64,000 nt of DNA from Terebella lapidaria. Taxonomy: Eukaryota; Annelida; Polychaeta; Terebellida; Terebellidae. Location: assembly GCA_949152475.1 (NCBI GenBank), contig OX424568.1, forward strand, positions 20,063,667-20,127,666, read 5' to 3'. Of this stretch, positions 1 to 64,000 are shown piece by piece. Position 1 is the first letter of the stretch; each line of letters opens with the position of its first letter. The translations under genes and the position numbers were made by a program. The notes below the pieces were generated by a model that had not been told where the DNA came from, ran no database searches, and saw nothing but the letters and a program-made list of their open reading frames with translations.

Positions 1-1911
1 GGGGTTTAGTTTTACCCTCCAGAGAGAACACCAGAGTTCGAGGTCATCCAGTGCCCTCTGGAGACGAGGAGTGGAGTAGTTAGGATTCTTATTAGATGTC
101 CACAATGCCAGGTCGTCAGCGAATTGTGAGACCTGTATGTGGTTGTTAGGGTGGATAGGTATGTCGTTGACATACAGAATGAATAGAATAGGACTGATAA
201 CAGAACCCTGAGGAGTGCCAGCGTTTAGGGGTACAGAGTCGGAGAGCTTGTTAGTCACCCGGACAGAGATAGAGCGGTTATTCAGGAAGGAGGACAGGAC
301 ACGAGTTAGGTACGTTGGTGTATTGTAGTGTAGGAGTTTGTAGCGGACTCCGTTGTGCCATACTGAGTCGAAGGCCTTTTCGACGTCTAGTAGTACGGCA
401 CTGGTGGTCCACTTTAGGGTGCTGTAGTGTTTGATTTGTGTGCCAAGTCTGTACACATGTTCGTTTGCTTCTTTATGACGCAGGTAAGCCCTTTGCCATT
501 TGTTGATGAGTTTGTTCTGTTCTAAGTGTTGGATGAGACGTGTTGCGAGTAGTTTTTCTAGGAGTTTGCCTATACACCGGAGAAGACTGATTGGCCTGTA
601 GTTTAGTGGTATTTTGTTATCCTTGTCGGGTTTCGGGATCATTACTCCGGTGGCGTGTTTCCATGCATCCGGGAAGTACCCGGTTTCTAATGTCAAGTTG
701 AACAGGTAGGTGATTGTCTCAACTGCAGATGGAGGTAGGTGTTTTAGAGTGTTGTATGTGATGGAATCATCGCCGGGGGCCGACTTTGATTTTGTTTTTG
801 AGAGTTGGTCCATGAATTGTTGTGTTGTTATGTAGTTAATGGGAAGTTGGTTAGTGGTAGAGAAGTCAGGGAGGAAGACCAGTGGGTTAGAGTTTATGGT
901 GTTGTCTACAGTGTTTTGGAACCTGTTGTCGTATAGTGGACCTGTATGTGTTTGGTGGACTGTGGCTAGTGTGTCTGCAAATGTTTGGGCGGTGTCGGTT
1001 GGGTTGTGAGTGTGTTGTCTGATTTAAGTATGTGTGGCGTTGCGGTTGTTTTGGTGTATTTGTTGCCTGAGAGTTGGTTGAATAGTTTCCAGAATTTTGG
1101 AGTGTTGCGGTGTTTGTTGAGTTCCGACGTCGCATTGTCCCATTGTTCTTTTTTGTGCGTTTGTATGTCGTGTTTGATTTCTTTGGCTAGTTTGTTTATG
1201 GTGGTGTTGAGTTGTGTGTTCCAGGACTGTTGTAGTTGTCGGCGTAGTTTGCGTTTGTGTTTGATTTTTTGTATGATGGCTGTGGGAAGTGTAGATTTGT
1301 GTAGTTTGTAGGTGAGAGTGGGTGTTGCAGTGTCTAGTGCTTGGTTGATGACGTCACTTGTCCACTGAGTCAAGGAGTCGATGTTTTGTTTGTTTATGAC
1401 TGATAGTGGTGTTTTGTTTGCTGATTGGATGTTTGCATGTAGAGTTGTCTGGAACTTTTTCCAGTCTGTTTTGTTGTAGTTTTTGCGTTTGATTGTTTTG
1501 TTGGTGTTGGGTACATTTGTGTTGAGTGTGAGCGTGAGAGGTAGGTGATTTGTGCCGATGTCTGGGCCAACTGTTGGTGGTGTGGTGTGTTTTTTGAGTT
1601 CTGGGGTTACAATCGCCAGGTCTAGGACCTGACTGTAGTTCCCCCGGTGATATGTGGGTGTTGGAGTGTTTGTGACTGTGAGACCCAGATCTTCAACAAT
1701 GTCGAAGAGTGTGTCTCCTTGTGGTGATGTTGTTGTGGAGCCGTAGAATTGGTGTTTGCAGTTTAGGTCGCCAATGAAGACAGCGTGTTTGTGGGTTGCC
1801 AATGTGTGCTCAAATATGTAGCTGTTTGGGGTGGTACTGGGTGGGTTGTAGTAGGCAACTACGGCTGTGTCTAGGTTGTTTATTTTTACTGTGATGCCGA
1901 GTGCCTGTGTG
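1..1911 (-). mobile_element. Non-LTR retrotransposon ORF2, 3' part: endonuclease C-terminal half and reverse transcriptase (partial, frameshifted)
   Basis: Read on the minus strand, 1911 to about 1000 encodes the second half of an APE-type endonuclease, including the hallmark FIGDLNCKH at about 1770-1745 and a LDLAIVTP motif at about 1620. From about 1000 to the window edge the next frame encodes a reverse transcriptase: SAPGDDSI, NYRPISLL, LLDVEKAFDSVW, GTPQGSVISPILF and the catalytic FADD at about 100-110. The two halves are in different frames, so one small indel lies near 1000. The endonuclease frame stops at 966. RT runs off the window at base 1. Family: Jockey/I-like non-LTR element, which nicks DNA and copies its RNA in place. 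The missing 5' part is at 15757-17412; the break at 1911 coincides with the TIR of the element starting at 1912. Confidence 0.9.
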
Positions 1912-1947
1912 CACAGTAAAAATTATTATCTTATTTTCAGACTATTA

Positions 1948-2835
1948 GAAAATAAAACACAATTGAAGATTTTTATTCTTGTCTGTTACTATGCTGAACC
2001 CGTTATCTAAAAATGGGAGTGGTTTGCTTGTAATTTTCTCAAAGCAAGATAGCACAGATATTCTGTCTAAATTCTGGATTGATAATCTTGATTTATCGAG
2101 AAAAATGATAATATTCAAGAAAGTGTGATATCTTGAATCTATATACCCACAGAACAGTATATACCACGTACATTCAGATGTATATGCATGCATGCATGCA
2201 TTATTGGATATTGTACGTGTACTTGAAGTACTTTCCCTACATGCCATCTATTTTTCAGGCCAAGTGCTTTCTTTCATATCAACCACTACGCCTGCTTGCA
2301 ATATAACTACACCGGAACCCTATATAGTGCACAAATTCTATTACACGTCATTCAGTTATAAATACATGTATTGTACATGTAATTCAGTTGGTTTCTGTAT
2401 AACACCATTGCATGGTTTGTTGTAATTTTATTCATTTCTGTTCTGCATTTGTGATTTCAGTGTGAATATATCCTGGACACTAATTGATACACTTAATCGT
2501 ATTACTCTAGTGTCATATTTACTTTGTTTCTTCTTTGTATGTCTTCGTTTGTCCTACCCTGTTTGTATGCGAAATATCCAAGGGAATATTATATATTGTC
2601 GTGTACCAAGTATTCTCTTCAGTAATTGAAAGTACCTTTTCAAAATAACCATATTTCCATATGTAGATTCAAGTTGGGATGTATACTGAGCAGTATATTG
2701 TATACTAGTAACCAGACTGAAAGACAATAAATTTTGGTTTTGAATATTTATTAGCACAATGTATGTATACATGTGACAAAATTCGGAGAATACCTCAACA
2801 AATACAGGGATCTTGCATGTGTACAACATCATGCT
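1948..2835. other. Left subterminal region of the CACAG element, no gene seen
   Basis: AT-rich. Contains TATCTTGAAT, ATCTTGATTTAT and TTCAAGAAAG words resembling the right subterminal region, and a short ATGCATGC run at 2184-2200. I see no coding exon. Confidence 0.5.
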
Positions 2836-2837
2836 TA

Positions 2838-3920
2838 AAGGGTATATATCACGAAAATTGGATATTGGTTTTTGTTATGTATGTGAAAGCACTATTTGAA
2901 CTGAACAAAATGGTCTTCACAGCATATTGATATCATGATTCATTCCAAAGTTATGGCACTTTAAACATGTATATATTTGCAGAATCCGGCAACAGAATCT
3001 GACAGCTAATTAATATGCAAATGAGATGTGTGACGTCATTGACAGACTACTTTTTAATTAGGCATTTTAAAATGGAATATTGATACCGTTTGTATCCATA
3101 TTTTTCCACCAAAATCCATTTTGTATGATTTTTAGTTGGAATAGTCAGTGTTTACATGAAATTTGTGGTTGTTATGGCAACCAATGGCCTGGCTGGGCCC
3201 TTAGCAACCATGGTTGCTAGGGCCAATATCTAATTGAAAACGAGATATACATGAATGAAACCATTTCAGACAATAGAGTCATAGCAATATATTGAGGAAA
3301 ATATCAGCAACATGTCTGAACACAAGCCTTAGCAACCGGTACAGGCATTGGAAACCAGCGATAATAGGACACATTAACTTAACATGGCTCTAAACGTCAG
3401 TGATTTCTCAGGCCTGTATCGGTTGCTAAGGAGTGTTTTTGTACATTTTGTTGATCAATTACATAAAATATTGTCACTACCCGGTAATCTAAATTGGTTT
3501 GATACTTTTATGTCTTGTTTTAAATTGAATACCAGCCATAGCAACCTGGTTGCTAAGGGCCAAATCAGCCCATTGGTTGCCATGGCAACTGAAATTGATA
3601 TGCATTCACTGACTATTCCTACTGTACAATATACCTGATAAGTTTTAGTGACCTAACATAAGCTTAAATGCCTAAATGTGACTTATTTAAACACCTCATT
3701 AAAAAGCAATCTGTCAATGACGTCACACATATTATTTGCATACTAATTAGCTGACAGATTTTTCAAGACTATTGGGAGAAATTTGCCAGATTTTCAATAT
3801 TAAAATAGCTATAACTTTTTAACAAATCGAGATATCAACATTCTGTAAAGACTGTTCTATTCAGCTCAACGAGTGGCTTCAAATAAAATTATATCATATT
3901 TTCGTGATATATACCCTTTA
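2838..3920. mobile_element. Palindromic MITE with TTAA duplication (Kolobok/piggyBac-type target)
   Basis: Both ends carry TTAAAGGGTATATATCACGA in inverted orientation (left at about 2836, right at about 3921). TTAA is present at each border, fitting a TTAA target duplication with AGGGTATATATCACG termini. The inverted arms are long, about 500 bp, and diverged: a block with ATATGCAAAT, GTGTGACGTCATTGACAGA and a GCTAATTA word occurs in both arms (about 3000-3050 and 3690-3760). The centre has repeated GGTTGCTAAGG/CTTAGCAACC motifs that are again self-complementary. No ORF of note. TTAA duplication fits Kolobok or piggyBac families; I cannot separate them without the transposase. Confidence 0.75.
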
Positions 3921-4474
3921 AGTCTGACTGTGTTTAGCATCCATTGTATATCATTATAGTAGTTGTCATCGCCCATTATGACATGCACTGATTAGTGAAC
4001 GAACAGTGGCACCACAACTACATGCGAGTGACAAAATTAAGGCAGTATTTCAACGAATACAATGAGCTTAATTACACGTAGAACATAATGCTTAGGACTA
4101 TGTACCAGCTATTCCGGTATATCATTTGTATATATACTGGTGATAATGGTAGTTTCATCATCCATTATGACACTCATTTGTGGCAAACACAACCTACATG
4201 TTAATCTCCGCCACGTCTGTCATATCACGCCAGACTGGTACGTAATGTTTGTCTGCCAGAGTTATGACAAAATAGGGCTTGTGATCAAGAAGGTCATATG
4301 ACTTGACGAGGATTATAACCTTCAGGATTTCCTGGTTCTTCTATTTCATATGATTGGAAACGTTGGTCAAACTTAAGTGTATAATACATTTGGACATTTG
4401 TAGAATACATTTGGATATAAATTCTTCCGGAGCACAAAATATTCCATAAGTCGGAAAAGATTTGCCTTTGCAAA

Positions 4475-4638
4475 ATGTCTGAAACAAAGCTTACCGCAAG
4501 TCAAGTGACCAGGAATATTGTGTATGGTTTGTTCAAAATTAAAGAAACTGGTGGCTCATCGGAAGTATGGAACAAATTTGGAATGATAGCCAATAATGAT
4601 CAGATGCCTGTTCATGTACAGGCTCTTTTGCAAAGAGG
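4475..4638 (+). CDS. Possible first coding exon, unrecognised protein
   Basis: An ATG at 4475 opens a 54-codon frame (MSETKLTASQVTRNIVYGLF...) ending at an AGAG|GTATAG donor at about 4638. A GGATATAAATT word lies 60 bp upstream and could be a TATA box. The segment SSEVWNKFGMIAN resembles the start of a BED-type zinc finger but the expected cysteines are not present before the donor. No matching downstream exon was found with confidence. It may belong to the SAM gene, to another gene of the large element, or be non-coding. Low certainty. Confidence 0.3.
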
Positions 4639-4669
4639 TATAGAGCTCTATGTTCAATTGTTCATATGC

Positions 4670-5340
4670 TACGGTGCGGTGCGGGTGCGGGCCTCAGTAT
4701 GTGCGATGCACTCAATAAACCCACTCCGTGTGATCCTATTTCACACTTTTTTTTCATCATTTATATATATCCAAGCCTAAAAGTCTGTTTGTGTCACGAG
4801 GAGTCATACAGTTACAGTATCCAAGTTACAAGAGGAATTCAAGCATTGAATTCAATTTATACATAACATGTAGTATAGTATATTATCTCACAGTTCTCTC
4901 ACAATAATAAACGATGATGACTGTATAGGTTTACAGGGTGAACGATCCACAGTTATCCATGCCCTGTACATATATACCATGTGATATGAAATTAATACAC
5001 ACATAGAACATATGTATATGGGTCTTGACATCACTGGTTCACAACAAATCGTCCACGATTTTATTCCACAACTCCATCATATTGTAAAAATTGTATGCGG
5101 GCCGCGGTGCAGTCCTACGCGGTGCGGTCCCACGCGGTCCTTTGACAAAAATTGAACCCGCACCGCAGCTGATATCAGATTGCCCACCCACACCGCACCG
5201 CAGTCTCCAAACTTCAGGCCCGCCCCGCACCGCACCACAATGTTGGAGTCAATGTCCTCCCCGCACCGCACCGCGGGCTGCGGGACCCGCGGCCCGCGCG
5301 GGCAAACCCGCCCCGCGCAGAGCCTTATAAAGGCGCATGT
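4670..5340. repeat. GC-rich GCGGTGC-type repeat island
   Basis: GTGCGGTGCGGGTGCGGG at 4674 and a cluster of GCGGTGCGG, CCGCACCGC and CCCGCGGCC words at 5100-5320 stand out from AT-rich surroundings. The left cluster (GGTGCGG) and right cluster (CCGCACC) are in inverted orientation, so these may be the two ends of a roughly 650-bp insertion, but I could not define its borders. Overlapping open frames here are composition artefacts. Confidence 0.45.
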
Positions 5341-5839
5341 GTGAGGCAGAATTATAAATCCGCGTGTGCCCAAAAAGGCATTGTTTCATTTATAGGCGCA
5401 TGTATATGCGCCTGTATGCGCGGGAATACGCTAGGTCTAAACTAGATTCTAGATTTAACGTAAAATAAGATAAATTTACTCAGAACTAGATATTTTAACA
5501 CGTGACATCAACGCATGCTCTGATCCAGCAACCGCACGCGCTCATCACAAATCAAGTGTATCAGCAAGATGGCAGACGAAAACGTGAATCAGTGGACATC
5601 GGCGGATGTTTTCAAGTATCTTGTTCAAAACTTTGGCCATGACATAGCGGAAACATTCAATCGTAAGTATACATCAATATTTTTGTTAGGTAGATTCCTT
5701 GACGATTTTTAAAAATCGGTCAAACGCGCGTCATTATGTCTGATGATCCAAATCAAACGATAGCTGCAACACTCACACTGCGTTACAAAGTTACCTTCCA
5801 ATGAAAATCCCAAAGGAATGTGGTCGTCGGTGGTCGTCG

Positions 5840-8150
5840 TTAAGTTCCGATAACCTATTGGCATGGCGTTGCGTCCGTCGTCCGTCGTCGTCGTCCGTCG
5901 TCGTCCACATTTTTATCTTTTTTGTTTACGGGCGAATTTTTCTGAAATTTCGCACAAAAATAATTAAAAATAATTCAAGAAGGTACGGTGGCTGATATAT
6001 GCCATAGTTTTATTTTTCAGATTTCATTTATTTATTTTTTCCAGATGGACACTCTAAAGAAAAGAAAATAATGTTAAATACGCGTACTTAATGTTAAATA
6101 TGCGTACTTAATATTAAATACACATACTTAATATTAAATACATGTATATAATATTAAATACGTGTATATAATATTAAATACATGTACTTAATATTAAATA
6201 CGTGTACTTAATATTAAATACGCGTACTTAATGTTAAATACGCGTACTTAATGTTAATTACGCATACTTAATATTAAATTAGCAAAAATTGGATGTGGTT
6301 ATGTTGCTGTGTATGTCTCGTGAAACAAGGTATGTATCAAACGACATTGCGCTTCAAAAAAATTAAAATATCTAACTGTCTGGTATTTAATATTATATAC
6401 GCGTATTTAATATTATGTATGTGTATTTAATATTAAGTACGCGTATTTATCATTAAGTAAACGTATTTAACATTAGGTACGCGTATTTAATATTAAATAC
6501 ACGTATTTAATATTATATACACGTATTTAATATTATGTACGCGTATTTAATATTAAGTACGTGTATGCAATATTAAGTACGCATATTTAACATTAAGTAC
6601 GCATATTTAACAATAAATACACGTATTTAATATTATATACACGCATTTAATATTATGTACGCGTATTTAATATTAATTACGTGTATTTATCATTAAATAC
6701 GTATATTTAATATTAAGTACGTGTATTTAAACATTAAGTACGTGTATTTAATATTAAGTACGTGTATTACATGCGTCTGGAAAATATCGTAAATAAATGA
6801 AAACTAAAGAATAAAACTATGGCATATATCAGCCACTGTAAGAAGGAGGTATTTTTTAGTTTTTTTATTTTCGCATTTTTTTCAACATGGCGGCCGTTTT
6901 AGACGAAAAATGCCTGATTTTGGACTTTGGCGGCCATTTTCCCAAAATCTGTTCAGTAACTTATTTTGTTTTTGACACATAACACTTCTCATATGTACTC
7001 CTATGATGTCTATAAATTTCGTTGCGCTTGGATCGCTCGAAGTGGGCCATTTTGGCCCAAACTCGGCCCAAATGGGACTATCCCATGTTAAATTCTCCTA
7101 TGTTTTATAATGGGACACATTATGCCTAATATCACACTTGATATTGAGAAATGATATATGCAGATTATTGTCATGACCTTGAATTTGACCTTTGACCTCA
7201 TTTTCAAGGTCACAGGACAAAATGGCTAATATCTCACTTATTATCGATTTCAAAGCTTAAGAATCAATTGTGGACATATAGGAAATGATATAAGCTGAAT
7301 ATTCTCGTGACCTTGAATTTGACCTCTGACCTCATTTCCAAGGACAAGCTGGCTCATATCTTGCTCCTCTATTGACTGTATGGCTTGGGAATCAATTGTG
7401 GACATGATATAGAAAACGATATACACTGAATATTTTGATGACTTTGAATTCGACCTTTGCCCCTTCATTTTCAAGGCCACAGCACAAAATTGCTAATATC
7501 TCTCTGATTATTGAATTTACAGCTTAGCAATCAACTGTGGACATGATGTAAGCTTAATGTTATATATGCTGAATATTCTCTTGACCTTGAATTCAACCAG
7601 TGACCTGGCTAACATCTAAAATATCAAACATTGTCCGGTAACCTATCTTTGGCCCTTGGCCTAATTTTTAGTTTTCTGATTTTCGAATTTTTTTCAAAAT
7701 GGCGGCCATTTTTTGACGAAAAACGACCAATTTTTGACTTTGGCGGCCCAAACTCGGCCCAAATGGGACTTTCCCATGTTAAATTCTCCTATGATTTAAA
7801 ATGGGAGACAATTTTTCCAAATATCTCATTTAATAATGAAATTAGAGATTAGGAATCTATTGTGAACATATATGAATGATATATGCTGAATATTATAGTG
7901 ACCTTGAATTTGATCTTTGACCTCATTTTCATAGGACAAAATTGCTAATATCATGAATATCTTCCCTGTTATTGAATTTATAGCTTAGAAATCAATTGTG
8001 GACATATGGGGAATAATACACATGTATGATGTATTTGTATGCTGTATGTCCTTGTGACCTTGGTTTTGACCAGTTACTTTTTTTCAAGGTCAAAATGGCT
8101 AATATCTAAAATATAAAACCTATATTGTCCGGAAACCCATCTTGGCTTTT
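5840..8150. repeat. GTCCGTCGTC repeat family, copy 1 (interrupted)
   Basis: Starts with a TCCGATAACCTATTGGCATG word followed by GTCGTC triplets, then the shared body with AAATGGCGGCC, TTTGGACTTTGGCGGCC and GGGCCATTTTGGC words, and ends near TTGTCCGG(T/A)AACC at 7630 and 8130. The 3' half has tandem subunits of about 130 bp, each with ATGATATATGCTGAATATT and TGACCTTGAATTTGACC. Two partial ends at 7630 and 8130 suggest two joined copies. The MITE at 5987-6838 is inserted in it. Related copies lie at 11692-14793, 28490-29390 and 31348-32941. No coding capacity seen; superfamily unknown. Confidence 0.75.
5987..6838. mobile_element. MITE with 31-bp inverted ends and two opposed 20-bp satellite arrays
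   Basis: Ends match in inverted orientation: TAC(G/A)GTGGCTGATATATGCC with ATAGTTTTATT following. AGAAGG (possibly AAGAAGG) borders both sides, consistent with a 6-7 bp target duplication. Inside, about 11 copies of a 20-bp unit (ACTTAATATTAAATACGCGT and variants) occupy 6064-6275 and about 19 copies of its reverse complement occupy 6385-6770, around a spacer of about 110 bp. The whole element can fold into one long hairpin. ACGCGT, ACATGT and ACGTGT variants alternate among units. Confidence 0.8.
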
Positions 8151-8164
8151 GTTCTATTTTTTGT

Positions 8165-8500
8165 TGTTTGAACCACAATAAAGGAGAATTAAACATATAT
8201 TTACATTTACTTGTAGTGATACTTAAAAAAATGGACCAAGTTTGACCTCAATCCACACCTTTTGCTGTGGACCAATACGGCAATACTACTTTTAAACAAT
8301 AAAAGCTCTGATTTGACGGTTGTTCAAAGTGGAGAAGATTCTGTTTACCATGTGCACCATGTCTACACATACATTTCATTCATGTGAAAACATTTGTCAA
8401 TATTTCAGTTGGGAAGACCAATGCCATATACTTGGCTTACCAACAACAATAAACTGACCGAAAAACTTAGGGAGAGGAAACCCAACATCAAAATTATTCA
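8165..8500. other. Intergenic/intronic stretch before the SAM-gene exon
   Basis: Mostly AT-rich. A good acceptor (TATTTCAG at 8401-8408) opens a 30-codon frame LGRPMPYTWLTNNN..., but its phase does not fit the donor at 5662. It could be a decayed exon or part of a separate transcript. Confidence 0.3.
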
Positions 8501-9004
8501 ACAGTTGCTAGTCTCGAGTTTCCTGCCAGGAAAAACTACATTGACACTCTCGAACTTGATGGCGAAGCAAAAGTGGCTAATATCATGGAGGCCTACCCTT
8601 GTTTCTCACAGGGGGTACACGTACGTTACCTTGGTTACAATTGATTTCACATTTTCATCATAATATGATATTTCCCATCATTTAGTGAGCTAACAGGGAC
8701 ATAATTAATAATGGTTTAAATCACCACCGTGGATAACCAGCATGTATGGGGGCCGATTACAGTAGTAGAGTCCATGGTGAACAATTTTCTCTTTGCTTCG
8801 GAGTGGTGTTTAGTATACCTTTACGTATCTTTCACCAATGATCATCGTGTTTCCAGGTAGCAGATGAACTTCGCAGACATATCTCGAACACCAGCATTTC
8901 CTCAGAATTTGCATCGGAGTGTAAAGACCGATTTACCACAGTTGTCAACAACCTGTTTCTCTATGGCATGCCAGGAGTCATCAAACCAAAGTTATACTCA
9001 CAAG

Positions 9005-10271
9005 GTTTGCTCAGCAATGGTCACTGATTGTGTTCAATTTTATTTGTTTTAAATTTTGTGTATCCCCGGAACAAAGTTCGGCGGATACTATGAATTTGTC
9101 ATCGTCACCTCCGAGTCCGCTGTGGACACTTTCTTGCGAGCGCTCTACAGGTTGCAAATCTGAACCAATCTCGATAATTTTTCATGGAAACATATCTGAT
9201 GGTAAGGTCTTGACACCTATTGATTTACTTTGCCATGGTGAACAAATTGGTCGATTGTCAAGGCATTTTGGATTTACTAGTGAGGCCTCCCCAATAATTT
9301 TGTCCCCAGTCGAGAGTAATACATGTAAGTCCTTCAGGTCAGGAGTAGCAGATAGTTTTCTTCTAGCTATAACAGCAGTATTCTTGAAAAAGTTAGCATT
9401 GAGTTTGCTAATTAACTCCATTACTATCCAGAGTAAAAATAATTAAGCGCAGGAACTTCTATTAATGGAGTCAACAATACATGATTGTATTGTACTAATA
9501 TTTATCAGTTAAAACTAGACGCTCTCCGGTCGCTGACGACCGCTGGGGTGTATCCCCCGTAGCCCTATCATCCCTGTCGCCTCCGAAATATAGACTCAAG
9601 CATCGAAAATTGATGTTACCTTGTTTGATAATACGACCATTATTACAATACATGTACCATCAAATTTCTACTGACCAGAAATTCACCTTAGCTTACATGT
9701 ACAATCTAGTGGGCAATTTCATTCCCAGGTAATTCCCCATTTTTCAGATCCAGATTGACAATTGGTTGTGATGGCAATTTGTTGCCTCTAACACATTTTG
9801 TTCTTTTTATCTGTGATTATCATTTTGTGTCACTGATAAACTGGTCATTATCCTTGATCTATTGGGTATTATGGATGAACTTTGACCTTGACCTGAATTT
9901 TTTGCCGAGTCGGCATTTTTCGTTTTCGTTGATATCTCGGAAATGGTGCATTGTAGAGCAAACCGGACGTTATTTTCGGACTCGTTGCACTGGCCAAAGA
10001 TGCCTAGAGGGTGTCAGGGATGACCTTTGACCTTAACCTTAAATTTTTTCGCCGAGTCGTCATTTTTCATTTTCGTCTATATCTAGGAAGTGGTGCTTCG
10101 GTCTCAACATCGAAATGCCTCCAAGGCATCTTTAGGCCTTGACGTCTAGTTGTACATGCAAATTGTAACCTAGATTTCACTGGTTTGTAATTTTTATTGT
10201 GTACAGTGCATATACAATTTGTAACTGCAATTTTACCATGTTAAAAGGTGAAAAAAATATTTTGATTTCAG
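9005..10271. other. Intron of the SAM-like gene with diverged repeat debris
   Basis: Holds TGACCTTGACCTG (about 9886) and TGACCTTTGACCT (10021) half-site words, ATATCT(C/A)GGAA words repeated around 9930 and 10078, and CATTTTTCGTTTTCGTTGAT-type text occurring twice about 150 bp apart (9913 and 10060). These are degraded repeat copies. No exon recognised. Confidence 0.45.
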
Positions 10272-10821
10272 ATGAAAAGGAGGAAACTGTTTGCTCCCTC
10301 CTTGTGCAAATACTGAGGCAGCGGCCTGGCAAAGCAGCAACATTCGTGGTTGCTCGTGATGTATGTTGCTTACAGACAGACACTGACAGTCTTACTCGAC
10401 AAAAAAACAATTTTATTGCATTTTGCTTACCAGATCTATCGGCTTGAATTTGAGAAACACTATTTCTTACTTTGACATAAATGTGAAAGTGTCAACTTTT
10501 GTTTGTTTTTTTGTCGGGTGTAAATAACGAGTTACATGTGATGCAATACCATTGAGTACACTGTGTTTTGTTATTCAGCTTTATGTATGCTCTTCCCATT
10601 CATTCACAGGGTGCCACAGATGTCCACAGTCTGGCGAAGTCGAACCATCCCAGATTGATCCTGACGGAAGAAACAATCATGATCTGTGGATTTGGACGCA
10701 CTTTCGGCATTGTTCGCCGAACAGGGGGCTACTTTAAAGCAGTACTGATAATGATTGGTGTTTACTACACTTTCATGTTGACCTATCCATCCAACCTCGG
10801 TGCCGCACTCCTGTTTTTGCA

Positions 10822-11521
10822 TTGCTCGATTCCCGCTTACAGCTTGGTACTGGTTCATGCAAAAAAAACGGCTACCGAAGGGCCTGAAAACCCGGGATTT
10901 TCGTGTTGGATCAATTTGTCATGAAATACACTTTATACAGTGTGTGTGCCAACAGGTGTGTCAGAGCTATGAAATAACTTCATATCCATTCAATGGAATC
11001 ATTTGGATGGTCTACAGGTGTATATATTAAATTATATTTGGTATATTTTGAGTTTGCATAGTCAAATCCGGGAGATATCTGGCAACTTTATAAGTCAGTG
11101 ATATAACCATCCTCACTAAATTGATTTAAATTATTTCAGGTAACATTATTGACCTGAGATGACCAAATGTACTGCCAGAGGCATATTTACCTTCAAGGAT
11201 AAAATTTTCCACACAAAAAAACAAGAATTATAAAAAAAATCGTGCTTGAGAGCAGTTCGCGGACCCAGGTAAAGGTTGCCAGAAATCTCTCACATCTCGA
11301 TATTAAACTGGAAAATATATCACCTGTATCCAACTTAGACTACTCAAAATGTTCCCATAGAATGGCCCTGAGTGTCTCTCATGGCTCTGACACATTTATT
11401 GGCACATACAAACTGATTTTCATGAGATATTGGCCCAACACGAAAATCCCGGGTTTTCAGGCCGTTCGGTGACCGGTTTTTTGCATGGACTAGTACCAAG
11501 CTGTAGGCGGGCACCAAGCAA
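10822..11521. mobile_element. 700-bp inverted-repeat transposon with 9-bp target duplication inside a coding exon
   Basis: GTTTTTGCA occurs directly at both borders (10813-10821 and 11522-11530). Ends are inverted repeats: TTGCTCGATTCCCGCTTACA on the left against TTGCTTGGTGCCCGCCTACA read inward from the right, both followed by GCTTGGTACT. The arms stay similar for about 190 bp (10822-11020 and 11310-11521), sharing GGCCTGAAAACCCGGGATTT. The internal 290 bp is AT-rich and non-coding. A 9-bp duplication with long inverted arms is typical of Mutator-like (MULE) non-autonomous elements. Confidence 0.85.
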
Positions 11522-11691
11522 GTTTTTGCAGGAGCAGGTCTTCTGCGATGACCCGCACAGTAGCGATCGCACACCCGTCTACAAGTCTATGGTTAAGAAG
11601 TATGAGAAATTTATAAGCCGGTGAAACTTGAGTCGCCGGCCTAGATCAGGGCATCAGGGGATACACCCATGCAGCCACAAACGAATCTAGT

Positions 11692-14600
11692 TTTCAGGTT
11701 ACCGCACCTATGTTCCGACAACCTATTGCCGTCGCGTTGCGTCCGTCGTCCGTCCGTCCGTCTGTCCGGGCAAACGGAACGGAGTTTTGGGGATTTCTTA
11801 GGGGGAATAAAGCTGAAAACGCCCCACAACCACAGTTTAAGCCAAAAGTGCGGTCTTATGGGGATTTTTTCAGGACTTATGGGGAAAGTTAAGATAGGAA
11901 ATTTAACATTGGGTCCGCCCGTAACGCCCATCCGTTCACCCGTCCGTTCACATTTTTAGCTTACCGGCCCATATGGGCCAGTAGGCTATTGTCGTGGTTT
12001 TTCGTCCGTCGTCCGTCCGGCAAATAACTTTTTTTGTATTGATGAATTTCTCTGAAAATTTACTTGAACATTCCTTGGGCTAATATCCTGAGCTGTTTTT
12101 ATCGTTTTTTTTATTCAATCGTTTTTGCTCATTTGGCGGCCATTTTTGCCGAAAAATGGCCAATTTTGGACTTTGGTGGCCATTTTCTCAAAAACTGTCT
12201 GATTAATTTTGAGATTTTTGTTTTGAAGGATTCCCCTAAATGTACCTCTATGATGTATATAAGATTCGTTGTCATTGAATCGCCGGTCTGCGTGTGGCAG
12301 CCATTTTGATTTTTTGACGGGTCGTCCAAACAATTTTCTTTTGGCCCGAAGCATGTCACTATCCATTCTGGGTAATTTCCAGCATAAAAAAAATTCACCC
12401 TGTGAAAAATATTTTGGACTTAGAAAATTTTCACCGACTTTTCCCTTCATAATATCTGATGTTTTATATTTATATTTGGAAAATCAATACTCTGTGCAAT
12501 TCTCATGATCAACCGGTAAGCTACAGCACCCTTGGTGCTATGTTTATCTTTAAAGTGTGCGATCCGATCTTTCTAAAAATTTGGGAAAAGATGCATTAAA
12601 ATAATTCAAGGAGGAGGTAATTTTTAGTTTTTTGATTTTTCAATTTTTCTCAAAATGGCGGCCATTTTTTGTTGAAAAACGCTCAATTTTTAACTTTGGC
12701 AGCTATTTTCTCAAAAACTGTCTGATCAGTTTTCAGATTTCTGTTTAAAAAGATTCTTCGTATGTACCTTTGAATCGCCGGTCTTCGTGTGGAGGCCATT
12801 TTGAATTTTTGACGGATTGGCAAAAAAAATTTTGTTTTCCCCAAATCGCATTATTATCCATTTTGGGCCATTTCTAGGCACACAAAAAATTGCACCCTTT
12901 GAAAAAAAATTTGGACTTGGAAAATTTTCGGCACTTTTTTCCTTCATAATGGGTGCTGCCAGAACTGTACTCATAGAAAGCCCGCAGATAGAGCTTAGGT
13001 ATTTACACTTTCAAATAGGAAGTCATATATGGCGACTTGTGTGGTGATCTTGAAATTGACCTTTGATGACCTTGAAAGGTCAAATCAGTAATTTTTGGGT
13101 CAAAAATGTCCAAATTTGCTTCTACAGACGAGGTTATTGCAGATAGAGCTTATGTTTGCATTATGAGCATATAGGAAGTCGTATATGGAACAACTAATGA
13201 TGACGTTGAACTTGACCTCGGATGACCTTGAGTGCGAAATGTCTGACATGGAATGTGTAATTTGGCCGCTGAGGTTCAAAGGCTCGCACCTAGAGGTTAG
13301 GATTATATTATAAGCTAATAAAAATAAAAATAAGAAGTGGCACATCTAATTGGTGACCTTAGATTTTGCCTTAGACGACCGTGAAGGCTAAATCTCAAAG
13401 TCTAACCTGAAATGTGTAAATTGGCCTCTACAGACAAAATACTTGTTACTAGGACTTATATGTTTGTATTATGAACATATAGAAAGTTCTATGCAGTACA
13501 CATAGCTCTATGCAGTACACATAGTCCACAAAAATGACCTTGGTTGTCACCTGCAATGCTCTAAACCAAAATTGTCTGGTAACCTGTCATAGCCCTTGGG
13601 CTAATTTTTAGCTTACCGCCCCATATGGGCCGATAAGCTATTGTCGTGGTTTTTCGTCTGTCGTCCGTCGTCTGTCCGTCTGTCTGTCTCCCTGTCTGTC
13701 TGTCTGTCTGTCTGGCCGTCCGTCCGTCCGTCCGTCGTCCGTCCGGCAAATAACTTTTTTTACCTTGATGAATTCTTCTGAAAATTTACTAAAACATTCC
13801 TTGGGCAAATACCCTGAGCTGCTTTTTTTTGTTTGTTTTTGTTTTTTATTGAATCGTTTTTGCCGATTTGGCGGCCATTTTTGCCGAAAAATGGTAAATT
13901 TCGGACTTTGATGGCCATTTTCTCAAAAACTGTCTGATCAGTTTTCAGATATTTGTTTCAAAAGATTCCCCTTATGCACCTCTATGATGTGTATGAGATT
14001 TGTTACTCTTGAATCGCCAGTCTGCGTGTGGCAGCCATTCGGTCCAAATCGCGTTACTATTCATTTTGGGTGATTTCATTCAAAGAAATTTTGGACTTTT
14101 TGGAATTTTGAAAATTTTCACTGATTTTTCTCTTCATAATGTGAGCTGCCGGAAATGTACTCATAGAACGCTTTAGGATAGAGCTTATATATTGGCATTT
14201 TCAAATGGGAATTCATATATGACGACCTGGTGGTGATCTTGAATTTGACCTTTGATAAGGTCAAAATAGCCTTTTTATGGTAAAAAATGCCCAAATGTGC
14301 CTCTACAGATGAAATGCTTGTAGGTAGAGCTATGTTTGCATTATGGACATATATAAGACCTACATGGCACAAAATAAAACCTTGGGCTTGACCTCGGATG
14401 ACCTTGAGTGCTAAATGTTTAGTGTGGAATGTGTAAATTGGCCTCAGCTGCTCAAACTATTGCACCTAGAGAGATATTATGTGCCAATACTTAGGCTCTA
14501 TCTTGAAGAGTTCCAGGAGTTAACTCCACTATAAGCTCCCATTGTGAAGGAAAATTGGGTTATAGGATTGTTGCCTTTGAAATGACGGTCTGTAAACATA

Positions 14601-14793
14601 TGTCATTAACGAAAAACAAACTTTCAAGATGTAACTTGAGTTCGTGTCATAGTCCATACAGAAGATATGTGTTCGGCAACATTAACGAACATATTTTGAC
14701 AATGGTATAACAATTTATACTTCGGAAAATCGATACTCTGTGCAATTCTCATGATCTGCCGGTAAGCTACAGCACCCTTGGTGCTATGTTTTT
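11692..14793. repeat. Mosaic of two related repeat families (AGGTTACCG... and AGCTTACCGGCCCATATGGG...)
   Basis: 11692-11957 is a fragment of the 5840-8150 family. 11958-12552 and 13606-14793 are copies of a second family that begins TTTTTAGCTTACCG with CCCATATGGGCC, continues TATTGTCGTGGTTTTTCGTC, and ends CCGGTAAGCTACAGCACCCT at about 12511 and 14758. 12553-13605 is again first-family-like, so the copies may be nested. CATATGG is palindromic and both families share GGCGGCCATTTT blocks and TGACCTTGAATTTGACC blocks. 13661-13745 is a CTGT/CCGT microsatellite. No protein recognised; long open frames are low-complexity artefacts. Confidence 0.7.
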
Positions 14794-15159
14794 CTTATGG
14801 TTGCAAAACAATATGGCATTAGTGCATGTACGTGTACGAATCCAACATACTGTATATTGGTCCTATAGAAGTATGGACCTTAAACAGGCCAAGGGTGCCA
14901 CGTCTTCCTTTAAGAACGTTAATTTGTATTTTGGCACATGGCATGTATAATGACAGTATAGGAGGTATTATATTCACGATTTTTGCATTGGTATAATATA
15001 TTATTGTATACTTTTTGAGATTTTTTTCACATTTGCACTTATTAGGATCAGCAGGGCCGGTATATTTTAGTTGTGGTTTTCTTGAAGTGTGACCTTACTT
15101 ACATTGCTACAGCAAGTAAAATAATGCTTTCTCAAACCAAGTGTGTACAATTCTCAATT

Positions 15160-15239
15160 TCAGAAGCCACCTGTTATTCCAAAACAAGAAAATAAGATTT
15201 ACTTTCTCACCAGAGGAGAATGGCTAGATTATTCACGGA
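15160..15239 (+). CDS. Possible orphan coding exon
   Basis: A strong acceptor (CTCAATTTCAG, ending at 15161) opens KPPVIPKQENKIYFLTRGEW and continues for seven codons to a GTGAGA donor near 15240. The amino-acid composition looks coding, and this is the only such segment in the right part of the large element. No partner exon or family was recognised. Splice signals alone are weak evidence. Confidence 0.3.
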
Positions 15240-15240
15240 A

Positions 15241-15756
15241 AGTGAGATATTTTTTCCTACTTGTAGATATTTTCACTTACAGTGTCTTCTTGAATGCAGA
15301 TTGTGCTTTTCTTGAATGTAGAATATGTATTTTCTTGTTTCAAGTTCATTATTGTTCAGATAAGATAATTTTTTGACTTGTTTCAGGAAATAAAATCTTG
15401 ACCACTAAGAAGATTTTCTTGTTTTTGTTGGAAAAAATCTTGTGAGAAACTGTGATCTAGAAAAAAATGGCTTGAAATTAGATTAAAAGTAGATCGAGTT
15501 ATCTTGGTTGAATGCGTATATGCTCGTTTCTGGAAATAAAATCTTGAATTCTTGTAAATAATTCTATTCACAAGAAAATAAAATCCCTAAAAATTCCCAA
15601 AACTAGATATTCTTAGGAATAATCGTTCGTATTTAGTTCTTGCATTAAGAAAATTAAGGCTTAAAAATTAGATTTACCACACTTGCTATTCTCCCAAGAT
15701 TTATTTTCTTTCTTGAAGTTTTTTTTTCTGAATCTCAGATATTTTTTTTTACTGTG
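15241..15756. repeat. Right subterminal region of the CACAG element
   Basis: Contains repeated GGAAATAAAATCTTGA words (15387, 15530) and AAGAAAATAAAAT/TTTTCTTG words in both orientations up to the terminal inverted repeat. Subterminal motif repeats are a known feature of CACTA-type elements, where transposase binds them. Confidence 0.5.
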
Positions 15757-16038
15757 TGGTAGGATTTGTGTTGAAGTGTATTGTGGTGTAAGGGATGTGA
15801 GACTTGATTAGGATGGCTACACCACCCTGGTGTCGTGAGATGTCAAGTCGAGAGGCTGTGATGTAGTTTGGAATGTAGATTTTGTCTGCTGGTGATGTTT
15901 TTGTTTCATTGAGGGTGATGATGTCAGGACTGGTGTCCTGTGTGAGTACGTGTAGTTCGTGTTGACGTAGGTGGAAGCTGTCTACACTGGCGTGTGTGAT
16001 GGTGAGTTTGCGAGTGTGCTGAGCGTGTCTGGTGAATG
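15757..16038 (-). mobile_element. Non-LTR retrotransposon ORF2, N-terminal part of endonuclease
   Basis: On the minus strand this encodes HELHVLTQDTSPDIITLNET, then the start of an exonuclease-endonuclease-phosphatase fold with the conserved NET and a RHQGGVAILIK strand. It stops abruptly after NPTTQ at the TIR of the CACAG element and continues at 1911 with ALGITVKINN. Same element as the reverse transcriptase at 1-965. Confidence 0.88.
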
Positions 16039-17412
16039 TTACTGATGTTGAGGGGAGGTATTTGTGAATGGGATAGTGTTGTATAGGTGCTGTATGTGTG
16101 ATGTTTTAGTGGGTGTCTTGAAGAGTGTAGTGATGATGGGTGCTATGATTGTTGCGACATTCTTAGGGTGTAGTGTTTGGGTCCCTAGCGCCTCATTTAT
16201 TGATTGTGTGATTGCCGCAGTCAGTGTGGTGGCGATACGAAGTGCGAGTGTGGGCTCTGTGGGTGGAGCTATGGCTTGTGCGTATGTGGTGCGTTTCAGG
16301 TCCACCTTTTGCATCTCTTGCTTGTAGGAGGGATATCCTCGGTAGGTAGAGGGGTGTTGTCCCTGGCAATTGGTGCAGGTGGGGGTCCTATCGGTGTTTG
16401 TGCAGTCTTTTGTTTTGTGTTCCTCACTACACTTTCGACATGCCGTGTTATTTTTGCAGTTGTGTGTTGTATGTCCGAATTGCTGACATTTGTAGCACTG
16501 TTGGACGTGTCTGGGGGTGTAGTTTGTGCACCTGTACCTACGGTAGCCTAGTGTGATGCCCCCCTCTAAGTACTTTTTCTTTGTTTCTAGGTCAGGGCAT
16601 TGTAGTTTGACCTTGCGTGTGTGTTTGTTTGTTTCGCTGGAGGTGAATCGTGTGCAGGTGTGTCCTGTTTCTTCTTTGATTTGGTCTGTTGTGATGTCTG
16701 TGTGTACGTTTTCGATGACTACGTAGGTGTTTGTGTTGTTGTTTTGTGTCGAGTTGCGTGTGGGGCGTACTTATGTGTTAGGTATGAAGGTTTTGTCAAG
16801 TAGTGCAGACCTTGTCTCAAGATCGTTCGGGAAGATTAGGACAATGTCATTTTTTGTTCGAACGATCTTGTGTATGTTGAGGGACTTGATGTGTTGTTTG
16901 AGTGTGATGGTGTTGGTTTTTTGTTTTTCAGTTAGACCCTCGATAACTAGAGGGTCGATGTGGTGTCTGGGGTGTTTGTGTGGATCTTGTGGTTTTGGTG
17001 GGTTGTTTTGCGTGGTGGTTTTGTGGTGTTTTGGGTTGTTTTGGTGTGTGGGGGTGGAGAGTTTGCGTTTCTTGGAGTGTTTTGATGTGGCTGTGGACCA
17101 TGTTTCTGTTTGTGTGGGTTTGTTTGGAGGTGAGGGTGTGGGTGACAGTGTTGGCGTGTCAATGTGGACAAATGAGTGATTTGTCATTGTCAGGTTCTGG
17201 TCCAGTCTGTGTTTTTTTGTCGGAGTCCTAAGGCTGATGTTCATGTCTGAGCCGTCCATGCTGTTGTTGGGTGTAGATGTCGTGGAGAGAGGGGTCGTCG
17301 TCGTCAGGAGAGTGTCTATTAGGGTCTCCAGCCTGTCCCATAGTGTGTTGTCTGCGTTCATGAGAAGGTTCAAAACCTTCTCCCTCTTACGCTGGACAGC
17401 CACCTGGGCCAT
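16039..17412 (-). pseudogene. Non-LTR retrotransposon ORF1 (gag-like, CCHC zinc knuckles), one in-frame stop
   Basis: Start MAQVAVQRKREKVLNLL at 17412; in-frame stop at 16039; 457 residues if the TAA at 16771-16773 (codon 214) is ignored. The first half is Thr/Pro/Asn-rich and basic. The second half has YVVIENVHTDITTDQI (pre-zinc-knuckle domain) and three zinc-knuckle-like motifs: CYKCQQFGHTTHNC, CRKCSEEHKTKDC and CTNCQGQHPSTY. This is the usual ORF1 of Jockey/I-group elements, an RNA-binding nucleocapsid-like protein. The frame is the same before and after the TAA, so the only visible lesion is one nonsense codon. ORF2 begins directly downstream. Confidence 0.85.
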
Positions 17413-18044
17413 GGCTTTTGAGCTGGGGGAAAGGCCCCCGTGTTAGTAAAGGGAGGGTCAAGTCGAGTGTTAGTTTACAGACAAGTAAGTAAAGTATTTT
17501 GGTGATACTCAGGGTTTTTGTAGATCTGACTGGATCCGCCGAATCCTCGTGTGTATCCGCCCTGTGCTTGTCCCCCAGTTGGGTGGCTTCCTAGTGTGAA
17601 AAGAGACAGTATTAGAAATCAATGCAGGTGAAAAATTTGATGAATTTTGTAGAATACCAGAGTGTAAACAAAGTTGAACGATAATAGGAGTGGGAAGAAA
17701 AAATTTCCCGCCAAAATCCAATCCAATCAATCTCAATGTCAATGTCAATCACAATCAGGTCTCAATGTCAATTTCAAATAAAGAAGCCTCCAGCTTTGTA
17801 GTTGCATCTATAAAGTGTTGTGGATTGCAATAAAAAAGTGACACGTCATGAACAGTGGATTTCCTGATTGCAATTTGATGGCGGATTCTTTTGTGCTGTA
17901 CCAGCAGGGGGGATTATCACGATTGCAATCTGCTGGTGGCTTCTCTTTGTTCACAATGCATCCTGGTGGCTTCTTTTTGCCAAATGTGACTTCTTTAATC
18001 ACAGTTTGACATTACAGTTATTACCTGCTGTGACTTCTCAGTGC
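17413..18044. other. 5' leader of the retrotransposon and upstream region of the zinc-finger gene
   Basis: 17413-17480 is the apparent 5' UTR of the non-LTR element. 17720-17770 has short CAATGTCAAT repeats. 17820-17960 repeats GATTGCAAT and GGTGGCTTCT words. No gene seen. Confidence 0.4.
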
Positions 18045-18300
18045 TATATAAGTTGCCAGATTTCTGCAGACTTCACATCAGTCTGATATCTATCACAGCT
18101 ACTCATTGCGATTGATCATTGCGATTCGTACCTGATTCACCAGCATTTTTATCTCACAGATTCGGATAATTTACTTCGTGTCTCTGACCAAGTGGACTGC
18201 TCTACTTGGATATTTCTCTGAGAATTTTGATACTTCACTTTTTTTGGTGGACTGCTCTACTTGGATATTTCTCTGGATTTCTTACAGTTCTTGATACTTC
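18045..18300 (+). promoter_or_regulatory. TATA promoter and 5' leader of the zinc-finger gene
   Basis: TATATAAG at 18045-18052 lies about 360 bp upstream of the ATG, and the spacing allows an initiator near 18075. The leader holds a direct repeat of GTGGACTGCTCTACTTGGAT at 18191 and 18247. A TTTTTCAG acceptor at 18369 suggests that a 5' UTR intron precedes the coding exon. Confidence 0.5.
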
Positions 18301-18407
18301 ACTTTGTGTTTTTTGTCTTTTCCAATATTACTTTACCTATATTGATATTGTTTTATTTTAATTTTTCAGGAATTCAATCGCATTTCTCGTGTGTATCTTT
18401 CCAGAAA

Positions 18408-20117
18408 ATGGGCAAACGTAACAAGTTCCAGTGCCCCCTTTGCCTGAAGATGGAGATGTACCTGCCACGGCATTTGATGAACATCCACAAGCTGTCCAAA
18501 AAAGAAGCTTACAAGCTGGCAGATGGAGTAAGAAATACTACTGTTATAACTCTTTTATTACCGTTATTGACATTATATTGTTATCATTGACATGATTAGT
18601 TATTTCCATTAGGTCAAGGACAAGATGTTCCGTGTCCTCCCTAAGGTTGAGGTTACATCCCTACTGAGGAACACCAGAAAGGAGTCTTCTCCGGCGATGA
18701 TGTTGCCAGCATCCTGGACCACCTTGGGGTAGAGCTGGTGCGTGACGTCCCTTGGCCACAAGCAACCCGTGTACGTGTGGTGACACCTCCACCGGGATTC
18801 AACGCTCCACCAACACTGCTGGTGGATGTGGACGTTCACGCACCACAGCAGCCTACCCAGACAGAGGAGGTAAATACTATTATGTTATCGTTATTAACAT
18901 TATAACTATCATCTTAGTCATGAACTCATATTGCAATCATCATTTTATTGCAGACTGTGGAAGCTACGGCTGCACAACCTGCCATTCCAGTCAATCAACC
19001 AGCAGAGATCGAACAGGTAAGTTGATTATATTGTTTTTATTATTTTTTCCATCAAGTATTCAGCATTTATTGACATCAAAATTAATCATCACTATATTTT
19101 TTAATCTAGATGGAACCTGGCATCGAGGAAATCCCAGACAGCCCGGTCGCTACCAGACCAAGAAGGAAATGCACACAGCCTGTGAAAGAAGGTTTGTTTT
19201 CTGTCTTTATATTGCAATTATTTCAATGTCATCACTTATCATTGGAATGTTGAATATAAACATGTTAGAGCTATTTAACAATATATGTGAAATGATGAGA
19301 ATCATCCTGAACTCGTATAACAATAATAATATTTTAACATATCTGTTTTGTACCTTCAGGACACTCAGAGTCTACTGCCAAAAGGTATTACCGAGGACAC
19401 GCAGGAGTTTCCGTTGCACGAACGAACGCAACCGTCGCACGGAACATCATGCGAGGGACACCTCAGAAAAGCACGCCACCTGCAAGACCCGCATCACCTT
19501 GCAGCATTTCCAGCATATCGTCCAGATCCAGTGCGACGACAGACAAGGTAGGCAATAATCTTAAAACACAACATTGGTTTTATTTCTGATTTTGATAAAA
19601 CAATTACCATTGCTTGAAATTGACTCGAAATTAAATTATTTATTTCTTTTTCTGAAATAGGACAGAATTTCCAACCTGATGGCGAGCCTTCTCGAGAAGT
19701 ACCCGGTAACACCAGAAGCATCAGCACCAGGGACCAAAGCAGTTATCGACATCTGCAAGAACAAAAAAGACTACCAAGTAAGCTATATTTCAAGTTATCC
19801 TTTGTTTGTTGATGAGCAATGCTTCATTGAAAAAAAATCGATCATATATATATATATATTCTTCCATTGTTTCATTGACTATTTTTAAACTGTTTTAGGA
19901 ACTCGACGACACGACAGCAGTGATCAGGAACCTGACATCGAGGTGGCGAGAGAGACAACATAAACTGCGTGGGATACACTTCATTGAAACTTTCCCCGAC
20001 ATGAAGCTGGATCTCGCCACCGCTCCGACAATCATCGAATCCAAGTTTCCAACGTGGTCACAGTTCCCAAAGATTTCATGTTATGCGGTTCAGTTCATCA
20101 AACAGCAAAGGAGTTGA
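18408..20117 (+). pseudogene. Seven-exon C2H2 zinc-finger gene with a one-base deletion
   Basis: Exons: 18408-18527, 18613-18869, 18954-19016, 19110-19191, 19360-19547, 19661-19777, 19899-20117. The N-terminus MGKRNKFQCPLCLKMEMYLP, with RHLMNIHKL following, is a C2H2 finger (C-x2-C ... H-x4-H). The middle is Pro/Ser/Thr-rich; the end has DDTTAVIRNLTSRWRERQHK and a C-terminal FIKQQRS. All junctions have GT/AG and all phases match except exon 2, which is 257 nt and shifts frame between VLPKVEV and the later IPTEEHQKGVF segment; 258 nt would keep the frame. A single deleted base near 18645-18660 (or an assembly error) explains this. The final family is not recognised; a transposon-associated origin is possible given the location. 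AATAAA at 20763 may end the transcript. Confidence 0.6.
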
Positions 20118-20760
20118 AAGAGAATATCATGGACTTTGTATATTGTAGCATGTTTTGGACATTGTTTTTCTATGATGGATGAGTTTGTGTATATAGATCT
20201 TATATGATGCATTAGTTTGTGGACATAGCTTTATATCATTGATGATTTTTTGTACATTGTTTTTCTATGATGGATGAGTTTGTGTATATAGATCTTATAT
20301 GATGCATTAGTTTGTGGACATAGCTTTATATCATTGATGATTTTTTGTACATTGTTTTTATATCATGTTTGTGTACATTGTATATTGTTTTTATATCGTG
20401 TATTAGTTCTTGTACATTGTTGTTATTTCAGGCTGTTTTATATGTATGTATTCATGTTTGTATGTATAATCTTAGTATATTGTTCATTGTTTTTATTTCA
20501 GGTTGTTTTATATGTATTTATGTATGTATTCATGTTTGAAGTATATTGTTTTCTTGTACATTGTATTCATTTCAGGTTGTTTTATATGCATGTATTCATG
20601 TTTGTATGTATATTGTTTTTATATTGTGTAGTACTTGTATATTGTTTTTATTTCATGTTGTTTTATATGTATGTATGCATGTATTCATGTTTTGGAGAGT
20701 ATAAAAAATGCACTGGCACAAGATAATTGTAAGAGTAACACATAACATAAAACAGTAAAA
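20118..20760. repeat. 95-bp duplication followed by degenerate TTGTACATTG/TGTATGTATTCATG repeats
   Basis: A 95-bp unit (starting GATGGATGAGTTTGTGTATA) occurs at 20174 and 20269. From 20340 to 20700 variants of TTGTACATTGTTTTTATTTC and TTTTATATGTATGTATTCAT recur about every 60-110 bp. Probably the 3' UTR or downstream of the zinc-finger gene. Confidence 0.65.
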
Positions 20761-20803
20761 GCAATAAAAATTCAATGAGCGACATTGAACAAATTTTGTT
20801 GGA

Positions 20804-21091
20804 TTATTTAGGTTTGCTTCTGACTAAAAGTTCTTTAAGATTTTGATGCTTCTTGTAAGCTGTTGCTATTTTAATATCACCATCAGTATTTTGGTTGAGT
20901 TGTTTCATATGTTTTTTAACAATTTGGGCCGAAAGAGCACCTGTTTTTGAGAAGGGTACTATATACACCAGGTCGAATTTGTTTTTACTTTTGTTCAAAG
21001 GGTCATACTTTGTAAATTTTTGATTTTTGAACGTTGAGGCCATGAGGTTCGAAAGTGCGTAAAGTATCAATCCAACAATATTCCCTTTCAA
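20804..21091 (-). mobile_element. Penelope-like element fragment, linker-type segment 3' of the endonuclease
   Basis: Minus-strand frame of 95 codons with KFDLVYIVPFSKTGALSAQI and ending QNLKELLVRSKPK. In related Penelope-like proteins a ...NL(K/R)(D/E)LLVRSK segment lies between the reverse transcriptase and the GIY-YIG domain, not after it. Here it lies downstream of the GIY-YIG domain, suggesting a permuted or tandem partial copy. Family placement from recall; moderate confidence. Confidence 0.5.
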
Positions 21092-21106
21092 GTCGCCATT
21101 TTTTGT

Positions 21107-22245
21107 TTAAAAGTTCATCACCAAGATCGGAAACCTGTTCAATTGGTAAAGAGAAAAACATTCGATGGAAAATTCAGTTTTGCTGTGAGATTTAGATAGA
21201 TGACTGTATAATGCATTTTCCTCATTGCAGCTAGTTATTGCAGCACAGTGACGATTGCTTCTGAATTTGAGTGATTTACCGGTTTCACCTACATATTGTT
21301 TTTCGCAAAGTTTACAAGTGTATAGATAAATTATATTTTCTGAGTTGCAATCCAAAGCTGAGTTGATTGAGTAGGTTTGTTCAAAAACTGATCCTGAGAA
21401 ATTTTGACAATTTGGAACTAAATCACATGTCTGACATTGTCTAGAATTACAAGGTTTTGAGCCAGATGAGCTGGAAGTGGGCAATTGAAAATCAGCACCT
21501 AGTCTTTCCTCACTGTTTAGAATTCTCAATGTTTCATTCTTTATTTTGCGAAGCCAACGTTTTGAATAGTTAAGTTTCGAAAGTGCCTTGAATAATGTTT
21601 GGCAAGCTGATTCAACATCATCTGGATATGAGCAAATTTGGAAAAATTGAAAAACTTGGGACTTGATTAGTCCTTTATAAGTGTGCTTTGTATGAAAAGA
21701 GAGCTTATGCAGCAACTGATGAGTATCCGTTGGTTTGAAGAAAACTTTTGCTTCTAATGTGTTTTCTTTGCTCCCGAACAAAGTAGTATCCAGAAAATTA
21801 ACTGAATCAGTACTAATTTCAGCTTTGAACTTGATTGATGTCCTATGAGAATTGAATATTTCGAGAAACTGATTAAATTTGGAAATGCCGTGTGGCCAAA
21901 TGAGGAAAATGTCATCTAAATACCTATAATAGCAATCTGGTTTGAATGGACACTTTTGTAAGGCTTGCTTTTCAAATTCAGCCATATAAATATCTGCATA
22001 ATGAGGTGCATATTTATGACTCATGGCTGTATCTGAAACTTGTAGGAATGTCTTACCGTCAAATTCAAAGTCATTACATTTAAGTGAAATTTCCAATAAT
22101 TCTATTATACCTTTGAATAGTTCATTATTTTTCAGAGTCGGGAATGCATTTTTAATTGCTTGGATACCTTCTTCATGATTTATATTAGTATACATGTGTG
22201 TACATACTTTCAACATCTAAAGTGATTAGTAAAGAATTTGGATCT
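21107..22245 (-). mobile_element. Penelope-like retroelement: reverse transcriptase and GIY-YIG endonuclease (5'-truncated)
   Basis: 369-codon frame on the minus strand. MYTNINHEEGIQAIKNAFPT near the start is the RT palm region; YYRYLDDIFLIWP at about 21940-21905 is the catalytic YxDD motif; FKAEISTDSVNFLDTTL follows. The C-terminal part has a CNSRQCQTC cysteine pair region and IIYLYTCKLC ... YVGETGKS at about 21330-21270, the GIY-YIG nuclease fold typical of Penelope-like elements. Upstream of the frame, the conserved LLITLDVESMYT is present in another frame: a repeated ATGTA(C/T)AC word of about 10 bp shifts the frame at about 22190. Homology ends near 22245, so the N-terminal RT is missing. 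The copy is dead. Confidence 0.88.
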
Positions 22246-23125
22246 CATGACGCTTTTTAGCAGTCTTGGGGCCACATAAAGCTCTTTGGACATCTCTCTT
22301 GTAAATGTAAATGTAAACTTTATTTGTTTAAGGAGGAGTCCCCACAGCCGTAGCCACTAGGGGGTCTCCTCCGTGCTCTTTACAACAAGTGCAGGAACAT
22401 ATATACAATAATGAACAGAACATATATTATACCAGTTAACTTTTTACAGTGGACACCAGCGGAATTACAAACGAAGTATCAAGGGATACTAATGACATTT
22501 TATATATTTATATTGAGACAATTCAGAAGGGATTAGTTATAGAAATGAAATGTTGAACAGCTTTGAATATAACTTTATTATCATAGTATGAAAGATCAGG
22601 AATACCATGTAAAATACAATTTATAAAATGTTTCTTGACGCTTTTTAGCACTCTTGGGGCCCCATAAAGCTCTATGGGCGTCTCTCTTGACGCTCTTTAG
22701 CTCTTGGGCCCGATAAAGCTCTTTGGGCCTCTCTCTTGACGCTTTTTAGCACTCTTGGGGCCCCATAAAGATCTTTGGGCGTCTCTCTTGACGCTTTTTA
22801 GCTCTTGTGGCCTTATAAAGCTTTTGGGCGTCTCTCATGACGCTCTTTAGCTCTTGGGGCCCGATAAAGCTCTTTGGGCCTCTCTCTTGACACGTTTTAG
22901 CACTCTTTGGGCGCCATAAAGATCTTTGGGCGTCTCTCTAGACGCTTTTTAGCTCTTGTGGCCTTATAAAGCTTTTGGGCGTCTCTCATGACGCTTTTCA
23001 GCACTCTTGGGGCCCCATAAAACTCTTTGGGCGTCTCTCTTGACGCTCTTTAGCTCTTGGGGCCTGATAAAGCTCTTTGGGCGTCTCTCATGACGCTTTT
23101 TAACACTTTTTGGGCCCCATAAAGC
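22237..23125. repeat. Tandem array of about 52-bp units (CTTTTTAGCACTCTTGGGGC)
   Basis: Repeated TGACGCTTTTTAGCACTCTT / GGGGCCCCATAAAGCTCTTT / GGGCGTCTCTC units, more than ten copies with small length differences (AGCACTCTTGG and AGCTCTTGG variants alternate). The array is interrupted at about 22300-22640 by a retrotransposon tail. It starts where homology to the Penelope-like element stops. Confidence 0.85.
22300..22640 (-). mobile_element. Non-LTR retrotransposon 3' end inserted in the satellite
   Basis: Read on the minus strand, this ends AACAAATAAAGTTTACATTT ACATTTAC: an AATAAA signal followed by a short (ACATTT) tail, typical of CR1/L2-like 3' ends. It separates otherwise contiguous 52-bp repeats; TTG borders both sides. 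No coding part is left. The family is not identified. Confidence 0.6.
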
Positions 23126-23129
23126 AAGT

Positions 23130-24870
23130 TGTGTTTAAAAGCTTTAGTACCTCCCAAAGAACATTTGACAAAAAAAATCCATACAAAATTTAACATGGGA
23201 AGTAAATGGGCGTTTTAAAAATCTCGCCCTAAAATTAGGCCACATGGCCCAAAAGTTGCCTGTTGCTATGCCTAAAACTTCTGCGTCGACGAAAAAATTC
23301 TAAAAAAATTTCCCTTGTCACAGTAGCACCCATTTTTTTGACCCAGGATTTCGCGTTCCCACCTAACAGGACCACACAGAGACTATCCGCGAACACCACT
23401 ACTTACGAATTTACCATACAAAATGGCCTGCATCAACGAAAAAATTCTAAAATATTTTCCCTTCCCGTAATCCGTAATCGGAAAATCTCAAAAAAAAATT
23501 TCTCAGATCTCGCTTCCTGAGCCACGTAAAAATCATCTCGAGGTCTCAAAAGTTGCACATTGAAGTGCCAAAGTTGCCTGCGTCAACAAAAAAATTCTAA
23601 AGATTTTTCTCTTCTCGCAGCGGCACCCGATATTTTGGGCCGAGTTTTCGCATTCCCACATAACCGGAGCACGTAGAGACTAGCTGCGAACGCCACTAGA
23701 AGCGCATTTCACATACAAAATGGCCTGCGTCGACGAAATGTTTTTAAAAGCAATTGCCTTCCCGTAATCACGAGTCGAAATTTGGCCGAAAATTTCCGGA
23801 CTAAATCGGGCATAGCTCCCTGGCTCTTCCGCACAGAAAATATTTGAAGCCATCGGCACTTGCACAACAACCACACAAAGTGGCCTGCGTTGACAAAAAA
23901 ATGATCAAAAATGTTCTCTTCGAGTATTCAACAAAAAGTGGCCGAAAAAAAAAATTTCTCAGATCTCGCTTACCGTTCCACATAGAAAATATTTGAAGAT
24001 ACCTACACTTGCACACTGACCATAGAAAATTGCCTGCGTCGACAAAAAAATTCTAAAAAGTTTTCCCTTCGAATAATCAAAGAAAATGTGTTTTCGGAGA
24101 AATTTTCTCAGATCTCGCTTGCTATTCCACTTAGAAAATATTTGAAAGTACCTGCGCACACAGAATGACCATACAAAGTTGCCTGCGTCGACAAAAAAAT
24201 TCTAAAAAATTTTCCCTTCGAATAATCAGAGAAAATGTGTTTTCCGAGAAAATTTTCTCAGATCTCGCTTGCTATTCCACATATATAATATATTTGAAAC
24301 TACCTGCGCATGCAGAATGACCATACAAAGTGACCTGCGTCGACAAAAAAATTATAAAAAAAATTTCCTTCGAATAATCAAAGAAAATGTGTTTTCCGAG
24401 AAAATTTTCTCAGGTCTCGCTTCCTATACCACTTAAAAAATATCTGCGAGCACCAGCACACGCAGAATGACCAAACAAAGTTGCCTGCGTCGACAAAAAA
24501 ATTAGAACAAATTTTTCCTTCAAGTAATCAAAGAAAAACTGTTTTAGAACAATTTTGGTTGTTTTCCGTCCTTTAGAAACTATACAAAGTCTTCTGCGTC
24601 GTGATCAAACAAAATTTCAAAGCACTCATCAAGGAAAAATAAATTTCCAGAAAAAAACCTGCAAAGTTATATGCGTCAAGAAAAAATATTGTTGGCGAAA
24701 AAATTTCACAGGCAATAATCAAGACAAAAAAAAATTCCCCAAAAAGTCGATTGTTTTTCCGAAAAAAAAAACCATGCAAATTTATATGCGTCGAGAAAAA
24801 ATATTCTTGGCAAAAAAAATTCACAGGCAATAATCAAGGAAAAAAAAATTTCCAGAAAAAGTCGGTTGTT
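23130..24870. repeat. Diverged tandem satellite, unit about 150 bp
   Basis: A GCCTGCGTCGACAAAAAAAT word recurs at about 23280, 23429, 23577, 23725, 23890, 24033, 24180, 24331 and 24483, spaced 142-165 bp. Each unit also holds TTTTCCCTTCGAATAATCA, CTCAGATCTCGCTT and a GAATGACCATACAAAGT word. The array continues beyond the 24876-25502 insertion to about 25560. Copies are diverged, so it is old. Confidence 0.85.
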
Positions 24871-24875
24871 TTTTA

Positions 24876-25502
24876 CGGAGCCCCTGAGGTGACATACCAG
24901 ATATATTTATTAATCCGTGCGCACGAATTAGTAAACCGTGCGCACTAATTAGTAAACCGTGGCCACGAATTGGTAAACCGTGGCCACGAATTGGTAAACT
25001 GTGGCCACGAATTAGTAAACCGTGCGCACGAATTAGTAAACCGTGGCCACGAATTGGTAAACCGTGGCCACGAATTGGTAAACTGTGGCCACGAATTAGT
25101 AAACCGTGCGCACGAATTAGTAAACCGTGGCCACGAATTGGTAAACCGTGCGCACGGATTACCTTAACTAATCTGTGGGCATGATTTAACAATCCGTGGG
25201 CACGATTTAATAATTCGTGAGCACAATTTAACAATTTGTGCGCACGATTTAACAATTCGTGCACACGAATTAGTATTTCGTGGCCACAGATTGGTATAAC
25301 TAATCCGTGGGCACGATTTACCAATTCGTGGGCACGAATTAGTATTTCGTGCCCACAGACTGTTAATTCGTGGCCACGAATTGTTAAATTGTGCGCACGG
25401 TTTGGTAAACCATGTGCACGGATTGGTAAACAGTGCGCACAGATTGGTAAGCCGTGCGCACGGATTAATAAATATTTTCGGTATGTCACCTCAGGGGCTC
25501 CG
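24876..25502. mobile_element. TA-duplicating MITE with an internal 21-bp minisatellite
   Basis: Inverted ends start CGGAGCCCCTGAGGTGACAT and extend through ACC...ATATTTATTAATCCGTGCGC, about 48 bp. TA flanks both sides (24874-24875 and 25503-25504), and the 150-bp satellite resumes on the right, confirming insertion. The interior, about 24912-25470, is an array of 21-bp units such as CCGTGGCCACGAATTGGTAA alternating with CCGTGCGCACGAATTAGTAA; units in the second half are partly inverted. The 8-bp cores GTGGCCAC and GTGCGCAC are each palindromic. Because 21 is a multiple of three, frames stay open on both strands without being genes. Confidence 0.85.
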
Positions 25503-25599
25503 TAGTTTTTCCCCAAAAAACCATGCAAAGTTATATGCGTCGAGAAAAAATATTCTTGGCAAGGACTGAAGACACTTTTTGGATGGTACAGAACTCGAC

Positions 25600-26290
25600 C
25601 GACACCAAAAAAATTGACAAGAAAAGGCAAAAAGATGGACGAAGAAAAAGAAAAAGAGAAGAAGAAAAAGAAGAAGAAAAAAAAAGGCGAGAAAAAAATG
25701 GAAAATGCCGCCAGAGCCACTGACGACACATTCCATACTACTGATAAGTAAGGGTATTGACCCGCAACAAGGGTCAAAACGCCCACCCTGACGGAACATG
25801 TTCCAGGTCGCTCGACCAGAGCACAATGAATCACTGCACAAACAAGGTCCCATAGGACTCGTACCTGCAGGAAAGACGGCAAAATGAAGAAAAAAACACC
25901 CTCGAGCCGGCTCGCCGGCCGACAGCACTTTCCGCACCACTAATAAGAGAAGGCGAAAAGAGGCCCGCCTGGGACTTTTTCCAGGCAGCTCAACTCGAGC
26001 ACGATGAATCAGCAATCGCGTGGCCGATTGCCCCCAAAATAACAAACGCCTTCCTAAAGACCGTACCTAACGATCCACAGAGGAAAAGAAAACGGAAAGT
26101 GCCGACAGACGACACTTTCCGAACGAATGACAAGACCGAGCACTGACCGAAAAACGGCCACCCGCAATATGTTCAAGTCGGCTCGACCTGAGCACGATAA
26201 TTCGCCACAGAAACGAGGTCGCGTGACCGATTGCCCCCAAAATCAACACGGACCTAGCTGAATAACGTACCACACGATCTAAAGAGGTTC
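25600..26290. repeat. Three diverged tandem copies of about 190 bp
   Basis: Units share CGGAAA(A/G)TGCCG with GACGACACTTTCC, a CTCGACC(A/T)GAGCACGA-like word, and CGCGTGGCCGATTGCCCCCA. Starts lie at about 25700, 25890 and 26090. 25610-25690 is an A/G-rich run (AAAAAGAGAAGAAG). No gene. Confidence 0.6.
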
Positions 26291-26371
26291 TACACAATTC
26301 TACAGCAGATCCACCGCTGCCCACAGCCGAAAACCGCAAAAGACCGCGCTGGCCCACAAAAAAGCACTCGT

Positions 26372-26562
26372 ATGTGCCTAAATCGCGTTGAAGCTCACGG
26401 CGTAAATCCCTTCGACATGACTGCAGCTCATCTGGTGTTTGAGTGTGGAGTAAATAGGCCTTTGCATTGCAGTAAATTGTGGCAAAAAAATCGGAGTACA
26501 TGTATATGGAAAGAAGCCCAGTGTCTGCCTGTTGATGTACAAGTCTCATGTCGCTTTGATAC
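26372..26562 (+). CDS. Possible exon, cysteine-containing, unrecognised
   Basis: An open frame containing HCSKLWQKNRSTCIWKEAQC and VSCRFDTS ends near a CCAG|TAAGT position at about 26562. Cys and Trp content is higher than expected for random AT-rich DNA, but no acceptor, partner exon or family is clear. Speculative. Confidence 0.2.
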
Positions 26563-26623
26563 CAGTAAGTCCACCATATACTTCTGCGCAGCTTCTTATC
26601 AACTGAAGACGAGGTGTAGGGAT

Positions 26624-27001
26624 CAACAGCAGTATCTGTAAATTACAACATTTGTTTATATCCTCAATGTGCCTACTTTCATATCCTTTCGCGAATCAAT
26701 GTTTGAATACTATGTACTGCCCGCAACCGGCAATAATCTATTAACAATATTTTATGTTTTCCTTTTGTGACATCAGAAACCAGCCTTGAGGTTTCCACGG
26801 CGATAGGCATGTCAACAGCAGTATCTGTATATTACAACATTTGTTTATATCATCAATGTGCCTACTTCCATACCCTTTCGCGAATCAATGTTTGAATACT
26901 ATGTACTGCCCGCAACCGGCAATAATCTATTAACAATATTTTATGTTTTCCTTTTGTGACATCAGAAACCAGCCTTGAGGTTTCCACGGCGATAGGCATG
27001 T
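26624..27001. repeat. Recent 189-bp tandem duplication
   Basis: 26624-26812 and 26813-27001 are nearly identical; I count only a handful of differences (for example TATCCTCAATG against TATCATCAATG). Both contain TACTGCCCGCAACCGGCAAT. High identity implies a recent event. Confidence 0.9.
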
Positions 27002-28488
27002 CCTGTTTGCAAGTTAGTCCAGGGCTTTCAGAGAACAAGTTTTCATATTCAGGTAATGTGCCTTGTATGTCACAGTTGTATTCACATCTGCTCATTTTTT
27101 TTCAGCAACCACGTACCGGGCTAATGAAATTTGCCTCTGTGCAGCATCAATCATTGTATGTAATTGCGATCTTAGTCCAACGTAGTCCAATTTGACGTAA
27201 TCCAATGTGTCTGGCCTCGACAAAACATATTCTTGGCGAGCTGGGAATTCATGGTATATATACCAGGTATAGGTGCTCAGGGTCAGAGCAGTTGTGTTTC
27301 GTCTGTTCGCAAACATGAAATTTAATGGATTATATATCGGTTGAAGTTGCTGTTTGAGGATTGGAACCTTAGGCATATCGAGAGATGTGTGCGATCAAAG
27401 GTGACGTCAGCTTGTCGAAATATGAGCTATATACCTAATTATAATATCGTCTTAATTGACCGACCTCATAAGTAATCTGAGTACCGGTAAATATGACGTC
27501 AGTAACCATATTAAGGGCTTTCTCATTTGGTTTACGCTTACTGTTTCGATGCTGAATTATGCAAACAAAACTTAAGAAAATAACATCGCACACGTGGTTG
27601 TTATACGTTTGTATAACACGAGCTTGTTATACAATTGTATATTTCGGTGTACATTTCTTAACCACCCAGTAGGCGCATAATCTCGAAGTGAAGCTTTTTT
27701 AAAGGGATAACCGAAACTTTGTGTAAACTGCATGTGCATGTTTTGTTTTGTTTTCTCAGAGCAATGTATTTCGGCCTGTAACATGAGATACTGTCGTGTT
27801 AATTCAATTGTGATGTCCAGTAAGTGTTTTTATAAAAAAAATAGACGTTTCAGCACTAAGTAGGTCTCGGACTCATTTAGAGGGGCATGAAATCGGACGC
27901 GTTATAGCAATATTTACAACAGCTTTACCAAGCTATGTGGTGACCCTGCTTTTTCAGTGTTTGTAAGTGGTTTTTTAAAAAGTTATAAGTCAAATAAATT
28001 TGATTCGATTTAATCTGTTTATAATCGGAACAAATATGAATAAGTACATGTAAAAGTCAGGTACAATAAAGAATCCACGCGGTAGTTGAAATGCGTGTAG
28101 CACGTAATGGTAATAAACGATAATATGGTGGTTTGACTTCAATTCAAAAACATTCATTCATCATTCATATTTTTACATCACATATATGAAACAAACATAC
28201 ATTTACATGAGCAATGATGAAATGAAATGTTAGAAGTAAAGCTTGTGATGCACGACCCTGAATAAATAGCAGATAAAATGAATATTAGAATAAAACAAAA
28301 CGAAATAATAACAGTGATAATTTTGAAACAGGAAAATAGTATTGATACTGATTTTTCAGTGAATGACTGAAAAATAATGTTTTACAGCACTTTAAATACT
28401 CTCAGTATCTAATATGGATTATTTGTATATTTTCGAACATATATAGTAATGTTTTTGGCAGACTTAGTGATGATAGATAGATTCATCC
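27002..28488. other. No gene seen
   Basis: AT-rich unique-looking DNA. Minor features: a TTGTATAACACGAGCTTGTTATACAA inverted word around 27608-27633 (stem TTGTATAAC/GTTATACAA). No exon with both splice sites was found. Confidence 0.4.
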
Positions 28489-28489
28489 A

Positions 28490-29390
28490 TTTTTAGGTTA
28501 CCAGACCTTCGGTCCGACAACCTATTGCCATGGCGTTGCATCCGTCGTCGTCCGTTGTCGTCATCCATTGTCGTCGGCGGCGTCCGTCTACATTTTTATC
28601 TTGGAAGTTTACGGTTGAATCTTTCTAAAATTTTGCATAAAAATACCTAAAAATATTTCAAGAGGAAGGTATTTTTTTTCGCAATTTTTTTCAAAATGGC
28701 GGCAAATTTTGGACTCTGGCGGCCATTTTCTCAAAAACTATTCTTTCAAAAGATTCCCCTCACTGTGATGTGTATAAGTTTCAGTGCCTTCGAATCGCCT
28801 GTCTGCACGTGGTGGCCATTTTCATTTTTTGACAGAGAGGCGAAAACATTTTTTCGTCATTATTCTTTTTGAGTGATTTCCAGCAAAAAAAAAATTCTCA
28901 CCCAATTTTCCCTCCATAATGGGAGCTGTGCGGAGTAAACCTTTAGAGCACTTCAAGATAGAGCTCAAATATTGCCACATTCAAATAGAAAATCATATAT
29001 TGCGGTTACAGTGGTGACCTTGAATTTGGCCTTCAATGACTTTGAAAGGTCGAATCGGCCTTTATGTAAAAAAACGGTCAATATCTGACTTCGGCGGCCA
29101 TTTTGTCAAAAACTGTTTAGACAATTCTGATATTTTTGTTTCAAAAGACTCCCCTTATGTACTTTCGCGTCATGTATAAGTTTTGTTGCCCTCAAATAGC
29201 GGGTCTTCGCATGGCGGCCATTTTGGTTTTTTCGTCGGCCCTACGAAATGTTTGTTTTCGTCCCAACTCAAGCCACCAAAGATTCGTTTTGAGTGATCTC
29301 CATACGAAAAAAATAACAAAAATGTTTCCCCTTTGAAAATTTGTTTGAACTTACAGTACTGGGACACATTGATTTTACTTTGGTACGAAC
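28490..29390. repeat. GTCCGTCGTC repeat family, partial copy
   Basis: Begins TTTTTAGGTTACCAGACCTT with GGTCCGACAACCTATTGCCATGG, then GTCGTC triplets, AAAATGGCGGC and a TGACCTTGAATTTGGCC block at about 29016; it ends before the tandem 134-bp part. About 900 bp, against about 1.6 kb for the copy at 31348. Confidence 0.75.
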
Positions 29391-30840
29391 CTTCGTTTAA
29401 ACACATCATCTATTCTTCTGAGATTGTAAGAAAATACTGTGACAGCAATTATGAAATATTTTTGAATATTTGTACTTGTTTCATCATTGCTGGAATAAAG
29501 TAATTTCATAGTGTGTGTAGTGTCAAACGTTATCACTCATTTCAGATAACTTTATCATGATGCGAACATAAATGATTGATTTGCTGTTTTCTGGCGAACT
29601 ACGAAAAAAAGCGCCTGAAGCCGACAGTTGAACGTTATGATCTGACCTGGACTAGATAGCGGACCAGGCCGCAGACATCGCTCTGTTTATACACAAATGC
29701 GAGGATACAGCGGAGTTCAGTCGTGTAAAATAGAAGCACGTATTACAGTTATCGTGGGTCGGCCGCTGCGTGTGCATTCGTGGCAAGAACAAGGTAAAAT
29801 TCGAGGATTTTGTGTGTGTATTTGTGCAAATTGCGTTGTCTACTATGTATGTAAAATAAATATGAACATTGGCCTAGTTTATCGTCACTTGTCGTTGACA
29901 TCACCTTTAAATCTATATTTTGATAGAAGAATGGGACCTATTGCATGCATATTTGAGTTGTATTGGGCATGTGCGTTGCAGCAAAAAATGCTTTTGGTTG
30001 CAGTGCAGTGCAATGTCTACAACTGATAGGGGCCTAGAGCCGTAGCCTTTGTATGTTACCCAATACAAATGTCGGGCATACTATGGGTTTGCGAATGTCA
30101 TGGCCTGAGCATCGATCTCCTTTCCTGGAAATTCCTGCAATGTCATAGTTTCACTGTGACATAGCCTCCCCTAGGGTGATAACATAAGTAGGTCACGTTG
30201 ATTTATCTGATTAATAATCACCCCTGTAGATCTATCTGGTGAAAATCCAGGGCTTCTAAAGGCGGCTCGATTTCCATAGTTAGCCCCACACCGCCTCAAG
30301 GAGTGCGTACATAGATCCTAGTATAGGCATACTATAGGAATGTTAGTATCATCCAAAATTGGCAAAAAGGTATAGGCCTACAAAATTATGACCACGCTAA
30401 TTTTATAGTAGGGAGGAGGCAGAGGGTGTAGGCCTAGGCCTACTCTGCGTTGTAGGTCTATCAATATTCCTATTGTAGCATATTTTACCTTCATACAACG
30501 GATCACGATTACAGGAGTTTCAATAGGCTACCTACAGACCAAAACACGCATGCATTTTGTTAATTGAGTGCTTGATTCACTAATTAATGTATTCAGTACT
30601 ACTGTTGCCAGTGAAATCTAGTAGTATCTACAAAGTCAGCATGCGTTGCCCATTGTCCGCGGCCGACGTTTAATTTTCACCTCTATTTTTCACCTGAGGC
30701 TGAGCAGGTCAGGCCGGGCCAATCACTTGCAAATCAATCACCTCGTCCGACTCAGCTATGTCCGTGTAGGAAGCTGAGCGAACCTATTGCGGTTGGAATC
30801 TGTTACATCTATTTGGAAGCTCAAGGAGGAAGCAGGCACG
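29391..30840. other. Upstream region of the GMC gene
   Basis: Contains GTTGAACGTTATGATCTGAC at 29627, a motif also found near two other genes in this window. CCTATA/TAGGCCTA words cluster at 30340-30430. No TATA box clearly placed. 30760-30840 is probably 5' UTR. No exon seen otherwise. Confidence 0.4.
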
Positions 30841-33800
30841 ATGTTGGGTCGGATGGTCGGTCGGGCCTTGGAGGAGAAGGTCGGAGTCACAAAAGTTATT
30901 GATACGTTCAAAGAAGCCTACGATTATATAGTTGGTAAGAATTGGTTCACATATGTATAACTCCTATCATCATTTTCTGCTTTCTGTCGTATACTGGTAT
31001 ACAATGGTATAGGAATATACCTGTGAATTACAAGAAAAAAGTTCTGCGGGCAATGCACATTATTACCTTTCAAGAGGAATACATTTATCATGTGCTTTTG
31101 CCAGCATAATCGTGGAGAGAATACCAGTAATGCAACTGCATAAATCATGATAATGAAACTAATTGCTTAAAACACCTTTAGATTTTGTGTGACGCAGAAG
31201 CAAAATAGAATCAGTTTGCTCCATACGAACGATTTATCACCCAACAAAAATATCGAAACACATTTGCAACACAAGTACAAGTGCATGCATGGTTTCTTTA
31301 GGAATCTCACAATCAGATCCTTGTTTCCATGCCAAGATATGGAACCACGTTTTTAGGTTACCGGACCTATGGTCCGTAACCTATTGGCATGGCGATGCGT
31401 CCAGCGTCGTCGTCGTCGTCGTCGTCCGTCGTCGTCGTCGTCGTCGTCCGTCAACAATTTTATCTTTAAAGTTTACGATCAAATTTTTCTGAAATTTTGC
31501 ACAAAAATGCCTAAAAATATTTCGAGAGGGAGGTATTTTTTAGTTTTTTGATTTTCGCATTTTTTTTCAAAATGGCGGCCGTTTTTGACGAAAAATGCCT
31601 GATTTTGGACTTTGGCGGCCATTTTCTCAAAATCTGTTCAGTAACTTTTTTTTTTATTGATGCATAACACTCCTCGTATGTACCCCTGTGACATGTATAA
31701 ATTTCGTTGCGCTTGAATCGCTCGAAGTGGGCCATTTTGGGCCCAAACTCGGCCCAAATGGGACTTTCCCATGTTAAATTCTCCTATGCTTTATAATGGG
31801 ACACATTAAAGCCTAATATCTCACTTGATATTGAGATTAGAGACTAGGAATCAATTGTGGACATATAGGAAATGATATATGCTGAATATTGTCGTGACCT
31901 TGAATTTGACCTCTGACCTTGGTTTCAAGGTCAGAGCGGCCGTTTTCGTCGAAAAATGGCCAATTTTGGACTTCGACGGTCGTTTTCTCAAAATCTGTTC
32001 AGTAACTTTTTTTTCTTATTGATGAAAAACACTCCTCATATGTACCCCTGGGACATGTATAAATTTCGTTGCGCTTGAATCGCTTGAAGTGGGCCATTTT
32101 GGGCCCAATGTGACTTTCCCATGTTAAATTTTCCTATGCTTTATAATGGCACACATTAAGCCTAATATCTCACTTAATATTGAAATTAGAGACTAGGAAT
32201 GAATTGTGGACATATAGGAAATGATATATGCTGAATATTCTCGTGACCTTGAATTTGACTTTTGACCTCATTTTCAAGGTCACAGGACAAAATGGCTAAT
32301 ATCTCGCTTATTATCGACTTTACAGCTTAGGAATCAGTTGTGAACATATAGGAAATGATATATGCTGAATATTCTCATGACCTTGAATTTGACCTTTGAC
32401 CTTATTTTCAAGGTCACAGGACAAAATGGCCAATATCTTTCTTATTAGCGCCTTTACAGCTTAGAAATCAATTGTGAACATATAGGAAATGATATATGCT
32501 GAATATTCTAGTGACCTTGAATTTGACTTTTGACCTCATTTTCAAGGTCAACAGGACAAAATGGCTAATATCTCGCTTATTATCGACTTTACAGCTTAGG
32601 AATCAATTGTGAACATATAGGAAATGATATATTCTGAATATTTTAATGATATTGAATTTGACCTTTGACCTAAATTTCAAGGTCAGTCATTTTATTTTCA
32701 AAGTCAGATTACAAAATGGCTTATATCTCGCTTATTATCAAATTTACAGCTTAGGGGTCCATAGTGAACATATAGGAAATGATGTATGCTGAATAGTTTG
32801 GTGATCTAGAATTTAACCTTTGATCCCATTTTCAAGGTTAGAGATATGGCGATTTCAGTGGTCACCTTGAATTTGACCTTCAACTTTCTCGGCTTAACTC
32901 TGTATATTTCTCCGGTAACCTTTCTAGCCCATTGGGCTAATTTTTTCCCCGCTACATGTACATGTGCAGTGGGCGCCGGTGCGGCTGGAAACGTTCTAGC
33001 TAACAGACTGACGGAAGACGGGCGGACGACGGTCTTGCTCATCGAGGCGGGCGGAGATGACGCCGTCAACGCTAACGTCCACATCCCCGCCTCGGCCACC
33101 GAGCTACAACAGACGGAGTTTGACTACGCGTACAAGTCCGTGCCCCAGGAGAAAGCCTCACGTGGACTTGTCGGCAAGGTGGATAGATTTTCACTGCAAT
33201 TATCACAAAGAATATGCCTATATTAATGTAAATTGATTATTTCCATGAACATAATTTGAAAAGATGAAAAAATTTGAATGTATTCATTTGAAGTGCAATG
33301 CCTGGAACAATTACTGAAAACATTTAGGGGCCCAATCAAATTCACGTCTTCAGACTATTCCCTTGAATTATATAGCTCGCTCAATTTTGAACTTATACCA
33401 TACCATACAAGTATCATATTGATTGAAACCGGCATCTGCGTTCTCAGTATTCATTTTGATTCAAGAGTAATCCATTGTCATCACGTTGTACACCAGCTTA
33501 AATTTATCTGACGTAATATTCTCGTTGTGAATTCAATGCAGGTGTTTCCATATTCCACTTGAATTCATGTCACACGTCAATCGAGTTACACTTAGTTTGA
33601 ATCATGGTGACGACTCGGGAGGTTCAGATTAAATAGGGCAAAGTTGAAAATTCCACGAATTGGTAAACATTGTAAATATCAGCTGAACCAACATATTGGG
33701 CAAATTGACCTATGGATCTCTAATGATGTAATTCTGAGATTGTTATGAATCCAAAGACGTCCAGGTATTCCTTCATCACTCAGTTGTGATATCTATCAGA

Positions 33801-36800
33801 CTTATATGCAATCCCTATTCTACATGTGCCACATATTAGTAATTTCCCACTCTCATGCTGAATTTATAAAACAATTATTCCCATAAATACAAATACCGAA
33901 ATAAAATATCACCAAAATCACGTTGTTTGGGGCGCTTGTCCTGCAGAGCACATACCCCCAAGTTTGGAAAAATTCAAGCTAGAAATATGGACGGTGGAAA
34001 TATAACAAAAAACGAACGAGAGGTCAGAGGCCATGAACCATTCAAAATGACATTTCGTCTTCCCTACCCCGACAGCAAACCCTGTACCCACGCGGGCGCG
34101 GTATTGGCGGCTCCATGAGTATTAACTACATGTCGTATACACGTGGCAGTCGTCATGACTACGATATGTGGGCGGAGTCAGGGTGTACAGGGTGGAGCTA
34201 TAAAGATGTACTTCCATACTTCATTAAATCAGAGGACAACGCCAATCCACAATTTACAAAATCAGGTATAGAAAGACTTTCAGTGACCAAATTAAACCAA
34301 AATAATGTACATGTAGTTACCAAATTAAACTTGCACATGTATATGTTTTAATGAATGCTATATTTTTCAGTAAGTATATGGAGCAGGTTTTTTTTTGCAG
34401 ATTAAGAGCAGTTCACTGATAGATATATAAAGAATTAATGTTTCTGTGTACACATTTGGTAAAAGATGAAGTAAATGATAAAGCTGTTTGAATTTACAAT
34501 TGTATATGGAGTTTGTTTAGTGTAGAAGAGCATAGGCCTACCATTAATGTAATAACCCAGAAAAAAGAAACATCACAACCACTGGAATCAATGCGTCAGT
34601 TACCACATTTAGTATACTAGTTCTCAAGAACACGTTTAGTATACTAGTTCTCAAGAACACGTTCTCAAGAAGAAATACACACAACTTTCTGTAGGGTATC
34701 ATGGTAAGAAGGGACCAATGAAGGTGTGCAACTTCCACAAGACACCTCTAGTTCAGGCTTTCTTAGACGCAGGGGGTGAGCTAGGCTATGATCAGGTCGA
34801 TGTCAACGGAGCAAATCAAATTGGTTAGTAATTTATATGACGAATGTAACCATACCATATTTGTCATGGATTGTCGGATATATATGTTTTCTAATTCTGC
34901 TTTATGAACCATATCGGATCCTGTGAATGTGCGCTGTGTACATTTGCAAGCATCAAAATTTGCAAGGTTCAACATTGTACACTACTTAATGTCAAGAAAA
35001 TAGTGCATGATTTAGATATACTCGGTAATATGTTTTTCCTTCATTTTGGCTGGTCGGTATCTGATTTTATACGTCCTCTCGCAGGTTTCAGTAACCAACA
35101 GGGAATGCTCAAGAACGGCATGCGATGGAGTACAGCTCACGGCTATCTTCGACCTGCCATGGATCGGCCAAACCTCGATGTGTCCATACACTCCATTGTC
35201 AATCAGGTTATCCACCTATATTCTAGAGATTGAACTCTCTGTCCGAAATACATACAAATCAGAATGCCATGCCATTCATGATATACCATACAAAGCCCAA
35301 TATTTCAAAAGTGAAATATTCTCATATATTGAAGTCAGACTTCGAAGCTACATTACTACATTGTTTATCTAGATGATATCATCGTATTCAGGAATGTAGT
35401 AACTAACATTAGTGTGGTTATTTGCTTTCTTCCAGCTACTATTTGAGGAAAACAAGGTTACTGGTGTTGATATCAACAAAGGGGAAGGTCACTACAAAGT
35501 GAAAGCAAATAAAGAGGTCATTATTTCAGCGGGTGCCATTGAGTCGCCCAAAATACTCATGCTATCTGGAATCGGTCCACGGGAGCAACTGGACAAGTTT
35601 CAGGTATTTTCAGTGTGTTTGCTTCGCATTTGAAAAACTTGGCATTTGTTACAAACAGTTGTTCATTGAATCACTACCATTGTGTGAATGATGCATGAAA
35701 AGGGTTGGAAGGTGTGAATGGAAGTGTTGGTCACTGTTAGTCTGCAAACCAGGAATTATTGAACACTATTCACCCAGATTCCAGTCCGGGCCAGTTTACC
35801 AGTGGGTCACAATCTGCAAGACCACCCCATGTGTGTGCTAGAGTATATGATAGAACGACCCTTCTCCGTAAACTCAGACCAATCATTCTACAAACACTCC
35901 GAGTCAGCACGAGAGTACCAACAGTACCTCTTCTACAGCCAAGGTATTACAAGAAGCTAATCATGAAGCTGAAACTTCTTGCAAGGCTTTTTACTACGAG
36001 CTCCTAATTTGGTGTAGGGAACGGTACGGGGGCATCAAACCACGTTTACACCAGTGCACAACCTCATTCAGACACGTTAAATTCACCATTATAGACTTGA
36101 GAACTGAAGATCATGTTCCGGTCGTACACAAAACTAGTCAGCTGCATGAATTTCTTCATATCGTTCGTATCACGTCTATATCCTTAGACTACCGTGGAGC
36201 CCCGGCTGCTCAGGGGGCCGTGGCTTTCCTACAGACGAGACTCGCCCCCGCTCACAGCCTAGTCCCTGACGTCATGGTGTCAATGTCCTCCTCGCTCATC
36301 GGTGAAATCTTCCGCAAAATCTGGAACGTCAAAGGAGAGGTAGGTTCGATGAAAGACAATTCATTTCCCTGAATTCCCTGAAACTAAAACGCTATTAAGT
36401 TGATTGAGAATGCTTGGAAAGATTACCGCGCTTGCATCTTCCTTCCTCTACTAAAGAAGAGTAGGAACTAGAAATATACGATCAGCTCTAATATGTAGAT
36501 GATCCTAGATTATGCTACTACTGTGGGCGTTCTGTACTAGGTGTTCGATGCCTTGTACGCTAAGGAAGATGACCACAGACACGGGATGGTTCTCAACACG
36601 TACCTCCTGCAGCCCAAGAGTCGAGGCACAGTCTCTATCCAGTCACGCTTACCTTCAGAGAAACCAGTCATTGACCCTAAATTCCTTTCACATCCGGATG
36701 ATGCTCGAGTACTCGTAGAAGGTAAAGTTAGAATGTTCTGTCGGTAGATCATGGGATGTTTCAACCGTGATCGTACAAAGTCCAATTCATAACATCACCA

Positions 36801-37616
36801 TATTCTTCGAAAATTGCGTCATGATGTTGAATGATATGGCATGCATATACACATCTTATCCGGGGAAGGAACATGCACATGCAGGTTGGATGTCATCTCT
36901 TTCTCCGATAAAATATACCAGCTATGACATAACTTCACCATGCATTGTCACGTTTCCTTCCAGGAATGAAGATGTTGATCCAGCTACAGAACTCATCGGC
37001 CTTTGAGAAGGTTGGCGCCACGTTAAGTATCGGCAGTTTGCCCGGGTATGAGAAGGGCTCCGTCTATAGTGACGACTATCTCGAGTCGTTTGTACGTCAC
37101 CAGACTCTAACTGGACACCACGCCACAGGGACCTGTCGTATGGGACCACTCAGCGACTCAACGGCGGTAGTAGACCCAGAACTCAAGTGAGACATTTATG
37201 GTTTTCACAGTTCTGTATTTTACCGGTATATGTGTGTTTCAGGTTTCGTCCAGTACTAATCATTGATAAAGCATGCAGCTAAATTTATGTGTTCTATGTA
37301 GAATCATCTTAGGATCATCTTAGGATGACATTCATCAACTTGTGATAATCAAATGTTTTGTTCTTATCGCGGCTAACATGTTAAACAAATCCTTTACTTG
37401 AATTTATCCAGAGTGATAGGGCTACAGGGCCTGCGTGTGGTGGACGCTTCAGTGATGCCTAATGTTCCAAGCGGTAACACCAGCGCCCCAGTGATCATGA
37501 TTGCCGAGAAAGCGTCGGATATCATTCGAGGCATCAACACTGTCTCAGATATACCTTTGCCAGACGATCTCTCTGGCGAATCAGAGCAGGAGCAGGCCTC
37601 AACAGCGCGACTATGA
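30841..37616 (+). CDS. GMC-family oxidoreductase (choline dehydrogenase-like), 11 exons
   Basis: Exons: 30841-30934, 32970-33178, 34076-34265, 34695-34823, 35085-35206, 35436-35603, 35778-35943, 36188-36339, 36541-36721, 36964-37186, 37412-37616; 1839 nt, 612 residues, all phases agree. The FAD-binding motif [20 protein letters not shown] spans the exon 1/2 junction, with LLIEAGGDD after it. Signature 1 is [20 protein letters not shown]; signature 2 is [16 protein letters not shown]. The C-terminal domain has the catalytic [10 protein letters not shown] and [23 protein letters not shown] enzymes oxidise alcohols with FAD; in animals the group includes choline dehydrogenase and glucose-dehydrogenase-like proteins. 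Substrate is not determinable here. No clear mitochondrial leader is seen in the 27 residues before the FAD motif, so identity as true CHDH is doubtful. Intron 1 carries a 1.6-kb repeat; AATAAA at 37981. Confidence 0.92.
31348..32941. repeat. GTCCGTCGTC repeat family, full-length-looking copy in GMC intron 1
   Basis: Begins TTTTTAGGTTACCGGACCTA and ends CCGGTAACCTTTCTAGCCCATTGGGC followed by TAATTTTT, so the ends form a short imperfect inverted repeat around GGTTACCGG. The 5' part has GTCGTC triplets; the 3' part (31800-32850) has seven or so tandem units of about 134 bp with ACAAAATGGCTAATATCTCG, AGGAAATGATATATGCTGAA and TGACCTTGAATTTGACC. Exon 2 of the GMC gene starts 28 bp after its right end. 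Confidence 0.75.
32245..32700 (-). promoter_or_regulatory. Tandem nuclear-receptor half-site words within the repeat
   Basis: TGACCTTTGACCT at 32390-32402 and 32659-32671 is a perfect direct repeat of AGGTCA with one-base spacing on the minus strand (DR1). TCAAGGTCA-like extended half-sites follow in each 134-bp unit. Sequence match only; function is not shown. Confidence 0.4.
33179..34075. other. GMC intron 2
   Basis: AT-rich, no repeat or exon recognised. Confidence 0.5.
34605..34666. repeat. 30-bp direct duplication in GMC intron 3
   Basis: TTTAGTATACTAGTTCTCAA with GAACACG occurs twice in tandem; AGTATACT and ACTAGT cores are palindromic. Confidence 0.8.
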
Positions 37617-38880
37617 TGTGGCCGCTTGTGCATGATTAGTGGATTTTTGACGCACTGCGACAGTTGAAAGAAGGGGTGTGACCTTTGGAATTCTTTAGCG
37701 ATCATGAGCATGTTGTGGTTCCTGATTGGCTGAATTTTTATGCATTGCTGCAGAACGTGGTGATGTTTGGATTTGAGTTGGGTGTGCCTTCCGGGACTGA
37801 ATTTATGCAAAAACTTTGTTGCATCAGTGTTTGATAGGATGGAGTTATATTGTGGGGGACGGGGGGGGGGGGGGGTCCACCAAATTTAACGATACATGTA
37901 AATGTAAATATTAGGTGCAAGATGAACTTTGAAGTGACGCAAATCGTTGTGTTCAATGATTTTCTGATCATATCACCATGAATAAATTATGCTGAACCCG
38001 ACTTTTTGTCTATTTGTTACTGTTGCTTGTATAAACATAAAGCTTACTGTCTAGCCTATTCGTGCTCTCGTTGAATAATTCAAGGCATTTCTAAAAAGTT
38101 AACTGAACCATCGTCTATGCAGGTATCCCAAACTAGAATCTGATGTGTGTATTTAGAACATGCTGGTAAAGTGTGAAGGATAGATCGTCGACCCAACGAT
38201 AAAGAGGAACAGCCCATTACTGAACTGTCTTGAGTACACTAGCGGCCACTTGGCATGACTTGTGCTGCCACGTCACCTGAAAATGCTCTTGTGCTACAGG
38301 GACGCAATATTCAGAATATCTATTAGGCCAAAAAATAATAATGTTTTGGTTTGCGTCCCCGCGCGCGTCGTCCCAAACCTCCCGCGTCAGATTTTTGTTG
38401 TTGTTGCCATGATAGTATTTTACAAGCAGCGGCCACATTTCATTTTGTGCAAGTTGATGAGCGTCCCCAAAGTGGCTGTATTAGTGACTGTACTGTATCG
38501 AGGATTGCAATCTTGCAGGAACCAATCAGGCGTTTAACTGTGAAAGCTACAAACCAATCAATTAGCAAACTTATACTTTACAGATTCGTGTTTAAGATTA
38601 TTGTTGATGGTTATATTAACACGGGCTGATTACAAGTAGAGAAGGAGAGTCGTCTGGTAAACAATTTTTTAATTTCCGACACTAGCTAATCCCTTGCCAC
38701 TGAAGTAAAAACACCTGGTTTTCCATACGAGCCCCTTCCACTTGTCACTGATTAAAACAGCAGATCACCTCCAGTGAACCGCTTCGTGAGAACTTTGTTT
38801 CATATAGACACAGGAAGTTGCATGCGTGGAAAGACTCTCTTTCTTAGAAACAATACGAGTTTATGTCGTTGATATATTTT
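37617..38880. other. GMC 3' UTR and intergenic DNA
   Basis: AATAAA at 37981-37986 likely ends the GMC transcript. A G16-17 homopolymer lies at 37862-37878. 38360-38400 is GC-rich (CCCGCGCGCGTCG). No gene recognised. Confidence 0.5.
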
Positions 38881-39029
38881 GTAGCGAGTATCGGCCAAAG
38901 TTTTAAATGTAAACAATTTTTTTGGTATTTATTTAGTTGTTTTATGATTTTTTTTATTACATTACTATTTTTCATTACATTACTATTTTTTATTGATTCT
39001 TTTATTAATTAATATTTTCCACTAGTTAT

Positions 39030-39470
39030 TAAAAAATTGTTTTATCTCGATATTTCGAGACAATATATAGGAAACAAAAAAATAAATTTTTCTATCTCGT
39101 TATTTCGAGATATTTAACTCGTTATTTGAAGATAGTATCTCGTTATTTCGAGACCATTATCTTGAAAACTATCTCTAAGTAACGAGATACTATCTCGATA
39201 TAATGACATATTTATCTTGAAATAATGAGATACTGACTCGAAATAACAAGGTAACTATATCAAAATAACGAGATAAAAAAACAGTATTATTTGGATTCCT
39301 ATATAACTATACCATCTTGAAATAACAACATAATCATCTCAAAATAACGAGATACTATCTCGAAATAACGACTTAATTATGTCAAAATAACGACTGGACT
39401 ATCTCGAAATAACGACATAATTATCTTGATGTAACGAGATAATCAACTCGAAATAACGTGATAAAAAAAT
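39030..39470. repeat. TATCTCGTTATTTCGAGATA palindromic repeat cluster
   Basis: About twenty 18-22-bp words of the form ATCTCG(T/A)TATTTCGAGA on the left and ATCTCGAAATAACGAGATA on the right, so the left half is the reverse complement of the right half. Single units are also palindromic. Confidence 0.8.
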
Positions 39471-40429
39471 TTTCTGCTGTCGTAAATAATTTTCTCAAAA
39501 AAAACGGTAATTGTTTTCGGTGTGTCCTAAACCAGCCACCGTAGTTCCGACAGACTTTGAATAAATCTGTATTTTTACTGTTCCAGATGAAAAATATGGT
39601 ACAAACACACTTTTTATGCAAAAAAAAATACCTAAACCGGTACTCAAAAAAAAAAGAAAAAAAAAAACTCAGCGCCATAGCACCGATTTTGGGAGCATCA
39701 CTGGGACGCAAACCAAAACATTTTTTTTTTTTTGGCCTTACAGGAATGAAAAAAAAACATTCTGCTATTAATTTCCGAAAAAGCGAGAACGAATATTTTG
39801 CAATAGGGCCTACGCATCTTGCCTCTGTATCAATGAAATACAAGGATGAAAAACAATTAAAACTTCGAATAATCTAGTATGGGTTCTACAAATGTGATTA
39901 TAAAAACATTATCATGATCACTGATTCACTCCTCGTGATTATTTATTTATGGCGGTGATTGTGAGTCTATTTATTTAGTTCACATATATATCTTCAACAT
40001 ATATCAAAATTTATAATTATCATGAATTAATCTAAATTGGGGTATGAGCGATATGAACTATAGGCCAAAGGACCTTTCACAAATTTCATCATGCAGTCAG
40101 GGTGGTATGATAATATCGAGGCCTACACTGTACACGATTTGACGACCAAATATGTATCCATATATAGATCTAGTATACTAGTAGTTATATGTAATACCAT
40201 AGGGTACTTATATGGAAAGTAAGTCCAAAGTGTTTTCACTTCCATGTGTTCATGTATTTATGTTATGTATGTTTATTATTTACCGAACCAATCAAATCGA
40301 ACTCCGACAGTGGCGTAGTTCACAATCGCACACGCACTCCAGAAAGGACTAGCCAATGATCTGTGGTCGTGCGTTTAAACGGCTGTGGACTGTACTGAAT
40401 GTCTATGTGTTTTACTGATCGCCTGAAAA
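39471..40429. other. Intergenic region upstream of PCID2
   Basis: Homopolymeric A and T runs at 39625-39760 (A-rich then T-rich). The 170 bp before 40430 are presumably promoter and 5' UTR of PCID2; no TATA box seen. Confidence 0.4.
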
Positions 40430-42690
40430 ATGGCACATTTGAGTTTGAATGGTTATTGTGAACAGGTTCGTGGCATGAATTATGTTATTTGTTAGGTATA
40501 TGTAACTAGTATGTATGCTTTTTTAAATCATAATATTTGCAAGAACATTGGTGTTCTAACTTGTCTAAAGATTGATCTGAAAATTCCGACTGAGCGATAA
40601 TAGCGGAAGATGTGGGCTAGATTCTGCGTCTGAACGTTATGATTCTGAGGCACGGCATCTAATAGCCACGCTTGTGACGGTTCATTCGATCATGATCGAA
40701 TGAACCGTCTAAAGCGTGGCTAGGCCTCTAAATGACTTCAAATGTAGTGTATTTGAATATATGTATCTTTTGGAAATGCTAACAACTTAATTGTGGCCCA
40801 AGTACCGTACCCTGCTCCTTAATACTACTCGTCCACTGAAAACATACCATTTAATCCGTCTCACACCTTTTTAATCCCTATAATATATAGGAAGGCGCAG
40901 GATATGATACTTGGGCCCAACTTGTTTGCAAATTATTGACGCCTGCAGGACTAGAATTTCGTGAAATTTTGCGAGAATCCTATTCTCATATACTCCATTA
41001 TATTTTGCGAGAATCAAGGGCCATTTTGCGAGAATCTTTGCGAGAAGACATTCTCGCCGAAATTCTAGCCCTGCACCTGTGTCCTAACCCTGCTGCACGG
41101 CTGAACCTGTAGTTTATTTTCGAACTGAGAGATTGGAATACACGCGCGATTCGAGTGACCTGTGTGGTATTATCATGGCAAAATCATCCAACATAATTGT
41201 CGATGATAGGTACACTGGAGCACTTGCAGAATACAGTGGGCAATTTTTTTATCAACATGTTATAACATAGCCAAATCGTAATGTACCCATTCCAGTAAGG
41301 CACACCATGTCATAGTAGAAAGTTTGAAGTCAACAAAAATTACCCACTTTAACATACATGTGAGCCGGTAAGATGTTCGTCAGCATGGTCAGAGGTAATC
41401 ATGGTAATAATGTGTTTATTTACTTGTTATCATTTATTTTTTTATTCAGCTGGAGAATGCACTGACAGACAAGGATGGTGTCATAGCTGGGGTAATTTGT
41501 GTGTCAGCTAGACTAAAGATTATCTATACCAATTCCCCTAGCAGGCGATCTGATGATTTTTACTATATGAATAAACATATGTTACCAACAGAAATTTATA
41601 AGATTTAATCAATTCTCCACATTCCTATGTTTAAAAATAAAAATGTTGAAAACGATGTGTTTGTGTGTTGCAGGAGCTGCTATCTTTCAAACATCCACAT
41701 GTTGCTAATCACCGACTACAGCTGGAAAGACCAGAATCACAATGCGAGAGATGGTTTCCTCAGCCTTGGGATGAACTTGTGGCTGCACATTTAAGGTTTG
41801 GGCGCCGACTAACAGCCTGCTACCATGTATTGCTACATTTTCTCAGATATAGAATAGAAAGTTGGATACACATGCTGTAGAATATAATTTCCTTGATAGT
41901 TCATCTAGTTATGATGAGCCAATCGATTAACAAACTTTTGTTTTCAAACAGAAGCTGCTGGGCAGTAGGTAACCACAACTTCATTGAGGCTTATGGATGC
42001 CAATCTCTTATCGTACAGTATCCTTATCAAGTGTCTATTTTGTGTGCTAGTTCAGACCTGCAAACCGGTGAGTAAAGTTCTATCACAAATATATAGTTCT
42101 TGATCAAGCTAAGGTGTGTGGTTGTGAATTTTCTGTGTATGATGTCTTCCTTGACGCGTTATCAGAACATTCACCAAAATATTCCAATCTCAGAAGGATG
42201 AGAACTGGGCACTACCGATTATGTTTGCCGTCACATTGGACTTAAGAATATTTGCAAACAGTGTGAGTACAGTAAACATGTGTATTCAAGAATATATCAC
42301 GTTTATATGAACATATATCAACATGACGATACCGGTAGTGTGTTTCAAACATTGGTATTTTTCAGTCACTTCTCCGCCTCTAACTTGACTAAATTCTTCA
42401 AAGAAATCAGAAATATTTAGTTACAATTGAAGCTAAATGCAGTGTGTATCATAATGCCTCCAGGCTGACGTTCAGCTAACACATAAGGGGCGGGGAAAAC
42501 CCGGCGAGACGTTAGAGAAAGCTGCCGAGTCGCTCATGGGCTGCTTCAGAGTGTGTGCTGCTGACAAGTGAGTAAAACTGAGATGAGAACTGTTTCAAAA
42601 ACACAAGTTATACTTGATAGATGTACATGTATTATGCAGTTTCATCTTGATAGGGGCAGAGGGTATTGCAATTGGGTCTGTCCGTTTGTA

Positions 42691-42742
<52 letters not shown>

Positions 42743-45700
42743 CGCGCGCATATCTCAAAGGAGAATGGTCCGATCAACATGAAACTTATAGGGATGAAGC
42801 GGTATCTCAGTGGCTCGGTCCTCCTCAAATCTGGTCAAAATCGGACAAAAACTGTTGCCATGGCAACGGAAAATGTAAAAATCAATAATTAATTCTATTC
42901 AAGATAAATTTTTCTAACTAATTTTGTATTTTTCTATGGCCAATTCCTGATCATCTGATATATGGCCCGTGGTCGTACGACCAAAACTCTCCATTATCGC
43001 CCGATGTCGAAAAATTGGGGGTCACAGTTTCAATTTTTTTTGGCCAGCGACGTTTCAGTGCAAATGTCTGCGCTCATAACTCAAAGGCAAACGACCCGAT
43101 CGATTTGAAATTTATAGGGCAAGAGTGCTATGGAGCTGGCTCATTCCCTTCAGAATTTCGCCAAAATCGGATGAAAACGGTTGCCATGGCAACGGAAAAA
43201 AGAAAATCACATAATTGGCTTTAACTCCGGTTCTACTCGATATTAATTTTTCCAACTATTTTTGTATTTTTCTTTGGCCATTTCCCGATCGTATGGTGTA
43301 CGACCGATGGTCGTACGACGAAAACTCTCTATTATCGCCCGATGTCGAAAAATTGGGGGTCACGATTTCAGTTATTTTTGGCCAGCGACGTTTCAGTGCA
43401 AATGTCTGTGCTCATAACTCAAAGGCAAACGGTCCGATCGATTTGAAATTTATAGAACTAGAGTGCTATGATGGTGGCTCAGACCCTTCAAAATTTTGCT
43501 AAAATCGGATGAAAACGGTTGCCATGGCAACGGAAAAAAAGAAAATCACATAATTGGCTCTAACTCCGGTTCTATTTGATATTAATTTTTCCAACTATTT
43601 TTGTATTTTTCTTTGGCCAATTCCCAATCGTATGGCATACAACCGATGGTCTTAAGACCAAAACTCTCAATTATCGCCTAATTTTAGTGACTAAATCTGA
43701 AGGGCGAGGGTCTGCAATCTCTGATTGTCTCGTTTCATCTGTATTCACTTGCATTCTGGCGAAAACTCTAATTGAAAAGTGCAGCTAAATTTTTGGATTG
43801 AAAATATTTTTGAGATTTTAATATTGTGAAAAAATGGATATTGCATGTCCAGTTATTCTACTGAGTCAAACAGAGTGTCAAAATATGATGGAGCCTCGAA
43901 AGTTAGTACCTTCATCTATTTCATTTCTCAGATGTTGACATTCCATTGTACCACCTGTTCAATGTTTCCAGTCGAGCCGCTCCAGAAGACTCAAAGAAGT
44001 GGGGCATGTTGAATCTCGTAAACCAGCTCTTCAAGATATACTTCAAGGTATTCTGGCGTATGTCATTTCATGAAATTTGTTCAAAACAATTCATGCCATT
44101 GTTATGTTTTATCATACAATATTCTTATTACCACCATAAACAGTGCGTTATATGCCTATATCTTACCTCCAAAACACATTACGGGTTATGGCTTATTAGC
44201 CTTACTGACATAGGAGTTCTCCATAGAGAGAACCCCATTTGGAAAATGGGCTAGACAATGAATTGTCCAAGCCACTAACCCACGTGACCGGATGGTGACG
44301 TCATTCTCGTCTCCTATGGCTGCTCTACCACATTGGATTTGCCTTGCTGACATAACTTTGCGAATATTTTAGTTTTCATCGTCTTACGAACACTTTCTTT
44401 GCATGCCTTTTTGGATATTTCTTTTCCTCACTCTTTTGGCGTGCTTCGCGTGGATAGTTTCCGCTCCTCGGACTTCGTTTTGTGTTTGGAGCGCGGACTC
44501 CCCTCTTGCCGTGATGCGCCGCTGTGCTCAGTGCGGGCAGCAGCTTCCGTCGTGGGAAGTACACTCAGAGTGTATTGCGTGCCAGGACCCGGTGCATACG
44601 GATCAACTTACGTGCGGTTTGTGTGCGGACCGTTCGCGGGAGGAGTGGGGGCAGGTTCTTGGAGCTGTTCTCGCACGGAGAGACAAGTTGTCCCGTCAAG
44701 TGTCTCCAGCCCCGTCCTCTTCATCTTCCGCGTCGTCGGCCAAGCGTCGCCGCCGTCAGGAAAGGAAGACTTCTGCCCTGCTGGGCAAGCTGGATCGTAC
44801 CCTGGTTTGCCTAGAAGCTAAGTTTTCTTCCCCTTCCTCTTTGTTTTGTTCCGCGGGTGATCTGCTGGTGGGAGAGTCGCACTCGACCCACGGTGGCACG
44901 CCCCGGGAGTCAATTCACTGTGTATTTCATGTACCGTCAGCGGGGATCCTGTTTGCGCGTGTCACCTCCGCTGTTATCGGCGAACAGGTTCCTGCAGCTG
45001 CGCCCGCGCCTTTTCTGGCCAGTTCTCCCGCGTTTTTCGGTTCCCGGCCCTCGGGGTCCGGACCCCGTACGGGGTCCGGCCCCCGGACTTCGGTCCAGGG
45101 GCTTTGTGTGGCCCGTCGTAGCGGTGCTCTGGTTAGTGTGATGGCGCGGAGTCCGGACCCCGTACGGGGTCCGGACCCCGACCCTTCGGGTATTCTGCGC
45201 TTGGCACAGCCTCAGTCGCAGAGGCCGGCCCCCGTGCTTCGGGGGCCGGGCCCCGTGTCACGGGGGCCGGGCTCCGTCCGACGGGGCCCGGACCCCGTGC
45301 CGCGGGGTCCGGGCCCCGGGGTGCGGATCCGGCACTCGACTCTCAGTGCTGCTTCTGCCCTGCCGTTGCCCGCTCGGGGCTCGGCCCCCGTCCTACGGGG
45401 TCCGAGCCTTGAGTGCATGCTGTTGACAGCTGCTTCTATAGAGAAATCTACCGCTTCTTTCTCTTTGCAGAGTTCATCGGCGTTGACTGCCTCTTCGGCC
45501 TCTCTCACCGTGACGACTAGCTCGGCGGCCCAGCCTTCCTTGCCAGGTCCTTCTTCGGTGGTCTCCCGGCCCCCCTCTCCGTCTGGAGTTCCCCCAGCGG
45601 CCCCAGCGATGGATGTGGCTAGCCTTGTTACGGCTGTTTTGGCAGCCCTGGACGCCCGCGCGGGTGTGTCCCTTCCCCCCACGTCAGATGCCTTACGGCG

Positions 45701-48700
45701 TACTCAGGCCTTGGAGCCTCCCCAGCAGTTGCCTGCGGAGATCTTCGGGGAGGAGTCTGATGAGGACTCTGGGGAGGAGTCGCTTGCGTGCGGGCAGGAT
45801 GTGCCTACTCCTTCGGCGCCACTGGCTCCAGTTTCCAGGAAGCGCCCAGCTTCCGTCGTGGCTTCCGTGGCTCCCAGCGACAAGCGCTCTCGTCTTGACG
45901 CCGAGCCGGCCGACAGTGAGGAGGGAGAGGAGGACCTTTCCTTTGATCACAAGCTCGACCTCGTGCGTTCGACCTTGGAGCCCACCCTCTTTCCAGCTGA
46001 GCCGAAGCCAACAGTGTCTAAGCGTCCGACGTCGCTGCTGGCATCCCAGCGCTCCCCGGAACGTCAGCCTCGACGGGGTCTCCCTATCCCGGACGGGCTC
46101 CGCGAGGAGTTTTCCCGGCGCCGCTGTGAGACACTGGACCAGGGGAAAACAGAGTTGGGGAAGTTTCCCCGTCGGCCTCCTTTCCACAAGAAGGACTACC
46201 TCCCGTCCAACCCGGACTACCTGGATAAGCCAGCGGTATTCCCCGAGGCAGCGGCCCAGTACCTTGGCGACAAGGCTCGCCCCGTGACCCTTCAGCCGGA
46301 GACCTTACTCTCCCTGAACCACGCCGTCCGCGCCGCCACCTGTGTGTCCTCCCTGGAGGACTGGTTCCGTACTGCGGCTTACCGCCAACTACAGTCTGCC
46401 TTGACAGCGCTGGAAGACCTGGAATCCCCACCGTCTCAGCTAGTGTCCCTGGGGGACCACCTCCGTTCGGCGTCCCAACTCCTGGAGTCTTGTGACTTGG
46501 CGTCAGCCCACCGGATGGAGCAGTCCACGTACGTGGAGTGGGTCCTCCACTTACTGAGGAGAGACGATTTTCTAGGCCAAGCTAGGTTCAAGCTTCCCCC
46601 GGCCTTGGTGACGGAGCTTCGCTGTGCCCCGCTCGTAGATCCAGAGGCAGGGGCTGCTCTTACCTCTCCTCCACCTCTCTTCGCCGGCCTAGAGTCGAAG
46701 CTGCCTGCAGCCCGTGAGCTGGCCCGTCAGGAGGAGTCGGTCTCGACCAGTAAGCGTCTCACGGAGACGATCGCCAAGCGTCTGGCCTCCCCTCTTCAGG
46801 CGTACGCCCCCTCTTCCTCCAAGCCTCCACCGACCAAGTCCAAGGAGAAGAAGGAGAAGAAGCCCTTTCAGAGGGCCCCTGCCGGCAGTAAAGCGACCAA
46901 GAGGTCGAAGCACAAGGGCAAGCCCAAGCCAGCAGGGGAGAAGAAGTCCTCCGCCCCCGCAGCAGGTGAGTACTTCACAGAATCAGCTCCCTGCGATGGA
47001 CCCTGCGATACCTCGGGCTGCCCCACCCTCGTTCCAAAATTCAAGCGAGCCTGTGGGCGCCCGTCTAACAAATTATTGGCAAGAGTGGCAGACACTCGGA
47101 GCCAGCCCGTGGATCGTGTCGGTCCTTCGCAGGGGCTTTCGCATCCAGTTCAGTCAGCGTCCTGCACTGGCTACCGAGCCTATTCCCTTTTCACTTCCCG
47201 GAGCTCACGCCAAACGGTTAGCACTCTCGCTCGAGATCGCCGATATGCTGGCCAAAAACGCGCTCGAAAAAGTAGGAATTTCCTCTCCAGGTTACTACAG
47301 TATCCTGTTCTTGACTCCCAAGAGCTCAGGCGGGTGGCGCCCCGTGATCGACCTGTCCGCTCTAAACCGCCATGTCAAGACCCCCAAGTTCGCCATGGAG
47401 ACGGCGGAATCGATCCGCTTGTCCCTTCCAAAGAACTCTTGGGTCGTCTCCCTGGATCTGAAGGACGCGTTCTTTCACATCCCGATTCATCCGGTCTCCC
47501 GCAAATATCTGCGCTTCGTGCACCGGGGCACCGTGTATCAGTTCCGTGCCCTGCCATTCGGACTGTCCCCGGCTCCATGGATCTTCACAATGGTGGTGAA
47601 AGAGTTACAGATACTCGCCCACAAGGAGGGCATCCTCCTCTACCAGTACCTAGACGACTGGATTGTCTATCACCAGTCTCCCGAGGTTCTGACTCGGCAC
47701 TTACAGTGGGTCCTGGACTTGTGCAAACGCATGGGTTTGCTGGTCAATCTCCAGAAATCAGAGCTAACGCCGGCCCAGGACTTCGTGTTTGTCGGGTACC
47801 GGTACAAGACACAGCTGGGTATGGTTTTTCCCACGGAGGAGCGGCTGTCAAAGATACGGTCCTTACTCCGCAGATTCTTGGACGAGCCCAGTCAGTCAGC
47901 ACAGGTCTGGCAGTCGATGCTCGGGTTGCTGGCAGCAACCGAGAAGTTAGTTCCTTACGGTCGACTCCACATGCGGGAGTTACAGATCGACCTTCGCTCC
48001 CAGTGGATCGCAGCCACGGATTGCCCTCAGCAACCGGTCGTCCTTTCTCCAGCAGGGAAGGCGTCCATACTGTGGTGGATGTCCGCTACCAACCTCACTC
48101 GGGGCTCACCCTTCCGTCAGCCTCCTCCCTCCAAGCATCTATTTACGGATGCCTCTACGGAGGGCTGGGGGGCACACCTGGACTTCAAGGAAGTGTCTGG
48201 GGTGTGGACAGAGCCCGAGAGCTCGTGGCACATCAACCGCTTAGAGTTGGAGGCGGTTTCCCTGGCCCTGGCCCACTGGGAGGAGGAGTGTGCTGGTCGT
48301 GCTGTCCTGGTGTCCACGGACAACTCCACTGTCGTGGCCTACATAAACAAACAGGGGGGTACAAAGTCCGTTACCCTGTGTCGGCAGGCCACGACGCTTC
48401 TTCTGTGGTGCCGGTCTCGGAACATTCACTTGCGTGCACGTCACATCCCGGGCCGGTTGAATGTGTTGGCGGACCAGCTGTCACGCAGGGGGCAGATCCA
48501 GCCAACAGAGTGGTCTCTCCATCCTCAGGTGTTCAGTTCCCTGTGCCTCAGGTGGGACCGCCCTACAGTGGATCTCTTCGCGACCAGGTGGAACAACAAG
48601 CTTCCAGTGTTTGTCTCTCCGCTTCCGGACCCCCTTGCGATGTCCATCGACGCGTTGTCCACGGATTGGGACGGCCTGTTCGGGTATGCATACCCTCCGG

Positions 48701-51700
48701 CGATTCTGCTGCCCAAGGTTTTGGCCAAGATCAGGTCCCACACATGCCGTATTCTCCTGGTCGCTCCATACCAGCCACAGCGGCCTTGGTTCCCAGAACT
48801 TCTGGGCCTGTTGGTAGATCAACCAGTGGCCCTACCCCCTCGGGACGACCTTCTCAAACAGCCCCGGGCGCAGCTGTTTCACAGCCGACCCGCGAGCCTG
48901 AACCTCCACGCGTGGCTTCTGTCCAGCGATCCCTTCGCGCAAAGGGATTTTCTTCAGAAGTGTCCAGTAGGATCGCCCGCCCTAATAGAAACTCATCCTT
49001 GGGAGTCTATGAGTCTAAATGGCGAGTCTTCGCTGCTTGGTGCGATGGCAGGCAGGTTGATCCATTCAACGCCTCTGCTCAGACAGTAGCTGATTTTCTC
49101 TTGGAGAAATTCCAAGCGGGTGCGGCCCCTTCGACATTAGCGGGTTATAGGACCGCTCTAGCCAAGACTATTTTGCCTCACACTGGCATCAATCTCGGCG
49201 AGGATCAAGATCTGAGCGCCTTGCTCAATAACTTTAAAGTTGAACGTCCGCTTACCCGTAACTCAGTTCCGGAGTGGGATCTATCCCTGGTTTTGAACCG
49301 TTTGGCGTCTGCTCCCTTTGAACCTATGTCTTCCGCCCCCCTAAAGTTCCTTACTTGGAAGACAGTCTTCCTGCTGGCTCTGGCTTCTGGACGTCGCAGG
49401 AGCGAAATCCACGCCTTGGATTTCTCAAAAGTTAGATGGCGAGAGGATGGCCTCCAGGTCTCCTTGCAGGTCATCCCTTCTTTCCTGGCGAAAACCCAGC
49501 TGGCGTCGTCTCCCCCGCCGGCCTTCACGATTCCGGCTTTGTCGGCGTCTGTAGGCCCGACTCTCGAGGAAGACTGTCTCCTGTGCCCATTGCGGGCTTT
49601 GCGCTTGTACCTTAAGCGGACAAAAGGTCTCCGGGCTGGCAAGCGACTGTTGTTCATTTCACATCAGTTGAAATTCCAACGGGACATACGTTCCGCTACC
49701 ATCTCATCCTGGATTCAAAAATGTATCCGCACCTGTTACGATTTGGCCGAGCAGGACTCCGCCTGTTCGTTCAAGGTACGCGCCCATGATGTTCGGGCCA
49801 TGGCGGCCTCTCTTGCATATATGGGACGGGTTCCACTTGATCAGGTCATGCAAGCATGTTCATGGCAATCCCATAACACCTTTACGTCTTTCTACCTTAG
49901 AGACCTGACGTGGACGGGGAGTGAGGGCTACCACCTCGGGCCCGTGGTAGCTGCTCGGAGCGTCGTCACCCCTTGAGGATGACGTGGCCCATCTTGTACA
50001 TACGTTCCTCTTGTACATATGTTGAAGTTCCGTGTTGCGAGTTCCGGTTCCGATTACCGTTAAATTGGTCTCCTATGTCAGTACGGTCGTACTCCTTAGT
50101 TCGGTATGCATTGTGACTCAGTTGCGTCAGCAAGGCATATCCTCATGTACATACGTTACGTCACTTATGACCGGAAGCCAGTCACTCGACACTCGGAGGT
50201 AAGTGGTTTTTTCTACTTACCCTATTGTTAAACCATAAATGTTTTGGTGACCCTGAGGACACCCTCCTCTGGTTCCTCCAATCATTCAGGGGAAAAGCCC
50301 ACCCTGTCCCTCACTGAGGCCCTAGGGTTGAGCTTTTGGTTATGTCAGAGTTCTTTTTGGAGCACCCCGCCTCCGATTTTACCCGTAATGTGTTTTGGAG
50401 GTAAGATATAGGCATATAACTGGCTGTTTTATGTTAATAAAACTAGTGTTATATACTATACTTACCTCCAAAACACATTCAGAGTGCCCACCCGGCCGGC
50501 CCCGCGTACTCCTTCTGGTTGGTTCCTAGAATCGACGAGAATGACGTCACCATCCGGTCACGTGGGTTAGTGGCTTGGACAATTCATTGTCTAGCCCATT
50601 TTCCAAATGGGGTTCTCTCTATGGAGAACTCCTATGTCAGTAAGGCTAATAAGCCATAACCCGTAATGTGTTTTGGAGGTAAGTATAGTATATAACACTA
50701 GTTTTATTAACATAAAACAGCCATTTTGGAGTCTGTTATTTCATAAAATCTCTGCAAAACCAATAACAAATTCATTTTATCATGCAAGATGCATATTACT
50801 GCGATTAATAACTTGATTATAGAAACACAAATTTCGAAGCAATGCCATCCATATTTTATAAATGCTTGTATAGATAAACAAACTGCACCTGTGTAAGCCA
50901 CTGATCCGAGCTATAGACAGTTTGCCGATCAGGGACAAGTTCAGCCTCTCTCAGCTCATCACGTTCAGGTTTGTAACCATGGTAACCAGCATGATATCTA
51001 TGGAATTAAGTGGATATTGTATCAGGCAATACTCTGAGTACTTTAGGAACCTATAACAATAAAGTCTACATGTACATAAACACCTATTGCCTGCTAGAAA
51101 TTCTATTTCAAATGGGAATTCATCACTTGGGTATGTGCTTGCTGAAACAAGTTAATAAGAAATTGTTTTCATGTTTCAGATATTATGTCGGAAGAAAAGC
51201 AATGTTCGATAGCAACTACAAGGATGGTGAATATATAAACAGTTTCAATTTAAAGAATTCCCAAACCTCCTGTTAACACAATAATGCATTACTTGATTGC
51301 TGGGTTTTTTTTTTCAGCTGAGGAGTATTTATCATTTGCATTCCAAAGATGTCATCGACAGGCAAAGAAAAACAAAAGGCTGATACTCATTTATCTGTTG
51401 CCTGTAAAAATGTTGCTGGTAAGAGCCATAAAGATTCACTGATCATATCACTAATAATTACTTAGATTTCAAGCCACTGAATAAAGTACATAGTAAAAGT
51501 ATTTTTAATATTTTCTAGGGACATATGCCAAAAAGACAACTCCTGCAGAAGTATGACCTGTTGCAATTTGCTGACGTCACAAAGGGAGTCAGGTAATATA
51601 TTGAAAATTTGGTGAGCAAATTTGAAGGCAACCTTCGAAGCAGTATACAATTACGTGTACATTGTGTATGTGAAAGCTTCTTTAGTTTATCTGTGCTTAT

Positions 51701-52598
51701 TGAATAACTACCATCATATTTTGTTTTGTGATTTTAACATCTCAATTTCTTGAGTGTTCATCAAATATTGTACTATTTTGGACTATCATATTATCATTGA
51801 TAAACTGATTAACTCTTATGATCTTGTTGATAATCTTAACTTCTGACATAAGCTTGAAGAGTATCTTTTGTTTACAGTTCGGGGAATGTCTTGCTCCTAA
51901 ATGAAAGCTTACAGAAACACGAAGCCTTCTTCATCAAATGTGGCATCTACTTGATTTTGGAGAAACTGAAAATCATCACCTACAGAAACCTCTTCAAGAA
52001 AGTGTAAGTTGAATTTTTATGAACCCGTAGTTTTCATGGGTGTTGGTTTGTGTATGAAACAGTAATAAGAAGTGAAAAATTTTGATGATGATGTTTCACA
52101 AGGAAATCTAGTTCGTGTACATTTTTGTAGAAATACACGTGTGTCCACAGGTATAAATCAAAATTTTATTTATTGCAGTGCGTTGATACTGAGGACTCAC
52201 CAGCTGGCCATTTCTGCATTTACCGCAGCATTGAAATTCATGGGGGTCAGTGCTTTTGAGATACTCGAATTTATACAAATTGCAAGTGATCGCAATCTAA
52301 ATTTACTATGCTATTTTTGCAGGAAGATGATGTTGACGATGACGAAGTGGAATGCATCGTTGCCAACCTTATCTCTGAGGTGAGAATTAATGAATTTATC
52401 ATACTCTAAATCCAATAAAATTGAGAATCAATTTCTTCATTAAACACGGTCATTCCCACAAAATATATCATACCAATCTGTTCAATTTGACATTTTTTTT
52501 TACTGCAGAACAAGATCAAAGGCTACATTTCCCATCAGCATCGGAAGTTGGTCGTCAGCAAGCAAAATGCGTTCCCCGTGTTGTCAGCAATGTCATAA
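40430..52598 (+). CDS. PCID2: PCI domain-containing protein 2 (PCID2/Thp1), 15 exons
   Basis: Exons: 40430-40465, 41450-41491, 41674-41795, 41952-42017, 42166-42262, 42464-42567, 43972-44047, 50874-50968, 51180-51226, 51318-51418, 51519-51592, 51878-52003, 52179-52245, 52323-52379, 52509-52598. Total 1200 nt, 399 residues, the length I recall for the vertebrate protein. Diagnostic segments: [89 protein letters not shown] (PCI domain) and [19 protein letters not shown] at the C-terminus. PCID2 is a TREX-2 subunit (yeast Thp1) that works with GANP/Sac3 and DSS1 in mRNA export at nuclear pores. Every junction is GT/AG with matching phase, so the gene looks intact although intron 7 (6826 bp) holds a DIRS element. 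AATAAA at 52670. Confidence 0.97.
40664..40721. repeat. Long palindrome in PCID2 intron 1
   Basis: 40676-40709 is a perfect 34-bp palindrome (half-site GACGGTTCATTCGATCA). It is bounded by AGCCACGCT (40664) and AGCGTGGCT (40713), extending the stem. It lies about 230 bp after the ATG. Confidence 0.95.
42640..43700. repeat. About 339-bp tandem repeat in PCID2 intron 6, preceded by (TCTG)n
   Basis: CTTTGGCCAATTCC-type words at 42936, 43274 and 43614 mark a period of about 339 bp. Units share CGACGTTTCAGTGCAAATGT, GGTTGCCATGGCAACGGAAA and TCGCCCGATGTCGAAAAATT. GTTGCCATGGCAAC is palindromic (X-box-like). A TCTG microsatellite lies at 42687-42740. Confidence 0.85.
44162..44310 (+). repeat. DIRS left inverted terminal repeat
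   Basis: Starts CTTACCTCCAAAACACATTA and ends GTGACGTCATTCTCGT. Inverted copy at 50535-50683, no mismatch seen. Confidence 0.95.
44403..48960 (+). CDS. DIRS ORF1 region: gag-like protein (first part of an 1857-codon open frame)
   Basis: The frame from 44403 is open to 49976. The part up to about 46960 is the likely Gag: an early cysteine cluster ([10 protein letters not shown] ... [18 protein letters not shown], a zinc-ribbon-like arrangement), a basic KRRRRQERK stretch, GC-rich repeats encoding GSGPRT and RGPGPV units (45050-45330), a long Ser/Pro region, and acidic segments [16 protein letters not shown]-type Gag core follows ([20 protein letters not shown], about 46300). ATG codons at 44403 or later are possible; the first 36 codons are hydrophobic, and a start at 44513 (MRRCAQCG) would remove them. 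From about 46960 to 48900 the same frame runs opposite the RT frame and resembles no domain. Confidence 0.75.
46714..49089 (+). CDS. DIRS ORF2: reverse transcriptase and RNase H
   Basis: 791 codons in the +1 frame relative to ORF1. The RT palm has [52 protein letters not shown] and [11 protein letters not shown] with the catalytic YLDD. RNase H follows: [42 protein letters not shown] and [17 protein letters not shown]. After it comes a DIRS-typical extension ([20 protein letters not shown] ... GYAYPP). It makes cDNA from the element RNA. The ATG at 46714 overlaps ORF1; the true start may be internal or reached by frameshifting, since the RT homology begins near 47050. No stop or frameshift inside. 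Confidence 0.93.
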   Translation: MSWPVRRSRSRPVSVSRRRSPSVWPPLFRRTPPLPPSLHRPSPRRRRRRSPFRGPLPAVKRPRGRSTRASPSQQGRRSPPPPQQVSTSQNQLPAMDPAIPRAAPPSFQNSSEPVGARLTNYWQEWQTLGASPWIVSVLRRGFRIQFSQRPALATEPIPFSLPGAHAKRLALSLEIADMLAKNALEKVGISSPGYYSILFLTPKSSGGWRPVIDLSALNRHVKTPKFAMETAESIRLSLPKNSWVVSLDLKDAFFHIPIHPVSRKYLRFVHRGTVYQFRALPFGLSPAPWIFTMVVKELQILAHKEGILLYQYLDDWIVYHQSPEVLTRHLQWVLDLCKRMGLLVNLQKSELTPAQDFVFVGYRYKTQLGMVFPTEERLSKIRSLLRRFLDEPSQSAQVWQSMLGLLAATEKLVPYGRLHMRELQIDLRSQWIAATDCPQQPVVLSPAGKASILWWMSATNLTRGSPFRQPPPSKHLFTDASTEGWGAHLDFKEVSGVWTEPESSWHINRLELEAVSLALAHWEEECAGRAVLVSTDNSTVVAYINKQGGTKSVTLCRQATTLLLWCRSRNIHLRARHIPGRLNVLADQLSRRGQIQPTEWSLHPQVFSSLCLRWDRPTVDLFATRWNNKLPVFVSPLPDPLAMSIDALSTDWDGLFGYAYPPAILLPKVLAKIRSHTCRILLVAPYQPQRPWFPELLGLLVDQPVALPPRDDLLKQPRAQLFHSRPASLNLHAWLLSSDPFAQRDFLQKCPVGSPALIETHPWESMSLNGESSLLGAMAGRLIHSTPLLRQ
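48900..49976 (+). CDS. DIRS tyrosine recombinase (C-terminal part of the 1857-codon frame)
   Basis: In the ORF1 frame the last 350 or so codons form a tyrosine recombinase: core-binding half [20 protein letters not shown], then [15 protein letters not shown] with the first catalytic Arg, [14 protein letters not shown] with the H-x-x-R pair, and [17 protein letters not shown] with the Trp/His position and the nucleophilic Tyr. It would integrate the circular DNA. In most DIRS elements YR is a separate ORF overlapping RT; here it shares the frame with Gag without any intervening stop. How it is translated is unknown: separate initiation, splicing or a long read-through frame. Stop TGA at 49974-49976. 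Confidence 0.92.
   Translation, partial: EPPRVASVQRSLRAKGFSSEVSSRIARPNRNSSLGVYESKWRVFAAWCDGRQVDPFNASAQTVADFLLEKFQAGAAPSTLAGYRTALAKTILPHTGINLGEDQDLSALLNNFKVERPLTRNSVPEWDLSLVLNRLASAPFEPMSSAPLKFLTWKTVFLLALASGRRRSEIHALDFSKVRWREDGLQVSLQVIPSFLAKTQLASSPPPAFTIPALSASVGPTLEEDCLLCPLRALRLYLKRTKGLRAGKRLLFISHQLKFQRDIRSATISSWIQKCIRTCYDLAEQDSACSFKVRAHDVRAMAASLAYMGRVPLDQVMQACSWQSHNTFTSFYLRDLTWTGSEGYHLGPVVAARSVVTP
50381..50479 (-). repeat. DIRS internal complementary region (ICR)
   Basis: Reverse complement of the right terminus joined directly to the left terminus, with the junction at 50420/50421. It covers 40 bp of the left end and 59 bp of the right end with no mismatch seen. It is thought to template completion of the termini during circle formation. 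Confidence 0.93.
50535..50683 (-). repeat. DIRS right inverted terminal repeat
   Basis: Exact reverse complement of 44162-44310 by eye. It is followed by a 40-bp right-end extension (TATAGTATATAACACTAG...) to 50723, where host intron sequence resumes. Confidence 0.95.
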
Positions 52599-52852
52599 TG
52601 CACCCATGTATATTCGTCCTGATTGTATGCTGATTGTGTGAACTACTGTGGTAGTTTTTGTAACAAGTCAATAAAAAAACATATGTACAGTTACAGTCAT
52701 TTTGAAATACATGATTTAATTTATGTTGTAAAACATATATGTATTTACACATTTGTGCAACAACGTATATATCATTATCTGTACATATTTACTGGCACTC
52801 AGTTGCCATGTTGCAACTGTTACATGAAAATTCTTTGTCTGAACCAAAGCAT
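52599..52852. terminator. Convergent 3' ends of PCID2 and ANKRD39
   Basis: AATAAA at 52670-52675 serves PCID2. On the minus strand the best poly(A) signal for ANKRD39 is ATTAAA (TTTAAT at about 52713). The two 3' UTRs probably abut or overlap slightly. Confidence 0.5.
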
Positions 52853-54105
52853 TTAGGTTCCTTGTAGCAATTCCCTGAGTTCACTATTTGATTCACTAAC
52901 ATAGTCAATGGGAATTTTTCCTTTGTTGTCCTCAATGTTTTTGGTGTCGGAATTTCTGGACAGCAATAATTTACAAACGTCCAATTTGCCTCGCTCAGCA
53001 GCCTGTAATGGAAATATATATACATGTATATATATAGACAATAACCAGATATAAACTGTAGAAAAGTATTTGCAAGACTATTGGAATACCCATCATATAA
53101 ATACATACATTGTATGTACAAAAATTAATATAATTTTTTCATTAATCAGATTTTGAATACTGGTATCTTACTTTGTGCAGTGGTGTTTTCCCATCACTAT
53201 CTACAATTTTGACATTAGCCCCTCTGTCAAGTAACAGCCTGGTGACCTCAAAATGACCTTGATAGGCTGTTCTATGCAGTGGAGTGGCTCCCCCAGATCT
53301 AGTCTGAACATTAACATTTGCATAGTTGGCCAAGAGAACCCGACATGTTTCCTCATGTCCACTTCTAGCTGCATAATGCTGAAATAAGAATAAAAAACAA
53401 AAATGATCATAATAAGACGTTAAATTAAATTTGGCTCTATTTATTTTACAAAAAAAAAATGAATATTTTTTTCCAAAAAAATCTTTTTACCAGTACATAT
53501 ACTGTAAAACGACTAATATTGGCGGAAGATTTTCTTTGCGGATTTGGCGGTAGGTGAAAAACCGCCAAATTGAATCGTCCGCCAAATTAAGTAGACACAT
53601 GTTGAGAAATATATGTGGTTTTGAAACCGCCAAATAACGTGGGGCACACAACCGCCAAATTTAATACCCGTCTTTTTACAGTACATGATATATGGACAGC
53701 TTCCTTCAACTGCCATATCGCCACAAAAAAAGGAATCATGTAGGTAATTTCATATATAAAAGCTGGTTGAATTAGTAGTTTCTCACTATTTAATTAATTC
53801 ACTTTTGCTTCTTTTAAACTATTCAGAATTTCCAACATAAAATACTAGCCGTTAAAAAAAGTTCAAATATATATTACATTCAGATATCTGAAATAATTCA
53901 ATCATTGATGACCTACCAAAGCAGTGTATCCGGAGCTGTCCATGGCATTGACGTCACCCCCATCCCTGAGATATTTCTCCACTCTCCCGGTCTCCCCGTC
54001 CATAGCTGCCGACCACACCCCCCTCTCGAAGTCAAGTTCGTCTAGGGTCTGATGCACGGAGGGGGAGGGGCCGTGCCCGCCACAGTCATGATGGTGACTT
54101 GACAT
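52853..54105 (-). CDS. ANKRD39: Ankyrin repeat domain-containing protein 39, 3 exons
   Basis: Exons on the minus strand: 54105-53917, 53378-53172, 53002-52853; 546 nt, 181 residues, against about 183 in mammals. The N-terminus has the family-specific VHQTLDELDFERGVWSAAMD followed by GETGRVEKYLRDG. Ankyrin repeats follow: SSGYTALHYAARSGHEETCR (across the exon 1/2 junction), GGATPLHRTAYQGHFEVTRL, DGKTPLHKAAERGKLDVCKL (across exon 2/3), then IPIDYVSESNSELRELLQ. All junctions are in phase 0 with GT/AG. A scaffold-type protein; its molecular role is poorly known. Upstream, the start lies about 1 kb from the MSL2 start in divergent orientation. Confidence 0.95.
53502..53681. mobile_element. Mariner-like MITE with TA duplication, in ANKRD39 intron 1 (copy 1)
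   Basis: Ends CTGTAAAACGACTAATATTG and, inverted, CTGTAAAAAGACGGGTATTA, flanked by TA. CCGCCAAAT / ATTTGGCGG words recur inside in both orientations. A second copy lies at 58280-58463. Confidence 0.8.
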
Positions 54106-55138
54106 GGTCGCTTACTGTACAATCAGTCGGGTTTGGGCGACTTTGTGGTAAAAATTTTCACCGACCTGAAGAATATTCATTTGACCTTTTACTTGATTGA
54201 TTTGTATACAATTCTTGCGTAGGCATGATAGGCATATTATAGAGTAGGCTGTGAATGAGTATATATAAAGAAAGCGTATTTTTCCGTCAAAAAAATACAA
54301 ACAGATGGACTTTAATTTCGCAAATTACTTATTAATGATCAAGCAAACGTATCTACTGTATTTATTCAGAACCCGAGTGAATGAATGTTTATTTTTGGAC
54401 CCGAAGCAACATGCTGTACAAATGCATCCGCGTTTAACTTTTTCCCGCCGAATATATACTGGTACTGTTCATAAAGTTCTTCTTCGACCAATGACCGATA
54501 CATGGATGTCATAAATGCATCACGAATATCTATTTTTCTTTAAATACTGAAGAGGACAAATATCTATTAGTATTTGAATACTAGGCCTTCGAATCTCATA
54601 AATTATAGCTAGCTACATGTACTAAAGGCCCCACATGAATATTCGTAATTTTCATAAATACATTTATTCTGTTGCTATCATTTTATCTCAACATATATGT
54701 TATAGTCTGATGCTGACAATGCCCGATATACATCATTTTATCATGTTATTGTGATAGCTCAATACATAATCCGAAAAACATGCGCCCTCCAAACATTTAT
54801 GTGTCAAGTTGAACGTTATGATTTTAGTCACCAACCTCCATAAAATGCCTTTTACAACGCAATGTACAATTGTAACGTAGATTATGTGAATTTAGATGCT
54901 GGCAAATTTCGAATCATTATTATATTGCACATACAAGTCGTAGATAAACATCAAATAAGTGGAAATCGGTCAAAACGCGTGCAACTGGGTGGAGAAGCAA
55001 TGAAGGACACTTCTGAAAACGAACGATCCTTCAAAATAGGCGCCTGCGTCACGGCTTGGATGTTGATTGGAAAATCAACATTCTGAGGGAAAGTATGTCA
55101 ATTTCCTGGAGGAAAACGCAGTGAATCGAGTGGAAATC
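54106..55138. promoter_or_regulatory. Divergent promoter region between ANKRD39 and MSL2
   Basis: AT-rich, no obvious CpG island or TATA box. GTTGAACGTTATGATTTTAG at 54808 matches a motif near the GMC and PCID2 genes. 54984-55070 is the probable 5' UTR of MSL2 with an upstream ATG at 55000. Confidence 0.45.
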
Positions 55139-56650
55139 ATGGCAGCTACAAAGGCGATGAACCTATACATCACTACGTGTCGTTATGTGATACAATCAAA
55201 CCCATACGATCCAGAAACCTGGTCGGAACTGTACCGATATTTGCCGTATTTGCGCCAATCGCTCTCATGTTGTGTTTGTGCTCAATATTTGCATATTCCT
55301 ATGGGCCCTGTGGATAGCCCCTGCCAACATCACGTGTGTCAGGGATGCATTGGCGGGAAGATGCGACTGAAACCAACGTGTGCATGGTGTAATAACTATG
55401 CGGAATTCGTGGAAAACCCAATTTTACGGACCGTTATACAGTGCGTCAAGAAATTATGTGAATATTTGGCATCTTCGGGAATCGCTGTCAACTTGTCAAA
55501 TACGAATAATGGGGGAAATGCGACTTTAATGACGGCCATTCAAGACGGATTGGACATAAAAGACGACTGTAACACTTTTACTGCCGGGCATTTGGGACCT
55601 TTCCCGCCTACTTTGCATAAAGTTGTGTCAAGGCGCGGTTCGAAGGAAGAAACAAACAGACAGTTTGAGCGGCAGGTTTCGATCTCAGATAAGGCGGAGA
55701 AAGGTGAAGGTCACCAAACGGGGATCATTTCTTCAACCAATTGCGAAGTTTTTGGTGAGGGCCAAGAAACGGTGGAAACGGGAGAAAACGGCTCAACTCC
55801 TGAAGATAGACCAGAATGCATTCCAAGATTGGAGAAAGAACCGGTGCAGGCGAAGCCTGATGTCAAAAGACGTAAGCGCAAACGTTCAGGAAAGTTGAAA
55901 TGTAACGAGTTGCCCATGCTGAAAAGTGAAAATGATGTCAAGAAGGAACAAGATTGTGACAGCACCATGCCAGATATACAGAATGATGGTAGGTCAGTCC
56001 ATGAGCTGTACGAGACTGTCGCCTCAGAGCATGATTACAATAAAGATGCAAGTGTGGACAATAAACAAAATTCCATTCCGAAAGTGAGAATACGCAAAGT
56101 CGAAGGTGACCATGAAAGTTTAGTGCGGAAAACGCGGACTGTTCCCGACCCGGTTCTCCCTTGTGTCTTGGGCCCACTGAGCGACACGACAGACTCTGTA
56201 ACAAACGGCAGCTTGATCATCGATGACTCAGATCACAGTCCACTGAACGATTCCATGAACGTCAACAATAATTCCCAGGTGAAAGACAATTTCTACAACT
56301 CCAGCACCGAGAAAACATCTCGGAACCGGCTATCTCTCAACAAAAAGAAACATATCGGCTGCCGGTGTGGCCTTGCGACGCCCAATCCTGGCAAACTGAC
56401 ATGCTGCGGACAAAGATGTCCTTGTTATTCGGCTTTCAAGGGATGTGTGGATTGCCGATGTCGAGGATGTAGGAATCCGAGAGGCGACACTCCTTCACCC
56501 CACTCCCTCAAAAGTCAACTTCAGGGTCAGTGCATTCAATCGCAAACACTGATCAATCTGGGAGCCAATCCCCAGATCATCTTGACACCTGTGAAAGTCG
56601 AAAGAGATGAACAGCATGAGAATAATGTGGACATGGAAGTGGACGATTAA
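55139..56650 (+). CDS. MSL2: E3 ubiquitin-protein ligase MSL2 (male-specific lethal 2 homologue)
   Basis: 503 residues from the ATG at 55139 (MAATKAMNLYITTCRYVI...), chosen because family members start close to this NLYI/ALYI segment; the frame is open 24 codons further upstream to 55067. RING-type finger: SLSCCVCAQYLHIPMGPVDS, CQHHVCQGCIGGKM and PTCAWC (about residues 42-85). The middle is acidic, Ser/Lys-rich and poorly conserved, with KRRKRKRSGK as a likely nuclear signal. The CXC domain near the end: GCRCGLATPNPGKLTCCGQR, CPCYSAFKGCVDCRCRGCRN, a zinc-binding DNA-contacting module. MSL2 is the ubiquitin ligase of the MSL complex, which with MOF acetylates H4K16. The coding region is a single exon here. 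AATAAA at 57156. Confidence 0.95.
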   Translation: MAATKAMNLYITTCRYVIQSNPYDPETWSELYRYLPYLRQSLSCCVCAQYLHIPMGPVDSPCQHHVCQGCIGGKMRLKPTCAWCNNYAEFVENPILRTVIQCVKKLCEYLASSGIAVNLSNTNNGGNATLMTAIQDGLDIKDDCNTFTAGHLGPFPPTLHKVVSRRGSKEETNRQFERQVSISDKAEKGEGHQTGIISSTNCEVFGEGQETVETGENGSTPEDRPECIPRLEKEPVQAKPDVKRRKRKRSGKLKCNELPMLKSENDVKKEQDCDSTMPDIQNDGRSVHELYETVASEHDYNKDASVDNKQNSIPKVRIRKVEGDHESLVRKTRTVPDPVLPCVLGPLSDTTDSVTNGSLIIDDSDHSPLNDSMNVNNNSQVKDNFYNSSTEKTSRNRLSLNKKKHIGCRCGLATPNPGKLTCCGQRCPCYSAFKGCVDCRCRGCRNPRGDTPSPHSLKSQLQGQCIQSQTLINLGANPQIILTPVKVERDEQHENNVDMEVDD

Positions 56651-58279
56651 ATTTGTCTGCATTTTGTTCCTTGCTTTTATATCCAGGATTGTGACGATGG
56701 TAGAATTACTACCTGTTTAGTTATTTAATGTAACTCTGCATCATGCTATTCTAGGTTTTATTATATGAACAGATATTTATGACGTCAAATTCTTATTGTT
56801 TCAACAGTTATAACAACCATCTTAAAAATGATCTATGGTACTTGTACCAGATTATATGAAAAAACATAATTATGATAAAATTCAACATTTTTTACCAACA
56901 AGTAAAAGACCATGAATGTTTTCTTTTCTTCTCAATCAATTCATCAAATTTACATCAGTGTTACGTTTTAACGCACAATGTGATCTCAAAAATGTTTATG
57001 ATATGTTTGTTACGGTGTGTTTTCACTCAGGTGAAGTAGTTAACCTGCAAAATAGAATTTGATGTTGTGTGGTGTTGATAATTGTCATCTGGTATATAAC
57101 ATCTATTGGAATCTGTACTCCAGTTTTATTATGCCATGCTGAAAATTTCCGTTGAAATAAACTTTCATCATTTGTATGTAGACACGTTCCAAGATTTGAA
57201 ATCTTTTTTTTTTGGGGCAGGTATGCCTATTTTTTTCTAGCTACGAAAATATTTGCTATAAAGTTACATTTATTATATTATCTTGATGGTTAATTGCGTA
57301 TAATTACATGTCAGAGTACATGTATGTCGGATTTATTGTTTATTTGTACTGATATATACTAGTATTTCTTGTATGTACATGTAGTGTCGTAGTATTGCCT
57401 ATGCTTTCAAAGTCCACAGTGCAATGACAGTCTTCGAATAAAAATGGTTATCTTATGTATTATAATAGATGTATACAGTTACGTCACTTACAGCCAATGC
57501 AATGGATGACTATAAATCAACAAATTGTAATCAAATGAAACTTGCCCTTACATGATTGATATACATATACATGGTATATTTCTTACTAATATCATGAAAC
57601 TAAGTATCATTTAAATGGAAATATCTGGACAGTGAATTTACTGAACATCTCAAAAAGCTATACAAACATGTATATTAAGCAAAACAATTTGCCTCGATTC
57701 AATTCTGTTGAGTTCTCATGTACAAGTAGAGCACTTGAAGATGTTTATTTATCAACTCTGTGTGCTGTCTGTGGAAATATTTTGTTGACCATTAAAACAG
57801 ATAATGCATTTTCTTGTTCTTTTTCTGGTTATTCACACGATTTCTCGTGTTACAATATGTTCTTAAAGTTGGTGTATAAATATAATAGGCACAGATCTAT
57901 ACGATGATAGGGAATGTTAACAATTTATTCCAACACACACAAAATATACTGAACAGTGTAAACATAAAGTAACTGGATTTTGCACAAAAACTGCAAATGA
58001 TCCATGTATATTTCTGATAACTATATTTGGAGAATAATACACAATATATTTACAATATAACATGTTAAGTACTCTAAATAATACATTTTAGTACTGTGTA
58101 TATGTTTTTCATAAAATATTCATTTTAGGCATGCTACTTCGTGATTCTGCAAAACTTCACGATCTAAACTACAATATACACTTTTAGACTACTCAAATTC
58201 AAGTCAATTGTCATAGCAGTAAATACATGTCGCACAAACGGAAAACTAAGGAGCCGCATTCTGTAAAGCCCAAGAAGTA
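56651..58279. other. MSL2 3' UTR and intergenic DNA
   Basis: AATAAA at 57156-57161 is the best MSL2 poly(A) signal; several ATTTA words precede it. Beyond 57200 I see no gene or repeat. Confidence 0.5.
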
Positions 58280-58463
58280 CCGTAAAAACACTAATTTTGG
58301 CAGCTATTAAATTTGGTGGTTGTGAGTCCCACATTATTTCGCGGAGATTTAATTTATTGGTTTCATAACCATATATTTCTTCACATATTTTGTGAATTTG
58401 TGTTGTTTTCCTTACTGCCAAATCCCCCAAATAAATCGTGCGCCAAAATTAGTCGTTTTACAG
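58280..58463. mobile_element. Mariner-like MITE (copy 2), TA duplication
   Basis: Ends CCGTAAAAACACTAATTTTG and, inverted, CTGTAAAACGACTAATTTTG followed by GCGCACG, flanked by TA. Same family as 53502-53681; the internal parts match in inverse orientation (AACCACCAAATTTAATAGC like AACCGCCAAATTTAATACC). Confidence 0.8.
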
Positions 58464-58690
58464 TAATTTACCTAAACAATTCAAGGCGCGAATGGTACAT
58501 ATCAACTGAAAACATCAAACACACAAATATTTCGTAGTCTTCATATAAGCTGATATAAATCAGTGACATTGTTTTCTATTATATTGTATATATGCACGAA
58601 ACATCACTAAAACTGAATTATAAACAATAGCCTCACTGATTCCAAGTTACAATTTGGTGAAAATGATAAAAAGTACATATACAAATATTG

Positions 58691-58815
58691 ACTTTTGGTG
58701 AGGTGAATACGTGAAAATATGTACCTCTCGCAAAAGACATATTCACCGAGCTTGCGAGGTGAATATGTCTTTGGCGAGAGGTACATATTTTCACGTATTC
58801 ACCGAAACCGAAAGT
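58691..58815. repeat. Near-perfect palindrome, arms about 58 bp
   Basis: ACTTTTGGTGAGGTGAATAC onward is mirrored by 58757-58815 with few mismatches and a loop of about 9 bp (GAGCTTGCG). GCGAGAGGTACATAT is repeated again at 59099, and GGTGAATATGTAC at 59164, so this is a fragment of a dispersed family. Confidence 0.88.
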
Positions 58816-60292
58816 TAATATTTGTTTTATTATATAATACATGTGAAAAGTTCATGCAAATACTGAAGCAATGTTTTTGTATGACGTGGATTTAATGATA
58901 TGAACATAATACATCTAAAACTATCATGTGTTGATTCGAATAAGTACTGCGCCAGTCACGCCTTCAGATTTCAGTTTGATGTCAATATTTCAGGAGCACT
59001 ATAAACAAAAGAGGAATGATTTCTGGAACAAGCTCATTCAATGCACTATATCACTGGATATGCGATATAACAAGAAAAACCATTTGAGTTGCTCTTTGGC
59101 GAGAGGTACATATATGTGATATGGACCGATCGGTGAATATCAAAAAAACTTCACCGGCTGGTCTGGTGAATATGTACTTTTATGCAGACACGTGACCTGC
59201 TTTTAACCAATGACAACGTCGGGATTCTTAGTAGCATATAATAATAATTGATATTTCTAATACGGATGTGCCATTGATTTTTGTACATTTCATTAATGGT
59301 GATAATAATAAGGTTTACAATCTTGGCTCCAGTCAAGGGAACTTCATGAATTAATTTGTTCAATGCTTTGTTTATCACGTTTACAAACATAAACACGGAA
59401 AAGAAATAAACTGTAGCGTGGATATACACAATTATTTTGCACAAGAATGTAAAATTCATGTATATTGAAACAGTAATATCAGTACTTTATCAAAGTATTG
59501 CATGCCATGTCTAGACGATACATTCAATATTTGCAGTATATTGTATACATCAAAAACTTATCACAAACCCCATCGCTCCCATTAATGTTAACACCAATTA
59601 ACAACAGTTTGACATTGAAACAGGAACAAACAATATTATTCAAAGATCTTCAGGGCAGTATACAGAGCTTTTACCAGTATTTTGTTGTGTAAATGATGGC
59701 GAAATATCAGGTGTAAAAAACAGTACATGTTGGTATGAAAAGGTATGAAATTCACTAAATGCGAATATTCTATACAAAGTACACTAGTTTCAAGGCAGAC
59801 TCAAAATTACACACGCATACTTGGGGCTATATATTGTATCACTCACACAATTCAACTATGTAAACAAAACATTCAACAAATCTTGGTTGCAGCTTTCTAT
59901 TCACCAAACAAACATATCCAACAACGTGTCGTAAAAATCTTGTTAAAGCTAGGTTTCCATGATTTTGATATCTTTATGTGACCTGATACAAACTACACAC
60001 CTTATGTACATGAGTGAGCGTTTTTCCAAGTTAACATTTGGCATCAAATATAAATTGTAAGTCAAACGTGTAATTGAAAATTTCCCTGATGCCTACATAC
60101 ACATGTATATAATATACAACCTTATCAATCTACAATATCTTCACAAACTGACAAAGACAAATATTTTGAGTAATTCCACACCCATGTAAGTAGATTTGTT
60201 TTTGTTTTTCTGATATCCCAATGAAATTTCAGCTGACGAAAACAGCTATTATCAAATTGTGACCATCGTTCGTTCAGCCCAAAAACAGGTAA
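58816..60292. other. No gene seen
   Basis: AT-rich. 59095-59175 carries partial copies of the 58691 palindrome family (GGCGAGAGGTACATAT, CACCGGCTGGTCTGGTGAAT). No exon recognised. Part may be the 3' UTR of the minus-strand gene ending at 60293. Confidence 0.4.
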
Positions 60293-60498
60293 CTAGTTAA
60301 CACCCCACTCGAAACGCTTCCACATGTTATTAAAAATATCAACATTTCTTTCCGACGCCGTCCCTACGCCATGATAGAGCTGCTCTGACTCTGCATAGTG
60401 GTAGACTGGTAGTCCGACAATGTCGCAATCGCGTGATTTTCCGCGGGGTATTCCTGGATCAGCGTGGTGTTCCGAATCCGTCTTGCTCGAATCGCCAT
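60293..60498 (-). CDS. Last coding exon of an unrecognised minus-strand gene
   Basis: On the minus strand a CCAAATTCAG acceptor precedes a 68-codon frame ending in a TAG at 60293-60295. It reads DGDSSKTDSEHHADPGIPRG ... LPVYHYAESEQLYHGVGTAS ... NVDIFNNMWKRFEWGVN. The exon is 206 nt (2 + 204), so it joins a phase-1 upstream exon. Aromatic-rich, non-repetitive composition and a clean acceptor support a real exon. Upstream exons are not recognised in 60499-64000 and may lie outside. Family not identified. Confidence 0.55.
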
Positions 60499-61780
60499 CT
60501 GAATTTGGATAAAAAGTCAATGTAGTGAATTGTGCAACATGTACTATTAGAAATGGATGTCAAAATAATGATTTGTCCTAAATTGTTCAGTACTGACCAA
60601 TTGCCAAAATGTTTATATTCAATACTGAGGATTACATGGCATGAATAAATAAAAGTGATACCGAATAAGACATACATATTCTTGTCACAGGTTGTTGGTG
60701 GGACTACCGGGTACTGAAAAAATTTCAGTTCCAACTCGGAATATTTTAATAGTGTGAAATGTAGCTAGTTTTCGTGACATGACTTTAACATGGGTTCTCT
60801 TGCAAACACATGACTTTATTGTAATTACAACATGCATATATATCACTCCATTATTAGCCAGATAACAGCAATACTCCTACAATGTGTATATATATATCTC
60901 TCTTGCACAAAATGGCATCGAATGTTCTTCAAAATAAGCTCAGACTACAGTCATGTAGGTTCAGAAGTATGACTAGAAATTACATCGAAAAAAGGACAGT
61001 TTTCCGCAGATTCGCACATTTTATATTACTCGTATATACCTGTAACATTTTGCAGGCACACGCTATACATCATGTAAATACATGTACATGTATAGCGATT
61101 TTTGAACAACAATATTGCTAACATCCAAACATTTAGGATATCGTATCAAGTTTTATACCACACCTTCAACAACAAATGATCCTGCTACATAGCGCGAAAA
61201 AGCTTTCAATAGCAACATTGAGTGAGTTTGATAGAGGGAACCTTTAAGGAAGACATAATAAAGCACATATCATATACAGATATAGGAAGACAATATCACA
61301 AAACATGCTGAATTATGTGTTGAATCATGGCACTCGCTGAAATATTAATGTCCAAAACACACACAAACTAGATTTTCTTGTAACTCATAATTGTGTATAC
61401 ATTTTAGTTCAATCTGTGACCTCGAACCAGTAATACAGGTAGTCATTCACAGCATATATGAATGCATGTAATTTTACAATTCAACAGCTCTATATGATTA
61501 TATGTACATATATGTTCAAAGAACAGCCATGCATGCAACAGAAGTATGGTCATGACAAGTACATTATATTCATTCATGACCGTATAATTATTGTTCTAGG
61601 GGAACATTTGCATGTGTGAATCAACCATGTGGCAACTCATGAAGAGATGATCTCTTTCTTTTATGGTTCATACATAGGATTGGAACTACCTTATAATATA
61701 TCGAACAAACTCTTTTACAGTGTAGAACAGCCAATTGATGCGAAGTCAATCTTCCAAAACTAAAAAGCTGTATGTATATT
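60499..61780. other. Probable intron of the minus-strand gene; nothing else seen
   Basis: AT-rich with TATATA and ACATGTACATGTA microsatellite-like words (61078-61092). No exon with convincing splice sites. Confidence 0.35.
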
Positions 61781-61792
61781 GAAAACAGGATC

Positions 61793-62464
61793 TACCATAA
61801 TTATTCAATTAGTTCGAACACTCTAATAATTCGAACACCAAAAATTATTGAAGACAATAATTTTCAAATTCACTCGTTTAGTTCGAACAGGCAAATTTAC
61901 GATCAAAATTTCGATTGAAACAACGAACGAAATCAACTTGTCAGATGTCAAAACTGACAACTCACCAGGCGGCAGCACTACGAAATGAGTAATCAGCGAT
62001 ATATTCGCCAGGTGGCAGTGTTTGCAATTACTATTATGAGGTATAGAGGTACATTATGACGGGCTCATAATGTACCTCTATGATATGAGCGGAAATATTG
62101 AAAGCGCGGACCTCAGAGTGCCAGGCGGTTTGCAAAGTTTTTCCGATTCGAGTGAGTCGATTGCCCATGCAATTTGACTAGAATTTAGTATCAGTGTGAG
62201 ATTATGAACAACAGTTACCGGGCGATTTAGCAGCTAGTTATTCAAGTTTTCTAAAAATGCTAGTTGTCTGCGGTTAACTTATCAATCGTACAGTACAAAC
62301 CATAGTTCCAACCACCATGATGAACGGTATCTGTCAACTCGCGTATGATAAATCTGGGTTTGCGTTTTTTTCCGTTTTGACGGACGATTTTATCGAGAAT
62401 CTAATAATTCGAACATTTCGAAATTTAATTATTTTTAGCTGTTCGAACTAATTGAATAAATACG
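61793..62464. mobile_element. Tigger/pogo-like MITE, TA duplication
   Basis: Left end CCATAATTATTCAATTAGTT followed by CGAACA; right end, read inward, CCGTATTTATTCAATTAGTT followed by CGAACA. TA flanks both sides. TTCGAAC words recur near both ends (AATAATTCGAACA in each arm). About 670 bp with no transposase frame. Contains the hairpin at 62043-62081. Confidence 0.8.
62043..62081. repeat. Perfect 17-bp hairpin with 5-nt loop
   Basis: ATAGAGGTACATTATGA (62043-62059), loop CGGGC, then its exact reverse complement (62065-62081), inside the Tigger-like MITE. Confidence 0.95.
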
Positions 62465-62574
62465 GTACATTGTTAGGGTGTAACTAACTATATAACCAGA
62501 AAGAAGTATTTATCCTGATTAAAAACAATAATCATTAAAGCAGAGTTAAGTGGAGTTAATGTCTATCTCTAATT

Positions 62575-62817
62575 AAAGGTGTACACTTTACCCCAGTCTA
62601 GGACTAACTACAGCTGCCACAATCCGGCGCTACACGCAGCATCCTATTGGATGACCGGTACCCATTTAATCCTGGGTGGAGATTGACAAGTAGTGACGTA
62701 CACCTTGCCTGAGGAAGTTAGCTAAATAACACAGTGATCCAGCCTGAGTCTCGAACCCATGAACTTTGCGTTACGAGACCAGCTTCTTATCCACTGAGCT
62801 ACCCACTCCACTCCATC
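62575..62817 (-). mobile_element. tRNA-derived SINE
   Basis: Minus-strand head GGGTAGCTCAGTGGATAAGA contains an A box (TAGCTCAGTGG at about 62801-62791); GGTTCGAGACT at 62758-62748 is a B box. The spacing of about 45 bp fits a pol III promoter. The head resembles tRNA-Thr with CTGGTCTCGTAA around the anticodon, but the acceptor stem does not pair and about 150 bp of non-tRNA body follows (ATGGGTACCGGTCATCC, GTAGCGCCGGATTG). A true tRNA gene is therefore unlikely. Confidence 0.75.
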
Positions 62818-64000
62818 AAAGGCATGTACCCACCTCTATAACATGTATAATAAACACAAGTGTTTACTATAGGGGTATGTATATGGCAATACTGAACACT
62901 TCAAAACCCATGTAATGTCTATCCAAATAACTTGAATGGAATTTTCCGTCTCAGTATAGTCTTGTATAGGTGACTTTGTTGTACTTGTCCGGTTGGTCTG
63001 AGGTTTGGTCCGAGTAGTTTCGACACGTCGCAGGATATTCCCGAATAGCCGTTGGTGTTTTATGTGCAAAGTAGGCCACCTGTTGAGTGCAGTAAAATAC
63101 ACAAGTGCATCCAGTGCCAGCAGAAAGTGCGGTGATTGGCGACAAAATATCTAATTTATGAAAATTAAATACTGAAACAGTGGACAAAGTGCATGCAGAT
63201 AAGACAAATAAAATTCAAAACCGATGGGATTTTTCATGCAAACCACAGATATAATTGCTTATTTATTAACAGTGTCTACTATAAATTAAGCAATCATAAA
63301 GAAAATATACCAATAGGAATATGGACACAGAATAATATGTTAAACATGACAAATTGTGAAAAGTTTACAATAATTCATTCAAAGCTATTATACTGGTACG
63401 AATAAATCAACTCCAAATTTGTGAAAATAAAATCAAACATAACTTACGTAACTATATCACATAGCGGAAGACTGCCAATACTGAAACCTTTCAAGAAAAT
63501 AACTACAGAAATTCTTGACTACAATCTGCAAAAAATACATGTCGCAACACCTCTGCCACCTCTATACGTAGTGTAATTGTTTATTGCACATGGAGTGTAC
63601 CGCTTTCGCAGTGACAAGAATTTTTTTGCATCACATTATTACGGTAGAAATATTTTCGGCCTACAAATACTACGAAATGTTGTGTCGGAGGGTCAGGAAA
63701 TAATCTTTGTAGTTACGAAACATGGTCTCATACACATGACAATACAGACAACATCCATTATTGAAATTAACAGAATATACAGTGAACTTGTATAAAACCT
63801 TACATATTTATCAACAATACTGTGATGCATACATATATGTAATGCATACACCTTTAGTATCTATTATACATTCACTATACATATACAAGTTAGATAGTAG
63901 TTCATGAATTAAGATTGGACAAATCAGTTCAAAGTTTTTGCAATAGCATTACATTGTAGTCGAACTCGAAATATACAGTCATTTTGCAACTTACCGGAAC
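62818..64000. other. No gene seen
   Basis: AT-rich DNA at the right edge. No exon or repeat recognised. Confidence 0.4.

Follow-up and report, generated by a model that had tools for sequence, protein, structure and literature searches.

That inverted-repeat transposons capture genes is well established for plants; to our knowledge, it has rarely been reported in animals. The closest described systems are summarized here. Pack-CACTA and Pack-TYPE elements, which were described in plants, are non-autonomous, have CAC-type ends with gene fragments inside and are thought to be moved in trans; the target-site duplication (TSD) of rice and maize CACTA is 5 nt in length (PMC8903248, PMC13317346). 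CMC-related lineages mostly have CA..TG ends and TSDs of 2–5 bp (PMC12730594). The animal CACTA relative SmTRC1 contains one Transposase_21 ORF and 54-bp ends starting with CCC, and 7 of its 14 copies have 2-bp repeats; the accessible text mentions no host gene (PMC1636069). Turmoil-1 of C. elegans carries fragments of host coding sequence (transduplication) inside its inverted terminal repeats, and according to the 2008 study no animal example of gene capture by inverted-repeat transposons had been known until then (PMC2572040).

The element described here lies in the window, the whole 64,000-nucleotide stretch of Terebella lapidaria DNA that was analysed. With a probability of about 0.75, we read it as a non-autonomous CACTA-like DNA transposon that is moved in trans and carries captured gene debris. 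Like Pack-TYPE elements, it contains gene-derived sequence between terminal inverted repeats (TIRs) and no recognised transposase; different from them, it is flanked by 2 bp instead of 5 nt, and neither its parent gene nor an autonomous partner was found. It resembles SmTRC1 in being CACTA-related, in having TIRs and 2-bp direct repeats and in occurring in an animal, but shares neither the Transposase_21 ORF nor the CCC ends. Like Turmoil-1, it is an animal transposon with host coding fragments; the genes are different.

Ends, target sites and copies of the family

Searches covered the 761.6-Mb genome of the element itself. The left-end query (window 1912–2400) gave at least 21 matches, 20 of them starting at query base 1 and the remaining one coming from the second part of a copy that is split in two; the right-end query (15270–15756) gave at least 22, of which 21 finished at base 487. 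The genome was also scanned with a 30-base TIR pattern in which 24 bases were specified and as many as 3 mismatches allowed, using the reversed pattern as control. The scan returned 43 matches (39 with no mismatch, one with one and three with three), compared to none for the control. The three matches with 3 mismatches look like chance hits; the 40 sites with 0–1 mismatch, taken as family ends, form 18 facing pairs and four single ends, and the family occupies at least 22 genomic loci. The original prediction had placed the ends at 1912 and 15756 and proposed the termini of other copies as a check. Both the end-sequence searches and the TIR scan bore it out; copies elsewhere in the genome stop at the same points.

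Copies were read whole at 11 of the loci, and all 11 have CACAG...CTGTG termini. Within one copy the two TIRs agree at 24 of 32 bases; among 313,600 offset comparisons, only the true one and one other score as high. Flanks were read for 15 of the 18 pairs (all except those at C14 22.3M, C12 23.9M and C12 27.95M). Fourteen of these pairs have one exact 2-bp TSD, for which the chance is about 0.069 per pair; the C4 pair has no matching TSD. The TSD letters are TG in six pairs, TA in four, CG in two, and CA and AA in one each; insertion would be mostly into pyrimidine–purine dinucleotides. Of the 2–3 bp duplication expected earlier, the 2-bp form was found and the 3-bp form was not.

As proposed, this CAC...GTG-ended transposon with a short TSD is inserted into a retrotransposon. 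Deletion of 1912–15758, which removes the element and one TG, leaves a 430-aa open frame. The earlier claim that removing 1912–15756 exactly restores the endonuclease frame was off by two, as one TG must go too.

The paired ends are 10.3–22.3 kb apart, and the 18 pairs include no short deletion derivatives, against expectation for a non-autonomous family. Among the ten other copies read, nine are 10.3–11.3 kb and one is 12.8 kb in length; the window copy reaches 13.8 kb because it contains four stretches that are absent from all ten (Table 1). The nested insertions among them would have reached the window copy later and stretched it. The dispersed repeat at 5831–8018 recurs at loci L064 and L067/L069 and at 32.2–32.7 kb of the window. 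Compared to copy C9a, nine of ten copies are 97.8–98.6% identical over 6.2–10.4 kb aligned; C11 is more diverged (95.4% over 5.2 kb). The burst looks recent, since the median pairwise difference among the 11 copies is 1.9%. The element is a transposon that has recently multiplied, at about twenty places in the genome. Segmental duplication, or another process without transposition, has scarcely any credibility as the way the copies spread: tandem and 112.6-kb duplications did multiply some of the SAMD3-like genes elsewhere, but the flanks of the copies differ, one insertion interrupts a retrotransposon frame, and the exact 2-bp TSDs in 14 of 15 pairs read refute it for these 14. It was rejected on flanks and TSDs.

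Table 1. Features of the window copy and its surroundings (window coordinates)
Feature	Position	Strand	Evidence or remark
Host retrotransposon endonuclease, downstream half	966..1909	-	Pfam Exo_endo_phos_2 (PF14529), 4.4e-17
Left TSD, TG	1910..1911		Flank letters
Whole transposon copy	1912..15756	+	13,845 bp; ends match those of genome-wide copies
Left TIR, starting CACAGTAAAA	1912..1941	+	End comparison and TIR scan
Nested 1,079-bp insertion, inverted ends AGGGTATATATCACGAAAA, TTAA duplication	2839..3917		Missing from ten other copies read
hAT-type transposase gene 5' fragment, 163 bp	4422..4584	+	91% DNA match to C12:17.03M; coordinates carried over from copy C9a
SAMD3-like exon B, first half of SAM domain	5569..5661	+	In 18/18 paired copies
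Dispersed repeat with 134-bp tandem array between SAM exons	5831..8018 (approximate; includes 5984–6839)	+	Matches elsewhere
Nested 856-bp insertion, inverted ends, AAGAAGG duplication	5984..6839		Copy comparison
SAMD3-like exon with one-base frameshift	8442..8614	+	Frameshift in 15/15 loci read; exon in 17/18 paired copies
SAMD3-like exon (VADELRRH...)	8857..8988	+	tblastn to L064 paralogue, 1.9e-5
SAMD3-like last exon, split in window copy by the 10822–11521 insertion	10655..11615	+	In 17/18 paired copies
Nested 700-bp insertion, GTTTTTGCA duplication, cuts last SAM exon	10822..11521		Copy comparison
173-bp segment, missing from other copies read	11769..11941		Copy comparison
Short open stretch between AG and GTGAG (earlier 'exon' at 15160)	15164..15241	+	20 matches
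Right TIR, finishing TTTTACTGTG	15727..15756	-	End comparison and TIR scan
Right TSD, TG	15757..15758		Flank letters
Host retrotransposon endonuclease, upstream half	15759..16105	-	Pfam Exo_endo_phos (PF03372), 4.7e-6

Gene fragments between the ends

SAM-related sequence is indeed carried between the ends; we keep the name SAMD3-like from the original prediction. Exon B is followed by a GTAAGT donor in copy C9a, and when fused to the second half of a paralogue this chimeric query gave a borderline SAM_PNT match (3e-5). The second half of the SAM domain was not detectable in C9a or in the window copy, nor were the middle exons detectable in the element by comparison with the paralogue at L064. 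The frameshift was read at 15 distinct loci, of 20 with the frameshifted exon. Since all 15 have the same frameshift, the gene was broken before most of the amplification; the last exon is broken once more in some copies (C9a and C3). An intact SAM domain with one continuous reading frame was not found, and the spliced gene proposed earlier was rejected as a working gene on the frameshift, the missing exons and the cut last exon of the window copy. Nothing observed suggests that a SAM product is active in transposition. A PDB sequence search with the SAM half of the paralogue gave only two unrelated weak matches.

The element and the L064 paralogue have in common the order exon, exon, last exon with non-coding gaps in between, so introns came along with the gene. 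It would have been captured as genomic DNA with its introns retained, as in Pack-CACTA. Among the candidates scored, no close parent of the gene was identifiable in the genome; the next best had 54% and 43–47% amino-acid identity. SAMD3-like exons with identical scores are also present on C1, C2 and C5. No family ends were found at the host SAMD3-like loci L064 and L065, and none lie near the closest host paralogues (C1, C15), which multiplied by tandem and 112.6-kb duplication. The suggestion that transposition explains the many SAMD3-like gene copies holds here for the broken copies only; it fails for these nearest paralogues. Searches limited to open-licence PMC papers turned up nothing that links SAMD3 or the SAM domain with transposons, CACTA or EnSpm, which is weak evidence of absence.

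Instead of being captured host cargo, the SAMD3-like gene could have belonged to the transposon lineage from the start, encoding an accessory or transposition protein in its autonomous ancestors. Exon B is present in all 18 paired copies, the diverged C11 included, several exons are still open-framed, and a close host parent is missing among the candidates scored. We consider this origin unlikely, given the frameshift common to the 15 loci, the undetectable middle exons, the further breaks in C9a and C3, the related SAMD3-like genes without these ends in the genome, and no autonomous SAM-bearing copy found. Marginally less likely again is a CAC-ended lineage with a native SAMD3-like gene whose dead derivatives, descended from SAM-encoding autonomous elements, are the copies seen here. 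Such autonomous elements would have been lost, would never have been assembled in this genome, or horizontal transfer would have been involved.

The 'orphan exon' at 4475, grouped earlier with the SAM gene, proved to be mostly covered by the 5' fragment of a hAT transposase gene that is truncated within its BED zinc finger region. The matching hAT gene at C12:17.03M contains one Hermes DNA-binding domain (2.9e-9) and one zf-BED match just under the cut-off. The open stretch at 15164–15241 has at least 20 matches in the genome, all within the family (20 candidates scored).

The peptide of the hAT fragment is present in 14 family loci, and together with the 91% DNA match to a transposase gene start it might suggest that the element is itself of the hAT family, with its own transposase remnant at 4422–4584. 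We regard this as very unlikely. The match is only 163 bp long and ends inside the BED region, and the termini of the family depart from the hAT consensus, which also counts against it. The element holds a piece of the gene of a BED-finger hAT transposon, but no hAT catalytic region was recognised in it, and hAT families make TSDs of 5–8 bp (PMC12730594) compared to 2 bp here. The hAT identity was rejected on TSD length, with 14 exact 2-bp TSDs.

Source of the transposase and classification

As before, no transposase was recognised in the element: Pfam searches on selected frames gave nothing over cut-off, including any DDE transposase of the Transposase_21 type. The longest open frame reaches 173 aa in the window copy; in copies C5, C9a and C17 none exceeds 161 aa. 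The element probably borrows a mover enzyme, because none of its own is apparent. An own transposase, hidden in small exons invisible to profiles, would agree with the length of all 18 paired copies (10.3–22.3 kb, no short derivatives) and with the missing same-ended partner. We find it improbable, as no frame exceeds 173 aa, what coding sequence can be recognised is hAT and SAMD3-like debris, and long stretches are dispersed repeats; Pfam was run on selected frames for this question too.

A trans source of transposase is plausible, because the genome gives at least 47 matches to a CACTA-type transposase, and 29 of these lie within open frames that are 669–725 aa long. One such 673-aa frame scored 4.3e-4 for Transposase_21, under its cut-off. 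Among five candidates scored, only the one on C59 had PF02992 at E≤0.001 (C59:18000, Transposase_21 1.7e-12). At the CACTA-type locus at C15:22.0 Mb, CACAGTA occurs twice in one orientation within the 9.2 kb read, with no inverted pair of matching ends; a dispersed satellite-bearing repeat is all that this locus has in common with the element. At 0–2 mismatches, the assembly showed the 30-bp ends on no other element, autonomous CMC members included; a partner with more diverged ends may exist. No partner can therefore be named, and CACTA membership stays short of proof.

CMC-group elements have subterminal repeats at both ends; here, short subterminal repeats are three-copy at the right end only and two-copy at the left. 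The 5'-CAC...GTG-3' termini (11 copies, 40 ends) and the exact 2-bp TSD (14 of 15 pairs read), within the 2–5 bp of the group, support the EnSpm/CACTA assignment made earlier; no transposase or same-ended partner was found that would add to it. On the reading we prefer, one CACTA/EnSpm-type (CMC-group) transposase acting in trans would bind the ends, cut the element out and paste it elsewhere. The debris between the ends would then consist of the truncated hAT gene start, the broken intron-bearing SAMD3-like gene and the satellite-bearing dispersed repeat.

If the SAMD3-like gene were native to the transposon, part of the SAMD3-like family of animals would be transposon genes and not host genes. 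The family is a clear, recent and multi-copy example of gene capture, with exact ends and target duplications, and in such genomes a predicted SAMD3-like gene may, in some cases, be the remains of a gene carried by a transposon.

Family ends and target-site duplications

The element spans 1912–15756 of the window, which itself is located at C15:20063667–20127666. Searches of the whole assembly (761.6 Mb, 438 contigs) with the outermost ~490 bp on either side of the element found at least 21 matches for the left end and at least 22 for the right end; among those listed, 20/21 start at query base 1 and 21/22 stop at the final query base. Other copies thus end at the same points as 1912 and 15756, in agreement with the original prediction. 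One 30-base end pattern (24 bases specified, up to three mismatches), built from both ends, gave 43 hits in the genome, compared to 0 for the reversed pattern used as control. Forty of the hits have 0–1 mismatch, and every one belongs to the family of copies with CACAG...CTGTG ends; they form 18 pairs of facing left and right ends and four single ends (two on C4, one each on C5 and C7). The remaining three carry three mismatches each and have no pairing partner. Together with an extra copy on C13, the ends of which are not intact, the family is present at 22 loci or more, if the two single ends on C4 are taken as one copy. The left and right ends of a copy share the same base at 24 of 32 positions, a level attained at two of the 313,600 offsets compared, one of which is the true offset.

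Both flanks were read for 15 of the 18 pairs (11 in the first set, and 3 of the 14 matching pairs added later). The two bases adjoining the ends are identical in 14 of the 15 pairs (TG in six, TA in four, CG in two, CA and AA in one each); the chance of such a match is ~0.069 per pair, based on the dinucleotide content of the window. Since the third flanking base is unequal in 8/11 pairs of the first set, the duplication is 2 bp in length. The sole exception is the C4 pair, the outer flanks of which are unmatched; C4:24247684-24269735 looks like one family copy inserted in the left end of another and then inverted, and element positions 456–457 are duplicated in this nested arrangement.

In the window, the insertion interrupts a retrotransposon endonuclease, both halves of which match Exo_endo_phos models. 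Removal of 1912–15756 had been predicted to restore the frame; the frame stays broken, and opens (430 aa) only when 1912–15758, the element and one TG, is deleted, so the original arithmetic was two bases out. The corrected removal backs the insertion more strongly than the original version.

Copy size and age

Whole sequences were read for 11 copies, including that of the window. Of the ten others, nine are 10.3–11.3 kb in size and the tenth is 12.8 kb. Across the 18 pairs, the two ends are 10.3–22.3 kb apart; no short derivatives were found among them. The window copy has a length of 13,845 bp, owing to four stretches that are missing from the ten other copies. Three of these have duplications and two have clear inverted ends; the stretches suggest further small DNA transposon families.

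Stretches of the window copy that are missing from the ten other copies (window positions)
Position	Inverted ends	Duplication
2839–3917	present	TTAA (4 bp)
5984–6839	present	AAGAAGG (7 bp)
10822–11521		GTTTTTGCA (9 bp)
11769–11941		

Compared to C9a, one copy of the family, the others are 97.8–98.6% identical over 6.2–10.4 kb aligned, C11 excepted (95.4%, 5.2 kb). The median pairwise difference is 1.9%, and the distance from the per-column majority is 0.7–1.5% (4.1% for C11). We read these values as a probable recent burst of amplification.

The broken SAM gene and the hAT fragment

The prediction that the element carries a SAM gene stands in part. The exon with the first half of the SAM domain was found in at least 20 places, all listed ones inside the family, and in 18/18 pairs. 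Alone, this half-exon matched no SAM model in Pfam; one chimeric query, joining it to the second half of a host paralogue, matched SAM_PNT at 3e-5 (24.4 bits, cut-off 24), and the paralogue stretch alone gave 0.071. The next homologous exon, 8442–8614, is present in 17/18 pairs (C11 lacks it). Two more exons lie downstream of it, in the order of the paralogue and with non-coding sequence between them; the last one is present in 17/18 pairs. The gene itself is broken: exon 8442–8614 has a one-base frameshift in 15/15 distinct loci read, and neither the second SAM half of the paralogue (best E 2.8) nor its two middle exons (best E 2.0 and 0.63) were detectable in C9a or the window copy. A nested insertion further interrupts the last exon of the window copy. 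The common frameshift suggests that the SAM gene was already dispensable to the amplifying copy.

The sequence between the exons includes a dispersed repeat with a 134-bp tandem array; this repeat is also present at L064 (a host locus with a SAMD3-like paralogue), at a CACTA-type locus and at 32.2–32.7 kb of the window. With a common flank, the array was seen at window 32162–32685, L064 and L069 (another locus read), which are unrelated places; one site is downstream of a transposase gene, and the array is a satellite-bearing dispersed repeat.

Outside the family, the best listed matches are 54% identical for the frameshifted exon and 43–47% for the last exon; therefore, a close parent is missing from the assembly, too diverged, beyond the matches listed, or foreign. 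As no close parent was seen, a bolder interpretation may be entertained, in which the SAM gene belonged to the transposon lineage from the outset. On C1 and C15, the host SAMD3-like genes are spaced in tandem at 5.2 kb and include a duplication of 112.6 kb; family ends were not found close to them. At C15:25714586-25832595, SAMD3-like exons recur at a constant 112.6-kb offset, which is a segmental duplication. A different SAMD3-like last exon, scoring identically at C1:59808100, C2:55692644 and C5:511487, may represent a second family of dispersed SAMD3-like sequences.

The stretch at 4475 had been taken as an orphan exon. Its peptide has matches in 14 family loci and three places outside; the best outside match, C12:17.03M, contains one exon for a BED finger and, after it, a frame of 261 aa, with hits to the Hermes transposase DNA-binding domain (2.9e-9) and zf-BED (0.0022, under its cut-off). 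The element matches the C12:17.03M DNA over 163 bp at 91%; because this match ends within the BED region, the 4475 stretch is a piece from the start of a hAT gene and does not belong to the SAM gene as an exon. The other proposed orphan exon, at 15160, has at least 20 genome matches, all listed ones inside the family. The longest open frame is 173 aa in the window copy and 161 aa among copies C5, C9a and C17.

Class assignment and standing of the family

The CAC...GTG ends and 2-bp duplications fit both the CMC-related lineages, for which the available portion of PMC12730594 gives mostly CA..TG ends and duplications of 2–5 bp, and SmTRC1, an animal CACTA relative with 2-bp repeats in 7/14 copies according to an extract of PMC1636069. 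Membership of hAT was rejected, as hAT duplications are 5–8 bp in the same portion (PMC12730594). No transposase was recognised in the element and the genome end-pattern scan found no partner with the same ends; therefore, the element is CACTA-like, short of a proven CACTA member.

One CACTA-type transposase on C59 (Transposase_21, 1.7e-12) has 47 genome matches, 29 of which are in open frames of 669–725 aa. Nine of the matches score identically and lie in a frame of 673 aa, which suggests that an autonomous family was active very recently. One 673-aa frame matches Transposase_21 at 4.3e-4, under the curated cut-off; its locus, read over 9.2 kb, contains CACAGTA twice in a single orientation, and no matching ends in inverted orientation were recognised within it. 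On C6, a CACTA-type transposase match (C6:28802406) and a SAMD3-like last exon (C6:28825160) are separated by 22.8 kb, possibly by coincidence.

The family is odd in having no short derivatives, no partner and no parent gene found. Its nearest analogue in build, in the sections available, is the plant Pack-CACTA elements (PMC8903248; PMC13317346); an animal precedent, in an extract of PMC2572040, is Turmoil-1 of C. elegans, a transposon with inverted repeats that holds host coding fragments. The finding is real and tidy, and its kind is already known.
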